Positions 1 through 59,608 of a stretch of DNA of 59,608 nucleotides are shown here, one piece after another (positions within the stretch are counted from its first letter, which is position 1; each line of letters opens with the position of its first letter). The position numbers and the translations under genes were made by a program. The notes beneath the pieces were generated by a model, which worked only from the letters and a program-made list of their open reading frames with translations, did no database searches and was not told where the DNA came from. The stretch covers positions 1,599,890 to 1,659,497 of the forward strand of contig FN649727.1 of assembly GCA_000310025.1 (NCBI GenBank), read 5' to 3'. This stretch comes from Ectocarpus siliculosus (taxonomy: Eukaryota; Sar; Phaeophyceae; Ectocarpales; Ectocarpaceae).

Positions 1-2991
1 CATCCCCATGGCACTTAGTAGGTGTCCGTGTCTCACGTGCTTGGCCCAGATGTCCCCGATGCGCATCTGCTTGCAGATAGTCCCGAGCTGCATCCCCGAT
101 AGCTCGATGGGCCACTCGTAGTCAACAGGCACCTAACAATAAATATAGAGATGTGGAGCACAGGAAAAAAAAAAAAAACATCACTACTGTTGTAGGAGAT
201 GAGCAGGAAGACAGGTGTAGGTCGTACAAAAATATGACTAGAAAACCATCGCTATTATAGTGGATCCTGGCTTCTGATCTATGCATGAGAGACTAGCATG
301 CATCGATTCTGTGCTTACCGTGAAAGCAATCAAACAACAGGCGCTTTCAACGAGGAATCACAAATTCAGTTTGACTCAAAGCCCGTCGGCCCGACGTATT
401 CTTGAACGCGCCTTGTTCTCCACGGAACGTGTTGGCTTCGTTGAAAGCGCCGCCTGCAGCGGCGCTTTCAACAAAGTCAACACGTTCCGTGGAAGACCAA
501 AGCACGTTCAAAAATACATCAGGTCGACGGGCTTCAAGTCAAGTCAACCTGCAAAAAATAACTCCTTGCTGCACCACCACCATCGCGAGACCTACAGCAG
601 TACCACCATCCCAGGAAAGAAACCACGGGCGCCCCAACAACCCGGTCCGCACGAACGAGCCAATCAACGTCACCCGCACCTGGAAGTCGTCATCTGGGAG
701 TTCCCCGTACAAGGTCTTGTAGAGGGTAAGGCCGGCCACGACGTCGTCCCACCGGAACCCATCTCCGAACTCGTCCCACTCGAAACCTACCTCGAGGATC
801 CTTTCCCGGTCCTCGTCGGTGCACCATTCCAACGATGACCCGGCCTGGAGGGCGACGTACGAGGGGACGATTAATTTTAGAAGGGAGGCGTTTGTCGTTG
901 ATGTGTACTATGTGGTCGTGCTCTTTCTACTGTTCATTTCATTGGGGGTTTTCCCGGTCCTCGTCTGTGGTGCACCATGCCAACGATGACCCGGCCTGGA
1001 GGGCGAGGTACGAGGGGATGACATATTTTAGAACGGAGGCGTTTATCGTTCATGTGTTATGTGTGGCCGTGCTCTTTCTACTGTCCATTTCATTGGGGGT
1101 TTTCCCGGTCCTCGTCTGTGCACCATTCCAAGGGGGAGCCAGCCTGGAGGGCGAGGTACGAGGGGACGATTAACTAAAGAACGGGGGCGTGTCTCGTAGT
1201 ATAGTGTGTGGCCGTGCTCTTTCTACTGTTAATTTCCTTGGGATTGTTGCCGGCCGGTCCTCGTCTGTGGTACACCATTCCAAGGAAAAGCCGGATTGGA
1301 GGGGAAGGGACGTGTTCGAAGGGAGGCATTTTTGGGTGTACTGTAGGTGATTTGTTGTTTTGTGACCGTGCTCCTACTACTATTCATTTTCTTTGAGAGA
1401 GAGTTGTTGTTGTTCGATATATTGGGATGGTGATGTTGTTTCGGGGGATGGGGGATGGGGGCTTGGGCGCAATTTTAACGCGAGACAAAAAAAGCAATTG
1501 TGAGGACGAGGCACGAGCGGGCACGAGGAAAATGGATACGCAAACTGTACCTTGACGGTTTCAGCGAAAGGGTCAGCCAGCGCGTACTGCTGTACATGAC
1601 CGAGTTTCAGGACGGTCTGTACCCCAAAAGATGCCACGTCAAATCATATCTACCTCCCTGGCCATTGAGCCGCAGCCGCAGCACCCTGCATGACACTCAC
1701 GTTACTATCGTCGACTAGCAATACCCGAGTGACACGCCCATCCGAATCCAGGCATCTCTAGCACCCCTTACCCAATCAACTGACCTCCTCGGATAACGGA
1801 TAACTCAGGAAGCCTCAAAGCGTGACCGACTCACCGTACTACATCCCGGAATGAGCCGTCGCCCCTTCTGCCTGTCGATCATGCCGTCGCTCTCGACTTC
1901 GTCCTCCTCTTCGCCGAGGAAGTCGTCCTCGTCCCTCTCCATGTACTCCCCGTACTCCTCAGGTTCTTTTTTCCTGCCATGCCCATGCCCATGCCCACGA
2001 CGACGACGATGTTCACGGCAACACAAACACACAGACACACACAACACAATGGCATTAAGAACACAAACACATGGTGCAAAATATGGCATTAAGAAGCACT
2101 TCCTGTTTTCAACCGCACTTGGAAAGCGACGTCTTTTCATTGGTCAGCCGGTTAGCGGGGTCGGTGCCAACAAAAAAGACACATACCGCACATCACGGAA
2201 ACAGAACAAACGGGACGAATCACAACAATAGGGGGGTAATGTTGTGCGGGTTGTTCCATAGTTATCTCTTCGCCCGAGGGACCTTACTCTTCCGGTTGTT
2301 TTCTGCTGGTACTGCTGTAGCGTGGTGTTTATGCCGAGCTCTTTAGACGTTGACTTCGGAAAGGTGGAAGTTTGTTGCTGTTGCTGTTTGCTGTTTTCTT
2401 GGTACCAAGGGGGCCTGGAGAACATCGACCGACGCTGTTGCTGAGGGATAAGGATGGTCTTGTTTCTATCTGCTATCTGCTATCATCTGCTATCATCTGT
2501 ATCTGCTATCTGCTGTCATCTGTATCTGCTACTATCTGTATCTGCTCTCTGCTATCTATCATCTGTTATCTGCTCGATACGTTGAGTGTTGCCTGAGAAA
2601 AGAAGCCATACCCGAAAAGCGGCAAAAAGGGCATCCGCACCAATATTGGTCAACACCACACAACACCACAACATCAACGCAACAACGTCGATGGACACAA
2701 TCAACACCCACCGCACCACCAACAGCACAACAACAACAACAACAGCCCCAACAACAACACAACTAACCTCTTGGGGTCCCACTGCAGAGGCGTGAGCACG
2801 CCGGGCAACGTCACCATGTTGGTACCGATCGGCCCGTCCAACGTCGCCGGCTCGTCGTAGCCGCGGGCAAGGTAGCCCAGCTGGGGAATCATCTTCCGCA
2901 CGACGTGAGCCTGGGTGTCGTTCGGCCAGTACCTCAGGTCCGTCTGGTCCGTCGCCAGCCTTCGGTCTTCGTCCGTGAACTCCGTCTTCAT
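1..2991 (-). CDS. Helicase-associated (HA)-like repeat protein, partial at both ends
   Basis: Five consecutive minus-strand exons join in phase: 2991-2768, 1973-1835, 1616-1551, 844-680 and 132-1. Each has an AG acceptor and a GT donor, and the last continues off the left edge. The exon at 2991-2768 encodes a tryptophan/proline-rich segment I do not recognise. The exon at 1973-1835 is very acidic (FLGEEEDEVES). Exon 844-680 has TDEDRERILEVGFEWDEF then LTLYKTLYGELP. Exon 132-1 has WPIELSGMQLG and ends near LLSAMGM. The alternation of 'DEDR..L..GF.W', 'LY..LYG' and 'WP.EL.GM.LG' resembles the helicase-associated-type repeats common in stramenopile genomes (family recall, not searched). No helicase motor motif is visible here. 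The 5' part is lost or hidden at the poly-G block just upstream of 2991. A role in nucleic-acid binding would be inference only. Confidence 0.6.
366..550. repeat. Long near-perfect palindrome (foldback) in an intron
   Basis: Positions 420-452 and 460-492 are inverted copies, with 2 mismatches over 33 bp and a 7-nt loop (cctgcag). The complementarity continues outward with a few mismatches and a one-base gap. The left arm runs from about 366 and the right arm to about 550, each carrying the AAGCCCGTCG block and a TTGAACG block. The structure lies in the intron between exons 844-680 and 132-1 of the HA-like gene. Confidence 0.85.
804..1390. repeat. Tandem ~150-bp repeat carrying a splice acceptor
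   Basis: About four copies of a unit of roughly 150 bp share 'cccggtcctcgtc...tgcacca' and 'cctggagggcga'. The acceptor trinucleotide (minus CAG) recurs at 845-847, 996-998 and 1144-1146, so the spacing is 151 then 148 bp. The lowest copy overlaps the start of the exon at 844-680; the fourth copy is diverged. The duplication therefore copied the intron end plus the first codons of that exon. Confidence 0.8.
2138..2185 (+). repeat. tRNA-head-like dispersed motif, copy 1
   Basis: The sequence 'tggtcagccggttagcg' fits an RNA polymerase III box A / tRNA D-arm. It is followed by 'gggtcggtgccaacaaaaaagacaca'. Closely similar stretches occur at 9571-9621 (minus), 26049-26095 (minus) and 57823-57880 (plus), suggesting fragments of a second SINE family. 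Confidence 0.45.
2462..2580. repeat. TATCTGC-type microsatellite
   Basis: Irregular reiteration of 'tatctgc' and 'tatcatctg' words within the intron between exons 2991-2768 and 1973-1835. Immediately upstream in gene direction (2640-2765) lies a CAACAA/CACCAC-rich stretch. Confidence 0.8.
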
Positions 2992-3044
2992 CTGTCGATT
3001 TAACGTAAATGTAGGGCGGACAGGGGGTCGTGGGTTGCGCTTCG

Positions 3045-3370
3045 GGGGGGGGGGCGGGGAGGTGGGGGGGGGGGGGGGGGGGGGGGGGCGGATTTACGTG
3101 TTTGGGGGGGGGGGGCCCCCCCCCCACCCAAAAAGGGGGGGGGGGGGGGGGGGGGGGGCCCCCCCCCGGGGGCAGGCCCCCCCTGAAAGGGGGGGGGGGG
3201 GGGGGGGGGGGTAAAAAATGAAAACAAAGTTGGGGGGCCGCCCCCCCGGGGGTTAAATGGGGGGGGGCCCAAGGTGGGAATTTTTGGGGGGGGGGGTTGG
3301 GCCCCCACCCGGGGGGGGGGGAAAACCCCCTGAAAAAATTCCCCGGCGGGGGGGGGGGGGGGGGGGAGGG
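3045..3370. other. Poly-G/poly-C block, probable sequence or assembly fault
   Basis: About 325 bp consist almost entirely of G runs up to about 19 long, with islands of C runs and short A/T words. This is unlike the rest of the window, where homopolymers are short. It lies exactly where the intron after transaldolase coding exon 3 should continue, and the following minus-strand exon belongs to an unrelated protein. Read as a low-quality join between two contigs, or a very unusual G-quadruplex tract; the first is more likely. Confidence 0.7.
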
Positions 3371-3405
3371 AACGGGGAGTTGCAGCAGGCGTTGCTTGTC
3401 CTTGC

Positions 3406-5925
3406 CTGGGGCAGCGCGAAGAGGAGGGTCATGTTGCAGGTGATGCCTTCCTTCTGGAGGACCTCGCACGCCTTGATACCCTCCCACGTGCTGGCGATCT
3501 TGATGAGAATGCGAGACTTGTCGACTCCTGTGGGATTTTTTCCAGTTGCGGTGGGAGGGCAGGGGGGGACAAGGTTGGTTCTAGGCCCTCATGCGTGCAA
3601 CCGAGCTCGCAAGTACCTCAAGTCCACGCAATGGAGACGTATTGTACCCGGAAGCGGTTCAGCCCCTACCGCCGCCGCAATGTACATTCCGCCGCCCCCC
3701 CAACAGCGCCTCACCCGCGGCCTCGTAGAGCGAAATGATGTTGCGCGCCCTCGCCAGGGTGGCCTCCGTGTCGAAGCTCAGCCTAGCGTCTACCTCCGTT
3801 GAGACGTAGCCCTTGACCAGCGTGAGGATCTCCACGCCGAAGTTGACGCTGAGCTTGTCCATGGTCTTTGCCACTCGCTCGTCGTCGGTGACGTCTGTTG
3901 GTGTTTTGGTTTGGGAAGCAGACGGACGTACATCGACAGAACCGTTACTTTGTATTTTACAGCGAGGGCGGTCGGTCATATCACGACGGCAGCACGAAGG
4001 CCTGAACACACACAAGGCACATTCATGACAAGTCATTTTGGAACGCGGTGAGGTTGACCACGAGAAGAAAAGTCTTTAGGCTGAATGTTGGATATGGGCG
4101 TGCTTGCAAGCCCGGTCGTCCCGGTGACTACATGTTGGTAACCTCGAAGCCCTTCTAGCGGGCAGTTTGGGCGCTTGACTCTCGGGGTCAGGGGTGTGTG
4201 TCTGTCCTTCTTCTTCTTCGATTTTCGTAGTGTAGGCAAAGCTGATGTTCGTGTGGCACACGTGGAGGAAGGAATCGCTCAACGCTTGTCGCGTGCACGC
4301 TAAAATGAAGTCATGCACCGCGCGGTAGCTTTTCTTGTTGTTCGGTGTAAACCCGGATCGGAGTCCTTCAACTAAAGAGGTGACACAGCCGCACAGCAGT
4401 AGTACGACAGGTAGAGATTGCTAGAGCTCCAAATAGCATAGACTAATGACCGGAATGCAATTTAGCCGCCACATCTGGAATCCGAAACATGACCAACGCT
4501 GCAATATGGTATGCACGAATATGTTGTAGTACGCGCATTCTATATAACAGCATACAACGTCGGTGCGTGAGTGAATTGATCGTATCGGTCTGACGCACGC
4601 GCGGGTCAAGAACATCTACAGCAGAACATGTGCCTATGTGGGTGCTCGAACGTCAGTACTGCTGTCGCTTTCGAAATTGCGTGCGGTATTACAAATTACA
4701 GTATGTGTTCACCTATCGACAGACAGCAGTGCAGGTGAAAAGGTTCGCCCTCTAATATTTAGTCGAGTTGTACAGTAGTAGGCCCTGATAGTGCCGGTAT
4801 GTGTCCAGAGATTGTACCGGACACCGGCTCTACTCAAAGTACAGACCGACTTGGTATTTCAGTTTGTTCGACCCTAAAAGACCGGCACTATACCAGCACC
4901 TGGCACTACCTATTCCACCGACACGGTGGTCTCGTTGGTATCCCCAGAACCTTCTAGAGGTCAGGTCAGGTGTTCGAATCCCGGCGTAAGCGAGTTTTTC
5001 TTGCAAAAGTGAGTTTTTCTCTCGCTTCCGCTCCTGGTCTAGTGGATATCACTAGTTCGTGTGCACACAGAGGGAAGAGAGTGCTGAACTCTGCTCGCAT
5101 TAAAAATCGAAGGCAAAGTACCGCAGGAGGGGAGGGTAGAGAGGGGCTCTTCTGTGTGACCACAAGTTGGAGTAAACGGTGCAAGTGCTGTGAGCGCTGA
5201 TGTGAAGTATGCTGTCTGGGAAATCGTAGACATACAGGTACTTTCTGACGCTATGAATTCATTGCTAATCTGTCTCAGACTCTTTTCTATGATAGAGATG
5301 GATTCGTTGTGTCATATTAAGAAAAAAAAATAAAAAAAATAAATACAGGGCCCACGGTGCGCAGCCCACACGGTACCAAAGCCGGTACAATGGCCTAAAT
5401 TTGCCGAAAAGACCAAACACCTTTCATGATCCCGTACAGGGCACGTCGAGGTAAAAATGCGAAGTCCACAATGACAGCATATCTTCAGAAGGACTGGGTG
5501 TGAGCTACATGGAGAGATCCGACACAGACAGGCGTGGTTTGGTGCATGCTGCCTCTGCAAGCAGACCTGCGCCTCAACGAGCAGTCGGCAAATTGAACTT
5601 GAAAACAACCCGCGGTGCCTTCCCATCACCGCAATCACCAAACTCCCCTTCTCTCGCGACCACGACTAGCTCGTCGCAAAGCACGGCCACACACGCCGCA
5701 CGAACCTTTGAGAGCTTTCCCGTAGGCGAGGGCATCGTTCACGAGGTCCTGGTGCTCAGGGGCAGACGATGCCTTGTACAGGAGGGACGGGTTGGTCGTA
5801 GCGTCTGTCGGGGCAAATTTCTTGATCTGGGCGATCTCTCCGGTGTCGGCCACAATCTTGGTCACCTCGGCCAGCTGCTCGTACTGCGTGAGTACCTTCT
5901 GCTTCTTGGTCGTGGGCTCAGCCAT
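3406..5925 (-). CDS. TAL: Transaldolase, N-terminal half (3' part missing)
   Basis: Transaldolase moves a dihydroxyacetone unit between sedoheptulose-7-phosphate and glyceraldehyde-3-phosphate in the non-oxidative pentose phosphate pathway. Exons 5925-5706, 3894-3715 and 3527-3406 join in phase to give 174 residues. ATG at 5925 begins [10 protein letters not shown]. Visible landmarks are [10 protein letters not shown] with the conserved Asp41, the [12 protein letters not shown] block, and [12 protein letters not shown] with the Schiff-base Lys143. The third exon ends LLFALPQ before a GC donor (gcaagg) in the right phase; a GC-AG intron would be needed. Family members are about 320-335 residues, so roughly the last 150 are absent; the coding end is not found before the poly-G block. 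Intron 1 (3895-5705) contains SINE copy A. Identity is certain; the truncation is probably an assembly effect rather than a pseudogene, because the exons present are intact. Confidence 0.93.
4915..5205 (+). mobile_element. tRNA-derived SINE, copy A
   Basis: The head reads as a tRNA: box A-like 'ggtctcgttggtatcc' at about 4927-4942 and box B-like 'tgttcgaatcc' at about 4971-4981, ending in 'ggcgtaagc'. After 'gagtttttct' a second tRNA-like module starts with 'ctggtctagtggatatc'. The body continues to 'gtgagcgctgatgtgaag'. It aligns by eye with copies at 43656-43985 and 53950-54200. No clear poly(A) is left on this copy. It lies antisense in transaldolase intron 1. Confidence 0.8.
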
Positions 5926-6399
5926 GCTATCGTTGTCTGTGGTGTGGTGTCCGGTGCGTGTGCCTGCTGTGGTTGTGGGGTTCCACGTCAAGAGCGCGCG
6001 GGGGTGTGAAATGTGAAACAAAAAAACATGCATGCGGCCCGGAAAGTTGCGCCGCACCTTTTTCCCGGGATCTGTCCACAGTAGTACCCGCGTACCATCC
6101 GCAGGGCCTCTTTCTCGAAGTTCCTGGGGAGCTGTAACACCTCCCCCAGAGTGTCTCAACGAGAGAGACAGGGACAGACAGAGAGGAGGAGGAGGAGGGA
6201 GGAGACGGAGGAAGAGATCCTTAGGTGCAACGAGTCTGCCTGCTATTTATGTGATACCTCGGACGCTCTCGGGAAGAAACTCGAAGGTTGAAGGTTGAAC
6301 AGGCGGAGTTATCGGCGGAGTATCTACATTCGTGTCGACCAATCGGAGAGAGCTCGGATCGGTGGGATTGGAGCTGCTGGGAGAGTGGGCCGTCAGAGA
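5926..6399. promoter_or_regulatory. Divergent promoter between transaldolase and the PARP-like gene
   Basis: The two inferred start codons are 474 bp apart and face away from each other, so both 5' UTRs and promoters must lie here. The interval contains a purine-rich GAGAGA/GGAGGA tract at about 6158-6215. No convincing TATA box was seen. Confidence 0.55.
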
Positions 6400-9300
6400 A
6401 TGATCGTTGCTCCCGCTGCTCCTGCTGCCGCGACTTCGGCGGGCAAGGCACCGATCAACAAGCGCAAGGCCTCCTACGGAACCATCGTGCGTGCGTGAGC
6501 TCCCCTGAAAATCACGGGTGTCCGTTGTCCTCCACGCAGTGCAGCAACTGACTGACCTGTGGATCATGCAGCGCTATCCTTGTAGAAGCACCATCTAGTC
6601 TGACAACAACGGGCCGCCTCTGGCCTGGGTTTATGTGCCTTAACCTACCCAGGAAATAATAATAACCATAGAAGGACCACGAATATACTCTACCCAATCG
6701 AGATAGTCATGAAGGGGATACTGCGAAGCGCTCTCTCTCCCTTGTCGTGTTTGCCGTTTTGAGTTTGGAGATGCTGTAGGATTTCAGTACACAGCAGTAG
6801 TTAGACAACGTAAACTTCTGTTATGTACGCAAGTCTACTGCTGTATCCTACCAAAACTTAAAATCAGTTTTAGCGAGGCTGTCATTTCGCTGTATAGACT
6901 TGGCTCGCCGACGGCCCACTATAGCAGTACAACCTTAGTTTGATTCTTCTTGTTTGGTTTACTACTGTGCTTGGCATCGCGATAGGCTCTATTTCTTTTT
7001 GATATCCTTTACCCGAGATGTTTCACTGGGGCCTAATGTAGTTTTATCGTTAATTCGCTCCAATGCATACTCACGAAGTAATATTTTACACCAGGTTGGA
7101 ACAATGCCGCTGACACCCCTCCCTCCCCGCACCTCCTGCCCGTCGAAAAAATGTGCGTGTCTTTTCGCGATGTTATTGGTATCGGGACCTCCTCTGTGCC
7201 CAATCTGTTTGACAGCCGCGAGGTGGTCCACAAGTTCCGCAGCGTGCACGCTTCAGACAAGAACGAAGCCAGCTGCAGGTGGAGCGGTCCCCCGCCGCCG
7301 GCACCCTTGACGAACCCTTGGGTCCCGACGGCTCAGCGGATGCCGGCATGGAACAACAGCAAGAGGAAGAAGCGCAAGACCCAACTTCCAAGCCCGTGCA
7401 GGGGGGCAAGCAACAACACCCACCGCCGCCGCCGCCGCCGCCGCCAGCGTCATGGTCGCCGCGGCTCGACGTAGCATCGGCGTTCTTGTCCAATCAAACC
7501 CTCGAGGAGGACGCCGCGAAGCTGGCTGACCTCCGCCTCCAGATCCAGGCGTCAAAGTTGGCGTTCGTCGTCGAGAAGAGGAGGGAAGCGCTGGTCGAGC
7601 TCGGGTTCACGCTGAGGCGGGAGGAGGCAGCCGTGGGGCCCACGGCCAACACCATCCAGGCGTTCCTCGACAGGACCTGGGCGGGCCGCCACGTCAGCCG
7701 CCAGGGCTTCAGCCCCCTCGACTCCGGCGGCATTGAGTGCCCGGTCCCCTTCGGCTACAAGAGACACGGCGTCGACTCGCTAAAGATCAGCGTGCTTCAA
7801 AAGCAGTGCATCGCCAAGTTTGGCTCCGGCGGGGACGGCGGCGGCAGGGGCCGCAGAGCTGGAGGAGGCGCTGCGGTTAAGGTTAAGGGTGGTGGTGGTG
7901 GTGGTGGTGGTGGTGGCGGGGGCGGGGGCGATGCCGAAGACTTCTTTCGATCCTCTTGCGGGTTCGAAGTGTGGCGGGACATGACGTTCGTGTTCTGCGA
8001 GGAGCTGGGGTGGGTGTTCCTGCACCAGGCCACGAAGCAGGCCGCCTCTGTCGTCAAGGACATGTTCAGGTCAGACAACGACGGTGACCACCTACACGCT
8101 GCTGAGCTTTTGGCCTGGGTGGAGGAGGCCAGGGCAATCGCCCATCCTTATCCTATTCTTATCGACCTTGACAGAAATACTGTAGTAGCGCAGGTAGACA
8201 GGTTGATTGATTAGTGGTTCCCCCTCCCACGTGAGAACAGGTGGGGGGATTGTATCAGAGGGCAGTTTTGTCTGGCGGCGTTTGACCATGAACGAACCTT
8301 TGCCCGCGGCATCGTTCGATTTGTTTTTTCACTCGTGGTTCTCTGCGCAAGCGCATCACGGCACTTGCCACCTGCCAGGAGACTGAGCAAACGAAAATTT
8401 TCGCGGTGGAGAGGTTGCGATGCCGCGACGGCCTAAGTCACCGCTGTTGCACCCCCCCCCCTCCTCGGCGTAAGCCCTCTGTATGCGTACACGGGGATAT
8501 CAGGTGACTGAACGAAAACAGAACTTAATAAGTGCGTTTGTTTCTTACGTGCGAGGAAGTAGCGCCCGGTCTTTGGTCACGAGAGACGAAAAGTCCAGGA
8601 CGCGGCAGTAATGCCCCCGAATCGATTGTCGTTCACGCAACCTCTACCTTGTTTGCTGCTGCGCACACCTGTACCACCGAACCTCGGCGGCGGCGGCAGC
8701 AGCAGCAGCAGCAACCAGCGGCCGCTTTTCTAACTCTCGTTCCCCCGTTTTCCTCCCTTACACCCTTGTTCTTCCATCACCAGCACGGTCCACTGCCAGG
8801 AGATGGGCGTCCTCATGACGGACCAGGGCAACAAGGCCACCATCGAGGGCCTAGCCTCCGCCTTTGCCTCTTGCGACGACGTGTCCGTCCGAATCGACGG
8901 TGCCATCGTCAAGGTTGCCGGGTCGGAGAAGCATGTGCTGCAAGTGTCCAGGGCCATCGAGGCAATCGTGAGTTCACCCCCGCGAGGCTGGCGGGTATGT
9001 ACCAAATAGCACACGGTTTTCCCGGTGATGCCCGCGGTATCCCGCAAGGCGGCCGCAGACGCACGTGATTCTTCCAACTGAAAAGGGCAGCACTATCTTG
9101 GGTGTTATTGGTGGTATGGTCGACCATGTGGAGTATAAGAACAAGAAAAAACTAGCGGCCTCGAAGGCGGGAAACCTCATGACGACACTGCATGCTGCAC
9201 ACGTTTCGGCATGGGTCGAACCGCAATGGCGTCGTAGTTGTACATACGTTATACACACGCAGTTTCAGGTTATTTTGCTCTTGCTATTTCCCGACCCGCT

Positions 9301-12300
9301 CTGCAAACCACACTCTGGCGCTGCAGGACAACAGCGCGCAACGGCTCCACTCCCCGGGGTACTGGTATTTCCAGGGTCCAGCCGTGAACGGCGGGATACC
9401 GGCCTGGTTCCCCATGGAACGCGCCGCCAGCAACAGCCTGGAGCACGCCTTCCTTCACCGGACGGAGTCGAACGGGGAAAGCTCAGCGTCGTACTCGACG
9501 GGAGGTTTTTCCTACTTCGCCAACTTTGTCCTCATGACGCAGGCGAGTGACCATGTGGCACATGTGCATGTGTGTGTGTCTTTATTGTTAACATCGACCG
9601 CGCTAACCGGCTGAGCATTGAATATACGCCAGTCTCAGTGAGATTGAAAACACAAAAACCTTCTAAGTGCCATTATCTGGGACCATGTGTGAGCGTTTGT
9701 GTGCACACATATGTGCTGCTGTGGCGTTGTGATGATCGGGGTGCGGGGATGAGGTTCGGGCTTGGAAAGCCAATTGTCGTAATAATGAGGGCGGAGAGAC
9801 ATTGTTACGGCGCCGCTTGCGGTGGGAGGAGATTGGCCGGTTTCGTTGAATAGAGTTTTGGGTGGAAGGAGAAAGAGGGTACTTTCGATAGGCTAAAGCA
9901 GACGCTTTGGTTGTTGCAGGAAGCAGTTTTGAAGCGATGATACTTCGGAACTCGTGCCCGTACCATATCTTGACTCCACAAACAGACGGAGCTTTTGTCA
10001 TGAAATTATCCCATAGACTTATGCATACGGGGCTGTGAAAACTCGTGAAACTTGCGTAGAGAGATGACTCTGCTCAAACACGACGAATGGATGGACAACA
10101 AGTGAGAGAGAGGAGGCAGGCGGCTCCACCGAAAATTACATAATTGCGTTGACAATTCCACGAATACACCCCTTTTGTTCCGTTTCTTTCTTTAAGGTTG
10201 TCGTGGTCGCCGTTCTTTTTTCCATTCGCACACCATTTTTTTCTGTTTCATTCATTGCGACACCCGTTTTGTTTCGCGTGCCTCGGTTCTCGTCTTGCTC
10301 TCCTCTCTACCTGTTTTCATACCGTGTCGCCCATTCCCGTCTCCACTTTCCTGCAATCTACGATATCTACGATACCCTGACAGAGCAACGCTGCGACGGG
10401 AATGGTGCGGGCCATCAAGCGCGTCGTCACGGACCGGAGGGTGACCCCGCTACCCCGGTGCCCCTCAGCCAACGTGCCTCTCACTCCTTTCCGCGCGGGC
10501 ACTACCGTCAGCCTCGTGGACATGTCCGAGGTAACCATCACCGCACCACAAACACAAACACCACACCTCGGTTTGTAGTTCTCCCATTTGTTTTAGGCTT
10601 TCTCAGGAGGCGCACTGCGAAGTACGTGTTTTGGTGTTCACCCAGTTCTTTTCTTGAGGGTCCGTTGATGTGTACTAGTTGGCTCAGGTGTGAAACGGCT
10701 CAGGCGTGGTATCGTAACTGACCACAAGAAGCCTTTAGCTCATCCTCCTCCCCGTTGGCTACACGGAGATCAAACGGATTTCAGTAGTAAGTATTATTTT
10801 TCGAAGCTTGCCTTTAGGCGCTGGTGGCCGGTACGTACGTCGATAGCTATCAGACCAGACGATTCAACTAGTTTGGGGACGTTTCAGCCCCCCTTCACTT
10901 TGGCACTGCCGCAACTTTAATCCTGCGATTTTGCCATTTTTTGCCGGGATGCAGGGGGACGAGAGGATGGTCCGAGACGCCGTGGAAATTTCCTACCAAG
11001 ACTCGGCGGTGATCAGGGTCCAACACATCTGGAACTCCTTCTTGTGGGAGCACTACTCACAAAACGCCAAGGTATCTACCTGCGCATCTTGCGCCGTGTT
11101 GTGCTTGCGGCCGGGAGCGTTCTTGTCTTGCTTCATTTGACTATGGAGTATAGTAGATACCACCGACCGCGCCATCCGGCGGTGCCTGGCCGATCAACGA
11201 CGAAAGGGGGCGGCTTCGGGCCGAGCGGATTTTGCCCTTGGTAGTCCCTCGTGCGTGTTGTGTACTCGTGCTTGCACGTGTCAGGCCCGCACGCGCTCCT
11301 CGCCGTACATCTTTCTTTTTCGGCTATCGTCGTTTATCATACTTCGACGGGGTAGTCTCTGTTTGGAGCTTGGTACTTGTCCGTCGCCTTCGTTCCCCTC
11401 GCTTTCGCGTTTTTTTCGGAAAGGGCCGGTAGTAGTAGTGGTCCCTATTCGTGGTCGGTCGCTCTGTACATGGCGTGGCACAGATGGAATGTTCAAAGTT
11501 GTCTCATTCTCTGCTGGGTGCTAGGCGCCCGGTATGCGGAGTAAGCCCTGCCACATCCCTTGCACTTACTAAAGGCTGGCGAATTTCCTTGACACAATGC
11601 GAACACCGGTGTACGTAGTCCTAGCGAGTACCAGGTACACGTACTGGTGTTATCGCCTTCTAACCTCTCCTCTGCCCCCCTGCTCGTGTCGGTGGAATGA
11701 ATGGACCGAAACCAGTCTATCGGGAACGAGCACATGCTTTTCCACGGGGCTCGTTCCCACGCGATCAACACCATCATGCGAACGGGTTTCGAGAAAAGAC
11801 TGGCGGGATCGACCAACGGGGCGGTGAGAGAGGGGTCTGTTCGTTCGCACATCTAGACACGACTATTTATGAGTGAGTCTTAGTATGGACACCGTCGTCT
11901 TCTTCGTCATATGCATACAAGTCACTGCATCCGCCTATTTGTCCCGGAATTCACAGCCTCGCGACTCTTGATGGGCGTTTGTCGCTGCTACACATTCCTG
12001 TTGGTATGTTTTGTTTGTCGTCAACCTCGGCTAATATGTAATTAGTTCTACTGAGCCTTGTTTTTGCGGGGGATTAAGGTCCACCTGTTGTCGAGACCGA
12101 ACAGTTTTTTCACGAAAAGCTGCTGTCGGGCAGGGTTCGAAACGAGCGGGACAGGCATGCGAATCCGCTGTCCACTACACACGCTCAGCCGTGCACGACC
12201 GGGTGCCTTGCCTTGGCTGACATTGAGGTTCGGTTCACTTATCGTGTACCCTTCTATGCAGCTCTTACTCTTTCAGACGCTGGGTAGATTCTTGTTTCGA

Positions 12301-14618
12301 TCCTATTTTCGGCAGAGCCTTGCCATAGGGTGCCATTGTGACGCACATGTACGACCGTCCGCCTCTGCATACATAGGAAAATTGTTTTTGTCCTGACATA
12401 CGTCACTGGGTGTGCCCTGTACAGCTTTCCACACTCGCCCTTACAATCTCAACATCGAATGAATACTGAATCCTTCCCCTTGGATACTTGTATTTTTTTC
12501 CATCTGTCTGGGAAGCGTGGTGCTGATGCTGTCCACGGTGGATGAGATGGGCGTTTGCCGTTCTAACGTATCTTGGTGGGTGTGGTGTGGAAGGTACTAC
12601 GTGATTTGCGGTCTGTCGTCCCTGCCGTTACTTCAGGGTAAAAGCTGGACCCCTCCTCTACTTCCGACTGCGCATGAACATTGCCCCCCCAGTTTTGCAG
12701 TGAACTCGGCGAAGTCCAGCGATGCACTCAAGCAAATTCACTGTACATACCAATTGCTGCCTTTTTCTGTTCTGTTTCTTGCCCCCTTCGACAGAAATTC
12801 GGGCAGGGATGTTACTTTGCCCGGGACGCACTCCTTGCCGCTCAGTACATGGCCAAGCCGCCATGTGGCGGCCAGGTGCGCCTTCACATTCTGTCTGTTT
12901 TCATGTTTCCCCCCCCGAGTTTCGTGCTTGCACGTTGTTGTGCTTGCCTTGCTCCGGTATGTTACACATGACTTGATACAGGAAAAAAATTGCGATCGTA
13001 CACATGAACGCCGTAGTAGGGACTTTCACAGAGTAACTGTACTCCACCAACCAGGGCTGGGGCTTCTCCCGTCCTCCTTGATGCCTTTTTACCACTATGA
13101 TAGGAAGGATGGTCCTACACCGAAGCGGCCTACACATACCCGTCCACGGGATGATGTTACCAACGTACAGCTCGCAGGGATCAGCCGGCCTGCCATGTCC
13201 AAGCATGTTTTCTGGCAACATCAACCTTTTTCTTGAGCCCCCCCCCTGTGCGCGGGTGTTGGTTCTCTTTCACGGCATGGTCTATCGTCTGTTTCAACCT
13301 CAGATGATCATGGCCAAGGTGCTTGTCGGCGAGTTCGTCCGCGGAGACGCGAGCATGCTCATCCCGCCCAAGATGGGGACGGGGGAGCGGCACTACGACA
13401 CGACTACCAATGATGACTATGCACCGTCTCTTATTGTGGGTGAAGGACGGGGCACTCGGGCTGCTAGTAATAGCTCTGTTTTCCACGTCCAACGCGATCG
13501 AACACGAACAAGCGGCACCATGTGCCGTAATATCGACGCTCTGAAATGATATGATAAATCTATTTACTGCCGTTGCTGGGAAGGCGTTGTGTGGCCTCTT
13601 TTCGGTCACCTACTTGGTTCACTTTGGCACTGCTTTGCAGGATGTAGTTGTTTCATGTTTGGCTCTGCTTTTCAGCATGTGGGATGAGTCGGCGGTTGTT
13701 TTCTTTTCCGACGAGCGTCGCTTCCTTGGAGATTGTATTATGCACTTCCACACGCACGACTTGGAATGCGTGCTATCGTTTCTCCAGCTACCAAGTTGGA
13801 TCATGTCCAAAGGCCAGACCTGTTGGCGTGCAGACGACGCTACGTGAAGGGTCGCACATACTATATACGCCCCCGCTGTTGGAGTCCCCTCGGAGTAGAA
13901 AATTCTCTAGCGTTGTTTGGTCATGCTAATTCTGACGCGTTTTCGTGACGTGTAGGTAAGCCTGTCAACAGCGCACCCATGTACGCAGGCACCTACAGCA
14001 TCGATGAACGCGGGGTGTTTTGAATATAACCGATGTAGCATAGCACTATCGTATGACTCAAGTCAATTTCGAAGGTAGAGATCAGTACCAGCCCACATTC
14101 CGCGCGTGTGGGTCCACACCCTGTTCTAAACACAACTACATCTATGGTTACAATTTTCATACCTTCATGCTAGAAAAACAGTTACTGCCTCCGTTCATGA
14201 TTGTCCCAGTTGTTTCCGCGTTTTCACTCTTTGGCGTGGTGTTGGTTTAGGACCCATTTCCGAAACCCTGGCGCGAGTCTTGCCGAGCGCTTGGGCTCAC
14301 AGATAAGCTTATCAAGCGATGTATGTTGGAAGGTTATGAAGCTCGTGTTACCCCGCGTACATGCGCGCATCACCGGTTGAGAAGTCGTACCGAAAGCCCG
14401 TGTTATTAACGAATTTCCCTTTTGAGCTTCTTCGGAATTGGCACTCTCAACTGACTCTCGCTACGCGGGGATGTATGTCAGACACACATGAAATTTCACC
14501 CCTCGGCAGTTTTCACAACTAACCTTCCTGGTGTTTTTCTTTTCATTCGCAGGTCACGTACAAGGACTGGCAGGCCTACCCGATGTACCTCATCACCTTC
14601 GCCCCGAGGGATAAATAG
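6400..14618 (+). CDS. WWE-domain PARP-family ADP-ribosyltransferase
   Basis: Exons 6400-6486, 7279-8069, 8784-8967, 9327-9542, 10384-10530, 10955-11071, 11716-11823, 12795-12875, 13304-13435 and 14553-14618 join in phase to about 642 residues. The first exon and its link to the second are the least certain part. Exon 2 encodes poly-Pro and poly-Gly tracts and no domain I recognise. Exon 3 could be a KH-like strand-helix unit. Residues about 365-445 form a WWE domain (GYWYFQGP ... VLMTQSNAATGMVRAIKR). The catalytic domain spans about 470-640: His524 in MLFHGA, Tyr557 in GQGCYFA, then AYPMYLITF, where the usual catalytic Glu position appears to be Ile635. That H-Y-(non-E) pattern is typical of mono-ADP-ribosyltransferases. 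Intron 4 uses a GC donor (CAG|gcgagt). The small exon 11716-11823 could be longer 5' if an unusual acceptor is used. Confidence 0.88.
7424..7446 (+). repeat. CCG microsatellite encoding poly-proline
   Basis: Eight to nine CCG triplets in exon 2 of the PARP-like gene encode a proline run. A second coding tract of GGT/GGC repeats at 7887-7930 encodes poly-glycine. Both are likely to vary in length between strains. Confidence 0.9.
8692..8713 (+). repeat. GGC/CAG trinucleotide run
   Basis: 'ggcggcggcggcagcagcagcagcagcaa' lies in the intron about 70 bp before the acceptor of PARP exon 3. Confidence 0.85.
9571..9621 (-). repeat. tRNA-head-like dispersed motif, copy 2
   Basis: On the minus strand the sequence reads 'tgctcagccggttagcgcggtcgatgttaacaataaagacacac', matching the copy at 2138-2185 over most of its length. 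It begins 28 bp downstream of the GC donor of PARP intron 4. Confidence 0.45.
12125..12200 (-). other. tRNA-like sequence in a PARP intron
   Basis: On the minus strand 'gtgtagtgg' is followed by a perfect 6-bp arm GGACAG/CTGTCC and then 'cgtttcgaaccctgc', which resembles a T-arm/box B. The ends (gtcgtgc / gcccgac) pair at six of seven positions. The D-arm region is too long for a functional tRNA, so this is more likely a tRNA relic or SINE head. Confidence 0.3.
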
Positions 14619-17600
14619 GACCTAGTATCGACCGTTGCTGGGGGCTCCGCTGTTTCTTCTGGACGCATGGAAAGCCATCACCTACTGGGTCCAGACAGGT
14701 GTGCTGCTGACGTTACCGGACGCCTATGCGACAGGGGGCCCGTCGACTGGGACGAAGCTGTTGTCACCTTCCCCCGTTTCATAAAAAACTTGTAGTGAAG
14801 GAGGACATCTATGTCAAGTTCGCCATGACCTTGGGGGCGAGGAGGCGTTTATTCAAGGCAGCCATACGCAGCTTGCCTCTGTTTGAGTTATCACTGCTGT
14901 CGTTCACTGTCTGAGGCGAACGGTGTCTTTCAGTCCAGCCGACGGGCATTCGGAGGCAAGAGAGAGTTGCCCCCCGGACGTCGACGACCGACGGTTTCTT
15001 CCGTTTGCTGGTCGCTCGGTGCCTCATTTGGGACGACCACAAAATGGATGAGTTCTGGTTGGCGGATAGGTAGCATACTCTTGTTGTAAGAAATCGAAAG
15101 GACGTAGCCGTTTAGCACCATTTGGTGTGTAAGACACGGCAAGTTTCGTGACACTCTTTGTTGTTGTTATTGTTGTTGTTCGTTGTTGTTGTTCGTTGTT
15201 GTTTGTTGTGTACACCCGCACGTTTGGAGGGTTTGCGTGCGCTCCTTCAGTTTTTTTTTTTTTTTGCTCCACGAGCAAGGGTGGCGGTCCGGGCGTGTCA
15301 TGCCACCAGACGACGGGACAGTGAACCACAAGATGCCGCTCTTGTCGACTACGCTATCGTGTGAGCTCCCTCACGGGAGCTTGTGTACATTGAAAACAAA
15401 CAAGTTTTAGAGTGGAACTAGATGGAGCTTGACGTATTGTTGTGGAGTGGTGTGTTTGAGTGGCGTTTTGCAGTGTATTCAAGGGTGAATCACTCCCCCC
15501 CCCCTCCTCGCCCCCCCATCCCCTTGGTTTGCTTTCTCTCGTTTAAAAGCCATGTGTTTGCATATACGACGGGATTAGCGACGGAATGCAGGGTTGTATC
15601 AAAGTGGAATACGTATGCGTTGGTGCGAGCGGGAAGGTGGTTTGGCTCAACGTTAGAAGGGGCAGGGCACGAAAGGTTTTCATGAAATATGTTGTGTCGC
15701 CTGCCACCATAACTTTGCGGAGATGGCATGGCTATTCCCCACCCCAACACACAGAAGTACATTTGTATCTTACGAGTGAAAAAAACGACTATTTTATGAT
15801 TCTGCGGTGCGTTGATTGTTGGGTTTAAATCGTCATGTCTCAAGCGCTTGAAAAAAAACGAAATGTGAAAAAAAAGCTGAAGTTTGGAGGAGAGTCATGA
15901 CATAATCTATTGAGTTTTGGCATCCGGGGGATGAAAATTTGTATTCACTGCTAGCCGACAGCCGTTCATTGTAGTCTATGACTGTGTGAGTCATATATCT
16001 GTATGGGGTATATTTGTAGAGTAGCGCGGATCGAAGGGCGCGACGCAGACCAAAGTTGTGGAGGGTAAGATACTTATCGTCGTGGGCTGCGCGACCAGGT
16101 GAATGTGTTTATGTTAGGTGCATGGTCCTGCGAAATGCGTCCGTGTTTCTTTGACGGACATGAACCGCGCTGATCAGCTCACCAGCAAAAAAAACGTCGA
16201 TGTTATTGCGTGGCTGTGTGATCGGCTGAAATTGTGGTGTTCATTCTTGGAGGAGGGTGTAGCGGGCAAACGTGCATCGCGACGGGCCGTGTGTGCTTGA
16301 ATTTATTTGGAGGGGGAGGCGCAACTGCGTGGCGGTCGGTGCATGTGCTTGTAGCAACAAAGGGGGGCAAATGTATTAGTTTTGAATGTGAAAGCTTACA
16401 CGGCGGGCTCTACACTACCCCCCACAGCCAGTAAAAAGTTGGCAAGTGGTGCTGCCATGCTGTCGTGAAGAGACCCAGGTGGCGTTGGTTGGTCACGACG
16501 AAATACTGCGAGCAGAGGGCGGTAGTTCGGCGGTACGATTTAGAGTGACGAAACGGGGTGGGTGCGGTGGGTTCCTGTCTGAACACTCGTCGGGTGGCAA
16601 GCATGGATATTGTTTTTCTTCTCCACAACACCGAGACCCTGTTCTATTTGCCTCTGCTGTTATATTGTTCCTCGGAAACGGGTGGCGGGTGGTGACCTTG
16701 TGGTGCCCCGTTAACGAGGAGTTTTACCTTGCGTGGTCTGAAACTGCGGTGGAGGGCGACAGAGAGCGGCGATATGAATCACGGTTCGTGTATGTGTGCA
16801 CGGCATTCTGGTTTCGATGTACTGTAGGGCGTGTGGGGCGGCATGCGTTGTTGTGAGCGAGGCGCATTGTTTTCTTTGTTGCATATGTGGACTGCCTCCT
16901 TTCACTTGGCGGGAAACTCGGAAGACTTGAGACGAATGAATGTGGCGGGCAAGATGTGAGCCTGACGCAATTGTGCCATCAGTCTTGTCACAATCCTATG
17001 TCTACGCTGCTGGTCGTGCTCCTCGACGGCGTGATGTGTGATACGCTCGCCGCCAGGTATAGTCTATGCCGCATGTGTTCCTCTTCCAGGATGCCCAGAT
17101 GTGCGTGTTTGCGTCCGCACAGCGGGAAGACTTCACATTTTGTTTCTTCGTGGGTGTGTGCATGTGCATCCAACGGGAAGTAAAGTGTTTGAACGGGGGC
17201 CGCCCATACAACCATCGTCGCGCCCGTCGCACCCCCCCTGTCCCTCTCTGCACGCGTAGCTGCACCACAAACGGTTCACGCTGCTGTGAATGTCGGGATT
17301 CGTGCACCATCAGCATCGCAGATAAGACTACTGCAAGGTATTGAGTCGCTACCCCGCCCCGAGGCTTTACCCCGCCATATCTTCGGTAGTATACAAAATC
17401 AATGTACTGTAGCACCGGCCGCTACATGCTCAATTTCTGAGGGTATTTCCCCCAAGTTTGTCCAAAATCTCATGCCTCGGTTTCTTATGTACGAACATAT
17501 GCATATTCTTTTTCTTGGGAGCGGGCAGGCACGCAGGCGTGTTGTAGTTTCTTGCCTAGACTACAAAGCCAGTCCGTCATATTTAAACCAACCATAAAAA

Positions 17601-19040
17601 AAATAAGAACATCCACCACACCTGTCGGTGTGTTCATCATATTAGATGAAGAAAGTCAATGTAAGTTGCGTTCATCATCATGCATTGTGATCGTTTGCTC
17701 ATGAGGAATGGATGCATGTGTGAATGCCGTGGGTCGATAGTTGGACAGGTAATTATGTAGTCGCCTGATCCCACACACAGAATTGACGAATAGACGCCCG
17801 AGCTTCATCAACTACATATATTTATAGCTTAATCATCTCGGAAAACACGCCTTCGCAAAAACCCTCCCTATCTGTCTGTATAGGTTACCCAACGATTCTG
17901 CTGGGAGACTCATCTTTCGGTTCACCCCATCACTACACACGAGGCGTTAAAGCATCTTGTGTGGCGCTCTGCGGTGATGATGGCTGATACACGTCCTCCT
18001 TATCTCTTTTGGCATCACGCCTTCTAGTCTCTTTCGCGGCCTGCCCCTGGGATCTACTCAGTCATCTTGTGCAAGGCCAACGGATCTGCAATTGGACAAC
18101 ACAGCAACAGCAGCAGCAGCAGCAGTAGAGAGAGAGGTCTCACCACGGCACGACGGGCGGACATGAATCTTTCCCGCTGCTGATACTCAAAGTGGGTCCA
18201 AGATTGGAGATTGGGAGCCAAACAACGTATTATTTACGCAGTTAGTTCTCCTGCGGGCACGCATCGTGTGGAATGTACCTCCGCGGAATGTTGTTTGAGG
18301 TCCTCTTCTACCTTGAACATGCCCCGTGCATACATACCTCGCACGGGGAGAGGCAGGGAGGGGTGCTTGCCACTTTGGCTGACACAGCACGCAGCAGCAG
18401 TGTTTCCAACACCTACCTTTCTTACCCTTTATATTCCCCAACCACAAGCAACCCTATAGCCAAACACCGCGGATAAAAGGCGATATTTTCACGCGCGGGT
18501 CGCAGGAGCGAACGGTTCGTCCGTGACGGGCAAGATCGGGCGGCAGCGGAATAAATTACAGGAAACCTTTGCTGGCAAGAAAAACATTTTATTTATCCGC
18601 AACTTCGTGACGACGTGGAACAGAAAAAAATCAATCTTGTTCTACGTGGTACTTCACTTCAGAGTGGCCACGGGTCGGGGCTCTTCACTTGGACAGGCAA
18701 GGTCGTATGGTGCAAGTTTGACGCTGGAGCGACGATAGGAGAGAAATCTACTCCTGCGATGGGTAGTATTCGGATCGGATATATGTTGTACATAGTACAT
18801 AGTCTTCAGCGGTATCGGTAATTCGAACAATTTCGTTCGGAATATTTTCAGAACGAGCACCAAGACGAGGAGAAATATTCCGAGAAGACGCATCTTGGCG
18901 TGCGGTGCGATCACGACTCTCGTTATGTTCACACCCCTTCGTCCCTGTTCATACACACGCCTAGTCCAAGCCAGAAGCAAACCCATTTCCCCCCTTCATT
19001 TTTGGATCACGTACAGAGCAGTCAACGACAGCGAGCGGTC
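14619..19040. other. Gene-poor interval between the PARP-like gene and the tyrosinase
   Basis: No exon could be supported in these 4.4 kb. The plus strand is GT- and T-rich, with 'ttgttgttattgttgttgtt' at about 15160-15205 and a T13 run near 15250. This may be long 3' UTR of the upstream gene. A CAG microsatellite lies at about 18106-18126. Open frames of 80-136 codons here have no recognisable domain or splice pattern. Confidence 0.6.
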
Positions 19041-22000
19041 ATGCCCCAAATGCCTCAAAGCATGTACGGGTCTACCACTGAGAACGATGAATCAAGGTTA
19101 CGTAGTAGGTCCACGAAGGGGTCTTTTGACAACATCAGCGAAGGACTCCCGACGATGATGCAGCCGCACGCAAAACGATGGCGGAGTCTGGCTGGAGCAG
19201 GAGTGCTTGTGCTCGGTGCTGCCGTGGTCGGTTTGGCGTACAACAAGAAGCAAGTCCACACTACGGCATCACCGAGAACTTCGGGTGCTAATTTGGTGGG
19301 CGTCGTCGTAACCCCTTCAGACAGTACTCCGGAGAAGACAATCCAGATCCCTCCACGCCCTTTCCCGAAGGTAGCTTTGCCGGCACCAAAAGAAAAAGTA
19401 GCTGCCGTTGCTACGGATGAAGTAGCTCCGCTTTCCTTTGAGGCACTCAACTTCTACCACATCCGGGACGGCAAGCCAGCGCAGGACTACACCTGGCTCA
19501 GGGATGTGAAGCTCATCGAACCCCACCGAGAGACAACCCTCCTGGTTTCATCGCCGCGCGACGGCTACGACTACATCTGGGAGGTTCACGCCGGTGAGAC
19601 GGACGAGGGCGATCTTATCGCAACGGCGAGCGGGGCTGAGGCCGTTGTAACCCTGACGGTTCTCGACGACAGCATGATAACTGTGAAGGAGGTACTCCCC
19701 GATGGGGAGATCGTGCGGCAGCTGGACGAGATGGTCATGGTCAAGTACGTTCGAAGGGAGATCAGGACTCTCACGGATGAGGAGCGAGTCGAGCTGTTGG
19801 ATGCGGTGAGTAGTGCTCTTCTTGATGACATCACGACCAACATATTGTACAATAAGTCGACCGATGTGTGGGCGTGGAAAATGATGCATGATGCATGCGC
19901 CACTAGGCCAGTAACCCGCAGGCGACTTTTTTTGCGATTTCTGTTTTCAGTACACTAACAAAAATCGCCAGCGAAAATATCAGGCAATCGCCTACGGAAT
20001 ACAGGCCTACATACCACGCACAGGGAACAGGCCGTCCGTATACGGGCCGTTATAGATTCAGGGTGAAACGTGCCATGTGAAACGACCGGTGTGAAACGCA
20101 CTGCGTGAAGCGTGAAACGTGGTGTGTGTGTGTGAAACTATGAAACGACACGCAGGTTATGACGACTGTAAAGACTCTTGTCAAACAAAAAGAAATATTG
20201 CACAGTTAGCAAGAGTACGCCCTGGAAGACACACAATATACACGCACAAAAGATTCGCATACGTTTTTACAGTAATTCTTTGCCGCTCCGGGCGAACTGA
20301 ATCCTGCGCGTGTCCCCACCAGCAGTTTGTGTAGCTTCCGCTGCATGTGTAGGTGATTTATTTTACTGCTGTTGAGGCGCCGAGCCATCTCTGGTACAGC
20401 TGAGGTGCGAAACTCCGTCCCAAACGCATCAAGACATGTCCGGTCACGGTATTTAGTCTATTTGTATTTTTTCCGAAAATACGGGCAATTGATATCTGCC
20501 CGCATTCCGTTGGAGACTCGAAACGCGTTGGTCGGTGCCGTCCATCGTTCGCTGCGGGTCTACAAGTTGCCGCCTAGTCTGCTTTCTGCAGCCGCTTCCC
20601 CGACAAGAACAGTACCGAGGATGCCTTGGAAGTTAGAAACGTTGGTATTCGTTGAACAGAGATACATTGTTTTTCGTTATCACCAGCAGAAAAATAATAG
20701 GAACATGCTGCTTGAACTTCTTCACATGTTCTACAATGTACTTACCGTTGTTGGCGTTCTTCGATCGACCAATCTACAGATGCACCAGATTTGGACGGTG
20801 CGAGTGAGCGGCGGTAACGGAATCGAGCTGTTCGGGGACGGCTATGCGGATATTTCCTCCATCAACCGCCTGCACTTCAAGGCAGCACAGAACAAAAGCT
20901 GCGACCACGTGAGTTGACATGACATGAACGAAATGTCTACAGAATGCTCTGTGTAGGAGACAAGCTCACTGTATTTTTTCAATGATCACGACGAACTCAT
21001 CTGTTCACATTAACGAGTCCGGGATAGGTTAGCAATGGATTCATTGTGTTGTACGATATCCAACCTGTACTTCTACGGTTCCCTGTGTCGAAAGGCAACA
21101 GCCATACATGCTCTACAAGATACCCTGGTTGGATGGCTAACGAGTGGATTACTGGGAATGATCTGGGAAATGGTGTTGCTTTCACCACAATTTGGAGACT
21201 TTCAATGGGGCATGTTGAACATTCCAGCGAGAACGGACATCATCAGCACGTCACGGGTGCGAGCCTAAAGGGAGCTAGCCAAACAACCAATGAGTGAACC
21301 CCGACCCTGTGCAAACTTCAGCGGGCGATGTTTCACCGAGGGTATCGTGGGAGCAGACAACGGATTGTTCGAAACGTGTTTTTGTTGGGCTCCCGGAGGT
21401 GGTGTCGCTGTCAAGAATCGAGATTGTTTTCTTCGACCAACTCTGAACAAAGTGGCGACAACAACTCTGAAAAACAGTGTGACGGCAACAGCAATGCAAG
21501 GGTTACCAATCTGGTGTCAAACAACCCACCCACCCGTCCCTCGCTCTTTCCTCGTTCGTACACGCATACACCAACCCTTCCACCCACACTTTCTCGCCAC
21601 GTCGTGCGTTCTTCAGTTCCACGACGGCCTTGGGTTCTTAACCAGCCACTCGATGCTCACGAACACGTTTGAGTACAGCCTGCAGCGTGTGAACCCCAAG
21701 CTGACCGTGCCGTACTGGGACTTCACCATCGAGTACCATGAGGCGGAAATCGCTGGCGATGACAACGAAATGACGATCAACTCGCCGCTTTTCCAAGAGT
21801 CTTGGTTCGGCACGGCGGATCCTGTTGACAACGTGGTGAGTGATTGGGCTCATCATCGTGGTGATGTGCGTATCATATACCAAGGGCCATAAACCTGCGT
21901 CGGTGTTGCTATTCTTGTACCCAGGAATTCAATTCCGGACCAACAAGCGAAGACACACCACCCACAAGTATGTACAGAAACCGTGTTAGCTCCCACCTTC

Positions 22001-24933
22001 CCGAAAAGACCGTGATACTGTAGCTCCCTCCTGAGCCGATGATATTTCACTTTCATCAGTGTGGGAATAAATCTATGTGTAGGGAGGAAGGGGATTCAAG
22101 CCATGATGTGCGGCGGTCATCACCCTGACGCACACCCCTCCTCTGCCGGGTTCGTGTTTTCTTCAGGTGAAGGACGGCCGTTGGGCAAACACCGAGATCC
22201 CGGCGATGGACCCCAGCAGTCCTGGGGAACTGATTCCGGACGTGTACGGCCTCCTCCGCTCTCGCTGGACCATCAACTCGTCACCGTGAGTTCTCTACCA
22301 TATGTTCACCCCTGTTTTGGTGGATATGCACCTACCGCGGAATGGCTCTAGCTCTCTCTTGCTTTTTAGTTTGCCTTTTCATATCGATTTTCAACAACCA
22401 CACAACATCGGTTCTTTCCTGTTTGACCATTCACACGCGCAATAGCCCAACCCCGCACACATTCATCTCAACAAACCAAACAATTACCGTTAAAAACGAC
22501 AGGTACCTGACACGGGGATTGGGAAAGTTGTGCGACGGGTCCGTTGTCGACACGTACGGTTGGCCATCATGCGAGGAACACCACAACTTGGTGATGGACT
22601 ACGACGACTTCTACTCGTGGGTGTCCAAGAGCATGTATTCCCCTCACGGGCCGGTGCACACCTGGATCGGGGGGGTGCTCAACTGCGAGGACACCATCAG
22701 CTCCGTCAGCAGCCTCGTTGGGGAGAAGAACGCCAACTCGCTCTCGCTGAAAACCTTCGACCAGCGTAAAAACCTCTGGCGCGACGGCTTCTTCGAGTGC
22801 GAGGGCTCCGCCGCCGTAGGCACCCCAGCTGACGAGCTCCTCTCGTCGGGTAAATGCGGGTGCCTCGGCTACGACCTCAGCCAGGGAGACGACTGGAAGA
22901 CCATCTACACCAACTCCACCGTGGATTTCGACGACGTCATAGGCGACTACGACGACGAGACCAAGCGCCAGGTGGTCGCGGCCGTGTGTGCTTCCACCAT
23001 TTTCGACGGCGACCACTTGCATGTGAGCGTGCGTGCTGTTTTCGGGCACAAAGTTATGGCTCGGGAGGACGGCCAACACCTTTCCTTTCCCCAGCGTTGG
23101 GCGTAGCTGTACATGTTGCACTTTCTGTCTTCCACGGGCAAGCAAGCAGGATGGTGGTAGGTTAGGGGTTTGTGGCCACTCGCGCCCCTGTACGGTGGAG
23201 GTCGCACCCGAGTATTGGGAGTAGAGCTCTCCTCTGGTTTTTCGTGCAATTTCGGAGGCGTTTGGCGTGCATCCCTGTCGAAAGAGCCAGTACACGCTGG
23301 ATGGGGGGTACACTCATGTCATATCTTTGGGCAACAGCATAGTATGCGTAGGTTACGAGTGTTTCTGGCGTCGAGCGAGGCGACAATAGGCGTATCCACA
23401 TGGGAGACAGGTGGAAATTCTCGTTCCACACGCGATACACAACTTGGCCGTTTAGCTTCAAATCGACGCCTCATCTGTCGGGTGGTAGCCGTGTGTACAT
23501 TTATTGTCGACACTGTTCTAGCATCGTTCCCGCATCGGTCCCGCATCGGTCCCGCATGCACGCATACTACGAGCGTGAACGTACATTTCTCCATTGAGCT
23601 AACCCTACACGTTGGTACCCTATCGGATTGATCCACCACGATCATCATCAGGCGGGCTCCTCCCTGGACCCCACTTTTTGGGCGATGCACCCCACGATGG
23701 AACGCCTGTTCATGTTCTCGTCGCTGACGGGACAACTCACCGACTTCCACTGGCCGGACTCCGAGTGAGTGACCACGCTGCTGACTCGCGTGTGTTTTGA
23801 CCACTGATGCTAAACTAACAGCGGCAGAGCTTTTGCGTTTGTGTTCTACTGTACAAGCCGCCAAGAGGTTCAAGAGCCTATCGGTACCTTCCCTGACGTC
23901 CAACCTACCCCCACTACGTCACCAACAGCCGTGTGTGTCTTGTTCTCGTTTTCTGGGCGTTGGTTTTCCTTCGTAACGATATATGTACCCTCTTTCTTTC
24001 GTTGAACTCGGGGCGCAGGTTTTCCTACACCGACTCTGACGGCAATATCGTCGTCGAGACGACCGGCATTTACGGCGACACTTGTCATGGCCACGGCGGA
24101 AGCGACGTGTTCCCCTTTGACTTACTTGACGGCGACGACGACGCCTTTCAGGTAAGTGGATGGCTAGGAGCGCCGTCGAGCGGCATAAGATAGCTGCTCG
24201 AGCCTCGCACACCATCGCAGGCCTCGACAAGACTCACCGTATCCCTGGGACACAGGCTATGAAGGGTAGCCATGTTCAAGATTCTCGACCCCTTCCACAC
24301 ACTGATACTTCCTTTCTCTCGGTTTCAACGTACCAAAATGCTGCCATGTAAATATTTCACGCGGTTGGTGACGGAATGAGTAACGTCTTTGCACTTCTAG
24401 TGCAAACTGCATATATCTCGCCCCCTCGTTGACTCGAGCAAGGGAGTTCACTTCTGCCCTGTAGATCTGTTTGAACCATTCCTCGACACCAATGTATCAT
24501 CCACCCACTGAACCTCTCCCAACCTATTGATCCTGTTGAGACTCTATGCTCATCCAATCCAATACTAACGTTTATCCCTAGCCAAAGACCCGACCTCTTG
24601 TGTCTCTGGCTTGCTCGAAACTTGACCTGAACCCCCTTGTCTGTGCTTTTCGGCGCGTTGCTCTTGCACCATCTCTCTGTCCCTCTCTCGCGCTCGCTAT
24701 TGCTTTCGATCCCCCCCCCGCCCTCTCTGCAGATCAAGACCGGCATGCCGGGAAACGGAGAAACTGGCAACAAACTCACGAATCGGGAGGTCCTAGCAGT
24801 CCTGGATGCCCGGTTCAACATGCTGCCGTATGTGTACGACAACTTCAGGTGGGACCATTGCCTGAAAGACGGCATCGACTTCGAAGACGCCTGGGATGCT
24901 TCGACGTCGTCGAGCGCCGACAACAAGGGATAG
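19041..24933 (+). CDS. Membrane-anchored tyrosinase-family copper protein
   Basis: Exons 19041-19805, 20780-20908, 21617-21835, 22167-22285, 22503-23022, 23652-23764, 24019-24151 and 24733-24933 join in phase to 732 residues. A short cytosolic tail (1-48) precedes one hydrophobic helix (about 49-67, LAGAGVLVLGAAVVGLAY) after KRWR, giving a type II anchor. A Pro/Lys linker follows. The CuA site is probably His287 (or His298), His300 and His309 in FHDGLGFLTSH with the usual H-x8-H spacing, then NTFEYSLQ and LTVPYWDFT. The CuB site is His459 and His463 in PHGPVHTWIGG (H-x3-H) and His597 in LDPTFWAMHPTMERL. All copper ligands are present, so an active type-3 copper oxidase acting on phenols in the secretory path or at the cell surface is likely; the substrate is unknown. 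The 5' frame is open upstream of 19041; I chose the ATG nearest the anchor. Confidence 0.92.
23522..23557 (+). repeat. Short tandem repeat (gcatcggtccc)
   Basis: Three near-identical 11-bp units in the intron before exon 23652-23764 of the tyrosinase gene. Confidence 0.8.
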
Positions 24934-27500
24934 AACGCTAGCAGCAGCGGCGCAAAGCCGGCCAAGAACAAGGCGCCCTTATTTTCAAGTACAGTAGCGT
25001 AGCACGCGACTCGCGTAGTGCCGTGTAGCGGTGGCGGCGGATTTGGGGAAAACTTGACGGCTTGATCTAGTCCTGTGGCGGATTGGAGTACGTAGGTTTA
25101 TAGACTGGGAATCATGTCTGGGCCCTTTAGGCCAAAGGTTTCATTGCTGTGCGTTGTCGCCGGTGTTCTCGGGAAGGACGGCGTGGGTGTCTCTTGATGT
25201 GTCGTTTTTATCGGGCCAGTTCAATTTCGACGTGTGATGAGGGCTTGACATTGGCGGAAAAGAGAAATACATTTTTTGGTGTAGTTAATTCAAACGCGTC
25301 TAGTCTACGCTCTAGAGGGAGTTCAAGTTCTAGTGAGAGCACCCTTGCATTGATGCCGTGTATACATGCGTCACACTCAAAGCGGGTGGCCGATGAAAAG
25401 TTGGTGCTATAGTTCCAAGTCATTTTTCGAAAAACAAAAAAGCCTTGGAAAACCCTTGTCTCGTGGTAGAAGTATTGTTGAATTTGGCTTGATTTATCCG
25501 GGGTCGCTTCCTGTCGTCTCTGATCCATTCCACTTTTCTGTGGTCTGTGGTCTGTGCTGTAGGTATGGTGCTGGATGTTCTTCGCTCTCGGAAAGCAAGA
25601 TCCGTACCTTTTTCGTTTGTAGACCTGTGCCAGAGCTACACGCGGACATGCATGCAGTCGTGGCGGACATGCAGGCTTGTGCTGTCCGATATGTACTCTC
25701 GTGAGCGGTTTTTTGACGAGGTGTAGGTCCGTCAGCCCTCGTCATCGTTTTGGTTGCTTCGTGCTGTCGCCTCTTGTCAGCTTCGGTCTCCAATAGGTTT
25801 GATGAGCTCCAGGGTTTCTGCTGCTTGAGTTCTTGGTGCCCAGGGGGTGCTCGTTCAGTGTTTACATGTCACGAGAGGTTTTCAACATTCATCCGTGGTT
25901 GAAGTTTTAAGGCGCTCACATAGTCGCAGGAATCGTGAAGACCAACGAAACAAACGCCCGAAATGTAGCTGTTGGCTTGTTGTCTTGTATTTTTCTCCAT
26001 CTATGGAGCAGACTCTGGGTTCGCGAGCCCTGCAGGATTCGTGTTTGTTTGCGTCTTTAACATTCGCCGACCGCGTCAACCGGCTGACCAATCATTGAAT
26101 GTTGGTCTTAGTGCTACTGAAACTGCACGTGCTTCCGGCCTAGGTCTGTGGTCCCGTGAGGCGGCGTCAAAGGAGAGTCTGTGAAATTCTCCAAGACATA
26201 ATAATCGGTAGCAGAGAAAGAGGAATGCACGTGCCTCCAAATACCGAGGCTAGTACAATGTATGGCGTGTTGCATGTGTGCGGGTTTTCATCATGACTGG
26301 CGTTGTATTGAGGGGTCTGAGAACCATGTGATATGGGTACAAGCGTGTACCAAATATGGTACCGAGTCGTGACAATGAACCCAATGAGCCAGCGACTGGT
26401 GATGACCCGCTATTTTTCTCGTGTCCCTAGGTGAAAAATGTATAGATATGCATATGCATACCTCAGCCTGTTTTTCTGGGTGTGTTGGACTTTCCACCTC
26501 GTGTCTTCTTGACAAAAGACGCACCCGGCCGACTTTCAAAGCTCGATTGATCCACAACCAACGGGGTGCGGAAAGAGCCCGATGGTTCTGCCGAAAGCCG
26601 TTGTAGACACGTTTCCAAAACAACACGTTCTTGCTGTTGGCACAATATTGGTTGTGTAGCGATCGAGCTTTGAAAACCAGTCTAGCAGGAAAATGCCATC
26701 ATTCCGTATCTCACGATAGAGAGGGGATTACGAAACACATATTATATCACGATGTCGCAATACTGCTGGTGTTGCGAAATCGCGCCCCCGATCCGATGCA
26801 AGAACACTTAACGGCTACTATTCCGCCCGAAAACCGTGTTAGTACTGCAGGCCAAAGTCCCAACAATAATCTCAGTGGGTTAGCGTCAAGCTTGTAAGGT
26901 GCGTCAGGGGAAAAGGGGCCGTCATGTAGATGATGTACAGTAGTGGGACGACAGACGTGTACCACGCATGCTGCAGAGTTCGCTCTACACTGACTGTCAC
27001 TGGCAAGAGATACTGTATGACGCAATTCTTGGGTTTGATCTCGAATCACAGATTGAGCAGAATGTAGCACATAGTTCTTCGGTCAACACACAAGATGCCT
27101 CGCCCTCAAAGCAGCCAAAAACATAAACATACCACATGCGAAACAAAGACACGAAGGCTATACTGTCAAGAAAGACGCTGTCAGTAGAGCGCACATGAAA
27201 GGCTGACATCTGAGATAATGTCATCCTTAGCCCTCCGCAACAGTGCGGAGGAGAGTATCATGCACACAACTACAAATTATATTGTTCGAACGAGTACCCA
27301 CCCAGGGGTGGATTCATGTCTTTCTATTCCGCTAGACCACTTCTTCTCGCTAGACAACTTCTTCGTTCATCGAATAACGTGATGAGCAGGCTCTCGCTAC
27401 CTTGATTCAATCTGGTCTTCGTATGTAGTACATGCGTTTGGTCGTGGTAAGACAACGGTAACGTCATCAATCGTCACCAATATGTGGCAGCTTTTCTACG
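24934..27500. other. Interval without a recognisable gene
   Basis: The first several hundred bases are probably the tyrosinase 3' UTR. Beyond that I see only short open frames without domains. One tRNA-head-like motif is present at 26049-26095. Confidence 0.6.
26018..26095 (-). repeat. tRNA-head-like dispersed motif, copy 3
   Basis: The minus strand reads 'attggtcagccggttgacg' followed by 'cggtcggcgaatgttaaagac'. About 45 nt later comes 'gggctcgcgaaccc', which looks like a T-arm/box B. It is the only copy where both box-like elements can be proposed. Confidence 0.45.
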
Positions 27501-27504
27501 CCGT

Positions 27505-28000
27505 CCATGGAGCACCCATGAGCAGCCCATGGGCCGAGGTCTTGTACATTTTCGCACTTTTCCATGGAACGGTTCATGGAAGCCCATGGAAGTCCATGAA
27601 AAATTCCAAGGAAGTCCATGGAAGTTCATGGAATTGCCATCGAATTCCATTAGCTTCCATGGACTTCCATGGACTTCCATGGGCTTCGACGGAACTACAT
27701 GGAATGTCATGAGCGTCCATGGACTTCCATGAAAATGTCATGGACCTCCAAGAAACGTTTAATGGAAGTATTCCATTAGGTGTCATGGAACGTTTCATGA
27801 TAACATTCCATGGACGTTCATGACAGGGGTTCATGAGCGCCCATGAACGTTCACGGAATTTGTCATGGAACTCCTCTGTGGACGTCCATGGAATGTTTCA
27901 CGGACTTCCATGAGCGCCCATGGGATATTTCATGGAGGTCCACTGAACGTTTCATGAAAGTCCATGGAAGTCCATGAAATTCCATGAAAAGACCACCGCG
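27505..28000. repeat. CCATGGA decamer array A
   Basis: Dozens of palindromic words of the type tccatgga/cttccatgaa follow one another, most often at 10-bp spacing (for example 27655-27690). The left border 'cttgtacattttcgcacttttccatggaa' at 27541-27569 is almost identical to the border of array B at 33342-33370, which suggests a defined repeat family. Confidence 0.9.
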
Positions 28001-29000
28001 CACTGTCAATCCGGAAAAACTTGACAAATTTTGTGCTTGGAGGAAAAACTTCTAGCTCGTAGGCAAAAGGATATTTCTTCACCCGTTTTTTTTTTGTTTT
28101 GTTCGCGGGGACCTGAAGCCGCGCTCAACCCCAATGTTTTATGTTTTTGCCGTGCTACAATAATATTTCGACGTAGACCCCCGGTAAGCACGGGGTCTTC
28201 GAAGAGAGACATCAGACACGGAACCCCCATCGATTGGACACGTTCCTTCCACCCAAACAAATGTTCTTGTAATCTAACAGTTGTTCTCGCCGTTTTCGGA
28301 GCAGCGCGCAGAACCAACCGAGGAGCCATTCCAGCTCACCAACAAAGGTTAGTAGCATTCGAAGGATTTGTCGTTTTAAGAATAGAGGAGTGGAGTTAGC
28401 AATTGGGGAAGTCGAGTTACCGTTAGGATCGGCGTGGAGGCCTGCGCACGTACGCTCCCTTGTTGTATCCCCTCATAAGCTACAATTCCAACATGAAGTG
28501 TTCGTTGTTGGTGGTTTGGCATCTCGCTCGTTGATACTCGTTTACAGGCAGCGGTTATGTCCGGAGGCTGGTGTGTAGCCTACAAGCAGAGGATAACACT
28601 ACAAAGTGCCGTTGCAGCTCGGCGTGTCTCGGGACAAAGAGATCTAGAAAATGTCCGCTGTTACTGACTGATCGGGACCCAGTTTGCATAGATGGTGATG
28701 ATGATGAGTGACCACAATAATATGGGGAAGGTGCGCGCTTGTGCTCAACTCAAAACAACAGACAAAAATAAAACAATTCTACATGACCCCCGGATCTCCA
28801 CCGAATTGTTGGGGGTTTCCACGAAGGCATCGAATGTATTAGTTAGGTAGGGCTGCTTAATTCCCGACCCACTTGAGAGCGGAAACGTCCGTTGGACGGA
28901 CGTGCTAAATAGCCAGCCACGTTCCCTGAAGGTGACCTTAACTGCAGAAGAAGGAAGCTGTCCGCCCGGATAATAGATCATGCAGTTACGGCGTCTTCGA
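28001..29000. other. Interval without a recognisable gene
   Basis: Between CCATGGA array A and the first retrotransposon motif I find no exon or domain. Part of it is probably the 5' region of the retrotransposon, but no terminal repeat or gag-like frame could be placed. Confidence 0.5.
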
Positions 29001-29044
29001 AGGGCTACGTTATTCGCACACTTCGCAAACGACGGGCGGAACGG

Positions 29045-32000
29045 ATGACCTGTTTCTGGGAGCAGGTCATTCTCCGAGACCATTCTAACCAGCGCCGTCT
29101 GGTGCCCTGCTTTCGAGAAGGAGGAGACCTCCGGGACTTCCTTCGGAAGCCCTACCGCAGCCCTTCCGATGGTCTCTCGTATAGGCCGGAGCGCTTCCCG
29201 GGAGCTACGGTTTCCAACCGCATCCCCCCCAAGTTCGTAAGTTTCGTCGCGCGGGAAATGCAAACGCTTGTGGACCGCGGTTGCGTCGTCAAGTGGGACG
29301 GCGTGCGCGCCCCGGGGGGGGCGGCCCGGCCGCGCCTGGTTATGGCGCTATCGGTGGAGGAAACCAGACCGCGCATGATTTACGATGGTCGGCCGCTCAA
29401 CGCACGTCTTGACCCCCCTGCTTTCTCCATGGATACGGTGGCCCGGGTTGCTAACGTTGCCGCGGAAGGATGCTGCATGACCTCCCTCGACGATTCGAGT
29501 GCTTTCCACCACATCCTCATGTACCCCTCGTCTTGGTCGTTGCTCGTTTTTGAGCATGGCGGGGTTCTCTACCGCTGGTGCGTGCTCCCCTTTGGGCTCT
29601 TTGTGAGTCCGTGGTGCTGCCATGTGCTGAGCGATGCGAAGGCGGCCTTCCTTCGCTCCTTAGGATCCCGGCCCTGGCGTACTTGGACGGTTTGTGGCAG
29701 AGCAATCCGGTGGCTACGCAGGGCCTGCCGGCGCGGGTGCAGTGGACCGCTGCGGACGAGGCCACCCACCGCGGAATGCGAGAGTCTTTCCTGTGCGGCC
29801 ACTTCCTGTCTCTGCACAAGTGCGACCTCCGGCTGACTACGGTGCAGCCATACCTCGGTATCCTGTGTGATTCCGGCACGGCCTCGTTCCGCATCCCCAA
29901 GGACAAGCTAGACAAGTTGCACTCTCTGATTCGCGCCGCCCTTGATGACATATGGCTGTCGTTCCGCACCCTGCAGCGCATCGCGGTTAAATGGATGAGC
30001 TTGGCGGTCATGATTCGTCCGGCGTCCCTGAGGACCCGCGCCCTCTTCCAGGCAATCACGGCGATGGATAGGTCAGGAGTGAGCGGAATCGACCTCCGCC
30101 GGGACCTGCATGCCGATTTAGGGGGAGAGCTCCGACATTGGTTGGGCATCGCGTCTACCACTCACGAGGGGCCGTGGCAGCGAGCTCGCCACTTCTGCCC
30201 TCGCCGGAGGCGCTTCCGATGCGTCGTCGGTGGGGTGGGGCGGCGTCGTCTACGCCGCGGACGGGCCGTTCAGGGTGGGGGCGGTTTTCCCGCCGGATTG
30301 GCTCTCGAAACACATCAACCAGAAGGAGATGTACGCCTTGTATCACATGCCGCGGTAGTACTGCGAGCGCCATCCGGAGGCCGTACGCCGCGCCCAAGTT
30401 CTGATTGACGTTGATAACCAGTCGGTAGTCGGCACGTTCGCCCGAGGGCGCACCAAGAACGGCGAAACCCACGCCCTGCTAGTTCAGTTGTTTGACCTGT
30501 ATGTACAGTAGGTTTCCTCTTGTCACTCAAGTGGGTTCCCACCGACCGAAATGGGTTTGTAGACGCCATTTCGCGGCCATCCCGGGACTCGATCGTCCGT
30601 CTAGCTACCGTCGCCGTCCGCGTCTTGTGGGAGGCCCTTGGCCCGTCCAACGTGGATCTGATGGCGTGTAGCGCGTCGGCCCAGCTTTCGCCGGCCTCCG
30701 GCTCCCCTTTGCCGTTTTTCTCGCACTTTGACGGCCCGGGTTCTGCGGGCGTGGATGTGCTAGCGCAAAACGTTGTCGTAGTCCCTGGAACGCCTTTGGT
30801 CTCTGTTTCCCGCCACCTGTGGTGGTCGGCCACGTGGTTCAGCACCTCGCCGAGTGTAAAGCTCGCGCGGTGGTGGTTGTCTCCTACAGGAAGGAGTACT
30901 GGTTTCCGTTGGTGCGCCACGCCGTGGTAAACCGTCGAGAGGTAGTTTTTCATCGGCCTAGTGCGGATGGTTCGCTGCGGCCACAGCGGTATTATTGTTG
31001 GGTGATGACGGGGTACGAAGTCGATTTTCGGCGGTAAGGTCATCATCGGGGAGTGCCATCCCCGGGTGTTATGATTGGGTGATATTGTTTATATATTTAT
31101 TTAATTCCGGGCCCTGCTTTTCGTTCCTCCGTGCCGCGTTGGTGATGCCCCGCAGCCGTCGGCGGTTTCGACGACCTTTGCCCCAGTCTCGTGCACAGTC
31201 TGTCGGGTGGTTACCCGTGGCGCTTAGAAAGTCTGTTTGTCGTGTGGTACCCCGCCGGAGCGGGGGCGCCCGGTCCCTCGGCGTGCTCATGTTTCCCCTC
31301 TTCCAGTTGACCTCCCCAACCTGCGGGAACGGCGCGAGTATGTCCTCACCAAGATGGCGAGCCGGCCGGGGCAACAACCCAAGTCCCGGGTTGCGAATGA
31401 GTCGGACTCCTTTGTTCTAGCCGTTTCAGACCGCCGCCAGGGCTGGAAAACCGCCACTGATTCAGATATTCTCGATTGGTGTTTCTACCTTGACTCGCAA
31501 GAGAACGGCACTACCCTCGTACACGGTGCGTCGTGCCCCAACGTGGGGTCAGCGACGAAGGTGGGCTGCTCTGCGGGGTCCGGATGCGCCACCAGGTATG
31601 CGGCGGGCTCACTGCACAAACGTTTTGTGTCCAAGCTCAACATGGCCATGAGGGAGCAGTTGGAGAAAGTGGAGGCGTACGACCCGGCTAGCAACTTGGG
31701 CAACCCTTTCGTTGGCGCCCTCTCGTCTCTTTATATGTTGCGTTCGTCACCGAGGAACGCCACAAGGTGGGGGTGTCCGTGAAACAGGCGGCGCCAATGT
31801 TGGTGCACACGTTGGAGAAGCTGCTGCTGAGTATGCGCACGCGAGTGGAACTCGCCGGTTCGCCGGGTGCGTCTATCACTATAACGCGGGACGTTGCTCT
31901 CTACGCCCTGGCGTTCCACACCACGCGGCACGGTTTCGACTTGTCGTTCGCCAAGGGCCCCCAGGTTATGCGGCTGCCCGCGCCCGCGGGCTTGGTCTTC

Positions 32001-32150
32001 AGCGTCATGTTTGGCAAGTGCTTGCGATCGTCCACGGACGCAGTCGTAGTCCCTCCTGACACCCCGAATCCCAAAACTTGCGCGGTTCTCGCCGTTAAGG
32101 AGTACATCGCGGCCGCCAACGAGGTAGGATGGGACCTACAGGCGGGTTGA
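29045..32150 (+). mobile_element. Decayed tyrosine-recombinase (DIRS/Ngaro-like) retrotransposon
   Basis: Coding blocks occur in the order reverse transcriptase, RNase H, tyrosine recombinase, which is the DIRS-order layout. RT: RPRMIYDGRPLNARL, then MTSLDDSSAFHHI, LPFGLFVSPWCCH, and after a frame change ALAYLDGLW, where the expected second catalytic Asp is Gly. RNase H (from 30182, another frame): DASSVGWGGVVY, QKEMYAL, LIDVDNQSVV, with an in-frame TAG at 30357-30359. Then LKWVPTDRNGFVDAISRP. The recombinase part (about 31331-32150) has RYAAGSLHKRFVSKL, a frame change near 31730, then RDVALYALAFHTTRHGFDL and GWDLQAG. The expected C-terminal HxxR and Tyr box is not found. At least three frameshifts plus a stop make it non-autonomous. 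No long terminal repeats were recognised. Confidence 0.8.
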
Positions 32151-32483
32151 AAATTCCGTGGTCGCCTCCGTGCGGGTGGTGCGTTGCCATTTATTATACG
32201 CTGTTATTCTCCTGCGGTCTTTCGTCATGATGTACAATGTCGTCCGGGTCTGCTATGGACATCCACGCAGGCCGGGGTCTCCTTTTCTGGCGATGTATCA
32301 AGTGAACCCAATCTCTTTGTGGTAAGGCACTATTTTCGATGTATCGTCACCAAAGCAATTGCCTACGTTTCATACTCAGAGGTTTCCAGCACGTCCCATT
32401 CACACTTACGTACACCAGAAGAGTGACCTACCAGGAGGGTGTGCAGGAGGGAAATGTACGCGGCTGCGACAAAGTAGACATTT

Positions 32484-32526
32484 CACGATACAATAGTAGC
32501 TTGTGAAACTACTCTTTCGTATCGTG
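32484..32526. repeat. Hairpin-forming inverted repeat
   Basis: CACGATAC (484-491) pairs with GTATCGTG (519-526), and inside it AGTAG (495-499) pairs with CTACT (509-513). It lies about 330 bp past the last recombinase codon and could be an element end or a transcriptional hairpin. Confidence 0.7.
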
Positions 32527-33340
32527 TACAGTATCTATATTTTTCTGTTTCTCTCATCGTCGATGTTGGACACCAAATGCCCATGTTCGCCATTCCCACC
32601 CCGCGCACCAACATCAGGTTTCATTTCGCGACGCACACGGAGCCGGCATGTTTGGGGCAACTGTAATCCGGAGAGACGAGACGACCCTGTCCTGTGGGAG
32701 GTCGACGAAGCTTGACAAGAGCGGTTCCTCTGGAACTCGGCTATCGCCGCAAGCAGCAAAACGTGTTCCCCTCCGCACTGGGGCCTATCATTAAGAGAAT
32801 GCCCCGCGTGCTCGGTACTTTCTGCTTGTTCACGAACGAACGTGGTCGTGCACAACGAGTTGCTGTTGGCCGAGAAGCACCCACTTTTCCGTTGAGGAAC
32901 GATTGGCCATGTTGTTCGGTGTACCAGGTACATATCTTTCCGTGGACAATATGTCAAGACGTGTACCAGCGATGTCACTGCCGTTGTTCACCAATCCACC
33001 GTTGCATGTCCCGTAAAGACCTGTGGCAAGGTGATGATGTTGCATTATTGTCCGGCACGATTGTTGCAACACCAGATTCTTATGTAGTTACAATATTAAT
33101 ATTCTGGACTAAAGTACATGCATTCGGCACTACCTGTGGTTGTCAGCGTGCGAGAGGTGCAACGATAGGAATCATGTAACGGGGGTTGTTGTTGTGTGCG
33201 GCTGATGTTTGTTTATGTATTCGATCTTTGATGTCCGTTCCTGCGTGGCATGTTCCGGGCTGCATGGTTCGCAGTATTGTACCGTGGTTGGTTCGAGACT
33301 GTCTGTCTTCCTTATTTGCAACAGCCACACGTAGTCCGGG
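32527..33340. other. Interval without a recognisable gene
   Basis: No exon, domain or repeat could be supported between the hairpin at 32484-32526 and CCATGGA array B. One plus-strand open frame (32694-33179) has no recognisable motif. Confidence 0.5.
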
Positions 33341-33341
33341 G

Positions 33342-33805
33342 CTTGTACATTTTCGTACTTTTCCATGGAAAGTTTCAAGGAAGTCCATGGACTTCCATGA
33401 AACGTTCCATGGAAGTCCATGAAAAATTTCAAGGAAGACCATGGATTTCCATGAAGAAATTCCATGGAACTTCCATGGGCTTCCATGGAATTCCATGGAC
33501 TTCCATGAAACTTCCATGGAAATCCATGGAAATCCATGGAATGCCATAGAAATCCATTAAAATTTTCACGACATTCCGTGAAAAGTTCCATGGATGTCCA
33601 TGACATTTTCGTCATGAAACTTTCCATGAAAAAAATTCAGTCCTTGCCATAAAACATTTCATGGAAAAAATTCATGGACGTTCATGAAGTATTTGATGAA
33701 AGCCCATGGACGTCCATGAAATGTTCCATGAACGCCCATGAAATGTTCCATGAACGCCCATGAAATGTTTCATGAACGTCCATGGAATATTTCATGGAAT
33801 TCCAA
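33342..33805. repeat. CCATGGA decamer array B
   Basis: Same word family as array A, with runs at 10-bp spacing such as 33467-33540. The left border 'cttgtacattttcgtacttttccatggaa' matches array A with a single difference. The right side decays into catgaaatgttccatgaacgccc repeats. Confidence 0.9.
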
Positions 33806-34455
33806 ATTCTGGAACACCAAATTCGTATACCGGTTGATGGGGGCGTTTATAATGCAGAAGCACACAAGGAGGATGCATACCAAGACTGAGAGAATGTGTG
33901 CAGTAAAAAAAAAAAAGGAGTGTGGCTGCTAGCTAGCATGAAAGGGTACATCCTTATGTTCATAGGATGCGGGATGGTCAGGAGGTATTCCTTCTTGTAC
34001 ACATACCCCCCCTTAGAATTGTCTACTCTGTGTGCCCCCTGAGATAAAGTTGGATCCCGACTTCACATCTCAGATCCTTGCTGATCGTCTCTCAGCAATA
34101 CCAAGCAACTCTCCCATCTCTACGTGGCCGTGGACAAGAGTGTCAACGACGGAACCTTCATCTACCTCGAGGAGCAAGCTATCGTCTACGGCTTAACTCC
34201 TTGTAAATGGTTTAGGACAACGATGAGGTTGTTCAAGATCACGTAACATTGCATTCGTCATGGGGGCGTGTTGAAATGCAGCGCATTACTTCGGTAGGAT
34301 GTGTGTGTGTGTGATAGAATGTAGAATAGATGCAGCTGCATGATTGCTGTATGCCATGATACGTAGATGCTGTGTGATAAATGACGTTTTGTACAGTAGA
34401 ACGTAACACGGTGTCATTAACGAATTGATGGTTTACCAGATGATTGTAATTGTAG
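33806..34455. other. Spacer between decamer arrays B and C
   Basis: Nothing coding was recognised. It contains an A12 run near 33906 and a GT run near 34302. Confidence 0.5.
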
Positions 34456-34462
34456 CGAAATG

Positions 34463-35167
34463 TGGAACGTTTCATGGACTTCCGCGGAAATTTTCATGGA
34501 AGTTCATGGAGCTCCATGGAACTTTTCATAAAACCCCTTGGACTTTCATGAAACAGTTCATGGCATTTCATGGAACTCCTTGGACTTCCATATAATACTT
34601 CATGAAGAGTTTCATGGAAGTCCATGAACTTCCATGAAAAGTCCCATGGAGCTCCATGGACCTTCCATAAACATTTTCATGGAACTCCTTGGACTTCCAT
34701 GAAATTTTTCATGGCATTCCAAGGAGTTCCATGAAAAATTTTATGAAAGTGAAGGAGTTTCATGAAAAGATTCATTGAAGTCCATGGAGCTCCGTGAGAA
34801 CAAGTAAAACGTTTCTTGGAAGTCCAATGAAGCCCATGCGCACATTCATGGACATCAATGTCCAACACAGCCTAGGCTCATTGTCGGCATTTATCCACCA
34901 AGTCGGCGTTACTGGAATATTTCTAGAACGTCCATGAAATGTTTCATAGACTTCCATGATGAAATATTTCATGGACTTCCATGGGCTTCCATGGATATGG
35001 TGTCATTGAGTCTCATGGACTTCCATGAAAATTTTCGTTTTTTCCATGGACTTCCATTGACTTCCATCCATGGACTTCCATGAAACACTTCATGGAAGTC
35101 AATGGAAGTCCATGGACTGGTTCCATGGAAATCCATGGAACACCATGGACTTCCATGAAATATTTCA
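34463..35167. repeat. CCATGGA decamer array C
   Basis: A third, longer and more degenerate array of tccatggactt/catgaaa words, interrupted at about 34855-34925 by unique sequence. It lacks the cttgtacattttcg border shared by arrays A and B. Confidence 0.88.
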
Positions 35168-35207
35168 CTAAAAAATTGCACTATAATGTAGATGATTGAT
35201 TGGATGT

Positions 35208-35560
35208 GTTGTCGGAACGTTTCGCGCGGTGCCGTATTATGGCGTATTTACGACACCGGCGTTTACGACACCAGCGAGGTGGTGCTGCGGCCGCATTCTT
35301 GGGCGTATCTCGGGAACCACAAGCTGGTGTTGGCCAAAGCACGGCTCGTGTGATAGCTGGGGGCCCTGGGAACACAGCACAACAAGTTGTTTGGTGCCTC
35401 CTCAGAAAGTTTCGCGCGGTGTCGAAAACAAGGCATATTTTCGACACCGCGGAGGTGGTGCCGTGACATCATTTTGGGCCATATCTCGGCAACCACCGAT
35501 CACTTCGTGTTGAACGAGGACTCGCGCGACAGCTGAGAGCCGTAAGAGCACAGAGAATGT
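35208..35560. repeat. Two tandem copies of a ~190-bp hairpin-bearing unit
   Basis: Both copies contain 'gtttcgcgcggtg.cg...cgacacc', a 'gaggtggtgc' block and 'tatctcgg.aaccac', starting near 35217 and near 35409. Copy 2 holds a perfect 14-bp inverted repeat, CGCGGTGTCGAAAA (35415-35428) against 35438-35451, with a 9-nt loop. Copy 1 has the same stem with mismatches. Confidence 0.8.
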
Positions 35561-36600
35561 AGTTTCGAAGAAATTTGTGAGGTGCTGTAAATATTATTCA
35601 CATTACTGAAAAACAAAATGTGTCGAAGCGGACCCTCCTTTGTCTCTTCAACTCCTGCTGTTCGCGGATGGCGACACAAAAAAGTGGCGCACTGTACCCC
35701 TTTCGTCTGTTCAACCGTCCCGTTCGGATGGCAACACAGGAAAGGCCATAGCAGGTGGAAGCTGCCCAAACTCGGAAAGAGGTCATGATGTGCGATTCCC
35801 CACAGAACCATACTCGAGGCGCCTCGAGATTTGCACTGTAGCCCGAGACCGGCATTTGAGACTCGGTCGGGCAAGGGGTGGGAGGTGCGAATGAAAGTTC
35901 AACACCCACACACGGATATCGCCTGGAAACAAAGGTGCGCGGGCCCGCGGGCCCCAATGCAACACACGCTTTGTTGTGTGCTGCCTCAGACGCCCACATA
36001 TTGTTTCCGCTTCTGCGACATCAGACGCCCACATATTGTTTCCGCTTCTGCGACAAACACCGCCTAAACGAAGAGAAGATGCCGTGATGCCCTCTTCGCT
36101 TGCCGTCTCCCCTCGGATTCTTCTGCCGAACCCCGACGCACCCACATAACCCGAACAGGCACCTAACTCCAGGGACCCCAAGATATCAACAATGGCACCA
36201 CCATCACACGAAAAACAACCCCATTCCGCAGACATTGGCCTGGCGCTCATGCCTCCACGGAAGGTAGAGAAGATGAGGCTTTGCGAACTCCCTCCCCCAA
36301 ATACGAAGAAGCCTCCCTCAGCCCTTAACTTCTTCCTCCAGAATGGCGTACCTGGTTGGGCGAGAAGGAAGCGCAAAAACACGATCATGACAATCCATCT
36401 TTTGCCGGGAAATGTACTTGGCGTATGCGTGTAGTCTTCACCATTGGCCTGTAGGGGGGGTGGTATGCCTCCGCAAAAAAACTACGGGACCACAGATTTC
36501 CTTGAACTGTTGCACGCACGACACACATGTAGCTCTTTTTCGAGGGGGAGGGGGGGACGGCGGAGCGGGCCTCTTTTCCGTTTAACCGTTTTTCCCGATA
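35561..36600. other. Interval without a recognisable gene, with a 35-bp tandem duplication
   Basis: A word of about 35 bp beginning 'cagacgcccacatattg' and ending 'ttctgcgaca' is repeated head to tail at about 35988-36055. An open frame of about 200 codons on the minus strand (35783-36388) has no recognisable domain. Confidence 0.55.
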
Positions 36601-36921
36601 GTTAGTTCGTTGGCCAAGACCACCCTCGAGCCTCTCACAAAAGCATGAAACGCTTTGGGGTCCCTCGTCAATTACACCAAAAAAGTCGACCTACAAAGTT
36701 TCCTCGTGGGACGCGTCAATACCTTGAAGCACGCGGAGGAGGGCAAGGATTGGGATCGAGATCAGGCAGTTTGTCAATGTGGCCACCGATGACCACTGAG
36801 CATGCCACTTTGGCTCCCGGCTCCACCACCGCGTCCTTCGCGCTTAAAATCATCCCTCGTTTGGGTAGATCGCCTGCCCCTCCACCTCCCCCCCGCCCCC
36901 GGGCATAGATCAATATCTTAC

Positions 36922-39900
36922 CTCTCGGCCATGCCTTTGTAGAGTGCCTCCGCATCCCCCCTCGGCGTGGCAGCCAGCCGCATCACCACCTTCCCACTTC
37001 TCTTCACCCCCTGCCCGCCGCCTGCGGTAGCTCCGGTGGCCGGGTCTACCACCCCGTTTGTACCGACCGTTTCGTCCGCAGGAAGCACTCTGGAGAAGGG
37101 GACGAAGGCGGCGGCACCGCTTCCCCCCACTCCAACACCGGCTGAAGCCGTCGACTCCACGGGGCCGCTCGCACCACCGGTGGTCGCACCGTGGGGAGTG
37201 AAATTTCTCCGCTTCTGTTCTCCGGAGAAGGAGGAGCAGAGGTACCCGTGCTTGGCGCGGAGGGCGGCGCCGATGGCTGCCGCATCAGGAACGGTCCTGA
37301 GGAGCACCGGGGCGGAGAACACGTCTGCGAGAACCTGCGTTCTCAAGGTGGTCGGAGAGATTCAGGGGAGGGGAAAACGGCGGAATGGTGAGGCGATTGT
37401 TTAGGGGGGGGTCAGTCGAACGATGGTGTAAACGGTACACGCCGTCCACGTGGTAAGGCAAAAAAGCGAGGCTCCACGGGTCGCCTTTGAGCATTTCGAC
37501 GTGGCCAAGCTGGTGATCGGACGGCGGGGGACGTTTGCAGCATCGAAAATGGAGGTGGGGGAGTAAAATATCAGAACTTTTTTCGGTGTGAACGAATGCA
37601 GCGGTGACACACCACGGCGGACCGCCACCGCCACCACCAGTACCAACAACAACAGCAACAACAACGCACACGTAGGGTCCTCACTCAACCCCGACTTTCA
37701 TGATTCAACCAGCACGGCTCATGAAGCAAGGCAGAGCCCTGACCACGTCGATTGCATTGTCCCGTTTCAAGGGAATAGGAGCCAAGCCAGAGTAAGGCAT
37801 GCATGGATGCCGGTCGCACTCGCACTAACGGGAGGCCGTGCCGGAATGTTCACAAACACACGTGTCCCGCGTACCAAGCTCTCAATACTTGCCCGGAACA
37901 CTATCACGCTGAAGTACCTGCATCATCGCTGGGCTGTTGGTTCCGCCCCCTGTCGCCAGCACGGCGGTCGGGCGAGGGATGCCCATTCTCTGCATTCGGC
38001 CTCGCATGGACAGGAACCGGCCTTCCACAACCGCTCTCGCTTCCACCTCTGGAGGGAACGCCTCATCGACGACTTCATCTGCGGCGGGAAAGTAATCGTG
38101 TCGGTATCTCACATAATTCGCAAGTTCACGTGGAATCAGGACAAGTCAGGACGAAAATATTAGGATATCGTTGAACGGTCCCGTGAGAGTTGGAGGGCGG
38201 CGAGGAGGCGTTCAAACGCTGTCATGGGCACACGCGTGGGGGAAGACAGCGCGCGTGAGGGGAGCGTGAGAGAAGAAAGAGAAGGAGAAAGGTATGTAGG
38301 GGGTGAGAGGAAAGAGAAGCGAGAGAAACATTCGAGGTAGGGAGGCAAGACGAGGAGAGAGCACCTGTCCAGTCTTTCGGGCATGAAAAATTTGATCGCC
38401 TTACGAGTTTCCGCTCAGGCCCTTCGTCCGTTGACCTCACCCTCGGGGCCTCTCCTGAACCTCCCCGTGGTCGCTATCTGCGGCGTTATCTCCGGCATAT
38501 CAACGAACAGCCCCATGTGTCCGCCGTTCCCCGGCGACGTGGACGCCAGAATCTTGTCGAGCTCCCCCCAGCTTCCCGAGCACAGCTGCAGCGCACGTGC
38601 GTGCAGGTGGATGCACGCAAGGTTTTGCGCGAGCGCCGCCCACACACGGCACGCCCGAACGAAAACACGCGGCGGCATCAAAGAACCACCGGTGGAGCGA
38701 GGTAGGTCAGGAAGGTAACGGCGTTTTCCTAGGGTGGGTGAGGGGGCGTATCATAGATTCAACACACACAGAGGGGCAATAACCGCATCTTCCTTTTTCT
38801 TTGAAATGAAAACCTCATGAACAGATATTTTCCGAGAAAAGAGTGGCGATGAAGACGGCAGCGGAAAACTCCGGAGTGTATTTTTACTTGTCACGTTTTT
38901 TTTTTACCACTCACTGCTGTATTGGTAGGGTCTGAGATCCCGGGCAAGCTAGTGGCTGCGCGCGGATCGGTGAGTATCCGCTGTCTCTGGGTAACACCAC
39001 GATGCTCATCTCTTTTGTGTGTCCGATACAGTTTCACAAGCAGAAGCCAAGGGTAGCCGCAGCTGCTATTTCCCTTCATCGGCTTGTCCGCCTACCGCGT
39101 TCACACACTGCTCGGGGCCCTACCACTTGAAGCTAATCACCTTTGACACATCTGGAGGCTGGGCCGCGAGATGGTTGCTTCTGTGTGTCTATCACCAGTC
39201 TACTCAGCGGCCCAAAAGCGTGTTCGTGCCAAAACTGTGTGCTCATGACCCTACTATCACGCACTTTCAACAGACCGCTAGCAACGGTATGGCGACCATT
39301 TCTACACCCGAAGCCCACGGCACGCAGAGGAATTTTCACTTTGGAAGGTGTCAACGCCCGAGAAAGCTCTGCAACCATGACTTGACCTCCCCCACCCGGG
39401 CACCCCTAAAGGCCGGTTTAGCACCACTCTATAAGTGCTGTTTCTACGGCGGTCCTGGCGTGGAATTGTTTTCTCCACCCATAAGCAACGGTTGCCGGTC
39501 CGTCGTAACGATCCCGCTTCTTTGTCTGATTTATGACACTGCTGCCTCTAGCTGTGCAACGCATCCCATGGTGCAGCCGGGATGGCGTCTGTCACCCTTT
39601 TGATGGATGCCACGGAACTGGTGACCTCGAAGCACACACCTCGTCGCGCACTCGTTCTCTCGACAGGGCTCCGTTCTTGTACACCAGCATGGCGAAACAC
39701 GACGACTCTTCCACGGGGTTGGCCATGATATGGCCCTGCCCTCGTGTCCACAGCCCAGCCAACGAAAGCGAGGTTTCAAAGAGAGGCACAGGTTGGCCAG
39801 AAAGCACGGGGGAGATCGGCAGGCGACAACTCATAGTGAACCTGCAGTAACGTTTCGACATCGTAGTCCGGCACAAAACGCTGAGGAAGCTTGAGATAGG

Positions 39901-42900
39901 ATAGAGCGTAAGGACAGCTACCATTGACACCAGAGAAAGCAAAGTTCGACACACCCACCAACCCACTCACCACCCACCCGCCCCCCGTCGTCGACCACGC
40001 CGACCACCCAGGCACGACGAACAACCAGATGACAACTCACCTCTTCTTGCGGGCTGGGCTGGCTTGTTATTCCCATGATCGTGTCGCTCGTCCCGAGGCT
40101 GACCGCCACAGTGCCCTCCCCGGATAAGCCCAAACCGGCTAGGCCGCACGGGTTGTCACCACTACCAGCTATTACCACACAACTGTTTTCGTGAACGCGA
40201 GGCAGCGCCAAGAGGATGAGGGGGCGGGGGGAGAAGGGCGAGAAAACATTAGGGGAAACCTATTGATTGCTTGAGAGGAAGTGTTCGAGACCCTCGGTAT
40301 CCTCACAGCCACCAACATCTGCAGGGGAGTGTAGAAGAAATGTGAGCAAATATATATATTACCCGAGCGTGGCCAACCAACGAAAGCCGTAAGGTTTACA
40401 AAGTAAACAACAGACAGGACGAGTAAACAGAGAGTGAAGAAGAAACAATCAAGAAAATTGCAACCGTCGAAATTCACTCAAGGTGAAGCCAGGACTGCAT
40501 ACTTCCAAGTTCTTAAGCGACGCGGGTTTGTCGAAACCATTCCTCAAGCAAACCAGTCCACACAAGTCTGTTAACTAGCGCAGCCAAAACAAATCTCCCG
40601 ACGTTACGTTTTCTTCACTAATGCCTGGCGTGTGGTGCGTTCAACTCACTCTGAGTCAACCTACATGCTAGTGACCTCGATGATTTTCTCCCCGAGTTCT
40701 ACACGGAAAAACACACGTAAATCAACCGGCACTACCAATACGCTCACAAACTCTCAACAAACAGTGCCTAGATTTCACTCCGCCTTGGAAAACCCGCTTG
40801 CTTGCTTGCTTGCTGCTATGTCAAAACTGACTATGTTGCATACAGCACAATCAACCACCCGACTCCAGTGCGGCAAGGACAACCTCAGTGGATAAAAAAA
40901 TAGAGTTCACTGAAGCCGTCAGCGTCGGGACTCGCCCTAGCTAACTCACCCGGGGTTGAGTCCGAACTTTGTTGAGAAGAAGGGGCTGACCTTCCCTTGG
41001 CACTCGTAAGAAGGGCACACCCTGCCCAGCTTCTCGCGCAGACCCTCGGCCTTCGCGGCGGCCAGCGCCCCCTCGTGCCAGTCTCTTGACCTGTCTCAGC
41101 AGCAGACGTCAGCATATGGGGCGGAATGAAACAAATTTATATATATGTTTGAAATAGAGACACTATCCCACGTATATATGCGTATTTCGTGTAGCGCGCG
41201 AGAGAGTTTGGACTGGCGTTGATATCCCTCTTGTACCGAAGAGAGATACGGTCTGTTCGGCAGGTGGTCTGTTCGGCAGGTGGTCTCTTCGGCAGGCGCG
41301 TGAGACGCCAGAGGCTAGACACAGGGCAAACCCCATAGCAACACATATAACCGCCGTGGCCGACCATCCGGCACGTGCGTCGCAGAAAAGCATGCAGCAT
41401 AGACGAGAGATAGGAAGAGCATCTGAGAAAAGACAAGCAAGCACAATGCTTGTTCTCGACGCACCTGATGTCCATGAGGTTCATGCCCGAAGCGTCGCTA
41501 GCGTCGATGGAGCAGTATCGTCCCACGAGCAGAGAGGTGACGAAGGAGCTCACCAGAGACACCCGCTCACACGACGCGTACACCTCCGGCTCGCGGCGAG
41601 CAATGCGCGAAATCTGCTTTTCCGTGATGTATCAGGGGTTCGTTAAGAACAAACTGGGATTGATTATTGGGAGAACAGAGGCAGGGCCCAGCGTGAGGAG
41701 GAGTCCCGAATGCCTTTAGGAAACTATCGAAGGTTTATAAAGATGAAACAAGAGGCACGGGGAGAAAATCTTGCGCAAGAAGTACCTGTTAGCACTCATC
41801 TTGGCGAAAAGGGAATGGTCAATAGAATTCTCCCGGAATTCAAGTTTAACTTTTCCGGCGTCCCTTCTCAAAAGACACAGGAGGTAGGCCTTTTTTCTGT
41901 CTGCACATCTGTCTGATTATCTTTCACTGAGGGCCTACCGTGGAGGGGGACCCTGACCCCAAATACGAGCTTGCGTGCATCTCATAGCGGGCAAGGCTGC
42001 AGGCATGGCGGGTTGCCTTGTAGCGCGGGCGAGCGATGAGATGAGAACAATCGTTGTGGTTCCCGATGTGTACATGGCGCGCGTCCGCAGAACGCCCACC
42101 TGGTTGCCACTAAAGCGACAGTACGCCGCAGACCCCGTCGCCTCGGCGACCGCCTTCGGGCCTCCCAACGCCTCCTCAATGTTGTGGCACTCCCTCGTCG
42201 TGCTGCTGTCGGCCCATATGGGACAGTCTCGCCTGGCGAAGCACCCGGAGAGGGCCTGTTTTTTTTGGAGTGGGGGGGGAGGTGTTAAGCATATGGATGT
42301 CATTAGAAGCTCGTGTCGTAGAGGTGTTCGCTACGCAGCAGGAGAAATGCGATTGGTTCCGTGATTCCCCACAAAGCTAAATAGTTCCATGCGGTGGCGT
42401 ATCTACATGTACTCCCACGCAAAAACACAGTTCGAGGTCCAAGCTGTCCCCCCCTCCAGAACGCAACCTGCTTTCACAAATCCAAGGCAAAGGCGGCAGG
42501 AGGGACGTAAAACGCAAGCTAGCGACGCGAAAGTCGGGAGGGGGGTACACACCAAGACCAACAAGAGGAATCGTAAAAAAACAGAAGGGTAAGGCGCGCA
42601 CCTCGACGAGGGTATCCTTGGGTCCCAAGCCCCCTAGACCCTTGAGCCGTTCCGCCGCGCCGGCCTTCCAAAAGACGGTGCCGTGCTGCTGCCCGCTGAC
42701 CGACACCGCGTGCACCCTTGCCAGCACGGACCTCCCCCAGGTGGTCACCCGTCCCGGCTCGCCTTGTTCTAGGGTTTCAGTTTCTTTCCCAGGGTACGCA
42801 GGTTCTTTGCTGCCGTGAGGAGGGGTGGAGAGGGCGGCCAGGCGCGACAGCGCCAGATCGATGGCATCCAGCCACATGGTGACAGGAGATGTCACCACGG

Positions 42901-45900
42901 CGTTCTGTTTTGTTATCGGCGCGCGGGGGGTAGGGGAGGAGGAGCCACGCGTTGGTGCACGTAGGTACAGCGAGTGTGCATGCGAGCACAATCGCTACAC
43001 ATGACCAGGGAAGTTTAGATTCTACCGAAGGCCGTGGCGAACGGGCCCACACACCTTTTCCCCGATGAGCATTCCCCGCGTGACGGCTACAAGGTCCACT
43101 GGGCGTAGTCTACACCATGACTTCTCCGCATTCTCTTACAGACCACTTGCACCGACCGAGCCGAGAAGACTGAACCGAACGTATGTGCTTACAGTCATGG
43201 TTCCGTTCAGGAGAGGGTGGTGTGACAACGACCCTCGACCCTCTTATATCCGCACACCCTCTTATATCGGTATTTTTGGGTACTCTCTTATATCTGGGTC
43301 CTCCACAGCGGGGTACCCTCAAATAAATTTAAAATCGGGAATAACCTGAAACGCATCCAGCGCATTGTTAAGAGTCAGGATGCCTCTATACATATGCGTG
43401 TGCGGTGGACTGTATATGTGCGCGTGGTGAACTGGTCGAGCGGATCAGCATGCCCATAGCAACTGGGCGATTGCTTGTGATCGTGTTGGAAACACTTTTT
43501 TCGTTTTGGTGCCAATTTCGATTCAAGGAGTATTAACACCTTGAAGCACGGAAAATATGCCGCTTCAGCCATTGATGTGAGGCATATTACATGCACATGC
43601 AGTCAAACGCTTAAAAGCACCGAGACAACAAGGGAAAGCAACGCGCGAACCCAACATGTTTTTTTTTTTCTTTTCTTTTTTGTCTTCACTTCAAATCAGC
43701 GCTCACAGCACTAGTGCCGTTTACTCGAACCCGTGGTCACACAGAAGACCCCCTCTCTACCCTCCCCTCCTGCGGTGCTTTGCCTTCGATTTAAATGCGA
43801 GAAGAGTTCAGCACTCTCTTCCCTCTGTGTACACACGAACTAGCGCTATCCACTAGGCCAGGAGCGGAAGCGAGAGGAAAACTCACTTTGCAAGAAAAGC
43901 TCGCTTACGCCGGGATTCGAACCCCTGACCGGACCTCTAGAAGGTTTCGAGGATACCAACTAGCCCACCTGGGCGACAGGTTGCTCCGGGTGTTGCAAAG
44001 CCTCGACCACCTCCCCCGACCATGAAAAAAATATATTTTCTTGTACACGGGCAACAACTATCTGCCGCACAACAAGAAAGACCAGCCTCCGCATGCCGTA
44101 CACTTGCAATTCACTGCTGCCGTGCCACAGAGTCGGGCCTGTATGAGCACACGCATTGCCTACACTCAAAAGAAGTATCATCTGATGTCTGCCTGCCGTG
44201 GTGTTTAGAAACGGCATGCTGAGATGAAGGGCATTCTAGCCTCCCTTGCGCCAAAGACCTGCGCTTCTACATTGCCAGACGACCCCGCGAAGTACTCCGG
44301 AGGGCCACAAAATGAACATACTGCAGTGCAGCGTACGGTGGGGGCCGCCCGGCGCAATCATCGCCGTCGTCGTTGTCGCGTAGCTCTAGCTCGTCGTCGG
44401 AAGGGTTGGCCTCCTAGCAGCACATCAATTACCACATCGTACCACCACCTCCGCGACATCATGTTATCAATATACTCACAGGATGGTCGGTGTGCCGCGA
44501 CACATTTCGTACTACTAGCATGGAAAAAAACAATAATGGTACAAATAGCTCGATTTTTTTTTGGTTGCGGCAGTATGGACCAGACACCGGAGAACGATTG
44601 CCTACGGCGACGACCATGACTGGATGGGATACCTCCTGCGACGGCGAACCATACTTCAATGCTGGAGATACAGCAGTGGGATTCTCGTGTTGTTGAAGGA
44701 AGTCTGCCTGCAACAAGAGAGGACAGTGTTCTATGTAGTATTATTTCACACCCTGTACAAATACATTATTTGGTATTTGTCTGGCAGGCAAATACTTTCT
44801 TGAGAACCTGCACAAATATTTGCCTGTAGGCAAATACTTTCTTGAGAACCTGCGCAAATATTTGCCTTCAGGCAAATGCTTTCTTGAGAACCTGCGCAAA
44901 TATTTGTCTGTAGGCAAATACTTTCTTGAGAACCTGCGCAAATATTTGTCTGCAGGCAAATACTTTCTGGAGAACCTGCGCAAATATTTGTCTAGAGGCA
45001 AATACTCTCTTGAGAACCTGCACAAATATTTGCCTGTAGGCAAATACTCTCCTGAGAACCTGCACAAATATTTGCCTGCAGGCAAATACTCTCCTGAGAA
45101 CCTGCGCAAATATTTGTCTGTAGGCAAATACTCTCCTGAGAACCTGCGCAAATATTTGTCTGTAGGCAAATACTTTATCGAGAACCTGCGCAAATACTAT
45201 TGTATTTGTCCTGACAAATATTTTGAAAAAAACAGCTGGTACTGCGGGGAGAGTCGGAGGGAGAGACTAGCCGCATGTCATGCATGCGATGGGAGATTGG
45301 TCTCGGAAATACAGAAGCCCATCGCTGAAGCGTGCATCTGAAATATCCGTTGATCGGGGTGGAAAAAAACAGGATCAATCTACAACAGCCACGCACGGCC
45401 ACACTCGCCGACGCCACAACCCCTCCACCATCTCACTCATTCCGTATCGTTGGATGATGAGTCAACTCCTGTGGCAAAAAACAAGAAAAATCAAGGGCCC
45501 AAAAACACCAATTGATATTTATTTGCGGCTGCAAATACACCGGGCTCAACGGTCTCATTTGTGCATACGTACTTACTTGTAGGCCGAAGAGGTCAATATC
45601 TCCGCATGCGCAAATACATTTGTCTGCAGGCAAATACTTTCTTGAGAACCTGCGTAAATATTTGTCTGCAGGCAAATACTTCCTTGAGAACCTGCACAAA
45701 TATTTGCCTGTAGGCAAATACTTCCTTGAGAACCTGCGCAAATATTTGCCTGCAGGCAAATGCTTTCTTGAGAACCTGCGCAAATATTTGCCTGCAGGCA
45801 AATACTTTCTTGAGAACCTACGCAAATATTTGTCTGCAGGCAAATACTCTCCTGAGAACCTGCACAAATATTTGCCTGCAGGCAAATACTCTCCTGAGAA

Positions 45901-48900
45901 CCTGCGCAAATATTTGTCTGGAGGCAAATACTGCCCTGGACAAATACACGCAACTATTATTTGTATTTGTTATTTGTATTTGTACAGGGTGTGGTAGTAT
46001 TACACCTGGCGTGTTTAGGTTTGGAGCTTTGTGGCGGGAAAACTTGACGCGCTCGCCACCCGACCTGCTGCCCTCGGCTGTGTGCTGTGCATGCAAGTAC
46101 CAAACACTCCTACCGGTGATTGTGTGTCGATTGGAGTCTTTGAGGGCGACATGCAGCTGGCGGGGTATTCAAAGGCTATGTACCCACACCAGTGCGGCAG
46201 AGGTTGGGGAGGCAGCTGCTAATTTTAACTTCCCCTCCACCAACCACAGCTGCACCAACTACTTGCATGCTACCTGCAATACCCCTAATTGGTTTGCGCT
46301 AGGCCCACAAGAACGGCTGACGTGTACGGTATGCCTCAATGGTCGATGCTGTCAATCATTTGCGAAGTGTGCCGGCCTTTAGGGTAGGTCTTAACGAAGA
46401 AATCAGATTACGAAATCACATTCAGATTTGGTTATAAGACCGGAATATCCTAAGAACTCTCTTGTTGATTGGCTGAAAAGTTATGGAACCCGTCGAATCT
46501 TTAGGGCTTAAAACAAGACGACCCAAAACCAAATCGGGATTTGAAAAAAGGTGAAATGATTTAATCGGATCCCGATTTGGGTGAGCCGCAACCAAAGTTG
46601 CGGGACCACGGTCTACTCGCATGCACGGCGCGTGCCCACCTACCCCCATCCGCACGAACTCCATCCACCGCCGAGCACAGAGGAGAGAGAGAGCACAAAA
46701 AGCCAACCCAAAGGGAGGGTGACTGCGCATCGTTGTTGCACGTGACTGGCGCCGAAAAAAAACGTGTGTGGGATGTGTTGGTCTGTGGGGCAATCTCCCA
46801 TGGGTTGTCGAACCTCAAATGCTCAGACGAATTGGTGGCTTTCCGTCGGACGAGGCTCTATTCAAAGTCTCACATACATACCGTATACGACACAAGATAT
46901 CACACCCACGTAAGATAAGACACCCCCCACAGAATACCACACCCGGTACTAATATTTTTTTATCTCAAACGAAGAGCCAAAATACCACCCGGGTTACATA
47001 AGATAATACACCCCCAGAGGTAGGCCGCATGTAATCACGGAGCCCCCACTAATATCACCCCGGTGATGAACAAGCACCAGCGGTCGCTGATCACCCACAG
47101 GATGGCTCAACAGGGAGCACACCCAACACACCCTCTGGGTACGGGGCAACCGCCCCGGATGGAGACCTCCAGTGACATGAACGTGCAGGGAGAGCAGAAT
47201 ACCACTGCAGCTATATCTGCTCGTTCGGCAGCTGTTTCGACCGCAGCAGTGGCTCGCCCGATAACCTCCTTCCGTCAAGGCGAGCAAGGGTCTACACCTG
47301 CTGCTCCTCTCGCTGCTCCTGCTGCCGCTTCTGTAGCTGCGGCTGACAAAGCTGACACAGCAACGAGCGCCAAATGGGGCAGCCACCACGCTGGCTCAGC
47401 AGCCTGCTGCTGAATTACACGAAGGTGCTGATGATGCAGAAGAGTCTATGCGCACCAGTCAAGCCTCAGACGAGGACGAGGGGGACAGAAGCCCAGCGAT
47501 GCCGTCCTTCTTACTTAGCGGTTAGACCCAGGGCGGGGGGTAATGAATGGAAGCTTGAGCTTCCGCCTCGCAGCGCATTGATCGTGGATTCTTAAATGCA
47601 TGCAACTCAGCTTGTTTTCTTCCCCGCCTTCTCGGAATATTCTCTATGGTGCCAGGCGGTAGTGATATAATATATATATATTTGCATGGCAACGCATTCG
47701 CTGTAGTTGATGAGGGCGCTGTTGGCGTTCATCACCGGGATCATGTGATCAGGAGGTGTACCTCGTCCCCGGTTATCACCCCTGCCCACGTAGCACACGT
47801 ACCAAATACGGTAGTTACTTGCGGGCAGTGGTATCACACCCGCTACACGTGCGGCAGCAGGCACCAGCACACCCCTTTCGTTTCCACACCCCTTCGGCGG
47901 CCCCCTAGTGTGCGGCAGTGGTATCACATCCCCTGAATATCAAACCTATGGTTATCACACCCTCTGGATATCACACCCCTTTGCTACCACACCCCTTTTC
48001 GGTCCCTGCAAGTGTATGGCAGGGCCCTGGATGTCACCCCCCCTTCATGGCTCCAACGGCCGCACTTTATCACCCGGGCTACATAAGATATCACATCCCC
48101 CACAGAATACACCTTTCCGGTGATAATGTTTTTATACGCCAAAATGTCATCCCCGGGGTGTGATTTCTTGTGTCGTATACGGTAGACATCGTGTCAGTAC
48201 CGCACAGAGGCCATGTTACGCGTTTGGTGTGTGCTTCTCGGGAGCGATAGCTCCCCATGTGGTGTGGCCACGTCATAACAGTACGTCACAACAGCAATCT
48301 GGCGGTCGGCAAGCGGCGGACCTCTCGGTTTTTCGGGGTGGACTGCAGAGATTCGTTTCCATTTGGCAGATCTCCCAGGAAGACAAACAGGCCATTTCTG
48401 TCCGGATTTCGGTAGATCCGACTCTTTTATCCTTATATCGAAATGTGATTTCTTCGTCAAGACCTACCCTTATCATGGAAGAAGCGCGTGACTGAACGTG
48501 TAGGTTGCGCAGGAAATTGTTTTTGGGGGGGACTCTATTTTCTAGATAAAAAATATCGAGGGTACGCCATTTTCTAGTGAAACGACGGTCGACGACGACC
48601 AAATCTGTCTGTAATATAATTAAAATGATTTCATCACTGCTTTTTTTCTGTTCCGTCAATCTAGGCGACCGCTATCAATTCCACCCTGTGCCCTCTCGCT
48701 CATCGCGAACGGCTTCACGTCTTCATCGCGTCTCCATACACGGTCCCTTGTTGCCACTCCTGACAACGTGTCTTCCTTCTTCTTATTCTTAACTTCCTCC
48801 CAAACCCTCGCCGTCACCCATCTCGGTGTGGCCACCCGCCCCATTGGGGGGCGGGGGGTCAATCCTTAAGCCTACTACTGTAAGTACATGCATATTCGTG

Positions 48901-49844
48901 AGGCTCACTCGCGACGTCTGGGGTATGACACATTTCTCCAGCCGCGCATGGCATGGCATAGTGTGCATGCTACTGCCGTGTGTTTGTGCGTGTGTGAAGG
49001 AGCCGAGGGAGCCACATACACACGTGCAGTCGAGTTGACTAGCCTCTGTAGTGGGGCCAGCCCACAATAGCAGCGGGCGGTCTCTAACAAAGAGGGTAGA
49101 CTAACCCTTTTAGACTACAAATACAGCTGGTCGAGCACGTGGCAACCGATTTCGACCCTCTTGTAACGGAAACGTTCTGACTCGGTTCCCTCTTTAACGG
49201 TACCACGATTGTGCGTGGACAAGGTGAAGATCTGCCGATAATGGGAACCGCGCGCTCTTCAGCGCCAGGTTGGCCTGTGTGTAGTTGATGTTCACGCATG
49301 GATATGGCTCTTGGTGTTGGTAAGTTTCGCCGCCCAATCTGTCCGCCAGACTTGCACGCAACGCGCAAAGCTAGAGAAGATCGCGACGACGTGGCCTTTT
49401 CTGAAAAGAGCACAACAGCAGTACTAGGCCCTCTCTTTCGGGTAGGCACTTTGCGATGCGAATCAGACTATGCATACGCATCGGCACACAGCAGTATGTA
49501 TGCGGTTGTTCCATGGTCCATGATTCAAAACGAGTTGAACTTGCCTACTTCAATCACCCGATCACCCGAAGAGGATTCACCAAGCATATTCTCGGGCACT
49601 GCGACATCACGCATGGCACCACGCCACACCGCACCGCACCGCACCGCACCTTATCGCCACCATCTCCGTCGCTGACGTGCATGCCGTGCTCGGTCTGGTA
49701 CTGCGGGAGCTCGGTATCATACACGACCGAATCAAGGTACACATGATCGGCCGCCGGGTCGTCGTCGAGAACAACCAACGTGAGAGATTGCGTGCTGAGA
49801 TCCACGCCGAGCCAGAGCGGCGGTAGAGAGTCCTCGGTGACCAT
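36922..49844 (-). CDS. XYLB: Xylulokinase (FGGY carbohydrate kinase)
   Basis: The enzyme phosphorylates D-xylulose to xylulose-5-phosphate, feeding the pentose phosphate pathway. Minus-strand exons 49844-49650, 42904-42602, 42255-42100, 41613-41465, 41090-40950, 40182-40041, 39735-39640, 38585-38441, 38078-37918 and 37334-36922 join in phase to about 634 residues. Landmarks: LGVDLSTQSLTLVVLD with Asp15 at the N-terminus, VSVSGQQHGTVFW, WADSSTTREC, SGDASDASGMNL-type block (SIDASDASGMNLMDI), SGDNPCGLAG with the likely catalytic Asp324, VSLGTSDT, and ATGGGTNSPAMMQVLADVF near the ATP site. The last recognised exon has a roughly 50-residue low-complexity insertion (Gly/Ala/Ser/Pro-rich) and ends KGMAER in mid-codon, so a short terminal exon remains unplaced below 36922. 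Intron 1 is 6.7 kb and full of mobile elements. Its start lies 267 bp from the ATAD3 start. Confidence 0.93.
43656..43985 (-). mobile_element. tRNA-derived SINE, copy B (full length)
   Basis: On the minus strand the head reads 'gggctagttggtatcc' (box A) and 'ggggttcgaatcccgg' (box B, 43912-43927 region). A second tRNA-like module follows: 'ctggcctagtggatagcg' and, about 130 nt later, 'cacgggttcgagtaaac'. The 3' end is an A-rich tail (the plus-strand T run at 43659-43690). It lies in xylulokinase intron 1 in the gene's sense direction. Confidence 0.85.
44770..45190. repeat. 42-bp minisatellite, array 1
   Basis: About ten units, each with 'gagaacctgcgcaaatattt', recur at 42-bp steps (44802, 44844, 44886 and so on). 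Because 42 is a multiple of three, long open frames appear in several frames; they are not genes. Confidence 0.95.
45610..45935. repeat. 42-bp minisatellite, array 2
   Basis: About seven units of the same family as array 1, in the same orientation, on the other side of the unique core of the TIR element. Confidence 0.95.
46881..48182. mobile_element. TIR element with TA target duplication
   Basis: The 27-bp ends CCGTATACGACACAAGATAT.. (46881-46907) and its inverted copy (48156-48182) differ at one or two positions. TA dinucleotides flank both ends (46879-46880, 48183-48184). Inside, roughly 100 bp beginning around the 'cccccacagaata' word recur as direct repeats near both ends, and 'tatcacaccc' words recur throughout. 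An Ala/Thr-rich open frame at 47063-47413 has no recognised domain. No transposase was seen; TA duplication is typical of Tc1/mariner-type and some related families (inference). Confidence 0.82.
49626..49650 (-). repeat. 5-bp microsatellite at the xylulokinase exon 1 donor
   Basis: On the minus strand exon 1 ends AAG and the intron begins gtgcggtgcggtgcggtg. The GTGCG unit is repeated about four times, so several GT dinucleotides sit 5 bp apart at the splice junction. Confidence 0.85.
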
Positions 49845-50111
49845 GTCTCCGACTGAAAGAAGAGCTAAAGAGGCTGTGGCGGAAGATGACTGAACCAAGA
49901 ACAAGTGCAGTGAACGGACCTGCAGCCTGCAGCTGACAACAGGCCGCATCAGGCACTAGGCGGGCCAATAGGGAGGTTCCGTGTATGGATGGGCATACCC
50001 TGAGTTTGTCCCCCTGCCGAAGGCAACAAGGTCCAGCCAGGTTTGGAGTTTTGTTGAGCAGAGAGAGACAAAGACAAAGACAGACACAGAGACAGAGACA
50101 GAGAGCCGACA
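49845..50111. promoter_or_regulatory. Short divergent promoter between xylulokinase and ATAD3
   Basis: The two start codons are 267 bp apart and point away from each other. A GACAGA/GAGACA purine-rich microsatellite lies at about 50060-50105, just before the ATAD3 ATG. No TATA box was recognised. Confidence 0.65.
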
Positions 50112-53100
50112 ATGGGCTTGCTAGATGGCTTGTTCGGGCCGGAAGGGGGAGAGGATGGCAGTAAGGCTGGGGATACCCTTGGTGGCTCAGATGCAACCGC
50201 CAAGGAGCTGGCAGCCGGAGGTGAGGCGTACGAAGCTCGGCGGAGTCAATGCCACATGCGGCGGTACCCAGAGCTCTATAGATGATGGGGGTGTATTTGA
50301 TGGGATGTTCGTTGACCTACTGCCATCTCTGTCGTGTACGAGAGTATCCGTACCCCCGGTGTACTTCTGGCATTGTGGTTTTGGTTTTGTGGAGTGCTTG
50401 GGAAGCGAGACAGACGCTGCAGCGAGCGGTTGCGGCGGAGTCGACAGCTCAGGAGGGCCGCCGTGCTTGTTCTGTGGCTCGTACCTGCAGCAGCAAAGAA
50501 AGCATTACCGCCGTAGGCTGAAGCACCAGAGCTACCCTTCCACTCTCCCACATGCGCATGGTAGGTCCTCGCTTCCCAAGCTTCCCCTACTGAGTGCGTT
50601 GACACCACATTGCGGGACGATGCGGTTGCTGTACCCAACCGGCGTCCTGCGGTTACCGTACGGCGAAAACCGAACCCTCCTCTTGCCGTTGCTGTTGTCA
50701 CGGCAACCGGTCGGCGTCGCCTTTGAGAATGTACGAACGAGGTACATGTACTGCCATCATTCCACGCACAATGCTAGCCGAGATTGTGATGCGATTTGGT
50801 GGCATTCTTTGACGAACAAGCGTATGTACAAGCCGTTGTGCTTCACATTTCAAGACATGCCGCCGCAGCGACGCATTCGAGCCGCAAGTATTGTTATAGG
50901 CTTTCCCTGACCTGACAGCACCGACTCTCATGCACGGGTGACACTACATACACGTAGCTCTTGGCCCGATTTCCCTTTGTGGTGCTCCTGCTCTACATGT
51001 ACCACGCGGCCGCAGGTGTGTAATGTAGGATATCTGCTCACGTGTGATTATACAGGAGACAAAAGTGTTTCCTCCAGTCGTACGTACGCGTATCTCGCCT
51101 TTCGAAAAGAGACGCCCACAGCAGTTCATCGAAGGAGAGAAAGACAGAAAGACCTCCCGTACAGCAGTACACCTCAACCGGGAGGCACCTCCAAAGAGAC
51201 CTCAAAGAGTCCTTGAATGGTAGCTTCTGTCCCCAAAGTTACGTGCCGTGGAGCGTTTCCACCACCACCAGCTATTCGTTTCGATCCGCGCTGGTATGGT
51301 TGCTCTCGTGTTACTCACTGCTCGCATCGTCACCAGTGAGCGGCAGAATGCATACCGCAGCAGTAGATAGGGAGGAGTAATGAGCCGCGGGAAGACTGTA
51401 CATCCTCTCCCGCTGGTATCAAGTGCTACACCAACGAACGGCGGAGGAAAATGCACATACGCCGTGACGCACGCGATGCTACGGTAGTATCGCCAAACGA
51501 TCGGCCCCCAACATCACTGCCGCTGGCCAAAAATGAACAACAGTGGCAGACACGAAAACACTAGATAGAACCCATCGGGCAGCGCGATGTGGAAAGCCGG
51601 TGGAAAGTGGCAGTAGCGCAGCAGTTCCAACAGAAACAGCACATTCTCTCGCATGGACCGTTTGTCAACATCTGTCTCTCTCATGTCTCGCTGTTGCTGG
51701 AGGTGGCGTCTTTTGTGTGCTTCCCTTATCCCCCTCCCTATTGTTGTCCAGCGAAAGACGCCCTCTGTCGTTCTGAGTCCTATGTGGTGACTGCGTCAAT
51801 AGCACCAACCGCCTCAACTTCGCTCTCCCCTGTTGGTGTTGCTGTTGTAGGCAAAACGTCAATGGATCGTATTTTCACCCATAGATATTTCCAACGGCCA
51901 CTAGAACCGCCAAGGCTAACCCTTTTGTTTATCCAGAGAGCGGACACCAGGTCTGTTTTTTAATCCTGTGCTTTTGCCTAGGGAAGGGGTTGGACCACGG
52001 ATGGGTGTGATTCTGTGGATATGCGAGACTTGTCACCGGCGCGCTACCTCTTGGTTTGAATCGCTCGCGCTTGAGATCTCCGCTTTTGAAATCCTGCTTT
52101 CCTTGCTGAACTCCAAGAGACAGGGCAAGCTATCTCCGATGGATTTTGGGCATGAACGCCTGTGTAACACGGCCATCTCTCGCCAATGCACGACCGAGAA
52201 CCAGTGTGACGAAGGGTGCACTGTTTTTCTTTCTCCTCACAAACCAACAGATCGTACGTCGGTGCCCGATAGCTCTCGTTGTGATCGAAAAGGAGGGTTG
52301 TAAAGACCCCCCGGAAATCAAACAGGCCGATACTTCAAGAGCCTGTTTTTTTCCTCCTGGGACGGAGGGAAAATAACGGTCGCTGTTCGCGGATCCGCGG
52401 CTAATTGTTAGTATTCACGGAGCCTACAGCAGTACTTGAAGTACGTAAGAAGACGCGAGCGTTCAGCATGACCTTGAATCTAGGCGTCGCCGCGTCTCTG
52501 CGCATTCTGCTTTCGCTCTCCCTAGATAGCCCTGATCACCTCCTACTCGGGCCACGGGGGCGTTCGAAACGCCACACTCCGCTACCGCCCACACATTTGC
52601 CGTGCTGTGACGCTCGTCACGCAACCACCCGCTGCCAAAGCTGAGGTTCCGCGTACACTCGTGTGTTTCTCCTGCTCTCCGTTGGATGCACATCGGTATG
52701 CCTCCCTGCTCTGTCTCCAACCTCGTAGATGTTGCTATCTCTGCTCCAACCCTTGCTGCCACACCCTACGTCGCGTTGGCACGGCCCTTGTCGTACGGAC
52801 GACTGCAAGCTACATGTGGCGCGTACCATGTTTACCGCTAACACGTCGGTCGATCGATCGATTTGTTCCACCAGGCCCTCCGCTAGCGAGGGACACCCCG
52901 CCGCCGCAAGACCCCGGTATCTACAGCCATGGAGGGGCGGGCTTCAATGCAGAGCCCATGGAGAGGTGAGTCAGTCCGAGCACAGGCGTGCATTCGTGCA
53001 TACATGTGGCCGTGTGTTCCTCAACAAGGCTACATGACAAATTGGGCGTACCTGGACGAGTGGGAGAACGTTGTGTTTGGTAGTCAAGTCTGGTTGTCCT

Positions 53101-56100
53101 GTTGTCCTCCGTAAGGCCCACGTATTTCCCGATGGGAAGAACGACCAGAATTGCAGTGTTTCTCGTTTTGGGATTAGACTAGACGGATCTCATTGCTCTT
53201 GCATGGCACTGCCCCTGTGGCTGTCCGCATCATTTTGTTTCCCCGGATGCTTGAGTAATCGCGCTAGCCGAGTTTGTATGTTTCACGGTCTCTTTTCAGT
53301 GCAACCGGACACTTGCTGCTGCTCGTAGCCATTGGATGTTTTGCTTGGCGAACGGACTCGCTTGCGTGGTGGCCCGCTGGGGTTGGCTGCTTGGCTTCTG
53401 TGGTCGCTGGTATTGATTTTTTGTTGGAAGTCGATCGATTCGCCTTGCCTTGGCAAATATCTTTGGTCATGGCCGATTCTTCCCAACCTGCTTGGCCGTT
53501 GCAGAGCGGTGCAGCTGGCCTTCGAGCTGGGCAGGGAGCGCAACCCGTCCGTCTTGGCGCACGAGCGTCGCTCCAAGCTCACCAAGACAAGGGCGGAAGT
53601 TTCGGACAAGACCGGGGAATTCCACCACTGGGCCACGGAGGCCGACAAGCACATAGACCATAAGGTGAGGCTTGCTCCAGAAATGCCTCTGCTGGGTCTG
53701 CCAGTTGCCGATCGCTACCCTACCCTTTCGTAACGTCAATATTACGGATTTTGTGTACGGGTATGTACATGGCCCTTGGTATCTCCTCCGTGGGATGGGA
53801 ATGCGGCCGTAATAATGCTGATGAGAGTTAGAGGTTAGCGGTGGGAGGATCGATGGGATGAGAAAAGGGCAGTTCGTGCGGTACTCGTGTACTGTTATGC
53901 AGCAGCCGAGCAGCAGCACACGGACGACCTTCGAGACGAGACATTCTTGTTTTTTTTTTTTATTGTCTTGACTTCAAGTAGGCGCTCGCAGCATTTGTGC
54001 CGTTTACTCCAACCCGTGGTAACACAGAAGTGTTTCCTCCCACCCTCCCCTCCTGCGGTATATGCTTTGCCTTCGACTTTTAATGCGAGAAGAGTGCAGC
54101 ACTCTCTTCCCTTCGTGTACACACGAACTAGTGCTTTCCACCCAGGCCAGGAACGGAAGCGAGAGAAAAACTCACTTTGCAAGAAAGCTCGCGTTGGACA
54201 GCTATGTCGATGCATTCCCCCTAGCTGGAGGCACCTTGATTTTCACATCCGTCAACACTTGGTACGTGAGAGGAATGTCCCGAATTGACCCCCAAGAACC
54301 TCTCGTTGACCCGAGCACGACTGTTGCCAGCAGGTGTTGGTTCTGCTTTCGCCCTTTTTTTTTTGTGCCTGAGTTGTCCGCCTCGCCCCGCTTTGGGGGG
54401 TTGCCCGATCACTGTGCCACGCTGTGCGCCGCATCCCCCCCGCCGTAGGTGCGTGAGGAAGCAGCGCGGATGCGAGAGCTGAAGGACGAGCACAGCAGGG
54501 CCAGGGAGGAGTTCCGGGTGAGTACAGCGGGGGAGGGTCGTGCATGCCGTAGTCGTTAGACGATGGACCTCGCATCCCTACAAAGCCGGGCACGACAGCG
54601 TAGAGGAACCGAATGACTCATCTGTTTCGCGGGATCTCCGTGAGAGAATATTGTCAGAGAAGATCGATGTTTTGCTGTTCGTTTACCGTTGGTGCCCCCC
54701 ATCTTCGTGGAGCAGTCGATGCGGCCTTGTTGTGTCTGCCACTAGTGGGTATCAGGTTTGAACGTGGCAGCAGCTGCTGTAAGGGTAAGGCCTTCAGTGT
54801 TCAGCACGGTATGCTTGTAAATACCTTTTCGGTTATGTCATTCCGCCCGTTCTTACTACCGTGTGTATTGCTGTCATGTACAGTGCCGATGTTATTTACT
54901 GACCGGTAGCTTTGGACCCCCCCCCCCCCACCCCCCATTCTTGGTGCGTGCACACGGTACAGGATCGTCTGAAGCGTCAGCGAGCGGTCGACAAGATGCA
55001 GCTTGCCAAGCTAGAGCGAGAAAAGCAACAGGAGATGGAACAGGTAACAACAACAACAACAACGGCAGCCAGCAAACAGCACGAACACCTGTGTGGGCGT
55101 GCCTGTGTGTTTGTTCACGCGTGTACGTACTTCTTTTGACAAGCATCGAGTGCGCTTACCTCCTGACGAGTGAAAGCGCGCCAGTCTTGAAGGAACAAAA
55201 GATCTCTCTTCTGTATGTCGTTGGGCAGTTTGGTATTCCCCCCTCAAATCTGCTGACGCACGAAAACACGTCGGTCCGTAGCGGGACACGTGACACATGA
55301 CACATGTAGGCCGCATATGAGAATGCTGTGTTGGGTGTTGCGTTTTGCACGATAGGGACCTAAGCAAAGGTGTGTGTGTTGTTCAACCGTACATTGTGTG
55401 CACAAAGAAAAACAACGTTTTCGCGCACGGCTTTCGTACTGCCTTGGTTACCCTGATGACTGTTGGCGGTTATTGAGTCCACTTTTGCCGTGTGCCTCTT
55501 CGCGTTTCGTCGTTCTTCAGGAACTAGCGGCAAAACAAGAGCAGATCAGACGCGAGACGATCGAGCTGGAGGCACAGCTGCGGCAAAAGACCGAGCTGGA
55601 GCGTGTGAAGATGGAGACGGAGGGAAGGATTCTGGCAGAGAGAAAGAACCACGACCTTCGTCTCGAGCAGGTTAGAACCGGTAGAGCGTTGGGCGTAGTT
55701 TGATTTGTTTCGGTGGATTGATTTTGAAGACCGAGCGGAAGAACCATATCTTCTTAACGCGCCTTCACGCGTGGAGATTTGATATGGTGTGTGGATTATC
55801 CGGAAGGAGATCCGCGTAGAGCTGCAACAGGCACGACTATGTCGGCGTGATGCTCCCGGGTGGGTGGTGAAGTGGTGTTTCTGTACATCATGGGACGTAT
55901 GGTATCTTCCGATACTATTCGGGAAAGGCGGTATGACGGAGAGAAAAAAGCACGAAGTCCACGCCCGAGCCTTTTGTGTAGCTCTCTTTTTACGAGTTGG
56001 TCGGAGCCTATGGTTGTGTCATGAACCAAGTCTTCTCTACAAACAATCACCACACGGTTCGGTTGGCCTGTTCCATTTTTCCGATGGCGCCACCTCATCC

Positions 56101-58198
56101 CGGCTCCAATGGCAGCCCAATGTGGTAACCTTAGTCGGAAAGAGATGATCCCAGACCAGATGTCAAGCGTATCCTAGCATACACCTGTAGCACCCGCATT
56201 TAAGAACGCCAAGTTTTGGGCGAGGTTGTGGGTCTTACAAGTACAATTGTTCCTCTTGTGGGCTACAAATTCCCGCTTTCGGGGTAAGGATTCTTGACGG
56301 AGCTCACAAATGGTGCTCGAGTTCTTAGGTTGTCAGGTATTTCAGGCTCAATTTTCTTTACTGCGGTACATTGCCAAGTGCTCAAGTACGGGCGCGAGCC
56401 GTTAATAAGCTAATTTCGTGTCTTGCGCATCACACTCTGCGTAGTAGCCCGCGCTTGCTGGACCAGTTTTCCCCCACAAACTCGATGCCTCTGCCCTCTT
56501 TTCAGTAAGAGTTAGCGACTTGTTCCGTGCGGAAAAAGATCGCTGACGTGTCTCTCCCCGAGACACAAGTTCGTGCTGTTGCGTGACCATGTCCTGTTGA
56601 ATGCGCACGGGTCGGCGTCATCGATGACCCAGAGCGGAACGCCGCCGCCGCTGCCGCCATGCTGCACCTTGCCCGAAGGGAGTGAATGCCATCGGTCGCC
56701 GTTGCGTGAGACCCCCCATCTGCGTCCTCCCCTTCCAATCAGTAACGTTCTTTCCTTTTTATTTTCCCGTTGCAGGCGTGTCTCTATTAGGTTTAGGCCC
56801 GGCCGGTGATGCGCTCGGAAATTCACTTAACGTTAATCAAAAACCAAGGCGAAGCACTCATTGAGCACCTGCCTTCCCCTGAAACAAGCACACCCCGCAT
56901 GTCCACGCGTTTGTTTGCTTCCTCCCTCCCGCCCTCCCTCTCTAACTCCTCTCGATACGCCGTCTTTCTCCTCGGCACGCGCGCGCCTTTTCTCGGGGTT
57001 TTGCAGAAGAGGCAGCAGGCCGCGGACACCCGGGAGACCGTCCTGTCTGGCCTCAAGCTCACCGGCGAAACGCTCGGACAGGGCATCGCGGAGTTCCTCG
57101 GCAACCGCCAGGAGATGACGGCGGTGGTGCTCGGTCTGTCGGCGGCGGCCCTTGGCATCTACTCGGCAAAGATGGGCACCGGAGTCATGGGCCGCTACGT
57201 CGAGGTGTGTCGGGGTCGCTTTTTCGTTTCCTTTTGCGTTTCTTAAGGCTCAAGGTGTGTGTTTGTGTGTTTGAGCGTTGAGTCGTGTGACGAAAAGGCG
57301 GCGCTGGATTGCGGTGACCATGTGTGTAGAACAGAGGTAGCGAATGGGCGACTGACAATATAATCGTGTTAGTACCAGCAATAACACTTTTGCGTTTCGT
57401 TGTATGTGCTGTACCGGAATGCCGCACGGTCATCGCATGCCTCTGTTTGGAACTGCCGAAGTTGTCTCGTTTGCTTTCTTGTCCTGCCGACGACTATTTT
57501 TTTCGGAGGACAATGTTTCACCTGTGACGCCGGATACGAGGGGCCTGAAAGAATCGAGCCGTTCGCTCTTGGTCAGCCTTCCGATGAATCGGACATCATC
57601 GCCTCTTCTCGTCGCTTCTCTGCCATGCCACTCGCTGCCATCGTAGTAAATAGCTGTTGTAGTCGCTATCTCGTTGTCGTGCGATGGGAGAGTGAGTGTT
57701 TCCGCGGTGTTGGGAGCCGTTTTTACTCCAATGCGGTTGTTTCGCCCGAAACCGGAATAGATGGGATGGAAACTTACACACACCCTTTTAGGTCATTAGA
57801 CGCATCGGAGACTAACGCCTATTCCATGGTCAGTCGGTTAACGCGGTCCGCGCTAGTACTCAAGACAATCGCACACACGATGGACCGGTTCTCTCTACGC
57901 TGCCACTCCCACCTTCTCCGGAGTGTACTGTATTTCCTGCAGCTTGGACGAAGGCCCCCACGTGGCGCGTTCGGCTGCCGGCCTCTCTGCGAACATCGTT
58001 GCCTGATGATCAGCTGGGAAACAAAGAAACGAAAACCTCTTCCAACGAAACAGCTTCGTCTCGGCCTCCGGACGTCCGGCAGTGGTTTGGCGACTTCTCA
58101 GCTCTTTGCTTCCCTCTTCTTTTGGTTGTGTATGCTTTGCGTCATTGTCTTGCAGCACTCTCGCCTTCCTTGTCTGTTGTTGTGAATCGTTGACGTTG

Positions 58199-58232
<34 letters not shown>

Positions 58233-59126
58233 CGTTACCGTTCTCTTGTTGCGAAAAGGCGAGGCTCGGGCGACCGTCTCTCGTCCGAGAGACTTCACGT
58301 CGGTCTGCGGGGGAAATATTGAAACACCCACTGCAGGGGGCGAGACGGCTGTTCAAGTCTGTCAAGTGAGCACGAACATCGTTTGTCATACCTGCTTTCT
58401 CGCCAACCACAGATTATGGCTGAACTGGTTGGCTTTTTGCTTTTTTATGGGTCTCTCTCGTTTTCCCGTTGATGATACCTAGTACAAGTACCTGGTAAGT
58501 CTGAGAAGCTTTTTTTCTCCTGTAGACGTCTTTTAATGTCTTCCGGGTTTTTTTTGTTAATCCCCAGAGCCTACGGGAAAAGAGGGAGAGGGTCCTCCAG
58601 GAAAAGGAACGGCGTGCTCTGTTAAGTGCACCGAAGGCCTCTACTGCGTGGCAACAACAAGGTTGATGAGGGCTCTTTCCTTTGCAGTTCGAATACGATA
58701 ACGTTGTTGCTCCGGGCCCCGTGTCAAGAGACCCCCGCCCCCCCTTCCCTCCGGCGAAAGTCCGCCTCACAAAGGTTTGACGCTACGATGCAACTCACCC
58801 TACATGCGACTGTTTAGACTATTTGCGCTTTGTTGAGCGCGAATCTCATCGTCAAAACACCGACTTTCTCGGTGCCGCTTCACAGGCACGCTAGAGTGTT
58901 TCCGAGCGCCCTCTCGCCCACTCCGTGCCCACACTATTTACCGCGAAACCTCACGTGCACTCGTGATTGCATGGGTGGTCCAGGCCCGGGGATGCGCTGG
59001 AGGGCGACGCCTCTTTGCCGAAGGCTATCTTCGTCCCGCAGATGGAGCAGCGGCTCCGAAGGGTGGCCGAGTCGTCGTCCAACACTCGCGCCAACCGTGC
59101 GCCTTTCCGCCACCTGCTCCTGCACG
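50112..59126 (+). CDS. ATAD3: ATAD3 mitochondrial AAA+ ATPase, N-terminal part
   Basis: ATAD3 is an inner-membrane AAA+ protein involved in mitochondrial nucleoid and membrane organisation. Exons 50112-50220, 52875-52965, 53505-53664, 54449-54517, 54963-55043, 55521-55670, 57007-57204, 58259-58365 and 58984-59126 join in phase to 369 residues and end at a GT donor in mid-codon. The N-terminus (MGLLDGLFG, then AGFNAEPMERAVQLAFELG) is followed by a long charged coiled coil (about 85-225, with REEAARMRELKDEHSRAREE and LAKLEREKQQEMEQ). One membrane segment lies at about 257-274 (TAVVLGLSAAALGIYSA). Then come GRPSLVRETSR, ILKHPLQGARRLF and ALEGDASLPKAIF, and the last exon ends at HLLLHG. The family's next residues are the Walker A P-loop, which must lie beyond the window. 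Intron 1 is 2.65 kb. Confidence 0.93.
53950..54200 (-). mobile_element. tRNA-derived SINE, copy C (5' truncated)
   Basis: It matches copies A and B from 'gagctttcttgcaaagtgag' onward but lacks the first tRNA-like head. The second module (ctggcctgggtggaaagcactag ... cacgggttggagtaaac) is degenerate. The 3' A-rich tail is visible as a plus-strand T12 run near 53950. It lies antisense in the ATAD3 intron between exons 53505-53664 and 54449-54517. Confidence 0.8.
57823..57880 (+). repeat. tRNA-head-like dispersed motif, copy 4
   Basis: The sequence 'tggtcagtcggttaacgcggtccgcg' followed by 'actcaagacaatcgcacac' parallels the other three copies. It lies in the ATAD3 intron before exon 58259-58365. 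Confidence 0.4.
58199..58232 (+). repeat. CTG trinucleotide repeat
   Basis: About ten CTG triplets lie only some 27 bp before the acceptor of the ATAD3 exon at 58259-58365, inside the expected polypyrimidine/branch region. Confidence 0.9.
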
Positions 59127-59608
59127 GTGAGCACACACGCTTACAGTCGCCGAGGCATTCTATTTACCGACTGTATCTGCACAGCCCCCAAGAGTTTTTT
59201 TTTGTATCATATTGACACTGTTCCTCCGCGATTTGGATGTCTTCATGATTGACGTGTGTGTGCATGTGTTCGAGGCGAGTTTGTTGTCCGTTAGTCGGGA
59301 AGCGTTAATCTCGGCTTGCGATGTTGCTGGGCCCCCGCCGGCAGCCGCCTTTGCCTTGTTGTTGGCTCGAGAGGGCTGCTTGTAGCACGCCACTGAGAGA
59401 TAGGTAGCATGCGGCCTGGGTGTGATGAGATATCTTAGAGGAGGGTGAGTATGAGGACAAGCTGCCACCGCACTTGGACCGCTGCCGCAGTGGGCAGAAA
59501 GCTCAGGGTTGCATTGGACATCTTCGTACATGCTTCTAACAAGAAACGTTGGAACTGTAACAATGTACCGATATAACACACCATATCACGACGGGTCATC
59601 ACCCCCCC
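59127..59608. other. ATAD3 intron running off the right edge
   Basis: The donor 'gtgagc' follows the last exon. No P-loop-coding exon was found in the remaining 480 bp; the window ends in a C run. Confidence 0.7.

Follow-up and report, generated by a model that had tools for sequence, protein, structure and literature searches.

Subterminal repeats of CACTA/EnSpm transposons are the binding sites of TNPA. The family described here resembles them in how it would work, with CAC..GTG termini and a short motif repeated many times close to each end. However, CACTA/EnSpm elements duplicate 2–4 bp of target (3 bp in the available part of PMC12730594), which sets them apart from this family, with its 8-bp duplication and a 42-bp direct array containing dyads. 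Tetris and other foldback elements of Drosophila virilis share several traits with the family: as described in the available part of PMC4079207, they are non-autonomous, bounded by terminal inverted repeats (TIRs) and filled with internal tandem repeats, with a variable non-coding middle, 8–10 bp duplications and a likely unknown autonomous mover. In Tetris the repeats measure ~220 bp and form part of long inverted TIRs (same source), whereas here 42-bp direct arrays lie on both sides and the TIRs are short. In foldback elements the tandem repeats build the long inverted TIRs; here the arrays ran in the same direction in all 12 elements tested. Galileo, of the P superfamily, has 7–8 bp duplications, tandem repeats inside some copies and two sequence subfamilies in one genome, but its repeats lengthen inverted TIRs, unlike the arrays here (PMC4168063, available part). 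Among KDZ elements, the accessible text of PMC12730594 gives 8-bp duplications for Zisupton and Dileera, and CA..TG ends, 7-bp duplications and no TIRs for Kyakuja; giant KDZ elements are reported from Ectocarpus (PMC12477816, in the part available). The kind of element is known, a non-autonomous TIR element with tandem repeats, and this variant of it is new. In the paper listings and text searched, the family did not appear, and its end sequence as text gave 0 papers; some of the ends may still be present in the Ectocarpus TE library.

The window, a stretch of 59,608 nucleotides from Ectocarpus siliculosus, contains a non-autonomous cut-and-paste TIR transposon of 1,247 bp at 44747–45993. See Table 1 for its parts. 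The first-pass annotation, made from the sequence of the window, had described a coherent non-autonomous TIR transposon, and relatives, target duplications and recent copies are indeed present. Its perfect 19-bp TIR matches exactly at both ends, and TRF and an orientation test agree with its two same-orientation 42-bp arrays flanking a unique core. Of the extent it had given (44744–45993, 1,250 bp), the end stands and the start does not; we set the start at 44747 because the clean duplications of other copies adjoin CAC directly. By TRF, array 1 has 10.0 copies at 92% and array 2 has 7.7 copies at 91%, and arrays make up 60.06% of the copy. Read on the minus strand, the unit of array 1 is CAAATATTTG-18-TATTTG-8. 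The core is 95.4–99.5% identical to the cores of three other copies and had no match among the core pieces of L007, L016, L019, L023, L024 and L031. No transposase was found inside the window copy, which has no ORF of 250 aa or longer.

Table 1. Parts of the window element and its flanks, in window positions, with the boundaries of family elements
Feature	Position	Strand	Description	Basis
Left target-duplication copy	44735–44742	+	8 bp, GTAGTATT	Direct reading; family duplications are 8 bp
Extra ATTT between left duplication and left TIR	44743–44746	+	4 bases	Read by eye
Left TIR (A-end)	44747–44765	+	19 bp, CACACCCTGTACAAATACA	
Array 1	44774–45196	-	42-bp period, 10 units	TRF, unit scan, orientation test
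Core	45197–45606	no strand	Unique, 410 bp	
Array 2	45607–45932	-	42-bp period, 7.7 units, oriented like array 1	TRF
B-end subterminal stretch	45933–45974	no strand	More CAAATA-type half-sites and the window copy's one TAGTTG-type site	
Right TIR (B-end)	45975–45993	-	19 bp, left TIR inverted	
Right target-duplication copy	45994–46001	+	8 bp, GTAGTATT	Direct reading
Family element boundaries			CACACCCTGTACAAMTA	

We searched the genome for these ends and found a family of ~34 two-ended elements with the common end CACACCCTGTACAA, which excludes the possibility, raised in the first pass, that no other copy exists. The family end has 77 exact matches (reversed pattern, 3) and the unit pattern 37 (versus 0); inverted pairs of short TIRs were found at several loci. 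Candidate pairs were matched by eye from the listed ends, up to tens of kilobases apart, with two-mismatch ends taken among the matches listed. A gapped end pattern gave 13 matches (control, 1) and added one end to those of the exact search, C10:3101843, which has no partner. None of the two-ended elements seen exceeds 2.5 kb, the longest being L007 at 2,465 bp. Four 1.7-kb sister copies are 99–100% identical and each has a different duplication; because these near-identical copies occupy four targets, they represent recent movement.

Perfect 8-bp duplications flank 16 of 33 independent two-ended insertions, and the chance of a single perfect 8-mer is ~1.6e-5. Such a constant length is that of a cut-and-paste TIR transposon. 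The duplications follow the consensus nAnnnTTn, with A at position 2 in 15/16 and T at position 7 in 15/16; the flanks of 23 single ends, left and right mixed and of unproven insertion, entered the target logo as a side check only. The 9-bp duplication first proposed for the window copy gives way to this family value. The window pair is best read as the 8-bp GTAGTATT with extra ATTT on the left, the ninth matching base being chance. The C30 copy (L002) likewise has four extra bases at its A-end, as read by eye.

The 42-bp unit has the layout CAAMTAKTTG-N18-TAKTTG-N8, and its half-site CAAMTA occurs in the TIRs too. We scanned 32 regions for units (L034 had none); across the other 31, successive units are spaced by exactly 42 bp in 159 of 213 cases; the window group and the L015/L017 group together account for 141 of these. 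Small diverged arrays lie off this value: L032 (41, 43, 85), L047 (43) and L051 (43, 46). L031 has mixed units.

The letter at the variable position of the half-site is coupled between TIRs and arrays. Elements with CAAATA TIRs carry CAAATA arrays, and those with CAACTA TIRs carry mostly CAACTA arrays. With related copies counted singly, 21 of 22 two-ended elements have the TIR letter of whichever of the two words is commoner inside, and the other is a tie; a third word, CACCTA, outnumbers CAACTA in L017, L019 and L023 despite their CAACTA TIRs. Among the 42 unit columns, those that best split 13 representatives by TIR letter are 4, 31 and 7 (1.00, 0.93 and 0.92; next 0.86), which are the switch positions of the half-sites. 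None of 2000 label shuffles, which ignore relatedness, gave three such columns, and 72 gave at least one.

Six elements with one to three poor units (L006, L031, L033, L037, L038, L039) were left out by eye from this unit comparison and from the quartets below, while L011, L024, L047, L048, L049 and L051 were kept despite having one to three units. With all 18 rows kept (L006, L031, L037, L038 and L039 restored; L033, with T in its TIR, has no class), columns 4, 31 and 7 still lead at 0.90, 0.90 and 0.89 (next 0.75), but of the five restored rows four deviate in one or two columns of the three, L031 in two. Over the outermost 50 bases of the A-end, the window copy and L016 differ at 4/4 half-site positions and at 4/46 others (p 3e-4, with positions named after the alignment was seen). 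We also performed a quartet analysis on the 26 non-motif columns, which grouped A-type with C-type units in 97.8–99.8% of 2000 resamplings in each of four quartets. Two of these quartets use L048 or L050, whose TIR letters are unreadable; both were classed there by their arrays and excluded from the 13-representative test. The letter switch therefore looks repeated, since units of the two types are joined by their non-motif columns. Array homogenisation and common descent explain part of the coupling.

Overall, we think it probable, from the pattern of the letters, that the 42-bp arrays serve the family's putative transposase as subterminal binding sites and were rewritten together with the TIR. 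We infer transposase binding to the half-sites, a role for helical phasing and the specificity switch. Each unit would present CAAMTA in two dyads, one of 10 bp (CAAMTAKTTG) and one spaced (TAKTTG-8-CAAMTA); in the TIRs, this half-site comes after the conserved end TGTA. At 10.5 bp per turn, 42 bp makes about four helical turns, so sites repeated at this period would share one face of the helix; a one-way array would give direction to the protein-DNA complex. The A-end and B-end are not equivalent, and cut-and-paste insertion duplicates 8 bp of target with the preference nAnnnTTn. Arrays may grow and shrink by unequal exchange, and the cores they enclose are unrelated. A change of binding specificity (A to C or C to A, one half-site base) would cause the TIRs and arrays of a lineage to change together. 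More tentatively, the family may record at least two such coordinated changes, each affecting the same base of both TIRs and of the half-sites within the phased four-turn array while end core and architecture stayed unchanged, and the direct polar array could serve as a docking platform with many sites and so set the handedness of the transposition complex. Points against the docking model are that none of the searched loci gave a transposase with these ends, that conservation within arrays is mostly non-significant, and that there are CACCTA exceptions and small arrays off 42.

If the arrays are docking sites, one can read from their letters how a transposase and the sites it binds change together. 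Because the two versions coexist in one genome, swapping ends between them would offer a test of the switch. Such elements can slip through annotation: in the available part of PMC12477816, one Ectocarpus pipeline reclassed TE families with >60% tandem-repeat overlap as tandem repeats. The single window copy lies just above this cut-off, and the family may have been affected.

The arrays may instead be idle, a passive minisatellite that arose when part of the end region was multiplied within an ordinary MITE by slippage and unequal exchange; the shared half-site and its letter would then reflect descent and homogenisation. We consider this rather unlikely. Units and ends carry the same word, the number of units varies, L004 and L015 are almost entirely array, and small arrays drift to 41–46 bp. 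Conservation is higher in the motif than in the spacer in 8/8 elements, yet significantly so in only one (one-sided p 0.014 to 0.60), leaving seven in which it is not significantly better kept; we dropped within-array conservation as proof of binding. However, the 42-bp spacing recurs among units with as many as 17 mismatches over the 26 non-motif positions (window unit versus L008). Furthermore, the columns that best track the TIR letter are half-site positions, while non-motif columns do not follow the letter classes. These points argue against an idle array.

It is improbable that the arrays work through a bound host factor or through hairpins, acting in silencing, nucleosome phasing or replication-time excision rather than in transposase binding. 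A 42-bp period would suit a phased array, and four of four array pieces, folded as single-stranded DNA, beat all 200 shuffles (z -3.5 to -6.7). The units are palindromic, as first noted, and the ladder of hairpins proposed with them is possible in single-stranded DNA. However, this reading leaves the same-base change in the TIR and both dyads unexplained; a half-site that is also in the TIR and changes with it points to a DNA-binding protein and its paired half-sites.

Mutator/MULE elements duplicate 9–11 bp, and Mutator is unlikely as the superfamily. That this is a Mutator-like element with a 9-bp duplication is highly improbable: GTAGTATTA flanks the window copy on both sides and the genome contains MULE domains, but the family duplicates 8 bp and, by eye, the listed MULE places (at least 45) are all more than 50 kb from the ends listed, which leaves the Mutator-like partner suggested in the first pass without support. 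Sola-1 elements duplicate 8 bp. The length also fits hAT, whose duplications follow nTnnnnAn; here the same two positions hold A2 and T7. Of 20 hAT places listed, six were examined, and the sole exact end among them (L044) belongs to a neighbouring 1.7-kb element and faces away from the hAT gene. Our best guess is KDZ because of the 8-bp duplication and CA..TG ends, both found here, which the available part of PMC12730594 gives for different KDZ lineages. Genome searches with PF18758 (KDZ) and PF21787 (P-type transposase) gave no matches, and their search controls were silent too; no KDZ protein was linked to the family ends here.

We read the single-ended loci over 1.6–9 kb and recognised no transposase with family ends. 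ORFs above 150–180 aa were listed, and ten from nine loci (L024 the one two-ended) were run against Pfam, giving one weak match, ABC2_membrane; three from L021 were run as well. Thirty loci were also screened for a degenerate second end accompanied by a matching duplication. This yielded L053, a short candidate of 231 bp whose duplication is exact but whose end has 8/14 letters wrong, and a fortuitous match within an element nested in L021. The DDE_1 transposase in L021 (C71, without a right TIR) was rejected as the family source, as it belongs to this nested Tc1/mariner-like element, which has its own TIRs and a TA duplication and measures 4,234 bp counting both TA.

The element occupies 1,247 bp of the window (44747–45993), starting three bases later than the 44744 of the first-pass annotation, whose perfect 19-bp terminal inverted repeat (TIR) and two same-orientation 42-bp arrays flanking a core were borne out. 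Its left end (A-end) is unlike its right end (B-end), and by eye both types recur across several subfamilies.

Features of the window element
Feature	Position	Description	Basis or remark
TIRs	both ends of 44747–45993	perfect, 19-bp, CACACCCTGTACAAATACA	direct reading
First array	44774–45196	ten 42-bp units	
Core	between the arrays	410-bp	
Second array	45607–45932	7.7 units	orientation equal to first array
Short end stretch	after the second array		

Across subfamilies, the 42-bp unit has the consensus CAAMTAKTTG-N18-TAKTTG-N8, in which the half-site CAAMTA (reverse complement TAKTTG) carries a switch base, M, that is A or C. Successive units are spaced exactly 42 bp apart in 159 of 213 cases (31 regions with units). 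Two groups supply 141 of these spacings, and L007, L008, L018, L036, L048, L050, and L054 supply 18 (L numbers are loci holding family members, C numbers are contigs). Units so spaced can be quite unlike that of the window copy, with as many as 17 of 26 non-motif positions changed (maximum L008). Small diverged arrays (L032, L047, L051) fall off 42 bp, their spacings running from 41 to 46 apart from a single 85. The arrays are not foldback TIRs, as those on both sides of the core share one orientation in 12/12 elements tested and none of the 12 has the unit spacer on the opposite strand. The core of L016 (~680–1010), by eye only, looks inserted into the array, with a T run at one end and tRNA-like GGGACTCGAACTCATGAC at the other, and is possibly a SINE.

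The half-site filling the units is also present in the TIR, after TGTA, and the TIR letter matches the commoner internal word (CAAATA vs CAACTA) in 21 of 22 two-ended elements, with a tie in L030. When 13 representatives were classed solely by TIR letter, the best class-splitting unit columns were 4, 31, and 7 (balanced accuracy 1.00, 0.93, and 0.92; next best, column 40, 0.86), all at the half-site switch base. Label shuffles, which ignore kinship among elements, gave three columns at ≥0.92 in 0/2000 cases and at least one in 72/2000. With poor-unit rows restored (18 rows), the same columns ranked top (0.90, 0.90, and 0.89; next 0.75), and shuffles equalled the best column in 28/2000 and the third in 0/2000. 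At the A-end, the window copy and L016 differ at 4/4 half-site switch bases and 4/46 other bases (hypergeometric p = 3e-4, half-site positions chosen after the alignment was seen).

The TIR and array letter does not follow the remaining unit sequence. Compared over the 26 non-motif columns, L015-type units (C) are the closest neighbours of the window unit (A), and L018 (A) lies equally near L036 (C) and L007 (A). Quartet resampling found the letter classes not monophyletic in 97.8, 98.6, 98.9, and 99.8% for four quartets, two of which include L048 or L050, whose TIR letter is unreadable; L049 contributes a single unit. These results point to at least two coordinated letter switches or whole-module exchange.

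CACTA elements have subterminal binding sites, and on that model we hold the arrays to be putative subterminal binding sites, in which one unit would span about four helical turns. The palindromic units had been read as a ladder of hairpins. This is physically possible (single-stranded folding of four array pieces, z −3.5 to −6.7), but the palindrome is also expected from paired binding sites, and hairpins leave the concerted base change of array and TIR unaccounted for. Some observations count against binding sites as well. The motif is better preserved than the spacer in 8/8 elements, but significantly in only one (p 0.014–0.60), with arrays picked by spacer only and the eight elements mutually related. 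CAACTA is outnumbered by a third half-site word, CACCTA/TAGGTG, in L017, L019, and L023, although their TIRs have CAACTA, and the L031 units are mixed. Therefore, either the half-sites are not all under constraint or the arrays are partly passive. Tetris (PMC4079207) and Galileo (PMC4168063) are known examples of TIR elements that contain internal tandem repeats. We found no published account of the 42-bp-array family in the literature searched; new here are direct 42-bp dyad arrays whose half-site also occurs in the TIR, and a letter switch coupled between the two.

A 1,250-bp query returned three other long copies (C26, 95%; C30, 94%; C12, 88% identity) plus shorter ones. In those three long copies, core identity to the window copy is 99.5, 98.8, and 95.4%; the window core has zero matches to core pieces from six other elements. 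The 14-base end has 77 exact matches in 189 Mb, against 3 for a reversed-pattern control. By our count, about 34 elements are two-ended (22 + 11 + one from three listings), some diverged members being uncertain. A 1.7-kb sister group has four copies (L017, L019, L060/61, L062/63) that are 99–100% identical and carry four different 8-bp duplications, which is evidence of recent transposition. By eye only, L019 contains a stretch like a decayed B-end (~660–750), as if the 1.7-kb element came from two fused or nested elements.

Independent insertions number 33, since L005 (C21) is the same insertion as L004 (C4) in matching flanks and reverse orientation (25 bases per side seen), probably a segmental duplication. 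A perfect 8-bp duplication directly abuts the TIR in 16/33. One base mismatches in 4 (L024, L031, L038, L072) and two in 3 (L007, L036, L066), the match being partly selected for L031, L036, and L038, as some diverged ends were paired using the duplication itself. The remaining 10 lack a positional match (window copy, L002, L008, L011, L030, L054, L068, L076, L078, L100). In the window copy, GTAGTATT-ATTT precedes the left TIR, and GTAGTATT follows the right one. By eye, four extra bases separate duplication and A-end TIR at window 44743–44746 and, in L002 (C30), just left of position 201; they are missing from copies with clean duplications.

KDZ fits as the mover on duplication and ends: PMC12730594 reports both an 8-bp duplication and matching ends, but for different KDZ lineages, a likeness that makes KDZ a superfamily candidate only. 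Ectocarpus is reported to have giant KDZ elements (PMC12477816). The 16 perfect duplications give the target consensus nAnnnTTn, with A at position 2 in 15/16 and T at position 7 in 15/16. This is opposite to hAT elements, whose target preference is the reverse of A2/T7. A hAT domain lies 760 bp from one 1.7-kb element (G000, the genome, C476:1106596–1106796), probably by chance; by eye, no other hAT place among the matches listed is near any of the family ends listed. The Mutator-like partner proposed in the first-pass annotation is disfavoured because the duplication is 8 bp.

L021 (G000 C71), a CAACTA-type member, has its array interrupted at 575–4808 by a 4.2-kb element with DDE_1 (E 2.4e-18), EsV_1_7_cys (E 9.4e-9), and a TA duplication. 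The nested element is Tc1/mariner-like. According to PMC12477816, the 4.4-kb TcMar-2_Ec32 encodes a transposase with an N-terminal EsV-1-7 domain, a likeness which suggests that the host is an Ectocarpus. In L021 the EsV-1-7 frame is apart from the DDE_1 frames.

Elsewhere in the window, TRF marks several arrays within 27561–35157 that are built from CCATGGAA-type palindromes of ~10 bp, and an open frame at 28913–29836 weakly matches reverse transcriptase (RVT_1, E 4.7e-5, below cut-off). MULE matches occur in at least 45 places in the genome, and an identical score of 52.4 bits in 26/45 among the matches listed suggests that one MULE family underwent a burst recently.
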